A stretch of DNA of 64,000 nt from Burkholderia sp. HI2500 (lineage in GTDB: Bacteria; Pseudomonadota; Gammaproteobacteria; Burkholderiales; Burkholderiaceae), in NCBI RefSeq assembly GCF_002223055.1, contig NZ_NKFL01000004.1:1054001-1118000 (forward strand), in the 5' to 3' direction. The notes below the pieces were generated by a model. That model was not told the origin of the DNA. It was given only the letters and a program-made list of their open reading frames with translations, and did not search any database. Both the position numbers and the translations under genes were made by a program. Each line of letters opens with the position of its first letter. Position 1 is the first letter of the stretch. This document shows positions 1-64,000 of this stretch, piece after piece.

Positions 1-323
1 TCACCGGCGGGATCTCGAACAGCTACGAGAAGGATTCGCTGTATTACCCGATGTCGTCGGACCAGCGGGCCGCGCAGGTGGCGGCCGGGTTCGTGTACAC
101 GGGCAGCTCGACGCGCGGCGTGTCGTTCTCGTACGGGATCAACGGGATCGTCGAGTACCGCGTGAACCCGCACCTGAGCGTCGGCGCGCAGCTGAAGGTC
201 GACCGGTCGCACGACTACGCGCCGAGTTCGGCGCTCGTGTACCTGCGCTATGCGTTCGACGCGCGCGCGCAACGCAGCTGGCTCGTCACGCCGACGCCGG
301 TGCGGCTTTATTCGGATTACTAG
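1..323 (+). CDS. bcsC: Cellulose synthase outer-membrane subunit BcsC, C-terminal end (5' truncated by window)
   Basis: Only the last ~106 codons are present, read in the frame starting at base 3. The text has the alternating aromatic/polar pattern of outer-membrane beta strands and ends in a YAPSSALVYLRYAF segment followed by a short tail closing in RLYSDY. This resembles the end of the BcsC porin domain (E. coli ends in a similar YTPSHALLYVRY strand). BcsC is the TPR-plus-barrel protein that lets the cellulose chain cross the outer membrane. It is followed after 17 bases by bcsE, so it belongs to the same operon. The N-terminal TPR part lies outside the window. Confidence 0.8.
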   Translation, partial: TGGISNSYEKDSLYYPMSSDQRAAQVAAGFVYTGSSTRGVSFSYGINGIVEYRVNPHLSVGAQLKVDRSHDYAPSSALVYLRYAFDARAQRSWLVTPTPVRLYSDY

Positions 324-340
324 GTTACTAGGGGAACGCC

Positions 341-2305
341 GTGAATACGGAACTCGATGCCACCCGTCCCGCATTCGGCGCCGCCGGCCTGCTGGGCCGC
401 CTGCGTGCGCTGCTGGGCGCGCCGGCCGGCGGCCGTATCGGCACGGTGAGCCGGCTCGCGATCGACGGCTTGCCCGATGCATGGACGCAACTGGAAGCCG
501 GCGGCCTGTACGCGATCTACGCGGCCGGCGGCACGCCGGCCTGCGACGCGCTCGTGTGGGAGAGCGCGCGACAGGCGCGCACGCGCGACGTGACGGTCGT
601 GCTCGCGCGCGACGCGGCCCACGTTGCCGACCAGATGCAGGCGCGCGGCTTCGCGGGCGGCGCGCAGCCGGCCGGCTGGCCGCGCAACCTGAACGTGCTG
701 GCGATGCCGCCCGCGGCCGAGCCGGCCAACGGTGACAACCCCGGCGCCGGCGCAACCGCGGACGCCCCGCGCCGCGCGGCGCCGGGCCCGTTCGCACGAC
801 TGACCGGCGGCCTGCGCGCGCTGAAGCGCTACGGCTTTCGGGCGCGCTCGCTGTATTTCGTCGAGGGCGCGCAGCGCTGGTTCAGCTGGGACGACCCGAT
901 CGCGCTCGCCGACGAGGCGCACGCACTCGCCGACTGGTGCCGCACGCGCCGGATCGCGCTGGTGCTGCTGCTCGATCCCGAGGCGACCCGCGCGGACGGC
1001 GCAGCACGCACCGACGATGCGCCGCTCGTGCGCGATGCGGATCGCACGCCGCGCAGCGGTTTCCACGGTATCTGCTCGGGCGTCGCGCAGTTGCAGCGCA
1101 CGCACGGCGAGCTGCTGTGGGTCGTCGATTTCTGGCGGGCGGGCGACACGCTCGCGGCCGGCGAAGTGCGGCCGCTGCGCTTCGCGCCGGGCGGCCGGCT
1201 GTCGGCGAACGTCGACGGCGGCGCGACCGAGCCCGCGCACCGGATGAAGCTCGCGAGCGACGAGGATCGCGTCGTCGTCAGCCGCGCGGTGCTCGAAGGC
1301 GCGAACCGCGTGCCGGACGGCTGGGAGATCGTCGAAGACAACGCGGCCGTCGTCGCCGCCTGCGCGCATGCGCAGGCCGCCACCGCGGTGCTCGTGTTCC
1401 GCTCGCATGCGCAGCTCGAAGCGCTCTGCGCGGACGTGCACGCATTGCGCCGGCAGTGCGGCGGTGCGCTGAAGATCGCGGTCGTCGAGCGCGGCGAAGT
1501 GCTGCGCCAGCAGTTCGAGATGCTCGTGCTGAGCGTCGGCGCGAGCCGCGTCGTCGCGCGCGACCTGCCGGTCTCGCGGATGCAGGCCGCCGTGCACGCG
1601 TTGCCCGGCCAGCTCTATGCGCGGCCCGTCGCGGCCGACTATCGTGCAGCGCTCGCGGCCGCGCTCGGCGATTCGGTGCTCGGCTACCTGCCGGTCGGCG
1701 CGTTCTGCCTGCGGATTCGCGCGGTGCTCGATCGCGGCGCCGTGCTCGCGCTGCCGCACACGCTCGCGAAGATCGCGCTGCTGCCGGGCGTGTCGCACGT
1801 CGACGCGCTGCGGTGTTGCCGGCCGCGCCGCGCGGGCGACGTCGTGACGGCCGATGCCGCGCACCTGTACGTGTTCCTGTTCGCGTGCGAGCCGGCCGAT
1901 GCGGAGGACGCGCTCGCGCGCATCTTCGACGTGCCGGTCGACACGCTGTCCGACCGCGTCGTATGCCTCGGCCACGGCAGCATCGACACCGAGCTCAACG
2001 CGCTGAAGGCGGAGAACCGGCGCGCACCGATCGCCGACTACAGCGACCTGTTCGCGGCCACGCAGCCGGCGGGCGCGACACGCCAACCGTCGGTGCGCAC
2101 CGACCTCGGCGCGGCGGTGCCCGACGCGGGCGAAGTGAGCGGCGCGATCGACGCGATCGATACGATCGTCGCGCTCGAGGCGATCGGTGCGACATCGACG
2201 GCCGCGGCTGTCGACGCATCGGCGCCGGAACCCGTCATTCCCGCCGCGCGCAAGCGCAGCGCCGTCCGCAGCGCGATGCCGCTGCGCAAGGAGGGAGTCG
2301 CATGA
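341..2305 (+). CDS. bcsE: Cellulose biosynthesis protein BcsE (c-di-GMP-binding GIL-domain protein)
   Basis: A 654-residue protein. BcsE is a cytosolic protein that binds cyclic di-GMP through its C-terminal GIL domain and promotes maximal cellulose synthesis. The diagnostic stretch is RDLPVSRM followed further on by an RxGD-type motif (R497-A-G-D500), the expected I-site-like c-di-GMP contact. The protein is longer than the ~520-residue E. coli BcsE; the extra length is mostly a low-complexity Ala-rich tail after about residue 590. The stop overlaps the start of bcsF (ATGA), indicating translational coupling. Family assignment is firm from context and motif; c-di-GMP binding is inferred. Confidence 0.85.
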   Translation: MNTELDATRPAFGAAGLLGRLRALLGAPAGGRIGTVSRLAIDGLPDAWTQLEAGGLYAIYAAGGTPACDALVWESARQARTRDVTVVLARDAAHVADQMQARGFAGGAQPAGWPRNLNVLAMPPAAEPANGDNPGAGATADAPRRAAPGPFARLTGGLRALKRYGFRARSLYFVEGAQRWFSWDDPIALADEAHALADWCRTRRIALVLLLDPEATRADGAARTDDAPLVRDADRTPRSGFHGICSGVAQLQRTHGELLWVVDFWRAGDTLAAGEVRPLRFAPGGRLSANVDGGATEPAHRMKLASDEDRVVVSRAVLEGANRVPDGWEIVEDNAAVVAACAHAQAATAVLVFRSHAQLEALCADVHALRRQCGGALKIAVVERGEVLRQQFEMLVLSVGASRVVARDLPVSRMQAAVHALPGQLYARPVAADYRAALAAALGDSVLGYLPVGAFCLRIRAVLDRGAVLALPHTLAKIALLPGVSHVDALRCCRPRRAGDVVTADAAHLYVFLFACEPADAEDALARIFDVPVDTLSDRVVCLGHGSIDTELNALKAENRRAPIADYSDLFAATQPAGATRQPSVRTDLGAAVPDAGEVSGAIDAIDTIVALEAIGATSTAAAVDASAPEPVIPAARKRSAVRSAMPLRKEGVA

Positions 2306-2520
2306 TTGCCGAAATCGTCATCGGTTTCATCGTCGGCATCGTGATCGCGGTGCCGGTGTGGATCGTCGCACAGCACCTCGGCATCGGCCGCGGTTTTCAT
2401 GCGCCGCGCGGCCTTGACCGGCGCGACGCGGTGCCATGCGAGCTCGTGCCGGTCGCGCTGCGCGGGCGGCTGCTGCCCGATGCGGCGCGCGGCGAGCGCA
2501 GCGGCGAGGCGGCCCGATGA
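2302..2520 (+). CDS. bcsF: Small membrane protein BcsF-like
   Basis: A 72-residue protein with one hydrophobic N-terminal helix (residues ~4-24, IVIGFIVGIVIAVPVWIV) and a basic, Pro/Arg-rich cytoplasmic tail. In enterobacteria BcsF is a single-pass membrane peptide that recruits BcsE to the synthase complex; size, topology and position directly after bcsE fit that role. Sequence similarity to enterobacterial BcsF is weak, so the name rests largely on synteny. ATG overlaps the bcsE stop (ATGA at 2302-2305) and its own stop overlaps the bcsQ start (ATGA at 2517-2520). Confidence 0.7.
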   Translation: MIAEIVIGFIVGIVIAVPVWIVAQHLGIGRGFHAPRGLDRRDAVPCELVPVALRGRLLPDAARGERSGEAAR

Positions 2521-3296
2521 AGACGATCGCTATTGCGTCGACGACGGGCGGCGCGGGCCGCACGACGCTCACGGCCGCGCTCGCGGTGCTGCTCGCGCGT
2601 CGCGGCCGACCGGTCGTCGCCGTCGAATTCGATGCACAGAACCTGATGGGCGCGACGCTCGGCCTCGACTCGCTGGCCGAGCATGGCCTCGCGCAGAGCC
2701 TGCTCGGCGGCGGCGAGCCGTGGCATGCCCATACGTGGCGCAACGCCGACGGCGTGCTGTTCGTCCCGTACGGGCAGGTCGACGCGGCCGGCGCCGCCGC
2801 GTGCGATGCGCGGCTCGCGGCCGATCCCGCGTGGCTCGCGCGCGCGCTCGACGAGATTGCGCTGCCGGCCGACGGCGTCGTGCTGATCGACACCGCGCGC
2901 TATCCGTCGACGCAGGCCGAGCAGGCGATTCGCCGCGCGGACCTCACGCTCGTCGTCGTGCCGCCCGAGCCGACCGCGTGCGCGACGACGGCCGCGCGGC
3001 TCGGCGCGCTGCGGGCCGGCGGCGGCGAACTGCAGATCGTCGTGAACCGGCTGAATCCGGCGCGCGACATGCAGCGCGACGCGCTCGGCATGCTGCGCGC
3101 GGTCGCGGGGCCGGCGTCGATGCTCGAGCAGCGCATCCACGTCGATGCGGCCGTGCCCGAAGCGCTCGCACGCGGCAGCTGGATCTTCGACGACGCGCCG
3201 TATTCGCAGGCGTCGCACGACCTGAACGGCGTCGCGAACTGGGTCGATGCGTGGCTGGCGGCAGGCGCCGCCGGTCGCCGCGGAGCGGCGCGATGA
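2517..3296 (+). CDS. bcsQ: Cellulose biosynthesis ParA/MinD-like ATPase BcsQ
   Basis: A 259-residue SIMIBI-class protein. BcsQ is related to MinD/ParA ATPases and is needed for cellulose synthesis, associating with BcsR and BcsE at the inner membrane. The nucleotide loop is TTGGAGRTT (residues 9-17): the usual lysine of the deviant Walker A motif is Arg15. Enterobacterial BcsQ also lacks that lysine (GGVGTTT), so this is a family trait rather than damage. The hydrophobic strand ending in VLIDTAR matches the switch II/Walker B region. The ATG at 2517 is chosen because it overlaps the bcsF stop; an upstream in-frame ATG at 2436 lies inside bcsF. Confidence 0.87.
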   Translation: MKTIAIASTTGGAGRTTLTAALAVLLARRGRPVVAVEFDAQNLMGATLGLDSLAEHGLAQSLLGGGEPWHAHTWRNADGVLFVPYGQVDAAGAAACDARLAADPAWLARALDEIALPADGVVLIDTARYPSTQAEQAIRRADLTLVVVPPEPTACATTAARLGALRAGGGELQIVVNRLNPARDMQRDALGMLRAVAGPASMLEQRIHVDAAVPEALARGSWIFDDAPYSQASHDLNGVANWVDAWLAAGAAGRRGAAR

Positions 3297-5830
3297 ACGC
3301 GGGCTTCGCGCTGCGCCTGCGTGTGCTCGGCCGTCGTGCGGCCGACTGGCTCGCACGCGGCATCGGGTTGCCGGCGCAACGCACGCTGGTCGACTGGATC
3401 GTGCGGCTGTTCTTCCACGCGCCGCCGCCGGGCCGGCCCGATCACGTGCGCCGCTGGGTGCGCGTCGCGTCGCTGCGGCTGGCGCAGGAGTGGGGCGTGC
3501 TGCAGCCGCTCAGCCCGCGCGAATGGCTGTGGCGCGCGATCGTGCGGGCGCCGCGCTCGGCGGAAGGCCGGCCCGCGCGCGATCCGCTCGCGTGGTTCGA
3601 CCGGTATGTCGTGCCCGTCTACGTGGCCGGGCGCGCGGTCGGCCGGCGCATCGACGCGCTGCTCGCGCGCCTGCCGTGGGTGCGCTGGGGCGGCTGGCTC
3701 GATGCGCGCGCGAACGGTGTCGGCCGGCACCGCTGGCTCGCACCGCTGCTGCTGGTGGCCGGCGCGCTGCTGTGGGCCGCGGCCGGGATGTCGCCGCTGA
3801 TGCCGGGCGCGCAGTTCGCGTTCTTCGCGATCGTCGCGGTGCTGGCGCTCGCGCTGCGCCGCCTGCCGGGCCATCTGCCGACGCTCGCGCTCGCGTCGCT
3901 CGCCCTGCTCGCGACGGTGCGCTACATGTGGTGGCGCACCACGCAGACGCTCGATTTCCGCAGCCCGGTCGAGGCCGTCGCCGGCTATCTGCTGTACGGC
4001 GCGGAAGCCTATACGTGGATGATCCTGCTGCTCGGCTTCGTGCAGACCGCATGGCCGCTCGACCGGCCGATCGTGCCGCTGCCCGACGATCCCGACACCT
4101 GGCCGACCGTCGACATCTACATCCCGACCTACAACGAGCCGCTGTCGGTCGTGAAGCCGACCGTTTTCGCCGCGCAGAGCATCGACTGGCCGACGGCCAA
4201 GCTGCGCGTGTATCTGCTCGACGACGGCAAGCGTCCCGAATTCGAGGCGTTCGCGCGCGAGGCGGGCATCGACTACGTGACGCGCGACGACAACCGCCAC
4301 GCGAAGGCCGGCAACATCAACCGCGCGCTGCCGAAGACGCACGGCGAATACATCGCGATCTTCGACTGCGATCACGTGCCGACACGCTCGTTCCTGCAGA
4401 CGACGATGGGCGTGTTCCTGCGCGACCCGAAGTGCGCGCTCGTGCAGACGCCGCACCATTTCTTCTCGCCCGATCCGTTCGAGCGCAACCTCGGCACGTT
4501 CCGCGAGATCCCGAACGAAGGCAACCTGTTCTACGGCCTCGTGCAGTCGGGCAACGACCTGTGGAACGCGACGTTCTTCTGCGGCTCGTGCGCGGTGCTC
4601 AAGCGCAGCGCGCTGGAAGAGGTGGGCGGCGTCGCGGTCGAGACCGTGACCGAGGATGCGCACACGGCGCTCAAGCTGCACCGGCGCGGCTATACGTCGG
4701 CCTACCTGCCGACCGTGCAGGCGGCCGGCCTCGCGACCGAAAGCCTCGCGGGCCACGTGAAGCAGCGCACGCGCTGGGCACGCGGGATGGCGCAGATCTT
4801 CCGCATCGACAACCCGTTCCTCGGGCGCGGGCTCGGCCTCATCCAGCGGATCTGCTACGGCAACGCGATGCTGCACTTCTTCTACGGGATCCCGCGGCTG
4901 GTGTTCCTGACGATCCCGCTCGCGTACCTGTTCTTCCACCTGTACTTCATCAACGCGTCGGCGCTCGCGCTCGCGAGCTACGTGATCCCGTATCTCGTGC
5001 TCGCGAACGTCGCGAACTCGCGGATGCAGGGGCGCTACCGCCATTCGTTCTGGGCCGAGGTCTACGAATCGGTGCTCGCGTGGTACATCGCACTGCCGAC
5101 CACCGTCGCGTTCTTCAGCCCGAAGCACGGCAAGTTCAACGTGACCGACAAGGGCGGCAAGATCGACGAAGGCTACGTCGACTGGTCGACGTCGAAGCCG
5201 TATCTGGTGCTGTTCGGGATGAACGTGCTCGCGATCCTCGCCGGCCTGTGGCGGCTCGTGGCCGACCAGGGCGACGAGGCGTCGACGATCCTGATCACGC
5301 TCGGCTGGACCGTGTACAACCTCGCGATGCTCGGCGCGGCGCTGGCCGTGGCGCGCGAAACCAAGCAGGTGCGCGTCACGCACCGGATCGCGATGCGCGT
5401 GCCGGCCATGCTGCTGCTCGCCGACGGGTCGACCGCCGCGTGCTTCACGAGCGACTACTCGACCGGCGGCCTCGGCCTCGAAGCGGTGCCGGGCCTCTCG
5501 CTTGCCGTCGGCGACACGCTGACGGTGTGCGTGACGCGTGGCGACCGGCCGTTCCCGTTCCCGGTGCGCGTGAGCCGCGTGACGCCGACCCATGTCGGCG
5601 TGAGCTTCGACGAACTCACGCTCGAACAGGAGCGCCAGCTCGTGCAATGCACGTTCGGCCGCGCGGACGCGTGGCTCGACTGGCACGAAGGCCAGCGGGT
5701 CGACACGCCGCTCGGCGGGCTGAAGGAAGTGTTGCGGATCGGCCTGGACGGCAACGTACGGATGTGGAAGGGTGCGGCGCGCGGCCTGCTGGCCATGCTG
5801 GCGCCGAAACTCGATCGGGCGCGCGACTGA
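3293..5830 (+). CDS. bcsA: Cellulose synthase catalytic subunit BcsA (UDP-forming)
   Basis: An 845-residue inner-membrane family 2 glycosyltransferase that polymerises UDP-glucose into beta-1,4-glucan and extrudes it. All catalytic signatures are visible: LLDDG (D310/D311), DCD at 358-360, TED at 453-455, and QxxRW (Q491, R494, W495) in QRTRW. Transmembrane helices flank the GT domain. The C-terminal PilZ domain has RxxxR (R694-R698) and DxSxxG (D721-G726), so activity should respond to c-di-GMP. ATG at 3293 overlaps the bcsQ stop. Oddly, the next gene is bcsG rather than bcsB, so the bcsB subunit must lie elsewhere, probably upstream of the window. Confidence 0.95.
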   Translation: MNAGFALRLRVLGRRAADWLARGIGLPAQRTLVDWIVRLFFHAPPPGRPDHVRRWVRVASLRLAQEWGVLQPLSPREWLWRAIVRAPRSAEGRPARDPLAWFDRYVVPVYVAGRAVGRRIDALLARLPWVRWGGWLDARANGVGRHRWLAPLLLVAGALLWAAAGMSPLMPGAQFAFFAIVAVLALALRRLPGHLPTLALASLALLATVRYMWWRTTQTLDFRSPVEAVAGYLLYGAEAYTWMILLLGFVQTAWPLDRPIVPLPDDPDTWPTVDIYIPTYNEPLSVVKPTVFAAQSIDWPTAKLRVYLLDDGKRPEFEAFAREAGIDYVTRDDNRHAKAGNINRALPKTHGEYIAIFDCDHVPTRSFLQTTMGVFLRDPKCALVQTPHHFFSPDPFERNLGTFREIPNEGNLFYGLVQSGNDLWNATFFCGSCAVLKRSALEEVGGVAVETVTEDAHTALKLHRRGYTSAYLPTVQAAGLATESLAGHVKQRTRWARGMAQIFRIDNPFLGRGLGLIQRICYGNAMLHFFYGIPRLVFLTIPLAYLFFHLYFINASALALASYVIPYLVLANVANSRMQGRYRHSFWAEVYESVLAWYIALPTTVAFFSPKHGKFNVTDKGGKIDEGYVDWSTSKPYLVLFGMNVLAILAGLWRLVADQGDEASTILITLGWTVYNLAMLGAALAVARETKQVRVTHRIAMRVPAMLLLADGSTAACFTSDYSTGGLGLEAVPGLSLAVGDTLTVCVTRGDRPFPFPVRVSRVTPTHVGVSFDELTLEQERQLVQCTFGRADAWLDWHEGQRVDTPLGGLKEVLRIGLDGNVRMWKGAARGLLAMLAPKLDRARD

Positions 5831-5857
5831 CGCGGCGCTCATCATGGAGTGGGTTAG

Positions 5858-7414
5858 ATGACGTTCTGGAATCTGTATTTCATCCTGAAGTTCGCGCTGT
5901 TCGCGACCGGGCACCTGCAGCCGTTCTGGCTCGCGAACCTCGCGTTCGCGGTGGCGCTCGCGGCGAGCGCGCCGATCCGGCGGCGCGCTTGGCGCATCGT
6001 CCGGCAGGTCGTGGCGATCGCGATCGCGGTGCCGCTGCTCGCGCGCGAGATGCATGCGCCGCCGCTCGCGCGGCTCGCCGAAGCCGCGCGCGAAGTGAGC
6101 ACGTTCCGCCTCGAGTACTGGATGGAGCTGCTGCCGCGCCTGCTGCCGCCGGTGCTGCTGCTGACGGTGGCCGGTGTGCTGATCGTCTATTTCATCGTCA
6201 ATCGCTGGCTGCGCGTCGCGACGTTCGTGCTGGCCGTGCTGGTCGTGATGCCGCTGTGGCAGGCCGGCAGCGGGCTGATGGCGCGCGTCGTCGCACCGCT
6301 TCCGCAGCAGGCGAGCGCCACGGGCACGACGCTCGCCGGCCAGCCGGAGGATCACAACGCCGCGCTCGCGACGTTCCGCACGCAGGAATCGCAGCGGCAG
6401 GTCGCGTTCGGCCATCTCGGCAACGATCCATCCGCGCAATTCGACGTGATCGTGCTGCACATCTGCTCGCTGTCGTGGGACGACCTCGATGCCGCGAAGG
6501 TGCGCAACCATCCGATGCTGAGCCACTTCGACTACCTGTTCAATAACTTCAGCACGGCCGCGAGCTACAGCGGCCCGGCGGCGATCCGCGTGCTGCGCGC
6601 GAGCTGCGGGCAGGAAGCGCACGCCGACCTGTACAAGCCGGCGCCGCAGCAGTGCTACCTGTTCTCGCAGTTGGCGAGCGCGGGCTACAAGGTGCAGTCG
6701 CTGCTGAACCACGACGGCCACTTCGACAACTTCCTGCAGGTGATCCACGACAACATCGGCGTGCCCGACGCGCCGCCGGTGTCGAACGCGGCCGCGCCGG
6801 TCGCGATGCACGCGTTCGACGGCTCGGAGATCAAGAGCGACTACGCGACGCTCGCGAACTGGTACGCGCAGCGCGCGTCGGTGCCGGGCCCGGTCGCGCT
6901 GTACTACAACACGATCAGCCTGCACGACGGCAACCGCGTCGTCGGCAGCGCGCTGACGAGCATCGACTCGTATCCGCAGCGCGTGACGAAGCTGATGGAC
7001 GACTTCGATCACCTGGCCGACCTGATCGCGCAATCGGGCCGGCGCGCGGTGATCGTGTTCGTGCCCGAGCACGGCGCCGCGCTGCGCGGCGACAAGTACC
7101 AGGTCGCGGGCCTGCGCGAGATCCCAACGCCGCGCATCGTGCACGGGCCGGTCGGCGTGCGGCTCGTCGGCTTTACCGGCAACCACGGCGCGACGACCGT
7201 GATCGACCAGCCGACCAGCTTCCTCGCGCTCGCGCAACTGCTGTCGAACCTCGTGTCGAACAGCCCGTTCAAGCCCGGCACGACGCTCGCGCAGTACGCG
7301 GCCGACCTGCCGCGCACGCGGATGGTGGGCGAGAACGAGGGCACGGTGACGATGCAGACGGCCGCGGGCTACGCGGTGAAAACTCCGGATGGCGTATGGA
7401 TCGACGAACAGTGA
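5858..7414 (+). CDS. bcsG: Cellulose phosphoethanolamine transferase BcsG
   Basis: A 518-residue inner-membrane enzyme of the alkaline-phosphatase-like fold that decorates periplasmic cellulose with phosphoethanolamine taken from phosphatidylethanolamine. Four N-terminal hydrophobic helices (to about residue 145) precede the periplasmic domain. Residues corresponding to the E. coli catalytic set are present: Cys203 in HICSLSW, Ser238 in SYSGPAAIR and Glu404-His405 in VPEHG; their spacing (35, about 200) mirrors C243/S278/E442-H443. The gene starts 27 bases after bcsA. It implies that the polymer made here is modified cellulose; that is inference from family knowledge. Confidence 0.92.
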   Translation: MTFWNLYFILKFALFATGHLQPFWLANLAFAVALAASAPIRRRAWRIVRQVVAIAIAVPLLAREMHAPPLARLAEAAREVSTFRLEYWMELLPRLLPPVLLLTVAGVLIVYFIVNRWLRVATFVLAVLVVMPLWQAGSGLMARVVAPLPQQASATGTTLAGQPEDHNAALATFRTQESQRQVAFGHLGNDPSAQFDVIVLHICSLSWDDLDAAKVRNHPMLSHFDYLFNNFSTAASYSGPAAIRVLRASCGQEAHADLYKPAPQQCYLFSQLASAGYKVQSLLNHDGHFDNFLQVIHDNIGVPDAPPVSNAAAPVAMHAFDGSEIKSDYATLANWYAQRASVPGPVALYYNTISLHDGNRVVGSALTSIDSYPQRVTKLMDDFDHLADLIAQSGRRAVIVFVPEHGAALRGDKYQVAGLREIPTPRIVHGPVGVRLVGFTGNHGATTVIDQPTSFLALAQLLSNLVSNSPFKPGTTLAQYAADLPRTRMVGENEGTVTMQTAAGYAVKTPDGVWIDEQ

Positions 7415-7593
7415 TGCTTCCCGCCGACAGCGACGATGATCGCCTGTCGCAACCGAACGACGTGCTCGGCCTCGCGCGGCATTTGCCCGCGCTCGATCCC
7501 GAGCGTTACGTCGACGAGCAGGCGCGCCGCGCGTTCATCGAGTCGCTCGACCGCTGGCCGACGCTCGCGAAGCTGATGGGATTGAAGCGGTAA
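7414..7593 (+). CDS. bcsR: BcsR-like small cellulose-synthesis protein
   Basis: A 59-residue soluble peptide starting at ATG 7414 in a TGATG overlap with the bcsG stop. The C-terminal segment SLDRWPTLAKLMGLKR matches the conserved end of BcsR (LKRWPLLAEFAQQK type), the small regulator that stabilises BcsQ and the synthase. In enterobacteria bcsR heads the bcsRQABZC operon; here it is the last gene, after bcsG and immediately before the operon hairpin. The short length and single motif limit certainty. Confidence 0.65.
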   Translation: MLPADSDDDRLSQPNDVLGLARHLPALDPERYVDEQARRAFIESLDRWPTLAKLMGLKR

Positions 7594-7600
7594 ACGCACG

Positions 7601-7624
7601 ACGGCCGGCATGGGAGCCGGCCGT
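7601..7624. terminator. Hairpin between bcsR and pirin gene
   Basis: Perfect 9-bp inverted repeat ACGGCCGGC / GCCGGCCGT around a 6-base loop, 7 bases after the bcsR stop and 45 bases from the convergent pirin stop. No clear T-run follows, so it may act as a bidirectional or weak terminator. Confidence 0.55.
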
Positions 7625-7669
7625 TGCTTGCATGCGTGCGGGCGAACCCGCTTGCCGCGCGTTGTGACC

Positions 7670-8554
7670 TTACTGCGCCTTGCGTTCCGGCTGGCGCGTC
7701 CACTCGTGTTCTTCGCCCGGCACCTTGCCGAAGGTCTGATCGGCCCACGCTGCACGGGCCGCATCGATCTTCGCGCGCGCGCTCGATACGAAATTCCATT
7801 CGATGAACCGCTCGCCCGGCAGATGGGCGCCGCCGAGCAGCATCACGCGGGCGCCGTTCGTGCTGGCGAGCGTCACGGTCGCGCCCGGCTCGAGCACGGC
7901 CATCGTCGCGGCGGCGAGCGGCGTGCCGTCGATCGAGAGATCGCCGTCGACGAGGTACACGCCGCGCTCCTCATGTTCGGCATCGAGCGCCAGCGTGCCG
8001 CCTGCCGCGAATTCCGCAACCGCATAGAGCGTGGGCGAGAACACGGCGACCGGCGACGTGAGCCCGAACGCGGTGCCCGCGATCACGCGCACGCTCGCAC
8101 CGTCGCGCGTGAACGACGGCAGCGTGTCGGCCGCATGATGGACGAACGCGGGCGCGGTGTCTTCATGCTCGACCGGCAGCGCGACCCAGGTCTGGATCCC
8201 GTGGACCGGCTGATCGCGCGGCCGGTCTTCGTCGGGCGAGCGCTCCGAATGCACGATGCCGCGGCCGGCGGTCATCCAGTTCACGTCGCCCGGCACGATC
8301 TTCTGCCGGCAGCCGAGGCTGTCGTGATGCATCAGCGAACCGTCGAACAGGTAGGTGACGGTCGCGAGGCCGATGTGCGGATGCGGCAGCACGTCGATGC
8401 CGCTGCCGGCCGGCAGCACGGCCGGCCCCATCTCGTCGAAGAAGATGAATGGGCCGACGAGGCGGGCGGCGCGCGCGGGCAGCACGCGGCGCACGACGAG
8501 GTTGCCGATGTCGCTTTCGCGCGGCGTGAGCAGGGTCTTGATCGAGGCGGACAT
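7670..8554 (-). CDS. Pirin family protein
   Basis: A 294-residue bicupin. The N-terminal cupin carries the pirin metal ligands H58, H60 (HPHIG), H102 and E104 (HSE), at nearly the same numbering as human pirin (56, 58, 101, 103). Pirins are non-haem iron proteins; some bacterial ones act as quercetinases or bind metabolic enzymes, and the actual role here cannot be read from the sequence. The OsmC-like gene lies 31 bases upstream on the same strand, so the two are probably co-transcribed in a redox-stress context. Confidence 0.9.
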   Translation of the reverse strand: MSASIKTLLTPRESDIGNLVVRRVLPARAARLVGPFIFFDEMGPAVLPAGSGIDVLPHPHIGLATVTYLFDGSLMHHDSLGCRQKIVPGDVNWMTAGRGIVHSERSPDEDRPRDQPVHGIQTWVALPVEHEDTAPAFVHHAADTLPSFTRDGASVRVIAGTAFGLTSPVAVFSPTLYAVAEFAAGGTLALDAEHEERGVYLVDGDLSIDGTPLAAATMAVLEPGATVTLASTNGARVMLLGGAHLPGERFIEWNFVSSARAKIDAARAAWADQTFGKVPGEEHEWTRQPERKAQ

Positions 8555-8585
8555 GGTGGGGATCTGGTAGTCGAGGCGGGGCGCG

Positions 8586-8978
8586 TCAGGCGATCGCCGT
8601 GTCGATGGTGATCGGATGCGTGAGGATCTTGTGCACCGGGCACGCGTTCGCGATCTGCAGCAGCCGTTCGCGCTGTTCGCCGGACAGGTCGCCTTCCAGC
8701 GTGATGCGGCGCACGATCGTGCTGCCCGCGCTGCCCGATTCGTGCGCGAGCTTCACGTGCACTTCGGTGAGCGGCCAGCCCTTGCGCTGCGCGTACATTT
8801 TCAGCGTGATCGCGGTGCACGCGCCGAGGCTCGACAGCAGCAGCGTGACGGGCGCGGGCGCCGCATCGCCGCCGCCGAGCGACGCTGGTTCGTCGGCGCG
8901 CCACTGGTGGACGCCATCGCTGAAGTGGACGAGGTAATCGACGGAGCCGATGCTCGCTTCGACGGACAGTTCGCTCAT
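8586..8978 (-). CDS. OsmC family protein (peroxiredoxin-like)
   Basis: A 130-residue protein. The two redox cysteines of the OsmC/Ohr fold are present: C54 in [15 protein letters not shown] and C113 in NACPVHKIL. The family reduces organic hydroperoxides with thiol cofactors; the CPVHK context is of the general OsmC/YhfA type rather than classical Ohr. The ATG at 8978 is preferred because the downstream sequence begins the family's first strand; longer upstream frames run into the antiporter gene. Followed by the pirin gene in the same direction. Confidence 0.9.
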
Positions 8979-9024
8979 TGCAGTTCCGTGTGAAAAAAGG
9001 GGAGGCCGGCGGCCGGGCCGGGCG

Positions 9025-10605
9025 TCACGGTTCGAGCAGCCGCTGCAGCCGCAGTTCCTCGAAATCGAGTTCCGATTCGATCCGGTGCAGCACGGCGTCG
9101 TCGACCTTGCCGTCGCGATGCAGGTCGAGCAGCGCGCGGCGCGACACGCCGACGAGGTCGAGTTCGACGCGCAGCATGCGCGCGCGCACCTGGGCCGGCT
9201 CGGCGCCGTGGCGATGCGCGCGTTCGTTGAAGGTGACGCGGTTCCGGTATTCGGCGAGCAGGCGGTCGAGCGACGGCCGCTCGAGGGTCGAGCCGCGCTG
9301 TTCGAGCGCGTCGAGTTCGGCGAGCGCCGCGCCGAACGCGTGTGCGCGCACCGCATGCTCGGACATCGTGTGCCGCGCGGCCGGGCGCAGCTTCAGCACG
9401 CGGATCAGCGGCGCGAGCGTGCCGCCCTGCACGACGAGCGTGGCGATGATCAGCAGGAACGTGCTGAACAGGATCAGGTCGCGGCCGGGGAAGTTGGCGG
9501 GCAACGCGATCGCGGCCGCGAGGCTCACGACGCCGCGCATGCCCGACCAGCCGAGCACGACGGCCTCGCGCCACGACCACGGTGCGTGGCCGGCGCGCGG
9601 CGCGCGCAGGCGGCCCGGCAGCCACATCGCGACGAACACCCACACGATGCGCGCGGCGATCGCGGCGGCGGTGGCGGGCAGCGCGACGCGCAGGCCGGCC
9701 ATCAGCACCGCGCCTTCGTGGTTCACGCGCGCGAGGATCGCGTGCAGCGCGAGGCCGATCAGGATGAACACGAGCGCGTCGAGCACGAACACGATCGCTT
9801 CCCAGGTCGCCTTCGCCTTGATCCGCATGTCGGCGTCGAACACGCGATGCTGGCGCACGCCGAGCACGAGCCCGCAGGTGACGACCGACAGCACGCCCGA
9901 GCCGTCGACGGCTTCCGCGATCCCGTAGCTGCCCCATGCCATCGCGAAGGTCACGACGATGCCGAGCATCGGGTCGCGCAGGCGCGGCAGCACCCAGCTC
10001 ATCGCATGGCCGCACGCGAGGCCGACCGCGATGCCGATCAGCGTGAGCGAGAAGAACAGGCCGGTGGCGCTCGCGGCCGTGATCGACACGGCGAGCGCGG
10101 CCGACACGGCCATCTGGTACAGCAGCAGGCCCGACGCATCGTTGACGAGGCTTTCGCCTTCGAGCACCGCGACGAGCCGCGCGGGCAGCGGGTGGCGCTG
10201 CAGGATCGCCTTCGCGGCGACCGCATCGGGCGGCGACACGATCGCACCGAGCGTGAAGCAGGCGGCCCACGGCAGCGCCGGGTTCACCGCATGCACGGCG
10301 AGCGCGACCGCGACGGTCGTGAACACCACGGCCCCGAGCGCGAGCGACGCGATCGATGCGAGCTCCTGCCGGAATTCCTTCCACGCGGTGTAGAACCCGC
10401 TCGACATCAGCAGCGGCGGCAGCACGGCCGCGAGCAGCAGCGCCGGGTCCATGTCGGGCACGCGCTTGCCTGCAACCGCGACCACGCAGCCGCCGAGCAG
10501 CAGCACGACGGCCGGCGGAATCGAGATCCGTTCGGCGAGCCACGTGAGTGCGCCGGCACCGCAGATCAACAGCAGCAGGTAATGAAACAGTTCGACGTTG
10601 GTCAT
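9025..10605 (-). CDS. Na+/H+ antiporter, CPA1 (NhaP-like) family
   Basis: A 526-residue inner-membrane cation/proton exchanger with about 12 hydrophobic helices in the first ~410 residues and a charged cytosolic tail of ~115 residues. The CPA1 signatures are visible: SPPDAVA with D127 and the ND pair N155-D156 in [10 protein letters not shown], the ion-binding site of electroneutral NhaP-type exchangers. It would export Na+ (or K+) in exchange for protons for pH and salt homeostasis. The tail could be regulatory. It lies 25 bases after the XapX gene in the same direction. Confidence 0.9.
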
Positions 10606-10630
10606 GCGTGGCCGGTGATGAACGATTGCG

Positions 10631-10891
10631 TCACGACGGCTTGCGATCGTTCGGGGTGCCGCCGGGCAGCGCGCCGAACATGTGCTGGCTGCACTTCGCG
10701 TCGCGCCATGCGGTGTTCAGCCGGTGGCCCGCGAGCATGCGTCGCGCGACCGGCAGGATCTGTTCGCCGGCCAGCATGCCGAGCAGGCCGGTGAGCGCGA
10801 TGATCGGCGGGGCCGGCGAGTTCACGCCGAGCGCGCCGTAGATGACACCGGCGAGGACGCCGGCGAGCAGCGACAGGACATAGGCTTTCAT
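10631..10891 (-). CDS. XapX domain protein (first copy)
   Basis: An 86-residue membrane peptide. Residues 1-53 form two hydrophobic helices joined by the XapX signature NSPAPPIIALTGLLGML (family DUF1427). The C-terminal extension is hydrophilic and contains one Cys. XapX proteins have no established function but often sit beside amidohydrolases and YcaC-like hydrolases. Divergent to the hydrolase at 11178 across 286 bases. ATG 10891 gives the standard family N-terminus (MKAYVLSLLAGVLAGV). A paralogue lies at 12973. Confidence 0.85.
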   Translation of the reverse strand: MKAYVLSLLAGVLAGVIYGALGVNSPAPPIIALTGLLGMLAGEQILPVARRMLAGHRLNTAWRDAKCSQHMFGALPGGTPNDRKPS

Positions 10892-11018
10892 GATGGGCGT
10901 CTCGTGGTCTCGTGATCGAACGACGGGTGGCGACGAGTGCATCGTCGAGGTCCCTCGAAGCGTATCGGGTTTACGTGAAGAAAAAAAGGGCGGATTGCCC
11001 TTGGGCGACCACCTATTC

Positions 11019-11037
11019 TGGAATCCGAGTGATTCCA
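11019..11037. promoter_or_regulatory. Dyad TGGAATC-N5-GATTCCA between XapX and hydrolase
   Basis: Perfect 7-bp inverted repeat with a 5-base spacer in the 286-base divergent region 10892-11177, about 140 bases upstream of the hydrolase start. The surrounding ~60 bases are unusually AT-rich for this genome. A regulator binding site, possibly for the LysR protein encoded at 11950-12873, is plausible but unproven. Confidence 0.4.
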
Positions 11038-11177
11038 TTTTTTGGGTGTTCGTATCAGAGGATTGCGGTTTTAATGAATCGAGACGGACGAAGCAGATCA
11101 AGCGTCGTACCCAACTCGAATCCTCCCGCGTTCGCGGCGAGGCAAGATTCCCCTTCCGTTCCAAGGATGATCACGCC

Positions 11178-11864
11178 ATGAGCAACCCGAAGCTTGAAGT
11201 ACTTACTCCGCAGAACAGCCAGGTGATCTTCATCGACCAGCAGCCGCAGATGGCGTTCGGTGTGCAGTCGATCGATCGCCAGACGCTGAAGAACAACGTC
11301 GTCGGCCTGGCGAAGGCCGCGAAGGCGTTCAATATCCCGACCACGATCACGACGGTCGAGACCGAGGCGTTCTCCGGTCATACCTATCCCGAACTGCTCG
11401 ACGTGTTCCCGAACCAGAAGACGCTGGAACGCACGTCGATGAATTCGTGGGACGACCAGAAGGTGCGCGACGCACTGGCCGCGAACGGCCGCAAGAAGGT
11501 GATCGTGTCGGGTCTGTGGACCGAAGTCTGCAATACGACGTTCGCGCTGTGCGCGATGCTCGAAGGCGGTTACGAGATCTACATGGTGGCCGACGCATCG
11601 GGCGGCACGTCGCAGGCGGCGCACGATTTCGCGATGCAGCGGATGGTGCAGGCCGGCGCGGTGCCCGTGACCTGGCAGCAGGTCATTCTCGAGTGGCAGC
11701 GCGACTGGGCGCGTCGCGACACGTACGACGCGGTGATGGCGGTTGTGAAGGAGCATTCGGGCGCGTACGGGATGGGCGTCGACTACGCGTACACGATGGT
11801 CCACAAGGCCGCGCAGCGTACCGCGACGCCGCACGAGTCGATCCCGGCCGTGCCGGCGAAATAA
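11178..11864 (+). CDS. Isochorismatase-family hydrolase (YcaC-like)
   Basis: A 228-residue cysteine hydrolase of the isochorismatase-like fold. The nucleophile is C118 in SGLWTEVCNT and the acid is D20 in IFIDQQ; the family cis-peptide segment is next to the cysteine. It resembles YcaC, whose true substrate is unknown, more than isochorismatase or nicotinamidase. The ATG at 11178 is used because it begins the conserved N-terminus; the upstream sequence is intergenic. It is flanked by XapX (divergent) and LysR (convergent), suggesting it serves the same pathway as the amidohydrolase cluster at 12973-18659. Confidence 0.85.
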   Translation: MSNPKLEVLTPQNSQVIFIDQQPQMAFGVQSIDRQTLKNNVVGLAKAAKAFNIPTTITTVETEAFSGHTYPELLDVFPNQKTLERTSMNSWDDQKVRDALAANGRKKVIVSGLWTEVCNTTFALCAMLEGGYEIYMVADASGGTSQAAHDFAMQRMVQAGAVPVTWQQVILEWQRDWARRDTYDAVMAVVKEHSGAYGMGVDYAYTMVHKAAQRTATPHESIPAVPAK

Positions 11865-11949
11865 CGGGCGACCGGCGGCGGGCGACCGGCTGCGGGCGCC
11901 GTATCCGATGCAAGCGGCGGCCCGCGGCGATCCGCCGGCCGCTGCCCGC

Positions 11950-12873
11950 TCAGGCCGCGGGCAGCGCCCACGGCGCGTGCGAGAAATGTTCGGCGAGGAA
12001 ATCGAGCAGCACCGTCACGCGCGCGGCACGCAGCATGCCGGGCGGCGTCATCAGGTTGACGTTGACGTCGGCGATCCTCCAGTCATGCATGACTTCTTCG
12101 AGTACGCCGCGCTGCAGTTCGTCCCACACCAGGAACTCGGGCTGAAGCGCGAGGCCGTGGCCGGCGATCAGTGCGGGGACGATCACGTCGGCGTTGTTGG
12201 TGCGGATGCGTCCGTGCACGTTCACGCCGAAGTCGTCGCCCGAGGCCGGGTGGCGAAAACGCCAGTGCTCGGGCGTCGGCAGGTTGGTGTAGGTGAGGCA
12301 CACGTGCTTCTCGATGTCACGCGGATGCGTGGGCCGGCCATGCCGGGCCAGATACGCCGGCGACGCGACGAGCGGACGGCGCACCGCACACAGGCGGCGC
12401 GAGCGCAGCGACGAATCGCTGAGCTCGGCAATCCGGATCGCGACGTCGAACCCGCCGGACACGATGTCGACGATGTGGTCGGTGAGCACGAGGTCGATAT
12501 CGACGCGCGGATGGCGCTCGAGAAACGCGGGCAGCAGCGGCGACAGATGGCGCAGCCCGAACGACATCGGCGCGTTCACGCGCACGAGGCCGTGCGGTTC
12601 GAGCGCTTGCGCGGACGCCTCGCTCTCGATCAGCTCCGCATCGGCGAGCAGGCGGATCGCACGGTCGCGCAGCAGTTCGCCGGTCGGCGTGAGCGACAGC
12701 TTGCGCGACGTGCGGTACAGCAGCATCGCGCCGAGGCGCTTTTCGAGACGCGCGATCGCCTTCGAGACGGTCGGTTGCGACACGCCGAGGAGCTCGGCGG
12801 CTTTGGCGAACGAACCGAGCTCCGCGACGCGCGCGAAGATGGCCCAGGCTTCGAGATCAGGAAGGTGTTGCAT
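11950..12873 (-). CDS. LysR family transcriptional regulator
   Basis: A 307-residue LTTR. The N-terminal winged helix-turn-helix contains the typical [19 protein letters not shown] stretch (residues ~19-37), followed by the effector-binding domain ([16 protein letters not shown] onward). It belongs to the CrgA-like group common in Burkholderia. The start at 12873 ([10 protein letters not shown]) puts the HTH at the usual position; an upstream ATG at 12921 would add 16 atypical residues. Divergent from the second XapX gene, with 99 bases between, so it probably controls the XapX-amidohydrolase operon. Confidence 0.9.
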
Positions 12874-12972
12874 GGTCGGACAGAGTGGCAGGGAAGCGAA
12901 GTGGATACGGCGGCGCAGCATGCGGCCGGCGCGATGCGGCTCATTCTAATCCGGCCGGGGAGAATAATCGTT

Positions 12973-13140
12973 ATGGAATCTTATCTATTGTCGCTGGCGG
13001 CAGGCGTGCTGATCGGCGTCGTGTACAGCGTGATCAAGGTGCGCTCGCCGGCGCCGCCGCTCATTGCGCTGATCGGCCTCGCCGGCATGCTGATCGGCTC
13101 GCAGGCCATCGGCTCCATCCGCCACTGGCTCGGCTTCTGA
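12973..13140 (+). CDS. XapX domain protein (second copy)
   Basis: A 55-residue membrane peptide consisting of little more than the XapX unit: two hydrophobic helices around VRSPAPPLIALIGLAGML. It shares roughly half its residues with the copy at 10631-10891 (SPAPP, IAL-G, GML) but lacks the hydrophilic extension. Function unknown. It is the first gene of the operon running to the porin at 18659, with the amidohydrolase 19 bases downstream. Confidence 0.85.
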   Translation: MESYLLSLAAGVLIGVVYSVIKVRSPAPPLIALIGLAGMLIGSQAIGSIRHWLGF

Positions 13141-13159
13141 CCGCATCGAGGACATATTA

Positions 13160-15052
13160 ATGAGTGCAACTGATAATCAACCGGATCTTATCCTGCACAA
13201 CGGACGCATCACGACGCTCGACCGTGCGAACCCCGTTGCCACTGCGGTCGCGATCAAGGACGGCCGCTTCGTCGCGGTCGGCAGCGACGCGGAGGTCATG
13301 CCGCTCGCGGGCCGTGCGACGAAGGTGGTCGACCTCGGCTGCCGCCCGGCGCTGCCGGGCCTGACCGACAACCATTGCCACGTGATCCGTGGCGGCCTGA
13401 ACTACAACATGGAGCTGCGCTGGGACGGCGTACGCTCGCTCGCGGTCGCGATGGAGATGCTCAAGCAGCAGGTTGCGATCACGCCGGCGCCGCAGTGGGT
13501 GCGCGTGGTCGGCGGCTTCACCGAACACCAGTTCGCCGAGAAGCGCCTGCCGACGATCGACGAGCTCAACGCGGTCGCGCCCGATACGCCGGTGTTCATC
13601 CTGCATTTGTACGACCGTGCGCTGCTGAACGCGGCCGCGCTGCGTGTCGTGGGTTATACGAAGGACACGCCCGAGCCGCCGGGCGGCACGATCCTGCGCG
13701 ACGCCGCGGGCAATCCGACGGGCCTGCTGCTCGCGAACCCGAACGCGACGATCCTCTATGCGACGCTCGCAAAAGGCCCGAAGCTGCCGTTCGAATATCA
13801 GTACAACTCGACGCGCCACTTCATGCGCGAGCTGAACCGGCTCGGCGTGACGGGCGTGATCGACGCAGGCGGCGGCTCGCAGAATTACCCCGACGATTAC
13901 GAGGTGATCCGCAAGCTGCATGACGCGGGCGAGATGACGATCCGGATCGCCTACAACCTGTTCACGCAGAAGCCGAACGCGGAGAAGGAAGACTTCGTCA
14001 ACTGGACGAAGAGCAGCAAGTACCACGACGGCACCGATTACTTCCGTCACAACGGCGCAGGCGAGATGCTGGTGTTCTCGGCCGCCGACTTCGAGGATTT
14101 CCGCGTCGCGCGCCCGGACCTGCCGGCGCAGATGGAAGACGATCTCGAAGGCGTCGTGCGCGTGCTCGCGCAAAACCGCTGGCCGTGGCGCATGCATGCG
14201 ACCTACGATGAAACGATCAGCCGCGCGCTCGACGTGTTCGAGAAGGTCAACCAGGACATTCCGCTCGAGGGGCTGAACTGGTTTTTCGATCACGCGGAAA
14301 CGATCTCCGAGAAGTCGATGGACCGGATCGCGGCGCTGGGCGGCGGCATCGCGGTGCAGCACCGGATGGCGTACCAGGGCGAGTACTTCGTCGAGCGCTA
14401 CGGCGCGCAGGCGGCCGAAGCGACGCCGCCGGTCGCGAAGATGCTGTCGAAAGGCCTCAAGGTGTCGGCCGGCACCGACGCGACGCGGGTGGCGTCGTAC
14501 AACCCGTGGGTGTCGCTCGCATGGCTGGTGACGGGCAAGACGGTGGGCGGGATGCGCCTGTATCCGCAGCGCAACCTGCTCGATCGCGAGACCGCGCTGC
14601 GGATGTGGACCGAGTACGTGACGTGGTTCTCGAACGAAGAGGGCAAGAAAGGGCGCATCGCGGTCGGGCAACTGGCCGACCTGATGGTCCCGGATCGCGA
14701 TTTCTTCACGTGCGCGGAGGACGATATCGTCGATACGACGGCGCTGCTGACGGTGGTGGGCGGCCGGATCGTGTGGGGGGCGGGGCCGTTCGCGTCGCAC
14801 GACGCGCCGATTCCGCCGGCGATGCCGGACTGGTCGCCGGTGCGCGCCTACGGCGGCTACGGTGGCTGGGGCGCGACGCAGCGCGACGGCGCACCGCTGC
14901 AGCGCGCGGCGGCTGCCGCGGCGATGTGCGGTTGCGCGAGTGCGTGCGGCCTGCACGGCCATGCGCATGCCAGCGCATGGAGCCGCGCGCTGCCGACCTC
15001 GGACGCGAAGGGCTTCTGGGGCGCATTCGGCTGCTCGTGCTGGGCGGTCTGA
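13160..15052 (+). CDS. YtcJ-like metal-dependent amidohydrolase with Cys/His-rich C-terminal tail
   Basis: A 630-residue amidohydrolase 3 family member. The metal site shows the HxH pair H72/H74 in DNHCHV, further histidines in RMHATYDE (H346) and FDHAE, and D440 in AGTDATR. The family includes N-substituted formamide deformylases and other amidases; the substrate here is unknown. The last ~45 residues are unusual: C590, C592, C596, H599, H601, H603, then C625 and C627 (GCSCWAV), which looks like a metal-binding or redox module. A GAGGA ribosome-binding site lies about 10 bases before the ATG. Operon partners are XapX upstream and DoxX one base downstream. Confidence 0.85.
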   Translation: MSATDNQPDLILHNGRITTLDRANPVATAVAIKDGRFVAVGSDAEVMPLAGRATKVVDLGCRPALPGLTDNHCHVIRGGLNYNMELRWDGVRSLAVAMEMLKQQVAITPAPQWVRVVGGFTEHQFAEKRLPTIDELNAVAPDTPVFILHLYDRALLNAAALRVVGYTKDTPEPPGGTILRDAAGNPTGLLLANPNATILYATLAKGPKLPFEYQYNSTRHFMRELNRLGVTGVIDAGGGSQNYPDDYEVIRKLHDAGEMTIRIAYNLFTQKPNAEKEDFVNWTKSSKYHDGTDYFRHNGAGEMLVFSAADFEDFRVARPDLPAQMEDDLEGVVRVLAQNRWPWRMHATYDETISRALDVFEKVNQDIPLEGLNWFFDHAETISEKSMDRIAALGGGIAVQHRMAYQGEYFVERYGAQAAEATPPVAKMLSKGLKVSAGTDATRVASYNPWVSLAWLVTGKTVGGMRLYPQRNLLDRETALRMWTEYVTWFSNEEGKKGRIAVGQLADLMVPDRDFFTCAEDDIVDTTALLTVVGGRIVWGAGPFASHDAPIPPAMPDWSPVRAYGGYGGWGATQRDGAPLQRAAAAAAMCGCASACGLHGHAHASAWSRALPTSDAKGFWGAFGCSCWAV

Positions 15053-15053
15053 C

Positions 15054-15506
15054 ATGACGGCGCGCACTGCCCATGGCAACCCGGCATGGATCCGCGCGCT
15101 GCTGTCGCAGCCGTGGGTCCTGCCGCTCGCGCGTCTGGCGCTCGTTTCCGCGTTCCTCATCGGCGGCGTCAACAAGGCGATGCACTTCGGCGATGCGGTG
15201 GCCGAGCAGGCGCATTTCGGCCTGCAGCCGGCCGCGCTGTGGGCGGCGCTGGCGATCGTGGTCGAGATCGTCGGCTCGTTGTGCGTGGTGTTTCGCCGCT
15301 TCACGTGGCTCGGCGCCGGCGCGCTCGGCATGCTGACGCTGGTCGCGATGGTCGTGGCGAACGATTTCTGGAACCGCTCGGGTGCCGAACATTTCATGGC
15401 ACTCAACAGCTTTTTCGAGCATCTTGGGCTGATCGCGGCCCTCGTGCTTGCGACCGTGCTCGGCGATGCACGGCAACCGGCCGATGACGGCCGCTCCATC
15501 CGATGA
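15054..15506 (+). CDS. DoxX family membrane protein
   Basis: A 150-residue protein with four hydrophobic helices (about residues 22-42, 58-80, 84-103, 120-137) in the DoxX pattern (RLALVSAFLIGGVNKAMHF). DoxX-like subunits are inner-membrane proteins associated with quinol oxidation or thiol stress; no direct function can be read here. ATG 15054 follows the amidohydrolase stop after a single base, so the genes are translationally linked. Upstream in-frame starts lie within the amidohydrolase. Confidence 0.82.
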   Translation: MTARTAHGNPAWIRALLSQPWVLPLARLALVSAFLIGGVNKAMHFGDAVAEQAHFGLQPAALWAALAIVVEIVGSLCVVFRRFTWLGAGALGMLTLVAMVVANDFWNRSGAEHFMALNSFFEHLGLIAALVLATVLGDARQPADDGRSIR

Positions 15507-15532
15507 CAATGAAACAACCAGGGAATCCCGTG

Positions 15533-16447
15533 ATGAAATCCATTCGTTCCGTGCTGCTCGCCGCGCTGTTCGCGGGCGGTCTTGCCGTCGCACCGGTGGC
15601 GTTCGCGAAGCCGCCGGTGCCGCCGGCGGCCACGCCGACGGTGGCCGTCGGCCCGCAATACGACACGACGCACGTGTGCGTGGCGCCGGAAGACTTCGAC
15701 CGCTTCACCGACAGCTTCGTCGCGACGTTCGGCGGCAAGAAGTCGAAGCAGGGCGTGTTCCAGGTCACGCCCACGCCGAGCCAGACGATGTCGCAACTGG
15801 TGCTCACGCCGGTCGGCACGGTCTCGGTGTTCGGCTTCAAGACACCGATCCCGTATCCGTTCTGCGCGGAGCGCACCGGTTATCTCGTCACCGACATGGA
15901 CGTCGCGATGAAGACGGCACGCGCACACGGCGCGGACGTGATCGTCGACACGTTCCCCGATCCGATCGGCCGCGACGCGATCATCCGCTGGGCCGGCGTC
16001 CTGAACATGCAACTCTATTGGCATACCGAAGCGCCGCGCTACGACGCGCTGGAGACGGTGCCCGAGAATCGCGTGTACGTATCGCCGGAAAGCGTGCGCA
16101 AGCTGGTACACGATTTCGTGAAGTTCTCGAACGGCAAGGTGGTATCCGACACCCTCAAGGCGCCGGGCATCGAGATCGGCCGGCCGAACGACACGTATCG
16201 CCGCATTCGCATCGAATCGGGCTTCGGCAAGATGACCGTGCTCGTGACCGACGGCCACCTGCCTTACCCGTTCGGCCGCGAAATGACCGGTTACGAAGTG
16301 CACGATCTCGCCGCGACGCTGGAGAAGGCCAAGGCAGCCGGCGTGACCGTGCTCGTGCCGCCGTTCACGTCGGACGGCCGTGACGCGGCGCTCGTGCAGT
16401 TCCCGGGCGGCTACGTCGCCGAGATCCACGCGAGCGCCGCGCGATGA
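15533..16447 (+). CDS. Exported glyoxalase/VOC-like protein
   Basis: A 304-residue protein from ATG 15533, with a clear signal peptide (MKSIRSVLLAALFAGGLA...PVAFA, cleavage after ~residue 25). The mature part contains two similar ~130-residue modules with VOC-fold features, such as THVCVAPEDFDRF and later GYEVHDLAATLEKAKAAGV ending in FPGGYVAEIH, the usual metal-ligand Glu position. VOC proteins include glyoxalases and extradiol dioxygenases, which are normally cytosolic; export is unusual. An alternative ATG at 15503 overlaps the doxX stop but would add 10 hydrophilic residues before the signal peptide. Substrate unknown. Confidence 0.65.
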   Translation: MKSIRSVLLAALFAGGLAVAPVAFAKPPVPPAATPTVAVGPQYDTTHVCVAPEDFDRFTDSFVATFGGKKSKQGVFQVTPTPSQTMSQLVLTPVGTVSVFGFKTPIPYPFCAERTGYLVTDMDVAMKTARAHGADVIVDTFPDPIGRDAIIRWAGVLNMQLYWHTEAPRYDALETVPENRVYVSPESVRKLVHDFVKFSNGKVVSDTLKAPGIEIGRPNDTYRRIRIESGFGKMTVLVTDGHLPYPFGREMTGYEVHDLAATLEKAKAAGVTVLVPPFTSDGRDAALVQFPGGYVAEIHASAAR

Positions 16448-17142
16448 AGCACGAGGACACGATCCTTGCCGCGGTGGCCGGCTTCGTCGACACGCTGAGC
16501 TTCGTCGCGCTGTTCGGGCTGTTCACCGCGCACGTGACCGGCAACTTCGTGCTGATCGGCGCGGGCATCGCGGGCTTCGGCCAGGGTGTCGTGCTGAAGC
16601 TCAGCGTGTTTCCCGCGTTCGTCTGCGGCGTGATCGCGAGCAGCCTGATCGCGCGGTCGATGTCCGGGCGGCCCGCCTGGCAGGGCACGCGCACGCTGCA
16701 TGCGGTGCAGGCCGTGCTGCTGCTCGGCTTCTGCGCGGCCGGCGTATGGGCGACGCCCGTCACGCAGCCCGACAGCCTGCCGGCACTCGTGGCCGGCATC
16801 GTCGGCACGTTCGCGATGGGCGTGCAGAACGCGCATCCGCGCGTGATTGCGCGCGCCGGCGGCGTGCCGAACACGGTGATGACCGGCAACGTGACGCAGG
16901 CGATCCTCGACGTCGTCGACATGCTTTCCGCCGGCACGGCCGAGGCCGCGCGCGCGGCGGCGCGGGCGCGCTTCGGCAAGATGCTGCCGGCGATCGTGGC
17001 GTTCGCGCTCGGTGCCGCATGCGGCGCGCTCGGGTTCCGCTTCGTCGGGTTTTTCGCGCTGCTCGCGCCGGTCGGCGCGCTCGCGACGCTTGCCCTGTGC
17101 GCGGCACAAACGGCGGGGACGACCACACAGGAGCGCGCATGA
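16444..17142 (+). CDS. DUF1275 (YoaK-like) membrane protein
   Basis: A 232-residue inner-membrane protein with about six hydrophobic helices. The motifs AGFVDTLSFVALFGLFTAHV and TGN (residues ~12-35), and QNAHPR...NTVMTGNVTQ in the middle, are typical of the DUF1275/YoaK family. Its function is unknown; small-molecule transport has been proposed for similar topologies. ATG overlaps the stop of the exported VOC-like gene (ATGA at 16444-16447), and its own stop overlaps the start of the porin gene, so all three are tightly coupled. Confidence 0.82.
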   Translation: MKHEDTILAAVAGFVDTLSFVALFGLFTAHVTGNFVLIGAGIAGFGQGVVLKLSVFPAFVCGVIASSLIARSMSGRPAWQGTRTLHAVQAVLLLGFCAAGVWATPVTQPDSLPALVAGIVGTFAMGVQNAHPRVIARAGGVPNTVMTGNVTQAILDVVDMLSAGTAEAARAAARARFGKMLPAIVAFALGAACGALGFRFVGFFALLAPVGALATLALCAAQTAGTTTQERA

Positions 17143-18659
17143 TCGAGCGGGGAGGGGGGAGACATCACGGCCAGCACGCCGCACGGGCCGCGCGCGCGTC
17201 GATCGTCGCGGGGCTGCTGTTCGCGGGCGCCGACGCGGCATGCGCGCAAACGGCGCCGGCATCGACGCCGGCTTCCACGCCGGTGCAGGAGCCGGCGCCG
17301 GCCGCGTCATCGGCAACGCCAACCGCCGCTGCCGCATCGACCTGCACGGCCAAGCGCCCCGTGGTGCTGTTCAACCGCTGGCAGGAGGACTGGTCGGTGC
17401 TCGCGAATCCGTGCGTGCCTCGCGCACCCCTCGACGGCCTGAAATATCTTCCGCTCGGCAACGATCCGGCCTCCTATCTGTCGCTCGGCGTGAACCTGCG
17501 CGAGCGTCTCGAGACCAATGACGCGCCGCTGTTCGGCATCGGTTCCGCGCAATCGGATACGTACCTGATCCAGCGCATCGAAGTGCATGCCGATGCGCAT
17601 CTCGGCCAGCACTGGCAGTTCTTCGTGCAGTTGCAGGACGCCCGCGCGTTCGGCAAGAACACCGTGTCGCCGGTCGACAAGAACCCGCTCGATCTCGAGC
17701 AGGCGTTCGCGACCTACACGGGCGCGCTCGGCGGCGGCACGTTCAAGTTCCGCGTCGGCCGGCAGGAGATGGCGTTCGACTTGCAGCGGTTCATCGCCAC
17801 GCGCGACGGCCCGAACGTACGGCAGGCGTTCGATGCGGTCTGGGCCGTTTACGAGTACCAGAAATGGCGCTTCATCGGCTATGCGACCCAGCCGGTGCAG
17901 AACCGCAACGCGTCCGATTTCGACGACGTGTCGAATCGCGACCTCACGTTCAGCGGCGTGCGCTTCGAGCGGCAGTCGGTCGGGCCGGGCGACCTGTCCG
18001 GCTACTGGTCGCGCTACAACCGCAACAACGCACGGTTCCTCGACGCGAGCGGTCCCGAGCATCGCGACGTGTGGGACGTGCGCTACACGGGCACGCTGGG
18101 GCGCTTCGATTGGGATCTCGAAACGATGCTGCAGACCGGCACGGTCGGCAACGCGACGATCGGGGCGTGGGCCGTGGGGTCGATCGCCGGCTACAAGCTC
18201 GATGCGCCGTGGTCGCCGCGCATCGCGCTGCAGGTCGACGCGGCGTCGGGCGACCGGCATCCGCACGACGGCCGTGTGAGCACCTTCAACCCGCTGTTTC
18301 CGAACGGCTATTACTTCACGCTGGCTGGCTATACGAGTTACGCGAACCTGATTCACGTGAAGCCGTCCGTGACGCTGAAGCCGTCGGCGAACCTGTCGCT
18401 GCTCGGTGCGCTCGGCTTCCAGTGGCGCGAGACGACCGGCGACGCCGTCTATCAGCAGCCGAACATCCCGGTGCCGGGCACGGCGGGCAAGGGCGGGTTG
18501 TGGACCGGGATGTACGTGCAGCTGCGCGCGGACTGGACGATCGCCGCGAACCTGATCGGTGCGATCGAGGCCGTGCATTTCCAGGTCGGCGATGCGATCC
18601 GCCAGGCGGGCGGGCACAACGCCGACTATGTCGGCGTCGAGCTGAAGTATGGGTGGTAG
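17139..18659 (+). CDS. Alginate-export family outer-membrane porin (AlgE-like barrel)
   Basis: A 506-residue protein with an N-terminal signal region ending near ACAQ (~residue 36), a Pro/Ala/Ser-rich linker to about residue 70, then an alternating beta-barrel sequence ending in an aromatic residue (ELKYGW), the normal last strand of an outer-membrane protein. Motifs such as LRERLETNDAPLFG and VGRQEMAFDLQRF are typical of the alginate export family (PF13372), which also includes porins unrelated to alginate. In this operon it probably admits or exports the pathway's small molecule rather than alginate. ATG overlaps the DUF1275 stop (17139-17142). Confidence 0.8.
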   Translation: MIERGGGRHHGQHAARAARASIVAGLLFAGADAACAQTAPASTPASTPVQEPAPAASSATPTAAAASTCTAKRPVVLFNRWQEDWSVLANPCVPRAPLDGLKYLPLGNDPASYLSLGVNLRERLETNDAPLFGIGSAQSDTYLIQRIEVHADAHLGQHWQFFVQLQDARAFGKNTVSPVDKNPLDLEQAFATYTGALGGGTFKFRVGRQEMAFDLQRFIATRDGPNVRQAFDAVWAVYEYQKWRFIGYATQPVQNRNASDFDDVSNRDLTFSGVRFERQSVGPGDLSGYWSRYNRNNARFLDASGPEHRDVWDVRYTGTLGRFDWDLETMLQTGTVGNATIGAWAVGSIAGYKLDAPWSPRIALQVDAASGDRHPHDGRVSTFNPLFPNGYYFTLAGYTSYANLIHVKPSVTLKPSANLSLLGALGFQWRETTGDAVYQQPNIPVPGTAGKGGLWTGMYVQLRADWTIAANLIGAIEAVHFQVGDAIRQAGGHNADYVGVELKYGW

Positions 18660-18713
18660 CACGCGCGGCGCTGCGCGTGCGCTGGCGAAGCGCTGCCCGA
18701 TGCGTGGTGCAGG

Positions 18714-19214
18714 ATGAATGCGCGTGTGCAGGTGCTCGCGTATTCGGACGAGATGCTGATCGTGCGCTGGCTCGCGCCGGGCGGCGCGGAACAGCGCTGG
18801 GCGCCGGCGTGTGCGCTGCGCTCGGGCCGCTGCGCGCTGTCCGGCGAGAAGATCGTCTGCGGCGACGCCGTGTTCAGCCCGCGCGGGCGGGCGCCATTCG
18901 AATCGAAAGCGATGATCCTGGCGGCGGCGCTCGACCGTCCGCGCGTGTCGACGGTTCGCCCGCACGTCCAGGTGCTCGAGCGCTCGGCGCAGCTGCTGGT
19001 GGTGCGCTGGGTCGAGCCGGGGCGTGCGCATTTCGGCGAGCAGCACTGGAAACCGGGGCGTGCGCGGCAAGCCGGTGTCTGCGTGCTGTCGGGCGCGCGG
19101 ATCGCGTGCGGGGACGACGTGTTCCGCCCGAGTGGGCGCCCGACGCCGCCGAATGCGCGCGCGATGATCCTGGCCATCGCACTCGATACCGCCGGGCTGA
19201 AGCACGGCGGGTGA
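18714..19214 (+). CDS. DUF3331 domain protein with two tandem copies
   Basis: A 166-residue protein built from two similar halves (about residues 5-72 and 84-159). Each half has the order VQVLxxSxxxLxVRW, a short loop, CxLSGxxIxCGDxVFxPxGR and an AMILAxALD ending, so this is an internal duplication. DUF3331 is a family of unknown function largely found in Burkholderia. No signal peptide or membrane helix is visible. It follows the porin after 54 bases and precedes a strong bidirectional hairpin, so it may be the last gene of that transcript. Confidence 0.75.
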   Translation: MNARVQVLAYSDEMLIVRWLAPGGAEQRWAPACALRSGRCALSGEKIVCGDAVFSPRGRAPFESKAMILAAALDRPRVSTVRPHVQVLERSAQLLVVRWVEPGRAHFGEQHWKPGRARQAGVCVLSGARIACGDDVFRPSGRPTPPNARAMILAIALDTAGLKHGG

Positions 19215-19258
19215 TGCGACGCGCACGTGCCGATGTTCGCATGGGTGCGTTTGCGCCA

Positions 19259-19290
19259 TGACACAGGGCGGCCGAAGCCGCCCTGTGTCA
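19259..19290. terminator. Strong bidirectional hairpin between DUF3331 gene and acpA
   Basis: Perfect 14-bp stem (TGACACAGGGCGGC / GCCGCCCTGTGTCA) with a CGAA tetraloop, placed 44 bases after the DUF3331 stop and 50 bases before the convergent acid phosphatase stop. No T-run, but the long GC stem and position fit transcription termination from both sides. Confidence 0.75.
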
Positions 19291-19340
19291 TGAGGTGGCC
19301 GGCATCGCGCCGGCCGGTTCATTGCAGTGCCGCCAACCCG

Positions 19341-20927
19341 TTACAGGTTCGGCGACAGTTGCAGCGCGTTCGTCAGGTCGCCCATCGGCTGCCCGCCGTT
19401 GGCCTTCAGCGCGTCGTCGCGCTGTTGCAGGCCCGCGAGGCGCGGCAGCGAGAAGCGGCGCGTGATGAAGCGCAGGATCGAACCCGTGTCGTACTGCGTA
19501 TGGTCGACGAAGCCCTTCTTCGCGTACGGCGACACGATCAGCGCCGGGATGCGGGTGCCCGGGCCCCAGCGGTCGGCATTCGGCGGCGCGGCATGATCCC
19601 AGAAGCCGCCGTTTTCGTCGTACGTGACGACCACGACCATGTTCTTCCACTGCGGGCTTGCCTGCAGGTGCGCGATCACGTCGGCGATGTGCTGGTCGCC
19701 CGACGTGACGTCCGTGTAGCCCGGGTGCTCGTTCAGGTTGCCCTGCGGCTTGTAGAACGTGACCTGCGGCAGCGTGCCCGCATCGATCGCCTTGATGAAC
19801 TCGGCGCCGTTCGCGCCGCCGTCGAGCAGGTGCTGCGCGCGGCTTGCGGTGCCCGGCGCCTGGTTCGCGAAGTAGTTGAACGGCTGGTGGTGCGGCTGGA
19901 AGTTCGGCGTCGACAGGTCGGCACCGTAGATCACGTTCGACGTGCCGTTCTGGCTCGCCTGCAGCGCCTGGCCCCACGCGCCGCTGTACCACGCCCACGA
20001 CACGCCCGCGTTGGTCATCAGGTCGCCGATGTTGGTCGCCGTCTGCGGCGGCATCGTCGACGGATTGGCCGGGTCGGCGAGCAGCGGGTCGCCGCCCGTA
20101 GCCGCCTTGTTGCCGCTCGGCTGATACGCCGGCTGCATCGTGTTGATGCCGTAGAAGTCGGGCGTCAGCGCACCGTCGTTGACGAACTTCGGCGGGCCGC
20201 TCAGCGCGGAGGCCGGCGAGTTCGTCGCGACCTTCAGCGACTTGCCGTCGGCGTTCAGCACGGCGATCTTGCCGGCCGCCGGGCTCTTGTCAGCGTTCGC
20301 ATAGAACGGCGCGCACGCGCAGATCAGGTACTGGTGGTTCAGGAACGAGCCGCCGAACGCACCCATGAAGAAGTTGTCGGCCAGCACGTACTGCTGCGCG
20401 ACCTTCCACAGCGGCAGCTTCGACGGATCGGCGGTGTAGTGGCCCATCGTCAGGCCGCCCGCATCGGTCCACGCGGCATACATGTCGTTCTTGCCGCCGT
20501 TGATCTGCATCTGGTCCTGGTAGAAGCGATGCACGATGTCGCGCGTCGCGATGCTCATCGACTGGTTGAAGCCTTTCGGATCGTCGATCGCGAACGGCGT
20601 GTTCGGCAGGTTTGCCGTCATCGCCTCGGTCACCGCCGGCGTGATGCCGGTCGCGGTCAGGCCGCCCCAGATCTTCGGCAGCGTCGCCATCGTCGAGCCG
20701 TCGCGATCCTTTTGCACCGAGTTCGCGGCCGTTGCGTTCTGCAGGCCGTTCGCGCCGGGGAAGTTGCCATACAGGTTGTCGAAGCTGCGGTTTTCCGCAT
20801 AGATCACGACAACGTTCTTGACGGCCGACAGGCCTTGCTGCGTGACATCGTCGCCGCCGCAGGCGGTCAGGCTGAGCGCGGCCGCGAGGGCGATCGGCGT
20901 ATAGCGAATCCAGGCGTGCTTCTTCAT
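19341..20927 (-). CDS. acpA: Acid phosphatase AcpA / phospholipase C superfamily lipoprotein
   Basis: A 528-residue exported enzyme. The signal peptide ends in a lipobox (SLTACGG, Cys at residue 23), predicting a lipoprotein. The mature protein starts with VKNVVVIYAENRSFDNLYG, the nucleophile/metal region of the PLC/AcpA superfamily, and continues with later metal-binding motifs such as TYDENGGFWDH and NEHPGYTDV. AcpA-type enzymes hydrolyse phosphate monoesters and are widespread in Burkholderia and Francisella. It is monocistronic, bounded by the hairpin at 19259 and divergent to the peroxidase gene, with 221 bases between. Confidence 0.88.
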   Translation of the reverse strand: MKKHAWIRYTPIALAAALSLTACGGDDVTQQGLSAVKNVVVIYAENRSFDNLYGNFPGANGLQNATAANSVQKDRDGSTMATLPKIWGGLTATGITPAVTEAMTANLPNTPFAIDDPKGFNQSMSIATRDIVHRFYQDQMQINGGKNDMYAAWTDAGGLTMGHYTADPSKLPLWKVAQQYVLADNFFMGAFGGSFLNHQYLICACAPFYANADKSPAAGKIAVLNADGKSLKVATNSPASALSGPPKFVNDGALTPDFYGINTMQPAYQPSGNKAATGGDPLLADPANPSTMPPQTATNIGDLMTNAGVSWAWYSGAWGQALQASQNGTSNVIYGADLSTPNFQPHHQPFNYFANQAPGTASRAQHLLDGGANGAEFIKAIDAGTLPQVTFYKPQGNLNEHPGYTDVTSGDQHIADVIAHLQASPQWKNMVVVVTYDENGGFWDHAAPPNADRWGPGTRIPALIVSPYAKKGFVDHTQYDTGSILRFITRRFSLPRLAGLQQRDDALKANGGQPMGDLTNALQLSPNL

Positions 20928-21148
20928 GCGATGTTCTCTCTTTCGTCGGTTGTCGCGTGTGGGAACCGGGTTGATGTACGGCCGGTGCGGGCACTGCGAG
21001 GCACCGACCGGTTGCGCGCATTATCTGGAACCGATTTGACAGGCGGGTGTAGGGCCGCTTTCAATTGACTGTCGGTGGAACGTCATGCAACGGTCATGGA
21101 ACTGACATAAGCTCCGGCCGATTGCCCACCGCTACAAGAAGAACGACG

Positions 21149-22498
21149 ATGCACAGCCTTCTGAAACCCCTCGCGTTCGCGCGATCGTTGACCCCTGCCG
21201 CGGCCGCGCTGGCGCTGGCCGCCGGGCTCGCGGCGCTCGCCGGCTGCGATGCGCGGCCCGGCGCGACTACGTCGGCCGCGTCCGTCGTGCCGGCGGCGCA
21301 AGCGGCCCCGGCCGCTCCCGCGGTCGCGCCGGCCAGCCAGCCGCAGACGCGCGCGCAGGTATTCGAGGGCGTCAAGCAGATGACGGCGCTCGGCAAGCAG
21401 CTGTTCTTCGATCCTTCGCTGTCGGGCTCCGGCAAGCTCGCGTGCGCGTCGTGCCATAGCGCCGAGCATGCGTTCGGGCCGCCGAACGCGCTGTCGGTGC
21501 AGCTCGGCGGCGACGACATGCACCGCACGGGCTTTCGCGCGGTGCCGTCGCTGAAGTACCTGCGCGGCATCCCGCCGTTCAGCGAGCACTTCCACGATTC
21601 GCCGGACGAAGGTGACGAAAGCATCGACGCGGGTCCGACCGGCGGGCTGACCTGGGACGGCCGCGTCGATACGCGCGATGCGCAGGCGCGCATTCCGCTC
21701 ACGTCGCCATTCGAGATGAGCAGTTCGCCGGCGAGGGTCGCGCAGGCGGTTCGCGCCGCACCTTATGCGGACGCGTTCCGCAACGCGTTCGGCGCTCACG
21801 TGCTCGGCGACGACCAGGCGACCTTCGACGCGGTGCTGCGCGCGCTCGACGCCTTCCAGCAACAGCCGGCGCTGTTCGATCCGTACACGAGCAAGTACGA
21901 CGCGTACCTGGCCGGCCATGCGCAGCTCACGCCCACGGAGTTGCGCGGGCTGCAGTTGTTCAACGACGAGAAGAAGGGCAACTGCGCGAGTTGCCACGTG
22001 AGCCAGCGCACGCTCGAAGGCGGCCCGCCGCAGTTCAGCGATTTCGGGCTGATCGCGGTCGCGGTGCCGCGCAACCGCGCGCTGCCCGTCAATCGCGACC
22101 CGCGCTTCTACGATCTCGGCGCCTGCGGCCCCGAGCGCACCGACCTGAAGGGCCGCGACGAATTCTGCGGGTTGTTCCGCACGCCGTCGCTGCGCAACGT
22201 CGCGCTGCGCAAGACGTTCTTCCACAACGGCGTGTATCACTCGCTGGAGGACGTGATGCGCTTCTACGTCGAACGCGACATCCATCCGGAGAAGTTCTAT
22301 CCGGTCGTGCACGGCAAGGTGCAGATCTACGACGATTTGCCGAAGCGCTACTGGCCGAACATCAACCGCGAGCCGCCGTTCGACCGCAAGCGCGGCGACC
22401 AGCCGGCGCTGAACGCGGCCGAGATCAAGGACGTGATCGCGTTCCTCGGCACGCTGACTGACGGATATCAGCAAACGGCCGCACCGGCCAAGCCGTAG
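21149..22498 (+). CDS. Di-haem cytochrome c peroxidase family lipoprotein
   Basis: A 449-residue exported c-type cytochrome. The signal peptide ends in a lipobox (LAGC, Cys33), followed by an Ala/Pro-rich linker. Two CxxCH haem attachment sites are present: CASCH at 99-103 and CASCH at 279-283, as in bacterial cytochrome c peroxidases and MauG-like enzymes. The usual sequence FFDPSLSGSGKLACASCH precedes haem 1, and a distal RTPSLRNVALRKTFFHNG motif supports the assignment. It would reduce H2O2 or oxidise a periplasmic substrate. The ATG at 21149 is chosen for its signal peptide. Confidence 0.85.
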   Translation: MHSLLKPLAFARSLTPAAAALALAAGLAALAGCDARPGATTSAASVVPAAQAAPAAPAVAPASQPQTRAQVFEGVKQMTALGKQLFFDPSLSGSGKLACASCHSAEHAFGPPNALSVQLGGDDMHRTGFRAVPSLKYLRGIPPFSEHFHDSPDEGDESIDAGPTGGLTWDGRVDTRDAQARIPLTSPFEMSSSPARVAQAVRAAPYADAFRNAFGAHVLGDDQATFDAVLRALDAFQQQPALFDPYTSKYDAYLAGHAQLTPTELRGLQLFNDEKKGNCASCHVSQRTLEGGPPQFSDFGLIAVAVPRNRALPVNRDPRFYDLGACGPERTDLKGRDEFCGLFRTPSLRNVALRKTFFHNGVYHSLEDVMRFYVERDIHPEKFYPVVHGKVQIYDDLPKRYWPNINREPPFDRKRGDQPALNAAEIKDVIAFLGTLTDGYQQTAAPAKP

Positions 22499-22622
22499 AG
22501 GCATGCATTACAGCACGCATGCTATGCTCGCTCGCTGACGGGCGTGGTGCGTACCGGATGGCCGGCCCCCGGTTCGCCGGTATGCACCACGCCGTTCGAT
22601 CGAACATCCAAGGAGAAAAAAC

Positions 22623-23009
22623 ATGTCGATGCGTGCATCCCTTTCCGTCGTCACGCGCGTGCTGGCCGGCGCCGCGTGCGCAGCCGCGATGCTGCCCGCC
22701 CATGCACAGAACAACCTGAACTTCCTGAACGACACGCCGATCAGCTATTTCAGCAAGACCGACCGCGCGTCGCTGTCGAAGGCGGTCGTGCAGGTGCGCG
22801 ACGAAGGCAAGGACGGCGAGACCACGACGTGGCAGAGCAGCGGCCGCGGCACGCAGATCGATGCGAAGCTCACGCCGAGCACGACCGAGACGGACGGCAA
22901 GACCTGCCGCGAAATCGCGACCGAAATCACCGCGAAGGGCCAGACGATGACGCTCAAGCCCGTCTATTGCAAGACGGCCGCGGGCAAGTGGCAGCTGCAG
23001 AAGCGCTGA
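22623..23009 (+). CDS. Exported RT0821/Lpp0805-type surface protein
   Basis: A 128-residue protein with a signal peptide (residues 1-28, ending LPAHAQ). The C-terminal part, with DGKTCREIATEITAKGQTM then a second Cys in VYCKTAAGKWQL, resembles the C-terminal domain of the RT0821/Lpp0805 family of surface antigens (17-kDa antigen relatives), where the two cysteines may pair. It lacks the glycine-zipper segment of full-length relatives. Function unknown. An AAGGAG ribosome-binding site lies about 9 bases before the ATG. The Nudix gene begins 12 bases after its stop. Confidence 0.65.
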   Translation: MSMRASLSVVTRVLAGAACAAAMLPAHAQNNLNFLNDTPISYFSKTDRASLSKAVVQVRDEGKDGETTTWQSSGRGTQIDAKLTPSTTETDGKTCREIATEITAKGQTMTLKPVYCKTAAGKWQLQKR

Positions 23010-23020
23010 GCACGCGCGTG

Positions 23021-23491
23021 ATGAAGCGGGGCGCCGCGCCGCGCACGGTGTCGTGCGGCGTCGTGATCCTCGATGCGGCCGGCCGCGTGTTCCTCGCGCA
23101 CGCAACGGACACCACGCACTGGGACATCCCGAAGGGGCAGGGCGAGCCGGGCGAGACGCCGGCCGACGCGGCGCTGCGTGAACTGCTCGAGGAAACCGGC
23201 ATCGTGATCGGCGCCGAGCGGCTGCTCGATCTTGGCCGCTTCGCGTACCGGCACGACAAGGATCTGCACCTGTTCGCGGTGCGCGTGGCCGACGACGAAG
23301 TCGATCTCGCGCACTGTACGTGCATGTCGCTGTTTCCGAGCCGCCGCGACGGCTCGATGATTCCCGAGATGGATGCGTATCGCTGGACCGTGCCCGCCGA
23401 CATCGACGCGTATGCGAGCCGCAGCCTCGCGCGGCTGTTTCGCACGAAGCTGTCGCTCGCGGACTTGCATCGGCGGTTGATGGGTCCGTGA
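23021..23491 (+). CDS. Nudix hydrolase
   Basis: A 156-residue protein. The Nudix box is complete: G41-E-P-G-E-T followed by RELLEETGI (pattern GX5EX7REUXEEXGU). These enzymes hydrolyse nucleoside diphosphates linked to another moiety; the substrate is not evident. The N-terminal strands (RTVSCGVVILDAAGRVFLAH) and the WDIPKGQGEPGE segment are typical of the MutT/ADP-ribose group. ATG 23021 is used; an in-frame GTG three bases earlier is possible. Transcription ends at the hairpin at 23505. Confidence 0.85.
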   Translation: MKRGAAPRTVSCGVVILDAAGRVFLAHATDTTHWDIPKGQGEPGETPADAALRELLEETGIVIGAERLLDLGRFAYRHDKDLHLFAVRVADDEVDLAHCTCMSLFPSRRDGSMIPEMDAYRWTVPADIDAYASRSLARLFRTKLSLADLHRRLMGP

Positions 23492-23504
23492 CCTCGGCAT
23501 GCAT

Positions 23505-23531
23505 AAAAAAACCGGCGAAAGCCGGTTTTTT
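23505..23531. terminator. Rho-independent terminator, bidirectional
   Basis: AAAAAACCGGC / GCCGGTTTTTT around a GAAA tetraloop, 13 bases after the Nudix stop and 18 bases before the convergent orphan gene's stop. The stem with T-run on both strands makes it a symmetrical intrinsic terminator. Confidence 0.9.
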
Positions 23532-23549
23532 CGTTCATCCAATTCGTCG

Positions 23550-24020
23550 TCAATGGGTCACGATGGTCCATCGGTCCGTGTCGCGATGCTGGTCGAGCCC
23601 GATCGCTTCGAATTCATCGCGCGCCTCGCCTTTGGCGACGCCGAGATAGCGAAGCGCTTCGTTGATCGCATGGTCCGACACGACGAGCGGGCTAGCCACA
23701 CGGCCATCCGAAAAGAGCACATGTGCCTGGCAGCCGCTGCCGCCAAAGAATTCGGCTTCGATATAGGCGAGTGCAAATTGCACACTCAATTGTTGGCACA
23801 GCGATAGAAGTGCGGGCGGCAGCACCGTACCGTCGCCGTCCGTAAACGGACAGAACGGGATGTCGTGAGCCTTCCGGAATGCAGTGTGGAGCGGGATCAT
23901 GTCGATGTCACCGCGCAGGCGAACGACGTGCAGCCCTTGCGGCAATGGCGCGGACGAAAACGCGCCGGATCTGGCGACAATGGCCTGAAGCGAATATGCC
24001 ACGGTAACGGTTCCTGACAT
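23550..24020 (-). CDS. Hypothetical protein, low-GC orphan
   Basis: A 156-residue soluble protein of unrecognised family, from ATG 24020 (a GTG at 24002 is also possible). It has no signal peptide or membrane helix. Aromatic and acidic residues are frequent, with segments such as GLHVVRLRGDIDMIPLHTAF, FFGGSGCQAHVLFSDG and a C-terminal amphipathic helix AINEALRYLGVAKGEARDEF. Base composition is lower than that of its neighbours (31 of 60 bases are G or C in 23761-23820), suggesting later acquisition. It lies between the terminator at 23505 and glnS; the small-domain size could fit an immunity or accessory protein, but no function is claimed. Confidence 0.65.
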   Translation of the reverse strand: MSGTVTVAYSLQAIVARSGAFSSAPLPQGLHVVRLRGDIDMIPLHTAFRKAHDIPFCPFTDGDGTVLPPALLSLCQQLSVQFALAYIEAEFFGGSGCQAHVLFSDGRVASPLVVSDHAINEALRYLGVAKGEARDEFEAIGLDQHRDTDRWTIVTH

Positions 24021-24138
24021 GGAGTCCGGGGAAGGCTGCCCCGACGATCGGTCAATCGGGCTACGCATCGGTGCAGCCGTTGACCGCGAATGACGATCTG
24101 ACCGGGCGCGTGCGTTCGGCCCTGCGCCCGACCAACAG

Positions 24139-25848
24139 TCAAGCCGGCTTGCCCCAGCTGTCGCGCAGCCCGACGATCCGGTTGAACACCGGCTTGCCCG
24201 GCTTCGAATCGACCCGATCGGCGACGAAGTAGCCGTGACGCTCGAACTGCAGGCGCGTCTCCGGTGCGATGTCGTCATTGCCCGGTTCGATGTAGGCCTG
24301 CACGATCTTCTTCGAGTCGGGATTCAGCGCCTCGAGGAAGTTCGCGCCGCCCGCGTCCGGATGCGGCTCCTTGAACAGGCGGTCGTAGATCCGCACTTCG
24401 GCCGGCTGCGCATGCTTCGCGCTCACCCAGTGGATGTTGCCCTTGACCTTGTACGTGTTCGCGCCTTCGGTGCCCGACTTGCTGTCCGGGAAGTAGTTGC
24501 AGTGCACGGCCGTCACGTTGCCGTCGGCGTCCTTGTCGAAGCCCGTGCATTCGATCACGTAGCCGTAGCGCAGGCGCACCTTGTTGCCCGGGAACAGGCG
24601 GAAATAGCCCTTCGGCGGGTTCTCGACGAAGTCCTCGCGCTCGATCCACAGCTCGCGCGAGATCGGGAACGTGCGCACGCCGCGATCCGGGTGGTGCGGG
24701 TGCACGGGCGCCGTGCACGCTTCCTCGAGGTCTTCCGGGTAGTTGTCGATCACGAGCTTCAGCGGATCGAGCACGGCGACGGTACGCGCTGCCTTGTCGT
24801 CGAGGTCGTCGCGCAGCGCGCCTTCGAAGATGCTCATGTCGATCCACGAGTCGATCTTCGTCACGCCGATCCGCTCGCAGAACAGGTGGATGCTCTCCGG
24901 CGTGAAGCCGCGGCGGCGCACGCCGACGATCGTCGGCATCCGCGGGTCGTCCCAGCCGTCGACGTGGCCTTCGGTCACGAGCTGCAGCAGCTTGCGCTTG
25001 CTGGTGATCGCGTACGTGAGGTTCAGTCGCGAGAATTCGATCTGTTGCGGCAGCGGGCGCGTGAACATGCCGGCTTCCGCGAGTTCGTTCAGCACCCAGT
25101 CGTACAGCGGGCGGTGATCCTCGAATTCGAGCGTGCACAGCGAATGCGTGATGCCTTCGAGCGCATCCGAGATGCAGTGCGTGTAGTCGTACATCGGATA
25201 CACGCACCATGCGTCGCCGGTGCGGTAGTGGTGCGCGTAGCGGATCCGGTAGATCACCGGGTCGCGCATGTTCATGTTCGGCGAAGCCATGTCGATCTTC
25301 GCGCGCAGCACGTGCTCGCCTTCCTTGAACTCGCCGGCCTTCATGCGGCGGAACAGGTCGAGGTTTTCTGCCGGCGTGCGATCGCGGAACGGCGACGGCT
25401 TGCCGCCTTCCGTCAGCGAGCCGCGGTTCGCGCGCATTTCATCGGCGCTCTGGCTGTCGACATAGGCCTTGCCGCGCTGGATCAGCAACTCGGCGAACTC
25501 GTACAGCTTGTCGTAGTAGTCGCTCGCGAAGTACTGGTGATCGACCGCGTCCTTGCGCCAGTCGAAGCCGAGCCAGCGCACCGCGTCGACGATCGAGTCG
25601 ACGTACTCGACGCTTTCCTTTTCCGGGTTCGTATCGTCGAAGCGCAGGTGGCACACGCCACCGTAGTCGCGCGCGACGCTGAAGTTCAGGCAGATGCTCT
25701 TGGCATGGCCGATGTGCAGATAGCCGTTCGGCTCGGGCGGAAAGCGCGTCTCGACGCGGCCGCCCCATTTGCCGGTGCGGTTGTCGTCGTCGATGATGTT
25801 GCGGATGAAATTGGAAGCCGCGGGGGCGTCGTTGCGTTCGGTGCTCAT
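24139..25848 (-). CDS. glnS: Glutaminyl-tRNA synthetase
   Basis: A 569-residue class I aminoacyl-tRNA synthetase that charges tRNA-Gln. The HIGH motif is at 45-48 ([12 protein letters not shown]) and the KMSKS equivalent is the ITSKR segment in [11 protein letters not shown]. The length and order of catalytic and anticodon-binding barrels match E. coli GlnRS (~554 residues). The ATG at 25848 is chosen because the N-terminus then begins ~12 residues before the FIRNIIDDD helix; upstream in-frame codons are not conserved-looking. Essential housekeeping gene, apparently monocistronic. Confidence 0.96.
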
Positions 25849-26091
25849 GCGGATGGCGTCAGGTTGTGTCGGCGCGTCGCGCCGGTTTAATCCTGTGATT
25901 CTACCTGACCGGGGTCCGTCCCGCGCGGCTTGCGGCATGACGGGGGCGGGTTTCGACCGATTATCTCGATATTGTGTCGGCTGTAACACGACGTAAATCG
26001 GATTGCCCGTGCCGTTTGGCGTTGCCTATGATGGCTTCACCAAATCAATGCCGCCGTTCGGGATGCCGCGCGGCGGGAGGACAAAAAAATC

Positions 26092-26301
26092 ATGATGAAG
26101 AAGACCACGTTTATCGTTCGTACCGCCGTGATCGTCGCGGCCCTGTCGCAACTCGGCGCGTGCGCCATGACGCATACGCAGCGCAATGCCGGTATCGGCG
26201 CAGCCGCCGGCGGCGCGCTCGGCTACCTGGTCACGGGCGGCCCGCTCGGCACGGTCGCCGGCGCCGCGGCAGGCGGTATCGTCGGCGCGAACGTGCGCTG
26301 A
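26092..26301 (+). CDS. Small glycine-zipper lipoprotein (OsmB-like)
   Basis: A 69-residue protein with a lipoprotein signal peptide (lipobox LGAC, Cys at ~24), then TQRNAGIGAAAGGALGYL and GGPLGTVAGAAAGGIVGANV, a glycine-zipper hydrophobic helical hairpin as in OsmB and other small envelope lipoproteins. Such proteins sit in the outer membrane and are often stress-induced. A GGGAGG ribosome-binding site lies 12 bases upstream; the tandem ATGATG makes 26095 an equally possible start. It is divergent to glnS, with 243 bases between. Confidence 0.8.
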   Translation: MMKKTTFIVRTAVIVAALSQLGACAMTHTQRNAGIGAAAGGALGYLVTGGPLGTVAGAAAGGIVGANVR

Positions 26302-26479
26302 CCGATGACATGACGCGAGCCGCCTGCACGGCGGCTCGACGTCCGGTCGCGACGCTGCGCTCGACGCGTCCCGACCCCACGCACATCCTTCCGGTATCAG
26401 ACAGGCAGCATCAGGGAGGAACGGGTGTGCGACACTGCGCCGACGCACCATAACGATTTCACCCGTCGACGCACTTTCC

Positions 26480-27034
26480 ATGAGCCGATTCCCCGTTCTC
26501 GTCCTGCCGGGCTACGCCAATTCGGGCCCGCTTCACTGGCAGAGCCGCTGGGAGCGTGCCGATGCACGCTTCTCGCGCGTCGCGATGCCCGACTGGGACC
26601 GCGCGTTCCGCAACGGCTGGTGTCTCGCGCTCGATCGCGCGGTTGAGGCCGCGCGCGGGCCGGTGCTGATTGCTGGCCATAGCCTCGGTACGCTGACCAC
26701 TGCGTGGTGGGCGACGCGCTATGCGCGCCCGGCCGCGCTCGCCAAAGTGCGCGGCGCGCTCCTCGTCGCGTTGCCCGATCCCGACGGTCCCGCGTTTCCG
26801 GCCGACGCGCACGGCTTCGGGCCGGTGCCGTATGAACGGCTGCCGTTTCCGACCTGCGTCGTCGCCAGCAGCGACGATCCGTATGGCTCGCTCGCGTTCG
26901 CCCGAACCTGCGCGAATGCATGGGGCAGCGCCTTCCACGACATCGGCCCGCGCGGCCACATCAACGCGGACAGCGGGCTCGGCGACTGGCCCGAAGCGCG
27001 CGGCTGGCTCGACGCGCTCGCCAATCGCGATTGA
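26480..27034 (+). CDS. RBBP9/YdeN family alpha/beta hydrolase
   Basis: A 184-residue serine hydrolase of the RBBP9/YdeN family. The nucleophile elbow is GHSLG, preceded by the family N-terminus VLVLPGYANSGPLHWQSRWE. The acid is in ASSDDPY and the catalytic His in GPRGHIN, all in the expected order. Physiological substrates of bacterial members are unknown. The gene stands alone: 178 bases after the lipoprotein gene and convergent to the CoA-transferase, with no obvious terminator in the 94 bases between. Confidence 0.85.
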   Translation: MSRFPVLVLPGYANSGPLHWQSRWERADARFSRVAMPDWDRAFRNGWCLALDRAVEAARGPVLIAGHSLGTLTTAWWATRYARPAALAKVRGALLVALPDPDGPAFPADAHGFGPVPYERLPFPTCVVASSDDPYGSLAFARTCANAWGSAFHDIGPRGHINADSGLGDWPEARGWLDALANRD

Positions 27035-27128
27035 AAGATCGATTCACCGCTCGATTGATCGCGCGGGGCGGGGCGGCGGTGGAGGCCGCTGCCACGCCGG
27101 CCGTCCGCACCCGCACCACCTGCCGCGT

Positions 27129-28349
27129 TCAGATCGCCTGTTTCGCCCGCAGCGCGGCGATCTTCGCGTCGTCGTAGCCGAGCATGTCGCGCAGCACGTC
27201 GTCGGTCTGCGCGCCGAGCAGCGGCGGGGCCGTGCGTGCTTCGGGCGGCGTCGCGCTCATCCGGATCGGGTTGCGCACGAGCTTCGCGTCCGCGCCGCAC
27301 GGGTGCGGCAGCGACACCTGCATCCCGCGCGCGACCACCTGCTCGTTGTCGAACACCTCGTCGAGATCGTTGATCGGGCCGCACGGCACGCCGGCTGCTT
27401 CGAGCGCACCGATCCAGTCGGCCTTGTCGCGCGCCTTCACCATTTCCGCGAGGATCGGCACCAGCGTGTCGCGATGGCGCACGCGCGACGGGTTCGTCGC
27501 GAAACGCTCGTCGTCCGCCAGCTCGGGCCGGCCGCCGGCCTCGACGAACTTGCGGAACTGCCCGTCGTTGCCGACCGCGACGATGATCCAGCCGTCGCGC
27601 GTCTGGAACGTCTGGTACGGCACGATGTTCGGATGCGCGTTGCCCCAGCGCACCGGCGGCTTGCCGCTCGCGAGGAAGTTGGTGTTCATGTTCGCGAGCA
27701 GCGCGACCTGCACGTCGAGCAGCGCCATGTCGATGTACTGGCCTTCGCCGGTCCGGTCGCGGTGCGCGAGCGCGGCGAGCACCGCGATCGTCGAGTAGAG
27801 GCCGGTCGCGAGGTCGGCGATCGCGACGCCGGCCTTCTGCGGGCCGCCGCCCGGCTCGCCGTCGCGCTCGCCGGTGATGCTCATGAAGCCGCCGATCCCC
27901 TGGATGATGAAGTCGTAGCCCGCGCGGTGCGCGTACGGGCCGGTCTGGCCGAACCCGGTGACCGAGCAGTAGACGAGGTCGGGCTTCACCGCGCGCAGCG
28001 AATCGTAGTCGAGCCCGTATTTCTTCAGCTGGCCGACCTTGTAGTTCTCGAGCACGACGTCGCTCTGCGCGGCGAGCTCGCGCACGATCTGCTGGCCTTC
28101 GGGCGTCGCGATGTCGACCGTCACCGAGCGCTTGTTGCGGTTCGCCGCGAGGTAGTACGCGGCCTCGGCGGTATCCGCGCCGTCCGCGTCCTTCAGGTAC
28201 GGCGGCCCCCAGTGGCGCGTGTCGTCGCCGGCGCCCGGGCGCTCGACCTTGATCACGTCCGCGCCGAAATCGGCAAGCGTCTGCGCGCACCACGGGCCCG
28301 CGAGCACGCGGGTGAGGTCCAGCACGCGGATATGGCTCAGGGCACCCAT
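27129..28349 (-). CDS. Class III (CaiB/BaiF) CoA-transferase
   Basis: A 406-residue enzyme that moves CoA from an acyl-CoA to a carboxylic acid through aspartyl-anhydride intermediates. The N-terminal [15 protein letters not shown] block and the catalytic Asp (D179 in IADLATG, corresponding to D169 of formyl-CoA transferase) are present. The substrate is not determinable; succinyl- or glutaryl-type relatives look similar. Start: ATG at 28349 is preferred because an AAAGGAG ribosome-binding site lies 12 bases before it; that site would fall inside the coding region if the ATG at 28370 were used. Monocistronic, divergent to alaS. Confidence 0.87.
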
Positions 28350-28502
28350 CGTCGAATCGTCTCCTTTCATGGCTCGCCTGGTCGGGCAGGGCCGGTTGGC
28401 ATGCCGAGCATCTTAAGGCGAATCGGCTGCGGCAGTGGCCCGGCGCGCTCGTCCGCGGAGGCGGGCCGCCCGTACGGCCGCGCCGGCTGGGGCGCCGGTC
28501 TG

Positions 28503-28528
28503 TATCGTATAATCGATCGTTTACGATA
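28503..28528 (+). promoter_or_regulatory. alaS promoter -10 with overlapping inverted repeat
   Basis: A consensus TATAAT lies at 28508-28513, 84 bases before the alaS ATG. It overlaps the left arm of an inverted repeat, TATCGTA (28503-28509) and TACGATA (28522-28528), with a 12-base spacer. No convincing -35 box is seen. The dyad's position over the -10 would suit repressor control, for example AlaRS autoregulation, but this is inference. Confidence 0.5.
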
Positions 28529-28597
28529 ACTGCCGCCGTGCGTCCGCGAGGACGGCCGGCGTTTGAAGCCGTCTCAGCCAGACACTCCCCGCACGCC

Positions 28598-31222
28598 ATG
28601 AAAGCTGCCGAAATCCGCGAGAAATTCCTCAAATTCTTCGAATCGAAGGGCCACACGATCGTCCGCTCGTCGAGCCTCGTGCCCGGTAACGACCCCACGC
28701 TGATGTTCACGAACTCGGGCATGGTCCAGTTCAAGGACGTGTTCCTCGGCACGGACCCGCGTCCGTACTCGCGCGCCACGACGGCGCAGCGCAGCGTGCG
28801 CGCGGGCGGCAAGCACAACGACCTCGAGAACGTCGGCTACACGGCGCGCCACCACACGTTCTTCGAGATGCTCGGCAACTTCTCGTTCGGCGACTACTTC
28901 AAGCACGACGCGATCAAGTTCGCGTGGGAACTGCTGACCACGGTCTACCAGCTGCCGAAGGAGAAGCTGTGGGTCACGGTCTACCAGGAAGACGACGAGG
29001 CGTACGACATCTGGGCGAAGGAAGTCGGCGTGCCGACCGAGCGCATCATCCGCATCGGCGACAACAAGGGCGCGCGCTACGCGTCGGACAACTTCTGGAC
29101 GATGGGCGACACCGGCCCGTGCGGCCCGTGCACCGAAATCTTCTACGACCACGGCCCGGACGTGTGGGGCGGCCCGCCGGGGTCGCCTGAGGAAGACGGC
29201 GACCGCTACATCGAGATCTGGAACCTCGTGTTCATGCAGTTCAACCGCGACGCGCAGGGCAACATGACGCGCCTGCCGAAGCAGTCGGTCGACACCGGCA
29301 TGGGCCTCGAGCGTCTCGCCGCGGTGCTGCAGCACGTGCACAGCAACTACGAGATCGACCTGTTCCAGAACCTGATCAAGGCCGCCGCGCGCGTGACCGA
29401 CATCAGCGACCTCACGAACAACTCGCTGAAGGTGATCGCCGATCACATCCGCGCGTGCTCGTTCCTGATCGTCGACGGCGTGATTCCCGGCAACGAAGGC
29501 CGCGGCTACGTGCTGCGCCGGATCGTGCGCCGCGCGATCCGCCACGGCTACAAGCTCGGCCGCAAGGGCTCGTTCTTCCACAAGCTGGTGGCCGACCTCG
29601 TCGCCGAGATGGGCACGGCCTATCCGGAGCTGAAGGAAGCCGAACAGCGCGTGACCGACGTGCTGCGCCAGGAAGAAGAGCGCTTCTTCGAGACGATCGA
29701 GCACGGCATGTCGATCCTCGAAGCCGCGCTGGCCGACGTCGAGGCGAAGGGCGGCAAGGTGCTCGACGGCGAACTTGCGTTCAAGCTGCACGACACCTAC
29801 GGCTTCCCGCTCGACCTCACGGCCGACGTGTGCCGCGAGCGCGGGATGACGGTCGACGAGCCGGCGTTCGACGACGCGATGGCGCGCCAGCGCGAGCAGG
29901 CGCGTGCGGCCGGCAAGTTCAAGGCCGCGCAGGGCCTCGAATACACGGGCGCGAAGACCACCTTCCACGGTTATGAAGAAATCGCGTTCGACGACGCGAA
30001 GGTCGTCGCGCTGTACGTCGACGGTTCGTCGGTCAACGAAGTGAAGACGGGCCAGGACGCGGTCGTCGTGCTCGACCACACGCCGTTCTACGCGGAATCG
30101 GGCGGCCAGGTCGGCGACCAGGGCGTGCTCGCGAACGCCGCGACGCGCTTCGCGGTAGCCGACACGCTGAAGGTGCAGGCCGACGTGATCGGTCACCACG
30201 GCACGCTGGAGCAGGGCACGCTGAAGGTCGGCGACGTGCTGCGCGCGGAAATCGACGCGCATCGCCGCGCCCGCACGCAGCGCAACCACTCGGCCACCCA
30301 CCTGATGCACAAGGCGCTGCGCGAAGTGCTCGGCGCCCACGTGCAGCAGAAGGGTTCGCTGGTCGACGCGGAAAAGACCCGCTTCGACTTCGCGCACAAC
30401 GCACCGATGACCGACGACGAAATCCGTCGCGTCGAGCAGATCGTCAACAACGAGATCCTCGCGAACGCGCCGGGCATCGTGCGCGTGATGCCGTACGACG
30501 AAGCGGTGAAGGGCGGCGCGATGGCGCTGTTCGGCGAGAAGTACGGCGATGAAGTGCGCGTGCTCGACCTCGGTTTCTCGCGCGAGCTGTGCGGCGGCAC
30601 GCACGTGCACCGTACCGGCGACATCGGCTTCTTCAAGATCGTCGTCGAAGGCGGCGTCGCGGCCGGCATCCGCCGCGTCGAGGCGATCACCGGCGACAAC
30701 GCGGTGCGCTACGTGCAGGAACTCGACGCGCGCGTGAACGAAGCCGCGGCCGCGCTGAAGGCGCAGCCGTCGGAGCTCACGCAGCGTATCGCGCAGGTGC
30801 AGGACCAGGTGAAGTCGCTCGAGAAGGAGCTGGGTGCGCTGAAGTCGAAGCTGGCGTCGAGCCAGGGCGACGAGCTCGCGCAGCAGGCGGTCGAAATCGG
30901 CGGCGTGTTCGTGCTGGCCGCGACGCTCGACGGCGCCGACGCGAAGACGCTGCGCGAAACGGTCGACAAGCTGAAGGACAAGCTGAAGAGCGCGGCGATC
31001 GTGCTGGCCGCCGTCGAAGGCGGCAAGGTCAGCCTGATCGCGGGTGTCACGCCCGACGCGAGCAAGAAGGTCAAGGCCGGCGAGCTCGTGAACTTCGTCG
31101 CGCAGCAGGTCGGCGGCAAGGGCGGCGGCCGTCCGGACATGGCGCAGGCAGGCGGCACCGAGCCGGCGAACCTGCCGGGCGCGCTGGCCGGCGTGAAGGG
31201 CTGGGTCGAAGCGCGGCTCTGA
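28598..31222 (+). CDS. alaS: Alanyl-tRNA synthetase
   Basis: An 874-residue class II synthetase that charges tRNA-Ala and edits mischarged Ser/Gly. The N-terminal catalytic domain begins [19 protein letters not shown]. The editing/zinc site shows HSATH (H564, H568) and CGGTH (C665, H669), at numbering almost identical to E. coli. The C-terminal C-Ala domain ends with [15 protein letters not shown]. The ATG at 28598 gives the standard N-terminus; the upstream in-frame ATG at 28538 adds 20 unconserved residues. A canonical terminator follows at 31271. Confidence 0.97.
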
Positions 31223-31270
31223 TCGTCACGACCGATGTGATGCCGTCTCGTGGCGGCATCGCGTGAACTG

Positions 31271-31308
31271 AAAAAGACCCGATCGGCATCAGCCGGTCGG
31301 GTCTTTTT
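31271..31308. terminator. Rho-independent terminator after alaS
   Basis: AAAAAGACCCGA / TCGGGTCTTTTT arms with a partly paired inner loop, 48 bases after the alaS stop; the T-run is present on both strands, so it also serves the convergent LysR gene whose stop is at 31352. Confidence 0.92.
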
Positions 31309-31351
31309 GTTGGTACGCCGGAACGATGCGTGCCGGCCGCCGCCCGGCGAT

Positions 31352-32266
31352 TCAGGCCGGCACGGTGACCGGCGGCTTCGCCGCACCATCCGCCTGCCGT
31401 GCGGCCTCGGTGAGCACATCGCGCAACGCGGCCAACGCCGCCGATGCATAACCCTGCCGCCACGCGAGCAGCGTGTCGATGCCTTCCAGTTCGGGGATCG
31501 CATGCGCGGTGATGTTGCCGGTCTCGGGCTGCAGGTCGAGCACCGAACGCGGCGCGACCGCGATGCCGGCACCCGCCGCGACGCACGCGACGATCGCGTG
31601 ATACGACCCGAGTTCGAGCACGCGCGCCGGCTTGACGCCGTGCCCCGCGTACCACTGCTCGACGTACTTGCGATACGTGCAGCCGCGCTCGAACGCGATC
31701 AGCGTCGGCAGGATCACGTCGCGCGGCGTGCGCACCGGCGGGTGGCCGCGCGGCGTGAGCAGCACCAGGTCCTCGCGGAAGATCGGCACCGTCTCGAACG
31801 TGTCGGGGAGCGTCTCCGGCGCGGGCGGGCGGGCGAACAGCGCGGCGTCGATCTCGAAGTCGCGCACGCGGTCGATCAGCCAGCCCGTCGTGCCCGTCAG
31901 CAGCTCCAGCGACACGTCGGGCCACGCATGGTGATAGCGCGCGAGCACGGTCGGCAGGCGGCTCGCGGCCGTGCTTTCCATCGTGCCGAGCCGCAGCCGC
32001 CCGCGCGGCGTGTCCTCGAGTATGGCGTCGCGTGCCTCGTCGGCGAGCGCGAGCAGGCGCTCCGCATACGGCAGCAGCGTGTGCCCGGCCGGCGTCAGCA
32101 CGAGCCGGCGGCCGTCGCGCACGAACAGCGCCGCGCCGAGTTCCTCCTCGAGCTGCTTGATGCGCGTCGTGACGTTCGACTGCACGCGATTGAGCTTGGC
32201 CGCCGCGCGCGTCACGCCGTTCTCGCGCACCACGGCCCGGAAAATCGCCAGCGCCGCCAGGTCCAT
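31352..32266 (-). CDS. LysR family transcriptional regulator
   Basis: A 304-residue LTTR. The HTH region is FRAVVRENGVTRAAAKLNRV followed by QSNVTTRIKQLEEELG; the effector domain begins around residue 90 (GRLRLGTMESTAASRLP). The STAASR segment is typical of regulators controlling YbfB/YjiJ-type exporters in this genus. It is transcribed divergently from the MFS gene, with 123 AT-rich bases between (32267-32389), the normal arrangement for LysR control of the neighbour. Confidence 0.9.
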   Translation of the reverse strand: MDLAALAIFRAVVRENGVTRAAAKLNRVQSNVTTRIKQLEEELGAALFVRDGRRLVLTPAGHTLLPYAERLLALADEARDAILEDTPRGRLRLGTMESTAASRLPTVLARYHHAWPDVSLELLTGTTGWLIDRVRDFEIDAALFARPPAPETLPDTFETVPIFREDLVLLTPRGHPPVRTPRDVILPTLIAFERGCTYRKYVEQWYAGHGVKPARVLELGSYHAIVACVAAGAGIAVAPRSVLDLQPETGNITAHAIPELEGIDTLLAWRQGYASAALAALRDVLTEAARQADGAAKPPVTVPA

Positions 32267-32389
32267 GATTCTCTCCGAGCGATGATTGGATTCTCAATTA
32301 TTCATTTTTCGAGAACGTTTGGTCAAGCTAGGATGGAAGCATTCCGATTTCCGATCCGGCCGGCGCGTTGAACGCCGGCCCTTGCCGCC

Positions 32390-33634
32390 ATGTCCCGCTC
32401 CGATGCCCCGACCGCCGTCGCCGGCGCGCCTTCCGTCGATGATGCCGACCGCCGCGCCCGCACGGCCGCGCTGGCCTGCATGGTCGGCCTCGCGGTCGTG
32501 CTCGGCGTCGGCCGCTTTGCGTTCACGCCCTTGTTGCCGCTGATGCTCGCGGACGGCTCGATCGGCCTGAAGGCCGGCGGCTGGCTCGCGTCGGCGAACT
32601 ACGCGGGCTACTTCGTCGGCGCGGTCAGTTGCGCGGCGCTGCGGGTGGCGCCCGCGCGCATGGTGCGCGTCGGGCTCGTGGCCACCGTGCTGCTTACCGC
32701 CGCGATGGGCGTCGGCCACCTGCTGCCGGTGTGGCTCGCGGTGCGTTTCGTCGCGGGCATCGTCAGCGCGTGGACGTTCGTGTTCGTGTCGCAATGGGGG
32801 CTGCGGCGGTTGGCCGACCTGCATGCGCCGGAGTGGAGCGGGGTGATCTATGCGGGGCCCGGCGTCGGCATCGTGGTGACGGGGCTGATCGGCAGCGCAC
32901 TGGCCGGCCAGCGCGCGGCGTCGGGCTGGCTCGGTTTCGCCGCGCTGTCCGCGGTGCTGTCGGTCGTGATCTGGCGCACGTTTGCGGCCACCCCGGTGCA
33001 CGCCGTGCCGTCGGGCGGCGCCGCGCCGCAGGCGGCCGCCGCAACCGCGTCGCACCACGCGCACAAGCACCGCCATCGCGCGGACGCCGCTTGGCTCGTC
33101 GTGCTGTACGGCATGCCGGGCTTCGGCTACATCATCACCGCGACGTTCCTGCCGGTGATCGCGCGCGCGGCGCTGCCGGCCGGCTCGCCGTGGCCCGACC
33201 TGTTCTGGCCGATGTTCGGCGCGGCGCTGATCGTCGGCGCGATCACCGCCGCGCGGCTGCCCGGGCACTGGGACAACCGGCTGCTGCTGGCGGCCGGCTG
33301 CGCGACGCAGGCGCTCGGCATTGCCGCCGGGATCGTGTGGCCGAACGCGGCCGGTTTCTCGGTCGGCAGCGCGCTGCTCGGCCTGCCGTTCACCGCGATC
33401 ACGCTGTTCGCGATGCGCGAGGCGCGGCGTCTGCACGGCGAGCGGGCCGCCGGGCTGATGGGCTATGCGACCGCGTCGTACGGGGTCGGGCAGATTCTCG
33501 GCCCGCTCGTCGCCGCGCCGCTGGCCGCGCGCTTCGGGTCGTTTTCCCCCGCGCTGTGGGTCGCGGTGGCCGCGCTGCTGCTGGGCGCCGCCGGTTTCGC
33601 GGCGACCGCCGCACGCGGGCGGCGGCAACCCTGA
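32390..33634 (+). CDS. YbfB/YjiJ family MFS transporter
   Basis: A 414-residue major facilitator with 12 predicted helices. The motifs GVGRFAFTPLLPLMLADG near the N-terminus and YAGPGVGIVVTG in the fifth helix are diagnostic of the YbfB/YjiJ group. A His-rich cytosolic loop (SHHAHKHRHR, near residue 222) sits between the two six-helix halves and could bind metal. The substrate is unknown. Divergently transcribed LysR at 31352-32266 is the likely regulator. Confidence 0.87.
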   Translation: MSRSDAPTAVAGAPSVDDADRRARTAALACMVGLAVVLGVGRFAFTPLLPLMLADGSIGLKAGGWLASANYAGYFVGAVSCAALRVAPARMVRVGLVATVLLTAAMGVGHLLPVWLAVRFVAGIVSAWTFVFVSQWGLRRLADLHAPEWSGVIYAGPGVGIVVTGLIGSALAGQRAASGWLGFAALSAVLSVVIWRTFAATPVHAVPSGGAAPQAAAATASHHAHKHRHRADAAWLVVLYGMPGFGYIITATFLPVIARAALPAGSPWPDLFWPMFGAALIVGAITAARLPGHWDNRLLLAAGCATQALGIAAGIVWPNAAGFSVGSALLGLPFTAITLFAMREARRLHGERAAGLMGYATASYGVGQILGPLVAAPLAARFGSFSPALWVAVAALLLGAAGFAATAARGRRQP

Positions 33635-33755
33635 CGTCGGCGGGGCCGGATCGTCTGCGGCACGGGCAAACTCGCTAGAATGAAGCCTTTCCCGCGCCGA
33701 GCGGGTGCGCGGGCAGCCGGCAGGCGGCCGTCCGGCGCCTGCCAGATTCCCATCG

Positions 33756-34292
33756 ATGACCACCGCCGATTACCGCTTTTGCCCGCGCTGCGCGAGCCCG
33801 CTCACCGAGCGCGCCGATCCCGACCATGAAGGCGGCCGCCTTCGCCAGGCGTGCCCCGACGACACCTGCGGCTATGTGCACTGGAACAACCCGCTGCCCG
33901 TCGTCGCGGCGATCGTCGAGCTCGACGGCAAGATCCTGCTCGCGCGCAACGCGGCCTGGCCCGAAGGCATGTTCGCGCTGATCACCGGCTTCCTCGAGAA
34001 CGGCGAGACGCCCGAGGACGGCATCGCGCGCGAGGTGTTCGAGGAAACGGCGCTGAAGGCCGAGCACGTGTCGCTGGTCGGCGTCTACGAATTCATCCGC
34101 AAGAACGAGCTGATCATCGCGTACCACGTGCGGGCGTCGGGCACGGTCGCGCTGTCGCCGGAACTGCTCGAATACAAGCTCGTCGATCCGCCGCTGCTGC
34201 GACCGTGGCGCGCCGGCACGGGCGTCGCGCTCGCCGACTGGATGCGGGCGCGCGGCCTCGATTTCGAATTCGTCGACCGGCCGGGGCAGTGA
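33756..34292 (+). CDS. Nudix hydrolase with N-terminal zinc ribbon (NudC-like)
   Basis: A 178-residue protein. C9, C12, C33 and C38 form a zinc ribbon (CPRC, then CPDDTC), followed by the Nudix box in FLENGETPEDGIAREVFEETAL. This arrangement resembles the zinc-ribbon plus Nudix part of NADH pyrophosphatase NudC, but the protein is shorter and lacks the N-terminal domain. Probable activity is hydrolysis of NAD-like or other nucleoside diphosphate compounds. ATG 33756 begins just before the zinc ribbon. Confidence 0.87.
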   Translation: MTTADYRFCPRCASPLTERADPDHEGGRLRQACPDDTCGYVHWNNPLPVVAAIVELDGKILLARNAAWPEGMFALITGFLENGETPEDGIAREVFEETALKAEHVSLVGVYEFIRKNELIIAYHVRASGTVALSPELLEYKLVDPPLLRPWRAGTGVALADWMRARGLDFEFVDRPGQ

Positions 34293-34431
34293 CGGGCCGG
34301 CCCGTCAGCCGCGTTGCATCCGCCGTGCCGCGAGCGATCGCGGCGCGGCGTTCCGCTTCTCGCCGGCGCGCCGTGTCATGCGGCCGCTGCGCTTCGCCCA
34401 CCTCGCTTCCCTCGTCCTGACCGCCATCGCC

Positions 34432-34869
34432 ATGTCCGACAAGCCGCAACCACGCCCGCGCGACGCCTATCGCCACTTCCTGCCGATCACGACCCGCTGG
34501 ATGGACAACGACGTCTACGGGCACGTGAACAACGTCGTCTACTACAGCTACTTCGACACGGTCGTGAACGAATACCTGATCCGCGCCGGCGTGCTCGACG
34601 TCGAGCACGGGCAGACGATCGGCCTCGTGGTCGAGACGCAGTGCAACTACTTCGCGCCGCTCGTGTTCCCGCAGTCGGTCGACGCCGGCTTGCGGGTCGT
34701 GAAGCTCGGCACGTCGAGCGTGCGCTACGAGGTCGGGCTGTTCGCGCAGGGCGACGCCACGCCCGCCGCGCAGGGGCACTTCGTGCACGTGTACGTCGAT
34801 CGCGGCACGCGCCGGCCGGTGCCGCTGCCCGATGCGCTGCGCGCCGCGCTCGAGCCGCTCGCGGCCTGA
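34432..34869 (+). CDS. 4-hydroxybenzoyl-CoA thioesterase family protein
   Basis: A 145-residue hot-dog fold thioesterase. The motif RWMDNDVYGHVNNVVYYSYF contains the catalytic Asp and the HVNN helix start typical of the YbgC/4HBT group. It hydrolyses acyl-CoA thioesters of unspecified chain. The ATG at 34432 is chosen (MSDKPQPRPRD); the upstream ATG at 34378 is less likely. The transporter gene livH begins 8 bases after its stop with GTG, so the two are likely co-transcribed, linking the thioesterase to a CoA pathway fed by that transporter. Confidence 0.87.
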   Translation: MSDKPQPRPRDAYRHFLPITTRWMDNDVYGHVNNVVYYSYFDTVVNEYLIRAGVLDVEHGQTIGLVVETQCNYFAPLVFPQSVDAGLRVVKLGTSSVRYEVGLFAQGDATPAAQGHFVHVYVDRGTRRPVPLPDALRAALEPLAA

Positions 34870-34876
34870 CGGCGCG

Positions 34877-35812
34877 GTGCACGCGTTCGCGCTCCAGGCC
34901 TTCAACGGCCTCAGCTACGGCTTGCTGCTGTTCATGCTGTCGGCCGGCCTCACGCTGATCTTCAGCGTGCAGGGCGTGCTCAATTTCGCGCATGCGAGCT
35001 TCTACATGCTCGGCGCGTACGTCGGCTACAGCATCGCGGCCGGCGCGGGCTTCTGGCCCGCGCTGGTGCTCGCGCCGCTCGCGGTCGGGCTGCTCGGCGC
35101 CGGCTGCGAACGCATGCTGCTGCGCCGCGTGCAGGCGCGCGGCCATACGAGCGAACTGCTGCTGACCTTCGGCCTCGCATACCTGATCGGCGAGGGCGCG
35201 AAACTCGTGTGGGGCCTCGCGCCGCTGCCGGCGCCCGTGCCGGCGCTGTTCGACGGCGCGCCCGTGACCGTGTTCGGCCTCGCGCTGCCGCGCTACCGGC
35301 TGTTCATGATGGGGATGTCCACGGCGATGCTGGTCGCGCTCGGCGCGCTGCTGCGCGCGTCGCGCATCGGGCTCGTCGTGCGCGCGGCGCTCACGCACCG
35401 CGCGGCCGTCGAGGCGCTCGGCTACGACGTGCCGCGCGTGATGACGGCGCTGTTCGGCGCGGGCACCGCGCTCGCGGCGCTGGCCGGCGTGATCGGCGCG
35501 CCGCTCGCGGTGATCGAACCCGCGCTGGCCGAAACGGTCGGGTCGGTCGTGTTCGCGGTCGTCGTGATCGGCGGGCTCGGCTCGCTCGGCGGCGCGTTCG
35601 CGGCGTCGCTCGCGGTCGGCTTCGCGCAGACCTTCGCGGCCGCGAGCGACACGTCGCTGCGCGACCTCACGGAATGGGCGGGCATCGCGCTGCCCGACAG
35701 CATGGCCGCGGTGTCGATCGCGCAGCTGGCGCCGCTGGTGCCGTACCTGCTGCTCGTCGCGGTGCTGGTCGCGCGGCCGCGCGGGCTGTTCGGCGAGCGT
35801 GCCGATGCGTAA
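34877..35812 (+). CDS. livH: Branched-chain amino-acid-type ABC transporter permease (LivH)
   Basis: A 311-residue inner-membrane permease with the LivH signature LTLIFSVQGVLNFAHASFYM near the N-terminus, and the usual EAA-like region (GLGSLGGAFAASLAVGFAQ) near residue 235. It would import branched-chain amino acids or related hydrophobic amides/acids. The start is GTG at 34877 (MHAFALQAFNGLSYG); the upstream ATG at 34832 is inside the thioesterase. Its 3' end overlaps livM by 14 bases. Confidence 0.87.
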   Translation: MHAFALQAFNGLSYGLLLFMLSAGLTLIFSVQGVLNFAHASFYMLGAYVGYSIAAGAGFWPALVLAPLAVGLLGAGCERMLLRRVQARGHTSELLLTFGLAYLIGEGAKLVWGLAPLPAPVPALFDGAPVTVFGLALPRYRLFMMGMSTAMLVALGALLRASRIGLVVRAALTHRAAVEALGYDVPRVMTALFGAGTALAALAGVIGAPLAVIEPALAETVGSVVFAVVVIGGLGSLGGAFAASLAVGFAQTFAAASDTSLRDLTEWAGIALPDSMAAVSIAQLAPLVPYLLLVAVLVARPRGLFGERADA

Positions 35813-37034
35813 CCGCATGCTCGCCGGCGTGATGCGCTGGTCTCTGTTCTCCGCCTGCGTCGTGCTGCCCGCGTGGCTGTGGCCGCATGGCGCGGTGCTC
35901 GGCTATCTCGCACAGACGGCCGCGCTCGTCGTGCTCGCCCTGTCGTACAACCTGCAGCTCGGCACGACCGGGCTGCTGTCGTTCGGGCACGCGGCGTTCG
36001 CGGGCCTCGGCGCGTTCGCGGCCGCGCACTGGTTCAACCACTTTGGCGGCCCGCTGCCGCTGTTGCCGCTCGTCGGCGGCGTGGCCGGCGCCGGTTTCGG
36101 CTTTGCCGCCGGGCTGCTCGCGACGCGCCGCTCGGGCACCGCGTTCGCGATGATCACGCTCGGGCTCGGCGAATGCGTCGCGGCCGCCGCGTGGAGCGTG
36201 CCGGCCTGGTTCGGCGGAATCGGCGGCGTGCCGATCGACCGCGCGAGCGGCACGCCGTGGGGCGGCTGGCATTTCGGCGCACCCGTCCAGGCGTATGCGG
36301 TGGTCGCCGCGTGGTGCCTCGCGTCGGCGTGGGCGATGCATGCGCTGACGCGCACGCCGCTCGCGCGGCTCGCGAATGCGGTGCGCGACAACCCGGTGCG
36401 CGCGGCCGCGCTCGGGTCCGATCCGCGCCGCGTGCGGCTCGCGATGGTCACCTGCGCGTCGTTCTTCGCCGGCGTCGCCGGCACGCTGACGCTGATCGAC
36501 GTCGAGATCGCGACGCCCGACAGCGTATCGATGGCGCGTTCGGCGACTGTGCTGATCGCTGCCGTGATCGGCGGCACCGGCGCGTTCTTCGGGCCGGCGG
36601 CCGGTGCGGCCGTGCTCACGGTGCTGAGCATCGTCGTCGCGGGCGTGTCGCGCGCGTGGGCGCTGTATCTCGGCGTGCTGTTCGTCGCGATCGTCGTGGC
36701 CGCGCCGCGCGGGATCGCCGGGATCGTGCAAGCGCTCGCGCAGGCGTTGCGGCGCGGCGCGCCGGCGGCCGAGCGGTGGCGCATGCTGTGCGCGGTCGGC
36801 GCGTGCGTGTTCTGGGGCGTCGCTGTCGTCTGCGCGGCCGAGCTCGGCTACGCGTGGCGCTTCGCGCAGGACGACGGCGCGGGCTTCGCGTTCGGCGCCT
36901 GGAGCGTCGACGCCGATACGCCGGCCGGTTGGGCCGTCGCGTGCTCCGCGTTCGGCATCGGCACGCTGCTGTGGGGCTGGCGCACGCGGCTCGCGCCGGG
37001 CGGGCAGGCCGGCAAGCGGGAGGACGGGCGATGA
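35799..37034 (+). CDS. livM: Branched-chain amino-acid-type ABC transporter permease (LivM), C-terminally extended
   Basis: A 411-residue permease partnering LivH. The LivM pattern is clear: LALSYNLQLGTTGLLSFGHA and TRRSGTAFAMITLGLGE. Family members usually end near residue 330; here about 80 further residues carry two more hydrophobic segments (about 329-350 and 380-397). ATG 35799 overlaps livH; 35808 (MRNRML, two codons later) is an alternative. The stop overlaps livG (ATGA at 37031-37034). Confidence 0.85.
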   Translation: MPMRNRMLAGVMRWSLFSACVVLPAWLWPHGAVLGYLAQTAALVVLALSYNLQLGTTGLLSFGHAAFAGLGAFAAAHWFNHFGGPLPLLPLVGGVAGAGFGFAAGLLATRRSGTAFAMITLGLGECVAAAAWSVPAWFGGIGGVPIDRASGTPWGGWHFGAPVQAYAVVAAWCLASAWAMHALTRTPLARLANAVRDNPVRAAALGSDPRRVRLAMVTCASFFAGVAGTLTLIDVEIATPDSVSMARSATVLIAAVIGGTGAFFGPAAGAAVLTVLSIVVAGVSRAWALYLGVLFVAIVVAAPRGIAGIVQALAQALRRGAPAAERWRMLCAVGACVFWGVAVVCAAELGYAWRFAQDDGAGFAFGAWSVDADTPAGWAVACSAFGIGTLLWGWRTRLAPGGQAGKREDGR

Positions 37035-37783
37035 ACGGCAACGCGATCGCGCTGCACGGCGTGGTGCAGCGCTTCGGCGCGCAGACGGTGCTCGACGGCG
37101 TCGAACTGAGCATCGCGGCCGGCGAGCGTCATGCGCTGATCGGGCCGAACGGCGCGGGCAAGTCGACGCTGTTCGGCGTGATCGCCGGTGCGGTGCGGCC
37201 CACGCGCGGGCGCGTCGTGCTGCACGGCGTCGAGCTGCGCGGGCGCGGGCCGGTCGTCGCGAGCCGGCTCGGCATCGGCCGCAGTTTCCAGCAGACGAGC
37301 GCGTTCGCGCGGCTGACCGTGTTCGACAACCTGCGCTGCGCGGCGCTGCATGCGCCGGCTGAGCGGCGGCGCTGGTGGAACCGGCTGCGCGAAGCGGCGT
37401 CGGTCGATCTCGCGGCCGCTCGCGTGCTGCACGACATCGGCCTCGATGCGCACCGCGACACGCTGGCCGGCGAACTGAGCTATGCGGAACAGCGCGCGCT
37501 CGATCTCGGGATCGCACTCGCGAGCGGCGCGCGCACGCTGCTGCTCGACGAGCCGACGGCCGGGATGAGCCGCGCGCAGGCGGCGCGGATGATCGCGCTG
37601 ATTCGCGCGACGACGCAGGGGCGCACGGTCCTGCTGATCGAACACGACATGGATGCGGTGTTCGGTTTCGCCGAACGCATCACGGTGCTCGTGCGCGGCA
37701 CGGTGGTCGCGACCGGCGCGCCCGATGCGATCCGCGCCGATCCGGCCGTGCGGGCCGGCTATCTGGGCGAGGGCGGCCCATGA
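37031..37783 (+). CDS. livG: Branched-chain amino-acid-type ABC transporter ATPase (LivG)
   Basis: A 250-residue ATPase. Walker A is intact: GPNGAGKST with K44. The signature region is LSYAEQRALDLGIAL (LivG-type variant of LSGGQ), Walker B is TLLLDEP, and the H-loop is LLIEHDMD. It hydrolyses ATP to drive the LivHM permease. It starts with ATG 37031 in an ATGA overlap with livM and is followed by livF with another ATGA overlap. Confidence 0.9.
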   Translation: MNGNAIALHGVVQRFGAQTVLDGVELSIAAGERHALIGPNGAGKSTLFGVIAGAVRPTRGRVVLHGVELRGRGPVVASRLGIGRSFQQTSAFARLTVFDNLRCAALHAPAERRRWWNRLREAASVDLAAARVLHDIGLDAHRDTLAGELSYAEQRALDLGIALASGARTLLLDEPTAGMSRAQAARMIALIRATTQGRTVLLIEHDMDAVFGFAERITVLVRGTVVATGAPDAIRADPAVRAGYLGEGGP

Positions 37784-38484
37784 GCGCGCTGCTCGACATT
37801 CGCGACCTGCGCGCATGGTACGGGCTGCAACCCGTGCTCGACGGCGTCGATCTCGCGCTGGCGCCAGGCGAGACGCTCGCGCTGCTCGGCCGCAACGGCT
37901 CGGGGCGCTCGACGCTCGCGAAGGCCGTGATGGGGCTCGTGCGCACGGCCGGCTCGGTGCGCATCGGCGGCGCCGAATGCGTGGGGGCGCGCACGTTCGA
38001 GATCGCGCGGCGCGGCGTTGCTTACGTCGCCGAAAGCCGCGACGTGTTTCCGCTGCTGACGGTACGCGACAACCTGCGGCTCGGGCTGCGCGGCGTCAGC
38101 GGCGTGGCCGAACGCACGGCGCTCGAACGGCTGTTCGACCGCTTTCCGTTGCTGGCCGCGCGCGCGGACGTGAAAGCGGGGCGGCTGTCGGGCGGCGAGC
38201 AGCAGGTGCTCGCGCTGGTGCGGGCGCTGGCCGGCCGCCCGCGCGTGCTGATCGTCGACGAACCGGCCGAAGGGCTCGCGCCGCTCGCCGTCGACGAAGT
38301 CGGCGCGTGCCTCGCCGCGCTGCAGGCCGACGGTGTCGCGATCGTGCTGATCGAGCAGCGGCTGCAGTTCGCGCCGCGGCTCGCGCGGCGCGTCGCGGTC
38401 ATGGGGCGCGGGCGGATCGTCTATGACGGCGCGCTCGACGGCCTGGGCGGCGAGGTCGCGAACGCGTGGCTGAGCGCCGGCTGA
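37780..38484 (+). CDS. livF: Branched-chain amino-acid-type ABC transporter ATPase (LivF) with Arg in Walker A
   Basis: A 234-residue ATPase. The phosphate-binding loop reads GRNGSGRST at 37-45: the Walker A lysine is replaced by Arg43 (codon CGC). The signature LSGGEQQ, Walker B VLIVDEP with Glu, and H-loop region are otherwise typical. Lys-to-Arg usually strongly reduces ATP hydrolysis, so this subunit may be a degenerate site while LivG (intact) does the work. No periplasmic binding protein gene adjoins this four-gene set. The ATG at 37780 overlaps the livG stop. Confidence 0.87.
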   Translation: MSALLDIRDLRAWYGLQPVLDGVDLALAPGETLALLGRNGSGRSTLAKAVMGLVRTAGSVRIGGAECVGARTFEIARRGVAYVAESRDVFPLLTVRDNLRLGLRGVSGVAERTALERLFDRFPLLAARADVKAGRLSGGEQQVLALVRALAGRPRVLIVDEPAEGLAPLAVDEVGACLAALQADGVAIVLIEQRLQFAPRLARRVAVMGRGRIVYDGALDGLGGEVANAWLSAG

Positions 38485-38590
38485 CGGCGCGCGAGCGATT
38501 GTTCGGAAAACTCCGCCAGTCAATTCGCGTCGAGCCGCTTTATCGCCGCAGTACCGCACAGTAAATTGCCAGTCATACCGGTTGCATATC

Positions 38591-38766
38591 GACGCAACGA
38601 TGCAACGACGCAACGACGCAACGACGCAACGACGCAACGACGCAACGACGCAACGACGCAACGACGCAACGACGCAACGACGCAACGACGCAACGACGCA
38701 ACGACGCAACGACGCAACGACGCAACGACGCAACGACGCAACGACGCAACGACGCAACGACGCAAC
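38591..38766. repeat. Octanucleotide tandem array (GACGCAAC)x22 upstream of a dehydrogenase
   Basis: Twenty-two perfect-phase copies of an 8-bp unit, GACGCAAC, covering 176 bases; all are identical except unit 2 (38599-38606), which is GATGCAAC and so contains an ATG. The array fills half of the 335-base gap 38485-38819 between livF and the SDR gene and ends 53 bases before the SDR start. A unit of 8 bases is not a multiple of 3, and none of the six frames has a stop inside it. Tandem octamers are prone to slipped-strand copy-number change, so it is a candidate phase-variation or strain-typing locus. The rest of the gap, 38485-38590, holds nothing else recognisable. Confidence 0.95.
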
Positions 38767-38819
38767 AGCGCGGCAGCCGGCACCCTCCATCGAAAGTCTT
38801 CTGACTGAGGAATGAAATC

Positions 38820-39566
38820 ATGAGCAAGCTGGCAAACAAGGTCGCGATCGTCACGGGCGGATCGAAGGGCATCGGCGCGGCGATCGCGAAGGCACTGGCA
38901 GCGGAAGGCGCGTCGGTGGTCGTCAACTACGCGAGCAGCAAGGCGGGCGCCGATGCGGTCGTAAGCGCGATCGTCGAAGCCGGCGGCCGCGCGGTCGCGG
39001 TTGGCGGCGACGTGTCGAAGGCAGCCGACGCGCAGCGCATCGTCGATACCGCGATCGACACGTACGGGCGTCTGGACGTGCTCGTCAACAATTCCGGCGT
39101 GTACGAATTCGCGCCGATCGAAGCGATCACCGAAGAGCACTACCGCCGGCAGTTCGACACGAACGTGTTCGGCGTGCTGCTGACCACGCAGGCCGCGGTC
39201 AAGCACCTCGGCGAAGGCGCGAGCATCATCAACATCAGCTCGGTGGTGACCAGCATCACGCCGCCCGCCAGCGCCGTGTACAGCGGCACCAAGGGCGCGG
39301 TCGACGCGATCACCGGCGTGCTCGCGCTCGAACTCGCGCCGCGCAAGATCCGCGTGAACGCGATCAACCCGGGGATGGTCGTGACCGAAGGCACGCACAG
39401 CGCGGGCATCATCGGTTCCGATCTCGAAGCGCAGGTGCTCGGCCAGACGCCGCTCGGCCGCCTCGGCGAGCCGGACGACATCGCGTCGGTGGCCGTGTTC
39501 CTCGCGTCGGACGATGCACGCTGGATGACCGGCGAGCATCTCGTCGTGAGCGGCGGGTTGAACTGA
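38820..39566 (+). CDS. Short-chain dehydrogenase/reductase (FabG/3-oxoacyl-type)
   Basis: A 248-residue SDR. The NAD(P) loop is TGGSKGIG (residues 12-19), the NNSG motif is at ~90-93, and the catalytic Ser140/141-Tyr154-Lys158 triad is in NISSVV...YSGTK. N36-Y-A-S following the second strand suggests NADPH preference. Such enzymes oxidise or reduce alcohols/ketones; the substrate is unknown. A GAGGA ribosome-binding site lies 6 bases before the ATG. The 8-bp array (38591-38766) sits directly upstream, so expression may vary with repeat number. Confidence 0.9.
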   Translation: MSKLANKVAIVTGGSKGIGAAIAKALAAEGASVVVNYASSKAGADAVVSAIVEAGGRAVAVGGDVSKAADAQRIVDTAIDTYGRLDVLVNNSGVYEFAPIEAITEEHYRRQFDTNVFGVLLTTQAAVKHLGEGASIINISSVVTSITPPASAVYSGTKGAVDAITGVLALELAPRKIRVNAINPGMVVTEGTHSAGIIGSDLEAQVLGQTPLGRLGEPDDIASVAVFLASDDARWMTGEHLVVSGGLN

Positions 39567-39619
39567 TCCGGCGAGGGCGGTGCAGCGGCGCGCGTGCGCC
39601 GATCGCGCCGCCCGTATCG

Positions 39620-40114
39620 TTACGCGTGCATCGCGAGCGCGTAACGGCCGACGTGCCACTGCAGGCTCTCGACGACGAGCGCGTGATTGTGCTCGGAGTC
39701 GAGTCCCGCGATCGTCATCGCGCCGACGATGCCGGCCCCGGCGAGCCGCAACGGCACGCCGCCGCCGTCGAGCGCATAGTCGTCATCCGACAGCCCCTGT
39801 GACTGCAGTGACCAGCCGGCGCGGCGAAACCGCTCGCCGACCGCGAGCGAACTCAGGCCGAAGCGCAATACCGTGTTTTGCCGCCGGCGGATCGCGTCGC
39901 TGTTGCCGGCATCGCTGCCGTCGAGCGCGCAGTAGAACAGCGGCGCCTGCTCGCCGACGATGCTCACCGCGATCGGCAGCCCGCGGCGCGACGCAAGGTT
40001 GACAGCGATTTCACCCATCCGGCGGGCGACCGCTGCGTCGAAGCGCGGCAGCGCCGGGTTCGACGCGTCGTCGTCGAAGGGATGGGGTTCGAGGCGAAAG
40101 AGGGTCGTCACCAT
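39620..40114 (-). CDS. UPF0303 family haem-degrading-domain protein
   Basis: A 164-residue protein of the UPF0303/DUF336 (HbpS/GlcG-like) family. Recognisable blocks are LASRRGLPIAVSIVGEQAPL, RRRQNTVLRFGLSS and GGGVPLRLAGAGIVGAMTIAGL, followed by an EHNHALVVESL helix. Distant relatives bind haem or cobalamin, but activity is not shown for this group. It faces the SDR gene convergently and lies downstream of iolB in the same direction (82 bases apart), so it may be read through from the inositol operon. Confidence 0.85.
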   Translation of the reverse strand: MVTTLFRLEPHPFDDDASNPALPRFDAAVARRMGEIAVNLASRRGLPIAVSIVGEQAPLFYCALDGSDAGNSDAIRRRQNTVLRFGLSSLAVGERFRRAGWSLQSQGLSDDDYALDGGGVPLRLAGAGIVGAMTIAGLDSEHNHALVVESLQWHVGRYALAMHA

Positions 40115-40196
40115 GGCGGCTCCGTGGCGTCGCCGGCGCTGGGTGCGCGTGCCGGGCGTCGCATCGTCACGGGCCGCGCGCGGGCCCGTCTTTCCA

Positions 40197-41012
40197 TCAG
40201 CGCTTCGGGACGTCGAGCATCCATTCGTGCGCGGGATCGTTCTTGAACGCCCACGCGCGGCTCGGGCCGGCCATCACGTTCAGGTAGTACAGGTTGTAGC
40301 CGTGCGGCGCGACCACCGGGTGGTAGCCGCGCGGCACCATCACGACGTCGTGGTCCTCGACCGCGCACGCTTCGTCGAGGCTGCGGTCGTCCGTGTACAC
40401 GCGCTGGAACGCGAAACCCTGCGGCGGATCGATCCGGTGGTAGTAGGTTTCCTCGAGCGACGTTTCGTCAGGCGCCGCGTCGCGGTCGTGCTTGTGCGGC
40501 GGATAGCTGCTCGAATGGCTGGCCGGCGTGACGACTTCGACCACGAGCAGCCGGTCGGCCGCCGGGTTGTCGCCCATCAGGATGTCGCACACGTAGCGCG
40601 TGTTGGTGCCTTGCCCGCGTACCGAGCGCCGCATCCGCTCGCCGTCGAGGCGTTGCACGCGCTTGTCGCCGCTCGCGTACGGCGCGGTGCACAGCGCGAT
40701 TTCCGCATCGCGCGTCGCGACCAGCGTGACCGTCTTGCCGCCCGGCACGTACAGCGCGTCCGGCGATACATCCTCGAAGACGCTGTCGCGCTTGCCGAGC
40801 GCATCGTAGGTGGCACCGTCGACCTCCGCACGCGCCGTGCCGGTGAGCACGACGACGCACAGCTCGCGCGCGCCGGTGTCGAGCGTTTCGGTGTCGCCGG
40901 CCTTCAGGCGCAGCGCACGGAAGCCGACGTGCTTCCAGCCGGCCGATTCGGGCGTGACGTTGCAGATCTCGCGGTCGGCCGAGGCCTTGATCAGCAGGGG
41001 AGAAATCGTCAT
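40197..41012 (-). CDS. iolB: 5-deoxy-glucuronate isomerase IolB
   Basis: A 271-residue bicupin isomerase that converts 5-deoxy-D-glucuronate to 2-deoxy-5-keto-D-gluconate, the fourth step of inositol degradation. Typical features are the HSSSYPPHKHD metal-binding stretch (about residue 164-174), LEETYYHRI and VMVPRGYHPVVAPHGYNLYYLN near the end. Last gene of the minus-strand iolCDEB operon; the iolE stop is 44 bases upstream. Length and motifs match the B. subtilis enzyme. Confidence 0.95.
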   Translation of the reverse strand: MTISPLLIKASADREICNVTPESAGWKHVGFRALRLKAGDTETLDTGARELCVVVLTGTARAEVDGATYDALGKRDSVFEDVSPDALYVPGGKTVTLVATRDAEIALCTAPYASGDKRVQRLDGERMRRSVRGQGTNTRYVCDILMGDNPAADRLLVVEVVTPASHSSSYPPHKHDRDAAPDETSLEETYYHRIDPPQGFAFQRVYTDDRSLDEACAVEDHDVVMVPRGYHPVVAPHGYNLYYLNVMAGPSRAWAFKNDPAHEWMLDVPKR

Positions 41013-41056
41013 GGGGTGGGGCTCCGCAACAGGGTAGGGCTCATGCGTTCACGCGC

Positions 41057-41986
41057 TTACGCGCTCAACCGGTCGACGATCGCGCGCAGCGATTCGTAAC
41101 CCTTCTTCGCATACGCATAGCTTGGCGCGACGGCCGGATCCTGCTCGGCCTCGACGACGAGCCAGCCTTCGTAGCCGGCGTCCTTCAGCGTGTGCAGCGT
41201 CGCCTCGTAGTCGAGCGCGCCGTCGCCCGGCACGGTGAAGGTGCCGTTGATCACGCCGTTCAGGAAGCTCCAGCCGTCGTTGCGCGCCTGCGTGACGACC
41301 TGCGGCCGCACGTCCTTGCAATGCACGTGAACCACGCGCGACACATGCTTCTTCAGCAGCGTGACCGGGTCGGCCGCGCCGCCGAAATACGCGTGGCCGG
41401 TATCGAACAGCAGGAATACCTTCGCCGGGTCGGTCAGCGCCATCAGCCGGTCGACGTCGTCGGGCGACTCGACGTACGCGCCCATGTGGTGATGGTAGGC
41501 AAGCTTGATGCCGTACGTGTCGAGCAGGTGCGCGCCGAACGCGTCGAGGCGCGCCGCGTAGCGTCGCCAGGCTGCGTCGTCGACGAAGCGCGGCCGCTTC
41601 GCGACCGGCGTGTCGATGTTGCCCTGGATCGTGCCCGCGCATTCGCCGTACACGACGACCTTCACGTCGTTGACCTGCAGCTTCGTCAGGTGTGCACGGC
41701 AGCGCTCGATCTCGGCGGCGACCGCATCGGCGTCGCTCATGCCCGGCTCGACCTCGGCGAGGAAGCCCGAATACCAGCCCGACACGCACACGAGCCCGAA
41801 CTCGGCGAGCTTCGCCTTCAGCTCGGGGCCCGTCTTCGGAAACTTGTTGCCGAGCTCGAAGCCCGCGTAGCCGATTTCGGCGCCTTCCTTCAGCGCCGTT
41901 TCGAGCGGTGTCTCGCCGCCGAGTGACGGCAGGTCGTCGTTCATCCACGACAGGGGATTGATACCGATGCGGACGTTCCAGCTCAT
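41057..41986 (-). CDS. iolE: myo-inosose-2 dehydratase IolE
   Basis: A 309-residue TIM-barrel enzyme that dehydrates 2-keto-myo-inositol to 3D-trihydroxycyclohexane-1,2-dione. The start MSWNVRIGINPLSWMNDD and the metal-site motifs YHHHMGAYVES, LFDTGHAYFGG and VHVHCKDVR are those of IolE. ATG 41986 is the family's usual start; the codons further upstream lie in the iolD-iolE gap. It lies 61 bases after iolD and 44 before iolB in one operon. Metal dependence (Co/Mn) is known for the family, not tested here. Confidence 0.95.
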   Translation of the reverse strand: MSWNVRIGINPLSWMNDDLPSLGGETPLETALKEGAEIGYAGFELGNKFPKTGPELKAKLAEFGLVCVSGWYSGFLAEVEPGMSDADAVAAEIERCRAHLTKLQVNDVKVVVYGECAGTIQGNIDTPVAKRPRFVDDAAWRRYAARLDAFGAHLLDTYGIKLAYHHHMGAYVESPDDVDRLMALTDPAKVFLLFDTGHAYFGGAADPVTLLKKHVSRVVHVHCKDVRPQVVTQARNDGWSFLNGVINGTFTVPGDGALDYEATLHTLKDAGYEGWLVVEAEQDPAVAPSYAYAKKGYESLRAIVDRLSA

Positions 41987-42047
41987 GACGTGCTTCCTTG
42001 GTTCGGATGTATTGTTCGCGGGGAGGGTGCGTGGGCCGTGCGCGCGA

Positions 42048-43931
42048 TCAGCGCCGCTGCCGGGTCTTCGCATCGAGATACGCGCGGTGCGCTGCATCGA
42101 CGCCGGCGCGCTCGGATACTTGCGGCACCGCGACTTCCCACCATGCGCCGCCGTCGTCGGTCGTGCGCCGGTGCGTGGTGTCGATCACGAGCACCTGGCT
42201 CGTCGTCGCCGCGCGGGCGCGTTTCATCTCGCTGCGCAGCTCGCCGATGTCGCGCACGTGCACGGCTTCGGCGCCCATCGCGCGCGCATGCATCGCGAAA
42301 TCGATCGTCGAGCGCTCGCCGCCTTCCGGCACGCAGTCGTCGAGCATGTTGTTGAAGCTCGCGCCGCCGCAATTCAGTTGCAGCCGCTCGATGCAGCCGT
42401 AGCCGCGGTTGTCGAGGATCACGACGATGAGCTTGCGGCCGAGCATCACCGACGTCGCGAGTTCCGCGTTGAGCATCATGTACGAGCCGTCGCCGACGAT
42501 CACGATCACTTCGCGTTCGGGCCGCGCGAGTTTCGCGCCGAGGCCGCCCGCGACCTCGTAGCCCATGCACGAGTACGCGTAGTCCATGTGGTAGTTGCCC
42601 GGCGCGCCGCTGCGCCACAGCTTGTGCAGTTCGGCCGGCAGCGTGCCGGCCGCGCACACGACGAGATCATCGCGCGCGCTGTCGCGGCCCGCGTCGGCCG
42701 CGGAGTCGCGCACCGCGCCGATCACTTCCGCGTCGTACGGGAGCGTGTCCTTCGGAATCCGGGTCGTGAGCTCGGTCACGCGCGCATTCCATGCGGCGGC
42801 CTGGTCGCGGTTGCTGGCGGTCCATGCCGGATCGGCTTGCCAGCCGGCCAGCGCGGCCGACAACTGGCCGAGGCCCGTGCGCGCATCGGCCACCAGTTGA
42901 CGGCCGCGTTTCTTGCCCGCGTCGAACGGCTGCACGTTCAGGCTCAATAGCGTCGCATTGCCGTAGAGCGCATGCGAGCCGGTCGTGAAATCCTGCAGCC
43001 GCGTGCCGACCGCGAACACCACGTCGGCCTGCGCGGCCGCACGGTTCGCGGCCGGCGAGCCCGTCACGCCGATCGACCCGAGATTCAGCGGATGGTCCCA
43101 CGCGAGGCTGCCCTTGCCGGCCTGCGATTCGGCGACCGGCACGCCATGCGTCTCGGCGAACGCGCGCAGCGCATCCCATGCCTGGCTGTACAGCACGCCG
43201 CCGCCCGCGACGATCAGCGGCTTCTTCGCGGCCTTCAGCACGTCGAGCGCATCGGCGAGTTCGAGCGCGTCGGCCGGCGGCCGGCGCATCCGGATCACCG
43301 GCGGCGCGAAGAAATCCTCGGGCCAGTCGTATGCAAAGGTCTGCACGTCCTGCGGCAGCGCGAGGCACACGGGGCCGCACTGCGCGGGGTCGGTCATCAC
43401 CTGGATCGCGCGCGGCAACGCGACGAGCAGCTGCTCGGGCGACGTGATGCGGTCGAAGTAGCGCGTCACCGGCCGGAAGCAGTCATTCGCGCTGACGTCG
43501 CCCTGTTCGAAATCCTCGACCTGCTGCAGCACCGGGTCGGGCAGCCGCGACACGAACACGTCGCCGGGCAGCAGCAACAGCGGCAGCCGGCCGACGTGCG
43601 CGAGCGCGGCCGACGTCAGCATGTTGGTCGCGCCGGGGCCGATGCTCGACGTCGCGGCCATCATCCGCTGGCGGAAATTCGCTTTCGCGAACGCGACGGC
43701 CGCATTGGCCATCCCTTGCTCGTTGTGGGCGCGGAAGGTCGGCAGGCGGTCCTTTTCCGCGTGCAGCGCCTCGCCGAGCCCGGCCACGTTGCCGTGGCCG
43801 AAGATCGCGAACACGCCGCCGCAGTACGGCAGGATCTCGGTGCGGCCGTCGGGCTGGACGACTTCGGCGCGCAGGGCGGCCAGGTAGCGCACGAGCGCCT
43901 GGCTGACGGTCAGTCTCACGGTAGAGGTCAT
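42048..43931 (-). CDS. iolD: 3D-(3,5/4)-trihydroxycyclohexane-1,2-dione hydrolase IolD
   Basis: A 627-residue thiamine-diphosphate enzyme that opens the inositol ring to 5-deoxyglucuronate. The ThDP site is visible as GDGSYMMLN then DNRGYG in the C-terminal domain, and the activating Glu is in RAHNEQGMANAAVAF. Three-domain layout is as in acetolactate-synthase relatives. Start: ATG 43931 (MTSTVRLTVSQAL) resembles the family start; ATG 43958, nine codons upstream and 14 bases after the iolC stop, is possible. No strong ribosome-binding site favours either. Confidence 0.94.
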   Translation of the reverse strand: MTSTVRLTVSQALVRYLAALRAEVVQPDGRTEILPYCGGVFAIFGHGNVAGLGEALHAEKDRLPTFRAHNEQGMANAAVAFAKANFRQRMMAATSSIGPGATNMLTSAALAHVGRLPLLLLPGDVFVSRLPDPVLQQVEDFEQGDVSANDCFRPVTRYFDRITSPEQLLVALPRAIQVMTDPAQCGPVCLALPQDVQTFAYDWPEDFFAPPVIRMRRPPADALELADALDVLKAAKKPLIVAGGGVLYSQAWDALRAFAETHGVPVAESQAGKGSLAWDHPLNLGSIGVTGSPAANRAAAQADVVFAVGTRLQDFTTGSHALYGNATLLSLNVQPFDAGKKRGRQLVADARTGLGQLSAALAGWQADPAWTASNRDQAAAWNARVTELTTRIPKDTLPYDAEVIGAVRDSAADAGRDSARDDLVVCAAGTLPAELHKLWRSGAPGNYHMDYAYSCMGYEVAGGLGAKLARPEREVIVIVGDGSYMMLNAELATSVMLGRKLIVVILDNRGYGCIERLQLNCGGASFNNMLDDCVPEGGERSTIDFAMHARAMGAEAVHVRDIGELRSEMKRARAATTSQVLVIDTTHRRTTDDGGAWWEVAVPQVSERAGVDAAHRAYLDAKTRQRR

Positions 43932-43971
43932 GTCGGTCGGTGAAGAGGAAAGGGTCATCGCAGGCGTCGCG

Positions 43972-45930
43972 TCAGGCCGCGGCGGCGCGGGCGGCCGCGG
44001 CACGGCGGCCGAGCCACGCGTCGACCAGCTGCGCGAAGTTGCCGGCGACTTCGTCGATCAGCGCCTGGTCGTCGATCCGGCCGGCGAACCAGTTCAGCGA
44101 CGCGTCGGCCCACAGCGTGCGCCCGACCATGAAGCCCTTGACGATCGGGTTGGTCGCCGAGCGGAAGCTGTCGACGAGGTATTGCAGCGGCTGGTTCAGC
44201 CCGAGGATCACGGCGCCCCGGCAATGCGGGTCGCGCTCGGCGATCAGCGCGGCGAGCCGCGTCCAGCCGTCGGCGGTGAGCGGCGTGAGCTTCCACCATT
44301 CGGGCTTCACGCCGAGGTTGTAGAAGCGCGCGATCGTGCGCAGCACCGCATCGTCCTCGGTGCCGGCCGGCGTGACCGCGCGCGGCGGAATCATTTCCAG
44401 CAGCAGTTCGTTGCCGCTGGCGCGCGTGGCTTCCCACAGCTCCAGCACGCGCTGCTCCTGTTCGACGCGCAGGTCGACCGGGTCGTCCGGGTGATAGTGC
44501 ACGAGGCACTTCACGACCTGTTCGGTCGGCCAGTGCGTGAGCGACGAGCCGACCGAGCGCGTTTCGTCGAAGCGCAGCGGCCGCGAGCCCGGCAGCTCGA
44601 CCGGGCGGCCGACCCACCAGCCGCGTCCGGTGGCCGACGCCAGCGCGTCGCTGCCGTAGCCGCCGCCGTCGATCAGCACGCCCACATGGCCTTCGATGTG
44701 GCGATCGCGCTCGACCTGTTCGACCGCGCGCACGAGCAGGCGCTTCAGCGTCTTGATCCGCGCTTCGTCCGCGCCGGCCTGCACCGCGAGTTCATAGAAC
44801 TGGCTGCGATGGTCGAATGCCATCACGCACAGGTCGTCCCATTCGCGGCGCGGCACCGTCACGCGATGCAGGTGCGCGAGCGTGTGGTCGGCGTCGACCA
44901 CCGGATTGCGGCTGCCGTCGAACCAGTGGGCCAGCTCGGCCGGCGTCGGCATCGCGGCGGAGCATGCATGGCGCGACACGACGATCGCGCCGCACGCGTT
45001 CGCGATGCGCGTCGACTCGGCCCAGTCGCGCCCGCGCAGCAGCCCCGACAGCAGGCCCGACAGGAACGCATCGCCCGCGCCGAGCACGTTGAGCACCTCG
45101 ACGCGCTCGCCGAGACAGGTCGGCGCATCGTCGATGCGGGCGGGAATGTCGCCCTCGATCACGCAGCAGCCGAGCGCGCCGCGCTTGACGACCAGCGTCG
45201 CGTTCGTGATCTTGCGCACCGCCTGCAACGAGCCGATCACGTCGTGCGGCACGCCGCCCGCGATCAGGAATTCCTCCTCGGTGCCGACCAGCAGGTCGAA
45301 TTCGCCGAGCACCTGCTGCAGCTGCCGCGTCACCTGCGCGTCCGGCACGTAGCGGTTTTCGCCCGCGCCGCGCGCGGTCAGCCCCCACAGCACCGGCCGG
45401 TAGTCGATGTCGAGGATCCGCACGACACCATGGCGGCGCGCATAGCCGAGCGCGGTCAGCGACGCCTCGCGCGTGCCCGGCGTCGACAGGTGCGTGCCGG
45501 TGATCGCGAGCGCGCGGCAGCCGGCGATGAAGTCCTCGCTGATCTCGTCGGCGCGCACGGCCATGTCCGCGCAGTTCTCGCGCACGAACAGCAGCGGGAA
45601 CGTGTCGCGGTCCTTCAGCCCGAGCAGCACCAGCGCGGTGAGGCGCTCGCGGTCGGTCTGCAGCTGGCTCGTGTCGCAGCCTTCGCGCTCGAGAGTCTCG
45701 CGCAGGAAGCGGCCCATCTGTTCGTCGCCGACGCGCGAGATCATCGCGGTCTTCAGCCCGAGCCGGGCCACGCCGAACGCGACGTTGCCGGACGAGCCGC
45801 CGAGATACATCTGGAAACTGCGCGCGTCTTCCAGGCGGCTGCCGTACTGCTGCGCATAGAGATCCACGGCCACGCGGCCGAGGCAGGCGAGATCGATGGG
45901 GCGGTCACTCGGAAAGGTCAGCAGGCTCAT
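43972..45930 (-). CDS. iolC: IolC-DUF2090 fusion: 5-dehydro-2-deoxygluconokinase / aldolase
   Basis: A 652-residue fusion. Residues ~1-330 are a PfkB sugar kinase (GGSSGNVAFGVARLG; catalytic base D287 in LGAGDAFLSG) that phosphorylates 2-deoxy-5-keto-gluconate. Residues ~345-640 are a DUF2090 TIM-barrel resembling class II-like aldolases (MAFDHRSQFYELA, LIDGGGYGSDAL, GFMVGRTLW), proposed to cleave the phosphorylated product. The fusion would replace the separate iolJ aldolase, none of which is seen in the locus. First gene of iolCDEB; ATG 45930 opposite the ABC-transporter operon. Confidence 0.93.
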   Translation of the reverse strand: MSLLTFPSDRPIDLACLGRVAVDLYAQQYGSRLEDARSFQMYLGGSSGNVAFGVARLGLKTAMISRVGDEQMGRFLRETLEREGCDTSQLQTDRERLTALVLLGLKDRDTFPLLFVRENCADMAVRADEISEDFIAGCRALAITGTHLSTPGTREASLTALGYARRHGVVRILDIDYRPVLWGLTARGAGENRYVPDAQVTRQLQQVLGEFDLLVGTEEEFLIAGGVPHDVIGSLQAVRKITNATLVVKRGALGCCVIEGDIPARIDDAPTCLGERVEVLNVLGAGDAFLSGLLSGLLRGRDWAESTRIANACGAIVVSRHACSAAMPTPAELAHWFDGSRNPVVDADHTLAHLHRVTVPRREWDDLCVMAFDHRSQFYELAVQAGADEARIKTLKRLLVRAVEQVERDRHIEGHVGVLIDGGGYGSDALASATGRGWWVGRPVELPGSRPLRFDETRSVGSSLTHWPTEQVVKCLVHYHPDDPVDLRVEQEQRVLELWEATRASGNELLLEMIPPRAVTPAGTEDDAVLRTIARFYNLGVKPEWWKLTPLTADGWTRLAALIAERDPHCRGAVILGLNQPLQYLVDSFRSATNPIVKGFMVGRTLWADASLNWFAGRIDDQALIDEVAGNFAQLVDAWLGRRAAAARAAAA

Positions 45931-46072
45931 ATCACGTGTCACGCTCGCGGCCGGCGTTCGGCGATGCCGGCAGATTAGGGGACCGAACCTCGGGCGACGC
46001 TTCGCATCGTGTGCTGCACGACGCGGGACTGCCTGCCGCAAGGAATCGGGCTACGGAACGGAGTCTAGACTT

Positions 46073-46122
46073 TTTGGAAATCCAGTTCCCTAGGTGAAAT
46101 CACGTAGAAATAAATTTCCAAA
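46073..46122. promoter_or_regulatory. Candidate IolR operators in the iolC / ABC-transporter divergent region
   Basis: Within the 317-base gap 45931-46247 the stretch 46070-46140 is AT-rich and symmetrical. A GGAA-N6-TTCC palindrome occupies 46076-46089, and a 9-bp inverted repeat TTTGGAAAT (46073-46081) / ATTTCCAAA (46114-46122) has centres 41 bases apart, about four helical turns. As I recall, GGAA-N6-TTCC is the motif reported for the RpiR-type IolR of Sinorhizobium. Binding by the IolR at 54432 is inference. Confidence 0.55.
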
Positions 46123-46247
46123 TTTTCGAGGAAGTGATCTACAGTTTCATCCGGATGCTTCAGTCCGTATCGGCTTCGATCGGACTCGGCCCGGCGGCGC
46201 GCAACGCGCCGTCTTCCGCCCCCCGGAGATGAGGAGACAGATTGATC

Positions 46248-47174
46248 ATGAAGACCAAGCTGATGGCCGTCGCGGCCGCCGCGATCCTGGCAGCGCCGCT
46301 CGCGCATGCCGAGAAGATCGGCGTGACGATGGCGTCGTTCGACGACACGTTCCTGACCATCCTGCGCAACAGCATCGCCGATTCGGCGAAGAAGGACGGC
46401 GCGACGGTGCAGATCGAGGACGGCGGCAACGACGTCGGCAAGCAGTTGAGCCAGGTCCAGAACATGATCGCGCAGAAGGTCGACGCGATCATCGTGAACG
46501 CGGTCGATACCGACGCGACGCCGAAGATCACCAAGATGGTGACGGCGGCCAAGATTCCGCTCGTCTACGTGAACCGCAAGCCGGTCGATTTCGACAAGCT
46601 GCCGGCCGGCGTCGCGGTGGTCGCGTCCGACGAGAAGCAGTCGGGCACGCTGCAGGCGCGCCAGGTGTGCAAGCTGCTCGGCGGCAAGGGCGACCTCCTC
46701 GTGCTGATGGGCGAGCTGTCCAACGAATCGGCGCGCGCCCGCACCAAGGACATCGAGGACGTGATCGCGACGAAGGATTGCGCGGGCATGAAGATCGTCG
46801 ACAAGCGCGAGGGCAAGTGGAGCCGCACGCAGGGCCAGGACATCACGATGAACTGGCTGAGCTCCGGCACGAAGTACGACGCGATCATCTCCAACAACGA
46901 CGAGATGGCGATCGGCGCGATCAACGCGCTGAAGGCCGCGCGCAAGTGGACGCCGAAGACGATCGTCGCCGGCATCGACGCGACGCCGGACGGCCTGGCG
47001 TCGATGAAGAGCGGCGAGCTGAAGGTGTCGGTGTACCAGAACGCATCCGGGCAGGGGCAGCAGGCCGTCGCGGCCGCGCTCAAGCTCGCGAAGAAGCAGT
47101 CTGTCGACCGCTACGTGAACGTGCCGTTCGAGCTCGTGACGCCCGAGAACATGAACCAGTACGCGAAGCATTGA
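46248..47174 (+). CDS. Sugar ABC transporter substrate-binding protein (inositol-type)
   Basis: A 308-residue periplasmic protein of the ribose-binding (PBP1) type. The signal peptide is [21 protein letters not shown] (cleavage after A21), and the mature chain begins with the strand [13 protein letters not shown]. Later motifs [15 protein letters not shown] and [12 protein letters not shown] are typical of sugar/inositol binding proteins. GAGGAG lies 11 bases before ATG 46248; a TTG six bases upstream is too close to that site. It delivers myo-inositol, by context, to the ATPase/permease that follow. First gene of the plus-strand operon. Confidence 0.9.
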
Positions 47175-47242
47175 CCGGTGATCCGTTGAATGGCGCGGGC
47201 CCGGCACGACCGGGTTCGCGCACGACTTGTCGAGGAACGTCC

Positions 47243-48826
47243 ATGTTTACAGCCAGAGTCGCGCGCCCGATGGCCGGCGACGATGCGCGGGCCGCTTCGT
47301 CCGGCTCGACCGGCGCGTCGGCCCCGCCGGCTTCTTCCGCGGCCGACTGCGTGCTCGAGGTGCGCGGTGTCGGCAAGTCCTTTCCGGGCGTCGTCGCGCT
47401 CGACGGCGTGCAGTTCCGCGTGCGCCGCGGCACCGTCCACGCGCTGATGGGCGAGAACGGCGCGGGCAAGTCGACGCTGATGAAGATCATTGCCGGCGTC
47501 TACACGCCCGACCAGGGCGAGATCCTGATCAACGGCGAGCCGGTCGTGCTGAACGGCCCGCTCGATGCGCTCGACCGCGGCATCGCGATGATCCACCAGG
47601 AACTCAACCTGATGCCGTACATGACGGTCGCGGAGAACATCTGGATCCGCCGCGAACCGAAGAACCGTTTCGGCCTGATCGATCACGCCGCGCTGCGCCG
47701 CCAGACGGCCGAGCTGTTCGAACGGCTGTCGATCGACATCGATCCGGAAACCGACGTGCGCACGCTGACCGTCGCGAGCCGCCAGATGGTCGAGATCGCG
47801 AAGGCCGTGTCGTTCGACTCCGACGTGCTGATCATGGACGAGCCGACTTCCGCGCTGACCGACAAGGAAGTCACGCACCTGTTCCGGATCATTCGCCAGC
47901 TGCGCGAGCAGGGCAAGGGCATCGTCTACATCACACACAAGATGAACGAGCTGTTCGAGATCGCCGACGAGTTCTCGGTGTTCCGCGACGGCAAGTACAT
48001 CGGCACGCATGCATCGAGCGACGTCACGCGCGACGACATCATCCGCATGATGGTCGGGCGCGAGATCACGCAGATGTTCCCGAAGGAAGAGGTGCCGATC
48101 GGCGACGTCGTGCTGTCGGTGCGGAACCTCGGCGTCGACGGCGTGTTCCGCGACGTGAGCTTCGAGCTGCGCGCGGGCGAGATCCTCGGCGTGGCCGGCC
48201 TCGTCGGCTCGGGGCGCTCGAACGTCGCGGAGGCGCTGTTCGGCGTCGTGCCGGCCACGTCGGGCGAGATCCGGATCGACGGCAAGCCGGTGCGCATCAC
48301 GACGCCCGCGCAGGCGATGAAGCACGGGATGGCCTTTCTCACCGAAGACCGCAAGGACACCGGCTGCTTCCTGAATCTCGACCTGCTCGCGAACATGGAA
48401 GCGGCGGTGCTCAGCCACCGCTACGTGAAGTTCAATTTCGTGCAGCAGGCGCAACTGAAGCGCGACTGCGAGGCAATGAGCCGGATGCTGCGCGTGAAGT
48501 CGCCCGGGTTGCACGAGGAAATCCAGAACCTGTCGGGCGGCAACCAGCAGAAGGTGCTGATCGGCCGGTGGCTGCTCACGCAGCCGCGCATCCTGATCCT
48601 CGACGAACCGACGCGCGGCATCGACGTCGGCGCGAAGGCCGAGATCCACCGGCTCGTCAGCGCGCTCGCCGGCAAGGGCGTCGCGGTGCTGATGATCTCG
48701 TCGGAGATGCCGGAAGTGCTGGGAATGAGCGATCGCGTGATGGTGATGCACGAAGGGCGCATGACCGGCATCGTCGATCGCAAGGACGCCGACCAGGTCC
48801 GCATCATGGATCTCGCGTCGCGCTGA
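47243..48826 (+). CDS. Sugar (inositol) ABC transporter ATPase, two-domain
   Basis: A 527-residue ATPase with two fused nucleotide-binding domains, as in MglA/RbsA. The first has an intact Walker [10 protein letters not shown] (residues 70-78), and Walker B VLIMDEP. The second has the degenerate [10 protein letters not shown] loop with Arg for Lys, normal in this family, and a full LSGGNQQKV signature with [12 protein letters not shown]. About 35 low-complexity residues precede the first domain. It powers inositol import together with the binding protein and permease on either side. Confidence 0.9.
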
Positions 48827-48852
48827 GCCGAACCAAGATTGGAGACAAAGCA

Positions 48853-49878
48853 ATGGGCAACCTGAACCCGGTCGCGGATGCGCAGACCATGACCCTCAAG
48901 ACGCGGCACACGAAGTGGCCGCCCGAGCTGAGCATCTTCCTCGTGCTCGTCGGCATCAGCCTGTTCTTCGAGATCGTCGGCTGGATCGTCGTCGGCCAGA
49001 GCTTCCTGTTCAACACCGAGCGGCTCGAGATCATCGTGCTGCAGATGGCCGTGATCGGCATCATCGCGGTCGGCGTGAACCTCGTGATCATCACCAGCGG
49101 GATCGACCTGTCGTCGGGCTCGGTCGTGGCCGCCGCGGCGGTCGTCTCGGCGAGTCTCGCGCAGGTGTCCGACTTCCCGCGCGCGGTGTTTCCGCACCTC
49201 ACCGACCTGCCGATCATCTGGCCCGTGCTCGCCGGCGTGTGCGTCGGGCTGCTGGTTGGCCTGCTGAACGGCTCGTTGATCGCGATGACGGGCATCCCGC
49301 CGTTCATCGCGACGCTCGGCACGATGGTCGCCGCGCGCGGCTTCGCGAAGTGGTTCACCAACGGGATGCCGGTGTCGATGCTGACCGACCAGTTCGCGGC
49401 CATCGGCGCGGGCGCCAATCCGGTGATCATCTTTCTCGTGATCGCCGCGATCTTCCACGTCGTGCTGCGCTACACGCGCTTCGGCAAGTACACCTATGCG
49501 ATCGGCGCGAACCGTCATGCGGCCGTCGTGTCGGGCATCAACGTCACGCGCCACCTGATCTTCGTCTACGCGATCGCGGGCCTGCTGAGCGGGATCGCCG
49601 GCACCGTGACGGCCGCGCGCGCGATTTCCGGCCAGTCGGGCATGGGCGTGATGTACGAGCTCGATGCGATCGCGGCGGTCGTGATCGGCGGCACGTCGCT
49701 GTCGGGCGGCCTCGGCCGCGTGACGGGCACCGTGATCGGCGTGCTGATCCTCGGCGTGATGACGTCGGGCTTCACATTCATCCGCATCGACGCGTATTAC
49801 CAGGAGATGGTCAAGGGCGCGATCATCGTCGCGGCCGTGATCGCCGACCAGTACCGCAACAAGAAGAAGCGCCGCTGA
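48853..49878 (+). CDS. Sugar (inositol) ABC transporter permease
   Basis: A 341-residue inner-membrane permease of the RbsC/MglC type with about 8-10 helices. Diagnostic segments are VNLVIITSGIDLSSGSVVA and the cytosolic coupling motif YAIGANRHAAVVSGINV, followed by GIAGTVTAARAISGQ and VIGGTSLSGGLGRVTG. A GGAGA ribosome-binding site lies 8-9 bases before ATG 48853. Third gene of the transport unit; the TIM-barrel gene follows after 76 bases. Confidence 0.92.
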   Translation: MGNLNPVADAQTMTLKTRHTKWPPELSIFLVLVGISLFFEIVGWIVVGQSFLFNTERLEIIVLQMAVIGIIAVGVNLVIITSGIDLSSGSVVAAAAVVSASLAQVSDFPRAVFPHLTDLPIIWPVLAGVCVGLLVGLLNGSLIAMTGIPPFIATLGTMVAARGFAKWFTNGMPVSMLTDQFAAIGAGANPVIIFLVIAAIFHVVLRYTRFGKYTYAIGANRHAAVVSGINVTRHLIFVYAIAGLLSGIAGTVTAARAISGQSGMGVMYELDAIAAVVIGGTSLSGGLGRVTGTVIGVLILGVMTSGFTFIRIDAYYQEMVKGAIIVAAVIADQYRNKKKRR

Positions 49879-49954
49879 CCCTTCGTGGATCGCAGATCGA
49901 GGGTGGCACGTGCCGCCGCCTTCGCCTGGAACCCGCCACCGTCGAGGATATTCG

Positions 49955-50866
49955 ATGAAGATCGCGCTGGACCCCTACATGATTCGCCACCTGCCGCTCG
50001 ACCGCCTGCCGCACGCGGTGGCCGAGCTCGGCTACGACCAGATCGAGCTGTCGCCGCGCAGCGACTTTCTCGACTGGTGGGTGATGCCCCGCGCCACACG
50101 CGAGCGGATGGCCGCTTTCCGGCAGGCGATGCGCGCGAGCGGCGTCGGCCTCGCGTCGCTGCAGCCGATGTACCGCTGGGCGAGCCCGTTCGAGGACGAG
50201 CGGCAATGGGCGGTGCGCTGCTGGAAGCAGGCGATCGAGGTGGCGGTCGAGATGGAGTGCGCGCTGATGGTGTCGGAGTTCGGGCGCGGCGCGTCACCCG
50301 AGCGCTCGGTCGGCGAACGGCCGGGGGCGAACCCGAAGGAGCTGTGCGAAGCCGCGTGGTTCCGGTCGATGGACGAGTTGCTGCCGATCCTCGAGCGCGA
50401 ACGCATCGTGCTGTCGGTCGAGCCGCATCCGGAGGACTGGATCGAGCAGCTGCAGCCGGCGATCGACATCGTCACGAACATCGGCTCGCCGTCGCTGAGG
50501 CTGTCGTACATCGCGCCGCACACGTTCTACTACGGCGACGACATGGCCGCGATGATCGCGCAGGCCGCGCCGATCCTCGCGCACGTGCGCGTGGCCGACA
50601 CCTTCGACCATCGCAAGAGCAGCCAGCTGCGCTACATCGTGAACCCGCCCGGTTCGAACCAGATTCGCGTGCACCAGCATCTTGACATCGGGCAGGGCGA
50701 GATCGACTGGGACGTGTTCTTTCGCGCGCTCGGCGCGGCAGGCTTCGACGGCGTGATGTCGTCGTGCGTGTTCGCGTGGGAGGACCGTGCGGAAGCGTCG
50801 TCGCGCTACATGCGCGACACGATCCAGCGCTACGTCGATCGCCATTTCGATCGCGCCGCGCGCTGA
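49955..50866 (+). CDS. Sugar-phosphate isomerase/epimerase-like TIM barrel (IolH-like)
   Basis: A 303-residue xylose-isomerase-like TIM barrel. Metal-site-type residues appear in VSEFGRG, SVEPHPEDW (strand beta-5/6), YIAPHTFYYGDD and HVRVADTFDH. The position in the inositol locus suggests a role like IolH or IolI (inosose isomerisation), but neither can be assigned by sequence alone. ATG 49955 has a GAGG ribosome-binding site 8 bases upstream. iolG starts 60 bases downstream. Confidence 0.8.
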   Translation: MKIALDPYMIRHLPLDRLPHAVAELGYDQIELSPRSDFLDWWVMPRATRERMAAFRQAMRASGVGLASLQPMYRWASPFEDERQWAVRCWKQAIEVAVEMECALMVSEFGRGASPERSVGERPGANPKELCEAAWFRSMDELLPILERERIVLSVEPHPEDWIEQLQPAIDIVTNIGSPSLRLSYIAPHTFYYGDDMAAMIAQAAPILAHVRVADTFDHRKSSQLRYIVNPPGSNQIRVHQHLDIGQGEIDWDVFFRALGAAGFDGVMSSCVFAWEDRAEASSRYMRDTIQRYVDRHFDRAAR

Positions 50867-50925
50867 CGGATGACTGACCGGTGCGGCGCGTGCCGCGCCG
50901 CCAATGAACGACTGGAGACTTTTAG

Positions 50926-51939
50926 ATGACCTTGCAAATCGGCGTGATCGGCTGCGGTGCGATCGGCCAGGACCATATTCGCAGACTGACCCGCACGCTG
51001 TCCGGCGCGCGCGTCGTGGCCGTCAACGACATCGATCCGCAGCAGGCGCGCGACGCGGTGACGAAGTATGGGCTCGACGCGGAGATCTACGGCGACGGCC
51101 ACGAGGTGGTCGCGGCCGCCGACGTGCAGGCCGTGCTCGTCACGTCGTGGGGGCCGACGCACGAAGCGTTCGTGCTCGACGCGATCGCGCACGGCAAGCC
51201 CGTGTTCTGCGAGAAGCCGCTCGCCGTCACGGCCGAAGGCTGCATGCGGATCGTCGAAGCCGAAGTCGCGCACGGCAAGCGGCTCGTGCAGGTCGGCTTC
51301 ATGCGGCCGTACGACGAAGGCTATCGCGCGCTGAAGCGGGTGATCGACAGCGGCGAGATCGGCGCACCGCTGATGCTGCATTGCGCGCACCGCAACCAGT
51401 CGGTCGGCGAGCGCTACACGACCGACATGGCGATCACCGACACGCTGATCCACGAGCTCGACGTGCTGCGCTGGCTGCTCGGCGAGGACTACGTGAGCAC
51501 GCAGGTCGTCTATCCGAGGAAGACGCGCCATGCGTCCGCGCATCTCGCCGATCCGCAGATCGTGCTGCTGGAAACCGCGAGCGGCGTGCGCATCGACGTC
51601 GAGATCTTCGTGAACTGCCAGTACGGCTACGACATCCAGTGCGAGGTGGTCGGCGAGCAGGGCATCGCGAAGCTGCCCGATCCGCCGGCCGTGGGGCTCA
51701 AGCATTCGGCGCGGCAGTCGGTCGAGATCATGACCGACTGGAAGGAGCGCTTCATCGCGTCGTACGACGTCGAGCTGCAGGCGTTCATCGACGGCGTGCG
51801 CGCGCATGCGCTCACCGGGCCGTCGGCCTGGGACGGCTACGCGGCGGCGGTCGCGGCCGACGCCTGCGTGCGTGCGCAAAAGAGCGGGGCGGTCGAGCTG
51901 ATCGCGATGGCCGAACGCCCTGCGTTCTATCGCGGCTGA
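50926..51939 (+). CDS. iolG: myo-inositol 2-dehydrogenase IolG
   Basis: A 337-residue Gfo/Idh/MocA oxidoreductase that oxidises myo-inositol to scyllo-inosose with NAD. The Rossmann motif is [12 protein letters not shown] at 6-17, the catalytic CEKPLA lysine is K97, and the active-site D172 and H176 are in [10 protein letters not shown], exactly the numbering of the B. subtilis enzyme. GGAGA lies 8-12 bases before the ATG. It is the entry enzyme for inositol brought in by the upstream transporter. Confidence 0.94.
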
Positions 51940-51971
51940 ACCGCAGCCGCCTACTTGCCGGACTGACCGAC

Positions 51972-52898
51972 ATGACGATGAAGATGGGTTGCGCACCGTG
52001 CTGCTGGGGTGTCGACGACGTGAAGAACCCGCACCTGCCGCCGTGGCGGCAGGTGCTTGCCGAAGCCGCCGAGGCCGGCTACTCGGGCATCGAGCTCGGG
52101 CCGTACGGCTACATCCCGCTCGAACTCGACGTGGTGAGCGCCGAGCTCGAGCGGCAACGCCTGAGCATCACCGCCGGCACGATCTTCGACGATCTCGTGT
52201 CGCCTGAGAGCCTGCCGAACCTGTTGCGCCAGACGCGCGAGATCTGCGCGCTGATCACGCGGCTGCCGAAGCTGCCGACGCAGGACGGCCAGCGCTACGC
52301 GGCGCCGTACCTCGTCGTGATGGACTGGGGCCACGACGAACGCGACTACGCGGCCGGCCACGGCGATCGCGCGCCGCGGCTGTCGGACGACAGCTGGGCG
52401 GCGATGGTCGACCACATCCGGCAGATCGCGACGATCGCGCGCGACGAATTCGGCGTGCGCACGGTGATTCATCCGCATGCGGGCGGCTACATCGAGTTCG
52501 CGGACGAGATCGACCGGATCGTCGCCGACATTCCGGCCGGCATGGCCGGCCTCTGTCTCGACACGGGCCACCTGTACTACTCGGGCATGGATCCGGAAGC
52601 CTGGCTGCGCCGCCACGCGGCGCGCCTCGACTACGTGCATTTCAAGGACATCGACGCGGCCGTGTACGACGCGGTGATGGGCGAGCACATCGCGTTCTTC
52701 GCCGCGTGCGCGCGCGGCGTGATGTGCCCGATCGGCACCGGCGTGCTCGACTACCGGTCGATCCGGCACGCGCTCGACGACATCGGCTACGCGGGATACA
52801 TCACGATCGAGCAGGAGCGCGACCCGCGCAATGCCGGCACGAGCCTGCGCGACGTCGCCGCGAGCCGCGCGTTTCTCGCATCGGCCGGCTTCGCGTGA
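51972..52898 (+). CDS. Sugar-phosphate isomerase/epimerase TIM barrel (IolE/MocC-like)
   Basis: A 308-residue TIM barrel related to IolE and rhizopine-catabolic MocC. The N-terminus MKMGCAPCCWGVDD, with a CxxCCW-type segment, and the motifs VIHPHAGGYIEF, CLDTGHLYYSG and YVHFKDID mark the metal-binding strands. It is a second IolE-type protein in the locus, so it may act on another inositol stereoisomer or inosose; that is inference. ATG 51972 is the first codon after the iolG gap of 32 bases. Confidence 0.82.
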   Translation: MTMKMGCAPCCWGVDDVKNPHLPPWRQVLAEAAEAGYSGIELGPYGYIPLELDVVSAELERQRLSITAGTIFDDLVSPESLPNLLRQTREICALITRLPKLPTQDGQRYAAPYLVVMDWGHDERDYAAGHGDRAPRLSDDSWAAMVDHIRQIATIARDEFGVRTVIHPHAGGYIEFADEIDRIVADIPAGMAGLCLDTGHLYYSGMDPEAWLRRHAARLDYVHFKDIDAAVYDAVMGEHIAFFAACARGVMCPIGTGVLDYRSIRHALDDIGYAGYITIEQERDPRNAGTSLRDVAASRAFLASAGFA

Positions 52899-52951
52899 TC
52901 CACCGCATCACGCCCACCCTGAACTGAACACGGACCAGGAACACCCTCATC

Positions 52952-54124
52952 ATGATTGACGGACAGATTCTGCTTGGACATTCGATTCGCTGGGGCATGG
53001 TCGGCGGCGGGCTCGGCAGCCAGATCGGCTACAGCCACCGGTCGGCCGCGCTGCGCGACGGCAGCTTCCAGCTGGTCGCCGGCGCGTTCGACATCGATCC
53101 CGAACGCGGCCGCCAGTTCGGCGTGAAGCTCGGCGTCGCGGCCGAGCGCTGCTATCCCGACTACGCGACGATGTTCGACGCCGAGGCGCGCCGCCCGGAC
53201 GGCATTCGCGCGGTCTCGATCGCGACGCCGAACAACACGCACTTCGAGATCTGCCGCGCCGCGCTGAACGCGGGGCTGCACGTGGTCTGCGAGAAGCCGC
53301 TGTGCTTCACGACCGAGGAGGCCGAGGCGCTGCAGCGGCTGTCGGTCGAGAAGAACCGGATCGTCGGCGTCGCGTACGGTTATTCCGGACACCAGATGAT
53401 CGAGCAGGCGCGCGAGATGATCGCGCGCGGCGATCTCGGCGAGATCCGCATCGTGCAGATGCAGTTCGCGCACGGGTTCCACAGCGAGGGTGTCGAGGCC
53501 GCGAGCGCGGCTGCGCGCTGGCGCGTCGACCCGAAGTTCGCGGGCCCGAGCTACGTGCTCGGCGACATCGGCACGCATCCGCTGTACATCTCCGAGGTGA
53601 TGGCGCCCGAGCTGAAGATCCGGCGCCTGATGTGTTCGCGGCAGAGCTTCGTGAAGAGCCGCGCGCCGCTGGAAGACAACGCGTTCACGATCATGGAATA
53701 CGACACGGGTGCGGTCGGCTACGTGTGGTCGAGCGCGGTGAACGCGGGCTCGATGCACAGCCAGAAGGTGCGCGTGATCGGCTCGAAGGCGAGCGTCGAG
53801 TGGTGGGACGAGCATCCGAACCAGCTGCGCTACGAAGTGCAGGGGCAGCCGGCGCAGGTGCTCGATCGCGGAATGGGTTATCTGCATCCGCATGCATTGC
53901 GCGAGGATCGCATCGGCGCCGGGCATCCGGAAGGGCTGTTCGAGGCCTGGTCGAACCTGTATGCGCGCTTCGCGCTCGCGATGGATGCGGCCGACCGCGG
54001 CGACGTCGCGGCACTGAAGAACATCCGCTATCCGGACGTCCATGCGGGCGTGGAAGGCGTGCGCTGGGTCGAGAACTGCGTGCGCTCCGCCGATGCGGGC
54101 GGCGTGTGGGTCGACTATCGTTGA
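52952..54124 (+). CDS. Gfo/Idh/MocA family oxidoreductase (second inositol-type dehydrogenase)
   Basis: A 390-residue NAD(P)-dependent oxidoreductase. The nucleotide motif WGMVGGGLGSQIG starts at ~13, CEKPLCF contains the catalytic Lys (~112), and LGDIGTHPLYIS holds the expected Asp and His. It is longer than IolG by ~50 residues and resembles the scyllo-inositol/IolW-like branch, so it may handle another isomer or the reverse reduction. Last structural gene of the plus-strand operon; 53 bases separate it from the TIM-barrel gene. Confidence 0.87.
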   Translation: MIDGQILLGHSIRWGMVGGGLGSQIGYSHRSAALRDGSFQLVAGAFDIDPERGRQFGVKLGVAAERCYPDYATMFDAEARRPDGIRAVSIATPNNTHFEICRAALNAGLHVVCEKPLCFTTEEAEALQRLSVEKNRIVGVAYGYSGHQMIEQAREMIARGDLGEIRIVQMQFAHGFHSEGVEAASAAARWRVDPKFAGPSYVLGDIGTHPLYISEVMAPELKIRRLMCSRQSFVKSRAPLEDNAFTIMEYDTGAVGYVWSSAVNAGSMHSQKVRVIGSKASVEWWDEHPNQLRYEVQGQPAQVLDRGMGYLHPHALREDRIGAGHPEGLFEAWSNLYARFALAMDAADRGDVAALKNIRYPDVHAGVEGVRWVENCVRSADAGGVWVDYR

Positions 54125-54431
54125 ACCGGTCGAACCGCGCGCGACGGGCCGGCTGCAGTGCGCCGCGCGCCCGTCGCGCAAGGCTTTGCGCCGTCGGCCG
54201 GCGTTGGTAGACACCCTAATCTTTACGACGCCGCGTGAGCGTTGGACAATCGCTTCCAGTGTTGCCGTGGAGCGTAGGCAAGTGATGATCGAGCGCGTGG
54301 GAGCGAGCACGCGGCGCGGGCCGCGTCGCAAACGTGATTAAATTCGCCCTTCATGCATGTATCCAGTCGAGTCCCGGGCCGCGCCCCCCAGTATCGCGCG
54401 CACATCGGGGCCGTCAACTTCGCGCTATCCG
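54125..54431. other. Non-coding gap before iolR
   Basis: This 307-base gap shows no convincing gene. It has scattered AT-rich spots (near 54220 and 54335) within GC-rich flanks. No convincing terminator for the upstream operon or -35/-10 pair was found, and no GGAA-N6-TTCC site of the kind seen at 46076 was noticed. Its lack of a close overlap suggests iolR has its own promoter here. Confidence 0.4.
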
Positions 54432-55316
54432 ATGAGTTCATCCGAGAAACCTCCCGCCACCGTCGAGCAGTTCCTGCAGCACCTGACGCAGGAGTACGAC
54501 GGCCTCAGCAATCGCCTGAAGGTGATTGCGCGCCACGTGGAAACGCATCGGGACCAGCTTGGCCTGGAAGGCATCCAGACGCTCGCGCAGGCGTGCGGCG
54601 TCCAGCCGTCGGCCGTCGTGCGCTTCGCGAAGCATTTCGGCTTTTCCGGCTTCTCCGAGATGCAGAAGCTGTTCCGCGAAGGGCTCGCGCAGCAGATCGC
54701 GCCGGGGCGCGCGTACAACCTGCGGCTGCGCGACGTGATCGAATCGGGCTCGTCGAGCCTGCAGCCCGAGCAGATCGCCGACGAATTCATCAAGGGCAGC
54801 ATTGCCGGGATGCAGCAGCTGCGGCAGACGCTCGACTCGCAGGCGCTCGCGCAGGCCGTCGACCTGCTCGCCGATACGCAGGCGATCTGGATCGCGGGCT
54901 CGCGGCGCGCGTTTCCGATTGCCGTGTATCTCGATTACGCGCTGCAGCACACCGACAAGCGCATCGGGCTGTTCAGCGCGCTCGGCAGCATGCATCTCGG
55001 GCAGATCCGCTCGGTGCGCGAGGGCGACGTGATGATCGTCATCTCGTTCATGCCGTATGCGGAGGAAACCGTGCAGGTCGCGCAGCAGGCCGTGCAGCGC
55101 GGCGCACGGCTGATCGCGATCACCGACAGCCGGATGAGCCCGCTGGCGCGGGAGGCCGAGGTGACGCTGATGGTGCAGGACAGCGCGACGTTCGGCTTCC
55201 GCGCGCTGACGGCCACGATGGGTCTTGCGCAGAGCCTGTTCGTCGCGCTCGCGTACCGGCTCGAACTGTCGTACCTGCCGACCGCCGACGGCGCGCACGG
55301 CACGCAGGCCGGCTGA
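54432..55316 (+). CDS. iolR: RpiR-family transcriptional regulator IolR
   Basis: A 294-residue regulator with an N-terminal HTH_6 domain (LAQACGVQPSAVVRFAKHFG, residues ~48-70) and a C-terminal SIS sugar-binding domain (IWIAGSRRAFPIAVYLDYAL; VISFMPYAEETVQVAQQAV). RpiR-type IolR proteins repress inositol genes and release DNA on binding a phosphorylated intermediate. ATG 54432 is preferred to the upstream ATG at 54357 because the extra 25 residues are low-complexity. Its likely targets are the sites around 46073-46122. Confidence 0.88.
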   Translation: MSSSEKPPATVEQFLQHLTQEYDGLSNRLKVIARHVETHRDQLGLEGIQTLAQACGVQPSAVVRFAKHFGFSGFSEMQKLFREGLAQQIAPGRAYNLRLRDVIESGSSSLQPEQIADEFIKGSIAGMQQLRQTLDSQALAQAVDLLADTQAIWIAGSRRAFPIAVYLDYALQHTDKRIGLFSALGSMHLGQIRSVREGDVMIVISFMPYAEETVQVAQQAVQRGARLIAITDSRMSPLAREAEVTLMVQDSATFGFRALTATMGLAQSLFVALAYRLELSYLPTADGAHGTQAG

Positions 55317-55340
55317 CGCCTCCTGCCGGTGTTGCTGGTG

Positions 55341-55371
55341 TGCCGCCCGCGCGACAGCGCAGCGGGCGGTG
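55341..55371. terminator. Hairpin between iolR and mmsA
   Basis: CCGCCCGC (55343-55350) pairs with GCGGGCGG (55362-55369) around an 11-base loop; two G-U pairs extend the stem. It lies 26 bases after the iolR stop and 15 before the convergent mmsA stop, suiting a shared terminator, although no T-run follows. Confidence 0.45.
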
Positions 55372-55384
55372 TACCGTCAGGCGG

Positions 55385-56905
55385 TTACTTCGCGGTCGGC
55401 ATCGCGAATTCGGCACCCTTGCCGATGCTCGACGACCAGCGCTGCATCACCGACTTCTGGCGCGTGTAGAAGCGCACGCCTTCCTCGCCGTACGCGTGCA
55501 TGTCGCCGAACAGGCTCTTCTTCCAGCCGCCGAAGCCATGCCATGCCATCGGCACCGGAATCGGCACGTTGATGCCGACCATGCCGACCTGGATGCGCCG
55601 CGCGAACTCGCGCGCGATGCCGCCGTCGCTCGTGAAGCACGACACGCCGTTGCCGAATTCATGCGCGTTGATCAGGTCGACCGCCTCGCCGAAATCCTTC
55701 ACGCGCACGCAGCCGAGCACGGGCCCGAAGATTTCTTCCTGGTAGATGCGCATGTCGGGCGTCACGTGATCGAACAGCGTGCCGCCGGTGAAGAAGCCGG
55801 CCTCGCGGCCCGGCACGCGCAGCCCGCGGCCGTCGACCACCAGTTGCGCGCCTTCGTTCACGCCTTGCTCGATATAGCCTTCGATGCGCTTCAGCGCGTC
55901 GCCGGTGACGATCGGGCCCATCTCGACTTCCGGCGACATGCCGTCGCCGATCACCAGCTTGCGCGCGCGCTCGGCCACCAGCGGCACGATCTGGTCCGCG
56001 ATGTCGCCCACCAGCACCGCGACGCTGATCGCCATGCAGCGCTCGCCGGCCGAGCCGTACGCGGCGCCGATCAGTGCATCGACGGCCTGCTCGAGGTTCG
56101 CGTCGGGCATGACGACGAGGTGGTTCTTCGCGCCGCCGAGTGCCTGCACACGCTTGCCCGATTGCACGGCACGCTGCTGCACGTATGCCGCGATCGGCGT
56201 CGAGCCGACGAAGCTGACGGCCTGCACGTCGGGGTGGTCGAGCAGCGCGTCGACCGCGCCCTTGTCGCCCTGCACGACGTTGAACACGCCGGCCGGGAGA
56301 CCGGCCTGCGTGAGCAGGTCGGCGATGAACAGGGCCGCCGACGGGTCGCGCTCGCTCGGCTTCAGCACGAACGTGTTGCCCGTCGCGATCGCGACCGGGA
56401 ACATCCAGCACGGCACCATGCACGGGAAGTTGAACGGCGTGATGCCCGCGACGACGCCGAGCGGCTGGCGCATCGTCCAGTTGTCGATGCCGGTGCTGAC
56501 CTGGTCGGTGAAGTCGCCCTTCAGCAGCTGCGGCACGCCGCACGCGAATTCGATGATGTCGATGCCGCGCGCGACTTCGCCCTGCGCATCGGAGAACACC
56601 TTGCCGTGCTCGGCCGTGATGATCGCCGCGAGGGTGTCGCGGTGCTCGTTCATCAGTTGCAGGAAGCGGTGCAGCACGCGCGCGCGGCGGATCGGCGGCG
56701 TCGCGGCCCAGGCCGGGAACGCGGCGTGGGCCGACGCGACGGCCTGCTGCACTTCGCTGTCGTCGGCGAGCGCCACGCGGCGCACCGCGCGGCCGAGCGC
56801 CGGGTTGAGGACGTCCTGGAAGCGGCCGCTGCGGCCGGCGATGGGCGCGCCGTCGACATAGTGGCCGACGTCGGCGTCGGAGGTGTACGCGGGAACCGGA
56901 TTCAT
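55385..56905 (-). CDS. mmsA: Methylmalonate-semialdehyde dehydrogenase (acylating)
   Basis: A 506-residue aldehyde dehydrogenase that converts malonate semialdehyde or methylmalonate semialdehyde to acetyl-CoA or propionyl-CoA, the final step of inositol (IolA) and valine catabolism. The catalytic cysteine is C290 in [11 protein letters not shown]; the sequence [14 protein letters not shown] and LGGAKNH are typical MmsA/IolA motifs. It is convergent with iolR and divergent from the LysR gene at 57020 (114 bases), so it may be regulated separately from the main inositol operons. Confidence 0.92.
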
Positions 56906-56995
56906 CGTGTCTCCTGGGGGATCGGGTGAGGGTGGACAGCGCCCAGTCTAGGCAAACGGGCGGGGCGGGAGAAGGCCGCTCAGCTTGATTCACTG

Positions 56996-57009
56996 TTCAG
57001 AATTCTGAA
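56996..57009. promoter_or_regulatory. 14-bp perfect palindrome between mmsA and lysR
   Basis: TTCAGAATTCTGAA is a perfect palindrome located 11-24 bases upstream of the LysR start and ~90 bases from mmsA, in the 114-base divergent region. LysR-type regulators commonly bind such sites to control themselves and a divergent neighbour. The palindrome's proximity to the lysR start would suit autorepression. Confidence 0.5.
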
Positions 57010-57019
57010 TAATCACCGG

Positions 57020-57955
57020 ATGAATCAGCAAAATGTCCAGGCGCTCTGGCCGCATATCCATTCGCTGACGGTGCTGGCCGCGGCCGGCAGTTTCACGGCC
57101 GCCGCGCAGCGGCTCGGCATCAGCAAGGCCGCGATGAGCCAGCGCATCGCCGATCTCGAAAAGGCCGCCGGCGTGCCGCTCGTGCGGCGCACGACGCGCA
57201 GCGTGCGGCTCACCGACGCTGGCCAGACGCTCGTCGACAGCACGCGCGACGCGTTCGAGTCGATCGGGCAGCACTTCGCGCGCGTGAAGGACCTGGCCGG
57301 CGAGCCGCGCGGCCTGCTGCGCCTGACGGTGCCGGTCGCGCTCGGGCGCCAGCAGGTCGTGCCGCACCTGCCCGATTTCCTGCGGCAGCATCCGGGCGTG
57401 CAGATCGAGCTCGACCTGTCGGACCGGCTGCATTCGCTGACGCAGGAGGGTTTCGACCTCGCGATCCGCCATACGACCACCGCGCCGCAGACCCACGTCG
57501 CGTGGAAGCTGTGCGACACGCGCTCGCTGCTCGTCGCGAGCCGCGACTATCTCGACGCGCGCGGCGCGCCGCGCCACCCGAGCGAGCTCGTCGAGCACAG
57601 TTGCCTGTGCTACCTGCGCGACAACGAGCCGGCCGCATGGAGCTTCGAGCCGCACGGCAGGCGGCGCGAGCGCGTGAGCGTGCCGGTGCGCGGCAGCTTC
57701 GCGGCGAACAACAGCGAGGCGATGCGCGAGGCCGCGCTCGGCGGGCTCGGCATCGCGCTGCTGCCGGATTTCAGCGCGCAGCGCGATCTCGACGCCGGCC
57801 GGCTGGTCGCGCTGCTCGACGGCTGGCGGCCGTCGGGCGCGTTCGGCGACCACATCTTCGCGATCCGTCCGTACAGCCCGGTCGTACCGAGCGCGGTGCG
57901 CGCGCTCGTGCGGCACCTGCGCGAACGGCTCGCGGGCGGCTTTTCGGGCAACTGA
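57020..57955 (+). CDS. LysR family transcriptional regulator
   Basis: A 311-residue LTTR of the CrgA-like group. The HTH is AAGSFTAAAQRLGISKAAMSQ (residues ~21-41), and the effector domain begins GLLRLTVPVALGRQQ. It is divergent from mmsA, which is its most likely target. A 14-bp palindrome overlaps the promoter region. Stop at 57955 is followed by ~117 bases before the tusA-like gene. Confidence 0.9.
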   Translation: MNQQNVQALWPHIHSLTVLAAAGSFTAAAQRLGISKAAMSQRIADLEKAAGVPLVRRTTRSVRLTDAGQTLVDSTRDAFESIGQHFARVKDLAGEPRGLLRLTVPVALGRQQVVPHLPDFLRQHPGVQIELDLSDRLHSLTQEGFDLAIRHTTTAPQTHVAWKLCDTRSLLVASRDYLDARGAPRHPSELVEHSCLCYLRDNEPAAWSFEPHGRRRERVSVPVRGSFAANNSEAMREAALGGLGIALLPDFSAQRDLDAGRLVALLDGWRPSGAFGDHIFAIRPYSPVVPSAVRALVRHLRERLAGGFSGN

Positions 57956-58072
57956 GCTGGGTGTCCGCGAGCGCCGGGCCGCGGGCGGCCCGGGCAGGCA
58001 CGGCGGCGCTGCGGTAAAATCGCGGCTTCTCTCCGCGCCTTGAACGGCGCGTCATTCGAAGGTCGACAGCCG

Positions 58073-58300
58073 ATGCAGATTCACAAGGAAGTGGACGCGC
58101 GCGGGCTCAATTGCCCGTTGCCGATCCTGCGTGCCAAGAAAGCGCTCGCCGATATGGAAAGCGGGCAAATCCTCAAGGTGCTCGCGACCGATCCCGGCTC
58201 GCAGCGCGATTTCGCGGCGTTCGCGAAGCAGACGGGCAACGAGATCGTCGAATCGACGACGCAGGACAAGACCTTCGTGTTCCTGATGCGCCGTCGCTGA
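58073..58300 (+). CDS. TusA/SirA-like sulfurtransferase
   Basis: A 75-residue protein of the TusA family. The characteristic CPxP motif is C14-P-L-P17 in DARGLNCPLPILRAKKAL. TusA-like proteins pass persulfide sulfur in tRNA thiolation or other sulfur transfer; C14 would be the carrier. Which pathway this copy serves cannot be told from context. ATG 58073 matches the family N-terminus (MQIHKEVDARG); an upstream TTG is unlikely. Confidence 0.88.
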   Translation: MQIHKEVDARGLNCPLPILRAKKALADMESGQILKVLATDPGSQRDFAAFAKQTGNEIVESTTQDKTFVFLMRRR

Positions 58301-58314
58301 CGGCCCGTATCACG

Positions 58315-58347
58315 GTGCCGGCAGCGCCTGGCGCCGGTCACACTTTT
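58315..58347 (+). terminator. Probable terminator after tusA-like gene
   Basis: GTGCCGGC pairs with GCCGG-TCAC (one bulged T) around a 10-base loop, followed by ACTTTTC. The imperfect stem and short T-run make it a weak but reasonable intrinsic terminator, 15 bases after the stop. Downstream, a TATACT at 58385-58390 could be the -10 of the next gene, without a clear -35. Confidence 0.4.
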
Positions 58348-58495
58348 CTGACAATTCTTAAACCTCGCTGCGTGATCGGCTGCGTATACTGACCCGGCCG
58401 GTCGTCCGCTCCCAGCGGATGCGCCGGCCACGGTACGTCGTACGGCGGGCACGGGGGCCATGCCTGATGCTACCGTCGTACAACGGGGAGAGGAC

Positions 58496-58918
58496 ATGTC
58501 CTTCAGACCAGGGACCATTCGAAGTCCGTCCGGAGCGGAACGCAGCGTATCGGGACTGAGCCGTATCGAGCTCGACCCGCAACAGGATCGCCACGCGCGT
58601 GCCGCGCTGGAAGCCTACGCGGATTCCGCCGCGGCCGAGATGCCGTGGCTGGCCGAGTGGCTCGACGAACGGCTGCGCGATGCCGCGCAGGACGACGGCT
58701 CGGGCCTGACCTACTGCGGTGCGACGATCGAGCGTGTGTTCGATCTGGCGCAGGCGTGGGCAGCGAGCCAGCCGGACTACGCGGCCACCGCGTGGGAGCG
58801 CGTGCGCGGCCAGCTGCAGCGGATGCTTGCCCAGCCGGCGCGTCCGGAGCCGCTGGCGCATTGCGTGCCGTCCGACGATGCTGTCGAGCCAGTGGCGGGC
58901 ATCACGGGCGCCGATTAG
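58496..58918 (+). CDS. Hypothetical protein
   Basis: A 140-residue protein of no recognised family. It is soluble, without signal peptide, mostly helical (RHARAALEAYADSAAAEMPW; LTYCGATIERVFDLAQAW; YAATAWERVRGQLQRML), and acidic. A strong GGGGAGAGG ribosome-binding site 3-11 bases before ATG 58496 fixes the start over the upstream ATG at 58460. It could be a small regulatory or adaptor protein, but no function can be claimed. A TATACT at 58385-58390 may belong to its promoter. Confidence 0.65.
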   Translation: MSFRPGTIRSPSGAERSVSGLSRIELDPQQDRHARAALEAYADSAAAEMPWLAEWLDERLRDAAQDDGSGLTYCGATIERVFDLAQAWAASQPDYAATAWERVRGQLQRMLAQPARPEPLAHCVPSDDAVEPVAGITGAD

Positions 58919-58980
58919 GCGCTCGATTGCGCGGTGGGTAGGATTATTCGAAGAAAAGACGGTAGTCCGCGCAATTTATT

Positions 58981-59012
58981 GGCGAATTTCATACTACTAT
59001 GATGAAATCGCC
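58981..59012. promoter_or_regulatory. AT-rich dyad upstream of response regulator
   Basis: GGCGA-A-TTTCAT (58981-58992) pairs with ATGAAATCGCC (59002-59012), one bulged A, around a 9-base loop. It stands in the 267-base gap 58919-59185 and is much more AT-rich than the genome average. No T-run follows, so a regulator site or 5' UTR element is more likely than a terminator. The remainder of the gap shows nothing recognisable. Confidence 0.4.
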
Positions 59013-59185
59013 GGTTCGTCCGTACCCCGTTTTTGAGATATTTGGCTGGGGTCGCCGGTTTGCGCAGGTGGCGCGAGCGGCGAACGACGGCTCGCCGGCC
59101 GGTGTCCGGAAGCCGCGCACGTGCTGCGCGGCCGGGTGGGGCGGGGAGCTGAACAGGACGAATCGATTTCGATTTGCGGGGTGCT

Positions 59186-59890
59186 ATGAGAATTGCTGTA
59201 CTGGATGACGATCCGGCCCAGACGGATTTCGTCAGTCAAACGCTGACGGCCGTTGGCCATACGTGCTACGCGTTCAAGGAAGGCAAGGCCCTGAAGAAGC
59301 GCCTGCAGCGCGAGACGTTCGATCTGCTGGTGCTCGACTGGAACGTGCCCGACATGTCCGGCGAGGAAGTGCTGAAGTGGGTGCGCGCCAATCAGACCGA
59401 GCACAGCCTGCCGATCATCTTCATGACGAGCCGTGACGACGAGGCGGGGATCACGCAGATCCTCAACGCCGGCGCCGACGACTACGTGGTCAAGCCGGTG
59501 TCGGGCCCGATCCTGCGCGCGCGCATCGGCTCGCTGCTGCGGCGCGCGTATCCGGTCAACGCCGAGGCCACCGTTCGCGAATTCGATCAATTCCGTTTCG
59601 ACGTGAACCTGAAGCAGGCCTACGTCGGCGACAAGGCCGTGAGCCTCACGCAGAAGGAATTCGAACTCGCGCTGCTGCTGTTCCAGCACCTCGACCGGCC
59701 GCTGTCGCGCGCGCACATTCTCGATCTCGTGTGGAAGCAGGCGACCGACATCCCGTCGCGCACGATGGATACGCACATCTCGATGCTGCGCACCAAGCTC
59801 GGCCTGCGGCCCGAAAACGGTTATCGCCTCGCGCCGATCTACGGCTACGGCTACCGGCTCGAACGGGTCGGGCAGGGAGAACCGGAGTGA
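59186..59890 (+). CDS. OmpR-family response regulator
   Basis: A 234-residue regulator. The receiver domain has acidic residues D7-D9 (VLDDDP), phosphoacceptor D51 (LLVLDW) and the conserved Lys in VVKPVSGP; the C-terminal winged helix is the OmpR/PhoB type (SLTQKEFELALLLFQHLDRPL...TMDTHISMLRTKLGL). The ATG at 59186 is preferred over an upstream TTG. Its GTGA overlap with the FecR gene and the kinase further downstream define one signalling cassette. Confidence 0.92.
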   Translation: MRIAVLDDDPAQTDFVSQTLTAVGHTCYAFKEGKALKKRLQRETFDLLVLDWNVPDMSGEEVLKWVRANQTEHSLPIIFMTSRDDEAGITQILNAGADDYVVKPVSGPILRARIGSLLRRAYPVNAEATVREFDQFRFDVNLKQAYVGDKAVSLTQKEFELALLLFQHLDRPLSRAHILDLVWKQATDIPSRTMDTHISMLRTKLGLRPENGYRLAPIYGYGYRLERVGQGEPE

Positions 59891-61248
59891 CCACGGGAAT
59901 CACGCAGCGCACGGCGAACCTGCGCACGGTCGCGCTGCGCGCAGCCTGCGCGGTCGCGTTTGCGTTCGCCGCGCAGCATGCGACGGCCCAGCCGCCCGCG
60001 GCGGCGGGCAAGATGGTCGTCTACCGCACGCAGGCGGGCGACACGCTGTACGACGTCGCCGCGCGCTATCTGCAGGGCGCGGACGACTGGCAACTGCTGC
60101 AACAGATCAACGGCGTGCCCGCGCCGAAGCACCTGCAGCCCGGCATCGCGCTGAAGCTGCCGGTGGCGCGCCTGCGCAAGGAAAAGCTGACCGCTCGCGT
60201 CGTCGCGGTGCAGGGCACGGCCGAACGCGCGTCCGGCGATGCTTTTGCGCCGCTCGCGAACGACGCGACGCTCGCCGAGGGCGACCGCGTGCGCACGGGC
60301 CCGAACGGCTTCGTGACGCTCGAGCTCGCCGACGGCACGCACATGAGCCTGCCGCCCGACAGCCAGCTCGACCTGAAGGCGCTGCGCCGCACGGTGCTGA
60401 CCGGCACGCTCGATCGTGAGTTCGAACTCACGCGCGGCTCGGTCGACAGCGAGGTCACCCATCTGAAGAAACGCGACGACCGCTTCCAGATCCGGTCGCC
60501 GTCGGTCGTGGCCGGCGTGCGCGGCACGCACTTTCGCGTGAACTACGACGCGGCCGGCAGTGCGTCGACGCGTGTCGAAGTGCTCGACGGCACCGTCGGC
60601 GTCGCGGGCGGCCGGAAGCCCGCCGATCCGACGCTCGTGCATGCGAATTTCGGCAGCGTCGCGACGTCGTCTGGCGCGGTCGGGGCGCCCGTCGAGCTGC
60701 TGCCCGCGCCGGCGCTCGCGCATCCCGACAAGGTGCAGGACGAGCCCGAGGTCGCCTTCGACGTCGCGCCGCTCGCCGACGCGCATGCGTACCGCGTGCA
60801 ACTCGCGCACGACGCCGGGCTGCTCGACCTGTTCCGTGAAACGCGCACCGATTCGCCGCGCGCGGTCTTCCGCGACGTGCCGAACGGGAACTACTTCGTG
60901 CGGGTCGCCGCGATCGATGCGAACGGCCTCGAGGGCCGGCCGCGGACGTACGCGTTCGAACGCCGCGTGATGGGGCTCGACGCGAGCGCGTCGCCCGGCG
61001 CCGGCGGCTACGAGTTCCGCTGGTCGCCGAACGGTTCGGGCGAGGGTGCGCGCTACCGGTTCGTGCTGTCGCGCTCGAAGGACCTGAGCGCGCCGGTCGT
61101 CGACCAGGTCGGCCTGCATACGCGCCAGATCACCGTCGCGCACCTGCCGCCGGGCGAGTATTTCTGGGCCGTGACCGTCGAGGAGTTCGAAGGCGGCAAG
61201 TTCTACGAGAAGACCAGTCCGGTCAGCGCGTTCACGCTGTCGCGCTGA
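59887..61248 (+). CDS. Exported LysM-FecR protein with C-terminal fibronectin-like repeats
   Basis: A 453-residue exported protein starting at GTG 59887 in a GTGA overlap with the response regulator stop. A signal peptide (to ~residue 35, HATAQ) precedes a LysM domain (VVYRTQAGDTLYDVAARYLQ...LQPGIALKLP, ~43-92), then a FecR domain (EGDRVRTGPNGFVTLELADG; IRSPSVVAGVRGTHFRV, ~100-245), and two beta-sandwich repeats at the C-terminus. LysM predicts peptidoglycan binding. FecR/LysM proteins adjoining CHASE2 kinases are a recurring arrangement, and it is a likely periplasmic partner of the kinase. Confidence 0.85.
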   Translation: MTTGITQRTANLRTVALRAACAVAFAFAAQHATAQPPAAAGKMVVYRTQAGDTLYDVAARYLQGADDWQLLQQINGVPAPKHLQPGIALKLPVARLRKEKLTARVVAVQGTAERASGDAFAPLANDATLAEGDRVRTGPNGFVTLELADGTHMSLPPDSQLDLKALRRTVLTGTLDREFELTRGSVDSEVTHLKKRDDRFQIRSPSVVAGVRGTHFRVNYDAAGSASTRVEVLDGTVGVAGGRKPADPTLVHANFGSVATSSGAVGAPVELLPAPALAHPDKVQDEPEVAFDVAPLADAHAYRVQLAHDAGLLDLFRETRTDSPRAVFRDVPNGNYFVRVAAIDANGLEGRPRTYAFERRVMGLDASASPGAGGYEFRWSPNGSGEGARYRFVLSRSKDLSAPVVDQVGLHTRQITVAHLPPGEYFWAVTVEEFEGGKFYEKTSPVSAFTLSR

Positions 61249-61258
61249 TCCGCGGCGC

Positions 61259-63646
61259 ATGAAACCCGATTCCGTTTCTCCGCGGCGGCGCCTCGGCCGC
61301 CGCTTCCTGATCGAATGGATCGCGATCGGCTGCCTCGGGATCGCGGTGATCCTCGCGTGCGCGCTCGGCCGGCTGTCGGCGAGCGTCGACGGCCTGATCT
61401 ACGACCGGCTGCTGATGCTGCGCAGCCTGCCGCTGTCACCCGACGTGGTCGTCGTCGACATCGACAACCAGAGCGTGTCCGCGCTCGGCCGCTGGCCGTG
61501 GTCGCGCGACGTGCATGCACGGCTGCTCGACACGCTGGCGCGCGCGCAGCCGGCCGCCGTCGTCTACGACGTGCTGTTTACCGAACCGTCGCCGGAAGAT
61601 CGCGCGTTCGCGGACGCCATGACCCACGTGCCGACCTTCCTGCCCGTGCTGCTGAGCCCCGAGCAGGCGGACGGCACGCGCGCGGTCGATCCGCCGGTGG
61701 CCGCGCTCGCGGCGCGCGCGGTCGGGCTCGGCCACATCAACCTCGAAGTCGACCGCGACGGCATCGTACGCAGCGTGGCGCTGTACGAAAGCGACGGCCG
61801 CGTGCGCTGGCCGCAGCTGATGGTGCCCGTCTACCGCGCGATCCAGGCCGGCCGGCTGCACCCGGTCGGCGGCGTGCCTGGCGCGGATGCGCACGACCTG
61901 TCGCGCGATGCGGCGGGCGAGGGCCGCTACCTGGTCCCGTTCAGCCGCAACACGCCCGCGTATCCGACGCTGTCGTTCGACGACGTCCTCGAAGGGCGCG
62001 TGAAACCCGACGCGCTGCGCGGCAAGATCGTCGTCGTCGGCGTGACGGCGTCGGGGCTGTACGACCGCTTCGCCACGCCCGTGTCCGGCGAGTTCGGGCC
62101 GCTCGCCGGCGTGTATATCCATGCCAACGTGCTCGACATGCTGGCGACCGGCAGCGCGATCTCGCCGGCGTCGCCCGCCGGGCTGTTCGTCGCGTCGCTG
62201 CTGCCGCTCGCCGCGCTGCTGGGCGGCTTCCTGATGCTGTCGCCGTGGCGCGCGCTGCTGCTGACGCTGAGCCTGGCCGCGCTGGCCGTCGTCGCGAGCA
62301 TGGCGCTGCTGTTCGAAGCACGCATCTGGCTGTCGCCGGCACCCGCGATCTTCGGGCTGGTCGCCGTCTACCCGATCTGGAACTGGCGGCGCCTGGAAAT
62401 GACGATGTCGTATCTGCGCCGCGAGCTGCAGCGGCTCGCCGACGAGCCGCACCTGCTGCCCGAGGCGCCGCGCACGCGCAGCGTCGGCGGCGACGTGCTG
62501 GAGCGACAGATGGCGCTGATGGCGCAAGCCGCGCAGCGCGTGCAGGACATGAAGCGCTTCGTGTGGGACAGCCTCGACAGCATGCCCGAGCCGATCTTCG
62601 TGACCGACCTGGCCGGCACCGTGCTGATCGCGAACCATGCGGCCAAGCGCTACGGGTCGCGCCTGTCGCTGCCGCTGCCGGAAGGCCGGCCGCTGCGCAC
62701 CGCGCTCGGCGAGCTGACCTTCATGAAGACCGTCGACGGCAACGCCGAACACGACGCGGTGATCCGCGAACACTGGCCGGCGGCACTCGACCCGACGCTC
62801 GAGGCCGAGCACGACGCGATGGCGCGCGGCATCGAGGTGCGCGATCGTGACGGGCTCGACCATCTGCTACGCTACGCGGCGTGCACGAACGCGCAGGGCC
62901 GCGTGACGGGCTGGATCGCCGGCCTCGTCGACGTGACCGAACTGCACGCGGCCGAGCGGCAGCGCGAGGAAGCGCTGCACCTGTTGTCGCATGACATGCG
63001 CTCGCCGCAGTCGTCGATTCTCGCGCTCGTCGAGATCGAGCGCGACCGCGCCGAGACCGACGCGATGCGCGGGCTGCTCGCGCGGATCGAGCGCTATGCG
63101 CACCGCGCGCTGTCGCTGGCCGACGAGTTCGTGCAGCTGGCGCGCGCGGAGTCGCAGGTGTACCAGCTCGAGGTGACGAGCCTCGTCGACGTGCTGATCG
63201 ATGCGAGCGACGAGGTGTGGCCGCAGGCGCAGGCGAAGCACATTCGCGTCGACACCGACGTCGGCACCGACATGTGCTGGGTGCGCGCGGACCGCTCGCT
63301 GATCACGCGCGCGTTCGTGAACCTGCTGAACAACGCAGTCAAATACAGTCCGTCCGATACCGTGATCACGTGTACGCTGGCGGTCGAGCACGCGTCGAAA
63401 CGGATGTTCTGTACGATTCGCGATCAGGGATACGGCATTGCGCCGGAAGATCAGCGGCATCTGTTCGAGCGTTTCAAGCGATTCCATGCCGGCGAGCGGC
63501 CCGAAATCTCGGGCTCCGGGCTCGGCATGGCATTCGTGAAGACGGTCGTCACGCGCCATGGGGGCAGCGTGTCGGTCGACAGCGAGGTGGGTGTCGGCAC
63601 CGCGGTGACGGTGTCGCTGCCCGCGATCGACGAGCCGTCCGCCTGA
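61259..63646 (+). CDS. CHASE2-domain sensor histidine kinase
   Basis: A 795-residue sensor kinase. A single N-terminal helix (~19-40) leads to a large periplasmic CHASE2 sensor domain (~45-295; VVVVDIDNQSVSALGRWPWS and FDDVLEGRVKP segments), followed by three hydrophobic helices (~300-385), a PAS-like region (~440-560) and the transmitter. The phosphorylated H578 is in LLSHDMRSPQSS; N-box NLLNNAVKYS and the G1/G2 boxes DQGYGIA and GSGLGMAF are intact. It would phosphorylate the response regulator encoded at 59186. The gene begins 11 bases after the FecR gene. Confidence 0.92.
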   Translation: MKPDSVSPRRRLGRRFLIEWIAIGCLGIAVILACALGRLSASVDGLIYDRLLMLRSLPLSPDVVVVDIDNQSVSALGRWPWSRDVHARLLDTLARAQPAAVVYDVLFTEPSPEDRAFADAMTHVPTFLPVLLSPEQADGTRAVDPPVAALAARAVGLGHINLEVDRDGIVRSVALYESDGRVRWPQLMVPVYRAIQAGRLHPVGGVPGADAHDLSRDAAGEGRYLVPFSRNTPAYPTLSFDDVLEGRVKPDALRGKIVVVGVTASGLYDRFATPVSGEFGPLAGVYIHANVLDMLATGSAISPASPAGLFVASLLPLAALLGGFLMLSPWRALLLTLSLAALAVVASMALLFEARIWLSPAPAIFGLVAVYPIWNWRRLEMTMSYLRRELQRLADEPHLLPEAPRTRSVGGDVLERQMALMAQAAQRVQDMKRFVWDSLDSMPEPIFVTDLAGTVLIANHAAKRYGSRLSLPLPEGRPLRTALGELTFMKTVDGNAEHDAVIREHWPAALDPTLEAEHDAMARGIEVRDRDGLDHLLRYAACTNAQGRVTGWIAGLVDVTELHAAERQREEALHLLSHDMRSPQSSILALVEIERDRAETDAMRGLLARIERYAHRALSLADEFVQLARAESQVYQLEVTSLVDVLIDASDEVWPQAQAKHIRVDTDVGTDMCWVRADRSLITRAFVNLLNNAVKYSPSDTVITCTLAVEHASKRMFCTIRDQGYGIAPEDQRHLFERFKRFHAGERPEISGSGLGMAFVKTVVTRHGGSVSVDSEVGVGTAVTVSLPAIDEPSA

Positions 63647-63683
63647 CAGGGCCGGGCGCGACGGCAGGCATTTGGGGAAAGCC

Positions 63684-64000
63684 ATGAGAAAGGAATGGGC
63701 AGCGACCGCGCTGGCGGCGTCGCTGTTGACGGGTTGCGCCGGCGTGACGAGCGGCGTCAGTGCGGTCGGGCAGCCGAACGCGTTCGCATCCGGCGCGCAC
63801 GGCTACGATTTCGTGCGGACGGCCGCGCAGGCCGATGATGCCGAATACCGGCAGATCGAGACGCTCGTGCGCGACGAACTCGCGCACCGCGGCTTCGATG
63901 CGAAGCCGCTCGCGGCCGCGCGCTACCGGCTGTCGATCGCGTATGCGACGCAGCCGGCCTCGGTCGCGGCGATCGCCGACGGGTGCGGGGCCGCGAGCAG
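63684..64000 (+). CDS. DUF4136-type lipoprotein, 3' truncated by window end
   Basis: The first ~105 residues of an exported protein from ATG 63684. The signal peptide ends in a lipobox (LLTGCAG, Cys at ~18). The chain then reads YDFVRTAAQADDAEYRQIE and LVRDELAHRGF, typical of the DUF4136 lipoproteins. Function unknown. It follows the kinase gene by 38 bases in the same direction, so it probably belongs to the signalling operon. The end is outside the window. Confidence 0.75.
   Translation, partial: MRKEWAATALAASLLTGCAGVTSGVSAVGQPNAFASGAHGYDFVRTAAQADDAEYRQIETLVRDELAHRGFDAKPLAAARYRLSIAYATQPASVAAIADGCGAAS

What the first reader, a model, noticed from the sequence alone, without database searches (positions are those of the whole stretch)
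38591..38766. Twenty-two-copy octanucleotide array 53 bases upstream of an SDR gene
Seen directly: (GACGCAAC)x22, one variant unit (GATGCAAC), no interruption. Established: tandem repeats of this type change copy number by slipped-strand mispairing and drive phase variation when they lie in promoters or coding regions. Inference: since 8 is not a multiple of 3 and the array abuts the SDR start region, copy changes could switch or tune the dehydrogenase, and possibly alter promoter geometry. Long perfect octamer arrays are unusual in such GC-rich chromosomes.
Basis: partly seen in the sequence, partly recalled or inferred. Interest (0 to 1): 0.75.

Follow-up and report, generated by a model that had tools for sequence, protein, structure and literature searches.

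The report
Octamer satellite in dehydrogenase gene leader
A short eight-letter DNA word stands 22 times in a row just before a sugar-dehydrogenase-like gene of a Burkholderia; it is a genuine and probably unstable repeat, similar ones are found in other genomes of the genus, and it cannot switch the gene by shifting its reading frame.

Summary
In detail: (GACGCAAC)x22, unit 2 = GATGCAAC, window 38591-38766, ending 53 bases before the ATG of an SDR gene. Comparison with 49 orthologous leaders shows what it is. A promoter-like pair (TTTATC-17-TAAATT) and a ribosome site, both largely conserved, flank the array, so it lies in the inferred 5' leader, between arms of a conserved inverted repeat (CCGG...CCGG, 19-52 bases apart in 42 relatives, 195 here). 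The sister on the locus tree and two other members of its 10-row clade carry one unit there; the other six carry none. So the array is private and probably recent. Frame switching is excluded: stops in all three frames lie between array and ATG. Promoter-spacing change is unlikely. Predicted ribosome-site accessibility is ordinary (rank 31 of 50). Octamer arrays with a CAACG/GCAAC core occur in 20 of 65 Burkholderia genomes; this genome has a second one (20.8 copies) between convergent genes, with other copy numbers or units at that site in four other species. Best reading: a slippage-made VNTR in a metabolic gene's leader, probably near-neutral; graded tuning is possible but untested. No strain-level copy-number data could be obtained.

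The parts
38591..38766 (+). Octanucleotide array (GACGCAAC)x22; unit 2 (38599-38606) is GATGCAAC
38496..38527 (+). Conserved block CGATTGTTCGG...CAATTCG upstream of the promoter-like pair; possible operator (inference)
   Evidence: GATTGTTCG and CAATTCG present upstream of GCTTTAT(C/T)G in 50 of 50 Burkholderia leaders examined (the presence of CAATTCG was also how the leaders were located); a stricter version of the block in 14 of 54 more distant loci
38539..38544 (+). Promoter-like -35 TTTATC (inferred)
   Evidence: TANATT follows after exactly 17 bases in 36 of 50 leaders, TACATT or AAGATT after 18 in 5; the other 9 have a weaker hexamer or none. A loose CTTTAT...TANA(T/G)T match with variable spacing in 35 of 54 more distant loci. 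The strict sigma-70 scan finds no site
38562..38567 (+). Promoter-like -10 TAAATT (inferred); the array starts 23 bases after its end
38578..38585 (+). Left arm CCGGTTGC of the leader inverted repeat
38773..38780 (+). Right arm GCAGCCGG of the same inverted repeat; CCGG cores are 195 bases apart here, 19-52 in 42 relatives
   Evidence: predicted pairing
38600..38815 (+). Open frame created by the ATG of the variant unit: 71 codons, TGA at 38813-38815, 4 bases before the SDR ATG; no ribosome site seen in front of it; coding role not claimed
   Evidence: sequence
38807..38812 (+). Ribosome-binding site GAGGAA of the SDR gene (inferred)
   Evidence: GAGGAA within 20 bases of the ATG in 46 of 50 leaders
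38820..39566 (+). SDR gene, 248 aa, glucose 1-dehydrogenase-like
   Evidence: NCBIfam NF005559 (242 bits, cut-off 215); Pfam PF13561 and PF00106; PDB 4mow, 'Glucose 1-dehydrogenase', E 5.1e-146
37780..38484 (+). Upstream gene: ABC transporter ATP-binding subunit; best NCBIfam resemblance UrtE, below its cut-off
   Evidence: PF00005; UrtE 199.7 bits vs cut-off 285.8; ends read

Best explanation
The array is a lineage-private microsatellite (octamer VNTR) that grew by replication slippage from a single ancestral unit lying between the arms of a conserved inverted repeat in the 5' leader of an SDR gene. Promoter-like elements and ribosome site lie outside it and look intact, so copy-number changes lengthen or shorten the leader in 8-base steps without changing the SDR reading frame or the promoter spacing. 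The most likely consequence is near-neutral length variation, at most a modest graded effect on the leader RNA. Shown: position, one-unit state in three relatives, frame closure, conserved flanks, similar arrays at other sites. Inferred: slippage as the process, transcription start upstream of the array, instability among strains, near-neutrality.
For: One-unit state in the relatives with the most similar leaders: L012/G011 GACTCAAC, L027/G018 GACGCAAC, L029/G019 GACGTAAC, with similar flanks; G011 is the sister on the locus tree (98/84). Promoter-like pair and ribosome site outside the array. All three frames closed before the ATG. Mean unpaired probability around the ATG of the natural leader is 0.516 against a median of 0.507, rank 31 of 50. 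At a second, convergent-gene site of the same genome an octamer array has 20.8 perfect copies, and at that site G018, G049, G008 and G055 have 17.4, 15.4, 14.8 and 3.2, the last three of other units; 25 of the 30 loci looked at have 2.0 copies or fewer. In B. pseudomallei most arrays have 6-9 bp units and lie between genes, and the tested VNTR loci mutate at above 1e-5 per locus per generation (PMC1853098, passages and two sections).
Against: No second strain of this species could be examined, so instability itself is not shown. Six of the nine other members of the 10-row clade show no recognisable unit, so the ancestral one-unit state is inferred from three genomes. Near-neutrality rests on predicted RNA structure and on analogy. 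The leader is the longest of 50 (286 vs at most 144 bases from the -35 region to ATG), and known 5'-leader repeats do affect expression (hmw1A).
Confidence: 0.6

Rival explanations
1. Graded tuning: leader length set by copy number changes SDR transcript level (elongation, stability, or closure of the leader hairpin), as a slow volume control under selection.
For: The array sits in the inferred 5' leader, as the heptamer tract of H. influenzae hmw1A does in the P2 transcript, where more repeats lower expression (PMC8262952, passages). uspA2 AGAT tracts upstream of the gene go with up to 3.37-fold mRNA differences (PMC7302503, passages). The left arm CCGGTTGC could pair with the right arm or with GCAAC in the units (inference; sequence).
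Against: Predicted ribosome-site access is ordinary; the gene looks metabolic, not surface-exposed; the 49 other leaders lack a long array. The closest octamer parallel, M. catarrhalis gor (GACTGTTT), varied between strains (2-17 units in five genomes) but not within the two strains tested, and the authors write that it does not appear to be phase variable, while asking for tests of a 17-unit strain.
Confidence: 0.27
2. Upstream-ORF switch: the ATG of the variant unit opens a frame through the array; copy number decides where that frame ends relative to the SDR ribosome site (TGA at 38802, 38806 or 38813), modulating translational coupling.
For: The 71-codon frame ends 4 bases before the SDR ATG; three stops in three frames at different distances.
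Against: No ribosome-binding sequence seen in front of the ATG at 38600; the start depends on the one variant unit.
Confidence: 0.05
3. The copy number, or part of it, is an assembly artefact of a repeat in a 27-contig draft.
For: Draft assembly; another genome (G013) has a related array at contig ends.
Against: The array is inside a 2.16 Mb contig, 176 bp can be spanned by single reads (general knowledge), and a perfect run with one variant near its edge is typical of real tracts.
Confidence: 0.06
4. The array is a stack of binding sites for a regulator or a structured regulatory RNA.
For: RNA fold z = -3.05 against dinucleotide shuffles.
Against: No Rfam match up to E = 1 in 38400-38900; the RNA centroid contains no pairs inside the 22 units; DNA fold z = +1.70; covariation of the leader stems is not above shuffles; the unit is not conserved in relatives.
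Confidence: 0.02

Closest known systems
Burkholderia pseudomallei VNTR/SSR loci (U'Ren et al. 2007, PMC1853098)
   Same: Same genus, units mostly 6-9 bp, mostly intergenic; used for MLVA typing.
   Different: Most of those loci have 4-10 units; this one has 22, at a site with a long array in 1 of 50 orthologous leaders; variation among strains not measured here.
Haemophilus influenzae hmw1A heptamer tract (PMC8262952)
   Same: Short repeats inside the 5' leader of the transcript from the working promoter.
   Different: There the tract overlaps the -10 box and an expression effect is shown, in an adhesin gene; here the -10-like box ends 23 bases before the array, the gene looks metabolic and no effect is shown.
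Moraxella catarrhalis gor octamer tract GACTGTTT (PMC7302503)
   Same: Octamer array just upstream (25 bp) of an oxidoreductase gene, 2-17 units among five genomes.
   Different: Different unit and organism; no within-strain variation was detected in the two strains tested there.
Octamer arrays between a LysR-type gene and a convergent oxidoreductase gene, G000:C6 and relatives
   Same: Same genome, period 8, GCAAC core, beside a GC-rich inverted repeat.
   Different: Between the 3' ends of convergent genes; arrays of 3 or more copies at that site in 5 of 30 loci, with different units.

Membership tests
Simple sequence repeat / VNTR locus | Head-to-tail short units with near-perfect identity | tested here: met
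   22 units, 21 identical
Simple sequence repeat / VNTR locus | Copy number differs between related genomes at the same site | tested here: met
   22 units here; one unit in L012, L027, L029, none in the six other members of the clade; short degenerate octamers in L018, L019, L023, L028, L139. Between species only
Simple sequence repeat / VNTR locus | Copy number differs among isolates of one species | not testable with these tools
   One genome per species held; no scan of metagenome contigs was available
Phase-variable contingency locus | Repeat in the coding frame so that unit changes shift the frame | tested here: not met
   In-frame stop upstream and stops in all three frames before the ATG
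Phase-variable contingency locus | Repeat inside the promoter so that unit changes alter -35/-10 spacing | tested here: inconclusive
   Conserved promoter-like pair lies wholly upstream, but the transcription start is not mapped and the sigma-70 scan found nothing
Phase-variable contingency locus | Copy number changes expression | not testable with these tools
   Needs expression data
Structured regulatory RNA / riboswitch | Match to a known family or compensatory base changes | tested here: not met
   No Rfam match; 1 pair with a change on both sides against a shuffled mean of 1.5
Glucose 1-dehydrogenase-like SDR (the gene) | NCBIfam NF005559 above curated cut-off | tested here: met
   242 bits vs 215; substrate not tested

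The most novel reading that the evidence does not exclude
Burkholderia keeps making octamer satellites at the same few intergenic spots, next to or inside conserved inverted repeats: the period of 8 is kept while the unit sequence turns over between species. The SDR leader would be one such spot, and the array a recent burst that makes leader length an evolvable trait of a metabolic gene found across the genus.
Probability: 0.2. Interest if true: 0.5.

Novelty: new member of a known kind. Interest (0 to 1): 0.3.

Why it matters
As it stands it gives a candidate typing marker for its Burkholderia lineage and a clear natural case of a microsatellite born, most likely, from one unit inside a conserved leader. 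It would matter more if length alleles changed dehydrogenase output, since that would put a metabolic gene under repeat-based tuning, or if the recurrence of period-8 arrays beside hairpins proved to be a general mutational rule of the genus.

Tried and rejected
Frame switching of the SDR: rejected. Promoter-spacing change: not supported. Antisense ORF through the array (37759-38790, minus): no Pfam match, so not taken as a gene. Known RNA family: none in 38400-38900. Conserved RNA hairpin by covariation: not supported; the outer arms pair in 94.3% of cells but hardly vary; cells paired 86.9% against 87.3% in shuffles and at most 58.6% when slid; covariation score 0.082 against 0.087 in shuffles. 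A DNA site therefore cannot be told from an RNA stem. Occluded ribosome site: not supported. A first attempt at arm distances failed (2 of 50 measured) and was replaced. One search missed the start in L032; one search recovered all 50. Papers: none of the titles listed is about this array, and one search listed nothing; two searches looked for parallels only; the library is open-access only. Not examined: 3 orthologues (G041, G047, G048) of the 53 with at least 84% identity were not fetched; the covariation alignment used 42 of 50 leaders (left out: the window, two duplicates, five divergent leaders); at the second site the 30 best-matching loci were looked at; a link of octamer arrays with hairpins was seen at two sites and not tested statistically. 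The search patterns fix the period at 8, so say nothing about other periods.

Full report
What is there. The window is part of an 8.26 Mb genome in 27 contigs. The best-matching named loci of its SDR gene are Burkholderia, most of them cepacia complex species (complex membership recalled). At 38591-38766 stand 22 octamers, 21 GACGCAAC and one GATGCAAC in second place, 53 bases before the ATG of a 248-aa SDR. The SDR fits the glucose 1-dehydrogenase subfamily (NF005559, 242 vs 215 bits) and its best match among solved structures is 4mow, named glucose 1-dehydrogenase (E 5.1e-146). Upstream lies an ABC transporter ATP-binding gene.

Is it exceptional? In 864 kb (the 64 kb window and 40 stretches of 20 kb of the same contig) only 3 perfect arrays of period 5-12 with at least 3 copies and 24 bp exist, and this is by far the longest (20.6 perfect copies against 4.0 and 3.4). 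Three perfect units in tandem were found in 2 of 65 genus genomes: here, and in G012, where three units stand just before the ATG of two similar genes, one of which I scanned and which encodes TPR repeats. Octamer arrays built on a related core are less rare: five CAACG cores spaced by 3 in 12 of 65 genomes, five GCAAC cores in 14 of 65, together 20 of 65. These patterns fix the period at 8 and say nothing about other periods.

Where it sits. I read the leaders of 50 of the 53 genomes with an SDR at least 84% identical (loci). GATTGTTCG and CAATTCG precede GCTTTAT(C/T)G in 50 of 50 (CAATTCG was also used to find the leaders). TANATT follows TTTAT(C/T) after exactly 17 bases in 36 of 50, TACATT or AAGATT after 18 in 5, and the other 9 have a weaker hexamer or none. 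A loose version of the pair occurs in 35 of 54 more distant loci. This is the best candidate promoter, though the strict sigma-70 scan reports none. In the window its -10-like box ends 23 bases before the array, and the ribosome site GAGGAA starts 40 bases after it; GAGGAA is near the ATG in 46 of 50 leaders. The array is therefore inferred to be transcribed as 5' leader. The leader (from -35 region to ATG) is 286 bases here and 107-144 in the other 49.

The conserved inverted repeat. In 42 aligned leaders CCGG...CCGG arms stand 19-52 bases apart between promoter and ribosome site; in the window they are 195 apart and the array fills the gap. Outer-stem cells pair in 94.3%, but the columns hardly vary and compensatory changes do not exceed shuffles (1 pair with a change on both sides, shuffled mean 1.5; covariation score 0.082 against 0.087). 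So the arms are conserved, but whether they act as RNA hairpin or DNA site is open. The widely varying distance argues against a rigid dimer operator (inference).

Origin. In the leaders most like the window's, L012 (G011), L027 (G018) and L029 (G019), the same place holds one unit: GACTCAAC, GACGCAAC, GACGTAAC. G011 is the sister on a 50-row locus tree (98/84). The other six members of that 10-row clade (L014, L015, L016, L017, L031, L142) show no unit within one mismatch. The economical reading is one ancestral unit in the subgroup and an expansion in this lineage. Elsewhere in the tree, short degenerate octamers occur at the same spot (L018, L019, L023, L028, L139); at least 7 of 50 leaders, the window included, show lag-8 similarity reached by no more than 1 of 500 base shuffles (22 of 50 rows printed). 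L019 even holds GACGCAAC GATGCAAC GACGCA, the same order as the first units here.

A second site. The same genome has (CACGGCAA)x20.8 on contig C6 between a LysR-type gene (PF00126, PF03466) and a convergent pyridine-nucleotide oxidoreductase gene (PF07992), beside a GGCCCGG...CCGGGCC hairpin sequence. At that site G018 has 17.4 copies of the same unit, and G049 15.4, G008 14.8 and G055 3.2 copies of other units; 25 of the 30 loci looked at have at most 2.0. A third site with shared flanks carries octamers in G004, G013 and G026 (seen by eye). So period 8 recurs, the unit changes, and one long array of this genome lies where it precedes no gene.

Mechanism. Frame switching is out: the SDR frame is closed 5 codons upstream (253 vs 248) and TGA at 38802, 38806 and 38813 closes all three frames. 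Promoter-spacing change is unlikely for the reasons above. Predicted accessibility around the ATG is 0.516, median 0.507, rank 31 of 50 natural leaders. RNA folding of the leader gives z = -3.05 but a centroid without pairs inside the 22 units; DNA gives z = +1.70. The variant unit brings an ATG whose 71-codon frame ends 4 bases before the SDR start, but nothing like a ribosome site precedes it. What remains is leader length: near-neutral, or a graded effect as in hmw1A, where more repeats in the leader of the working promoter go with lower expression (PMC8262952, passages).

Known context. B. pseudomallei arrays mostly have 6-9 bp units and lie between genes, and tested loci mutate at more than 1e-5 per locus per generation (PMC1853098: passages, section 6 and section 10 part 1). 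In M. catarrhalis an octamer upstream of gor differs between strains but did not vary within the two strains tested (PMC7302503, passages). PMC12287342 and PMC3352902 were seen in passages only and added no parallel to this array.

Limits. No second strain of this species, no expression data and no mapped start were available. The near-neutral reading is the most economical, not a proven one.

Noticed in passing
L249:1995-2160 (G000:C6, about 1430894-1431059): Second octamer array of the same genome, 20.8 perfect copies of CACGGCAA, between a LysR-type gene and a convergent oxidoreductase gene beside a GC-rich hairpin sequence; the same site holds octamer arrays in G018, G008, G049 and G055.
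   Followed up: partly
L039:1501-1524 and L040:1501-1524 (G012): Three units of GACGCAAC just before the ATG of two similar genes about 2.6 kb apart; the first encodes TPR repeats, the second was not scanned.
   Followed up: partly
L196, L198, L199 (G004, G013, G026): Octamer arrays with similar flanks and different units or copy numbers in three genomes, a possible third recurring site.
   Followed up: no
window 38496-38567: Strongly conserved block (CGATTGTTCGG...CAATTCG...CTTTATC...TAAATT) in front of this SDR gene across Burkholderia and, in part, Paraburkholderia, Caballeronia and Trinickia; looks like a regulated promoter whose regulator is unknown.
   Followed up: partly
L205:1497 onward (G052): An octamer array (GGCTCAAC)x6 followed at once by a long run of ACGGC pentamers.
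   Followed up: no
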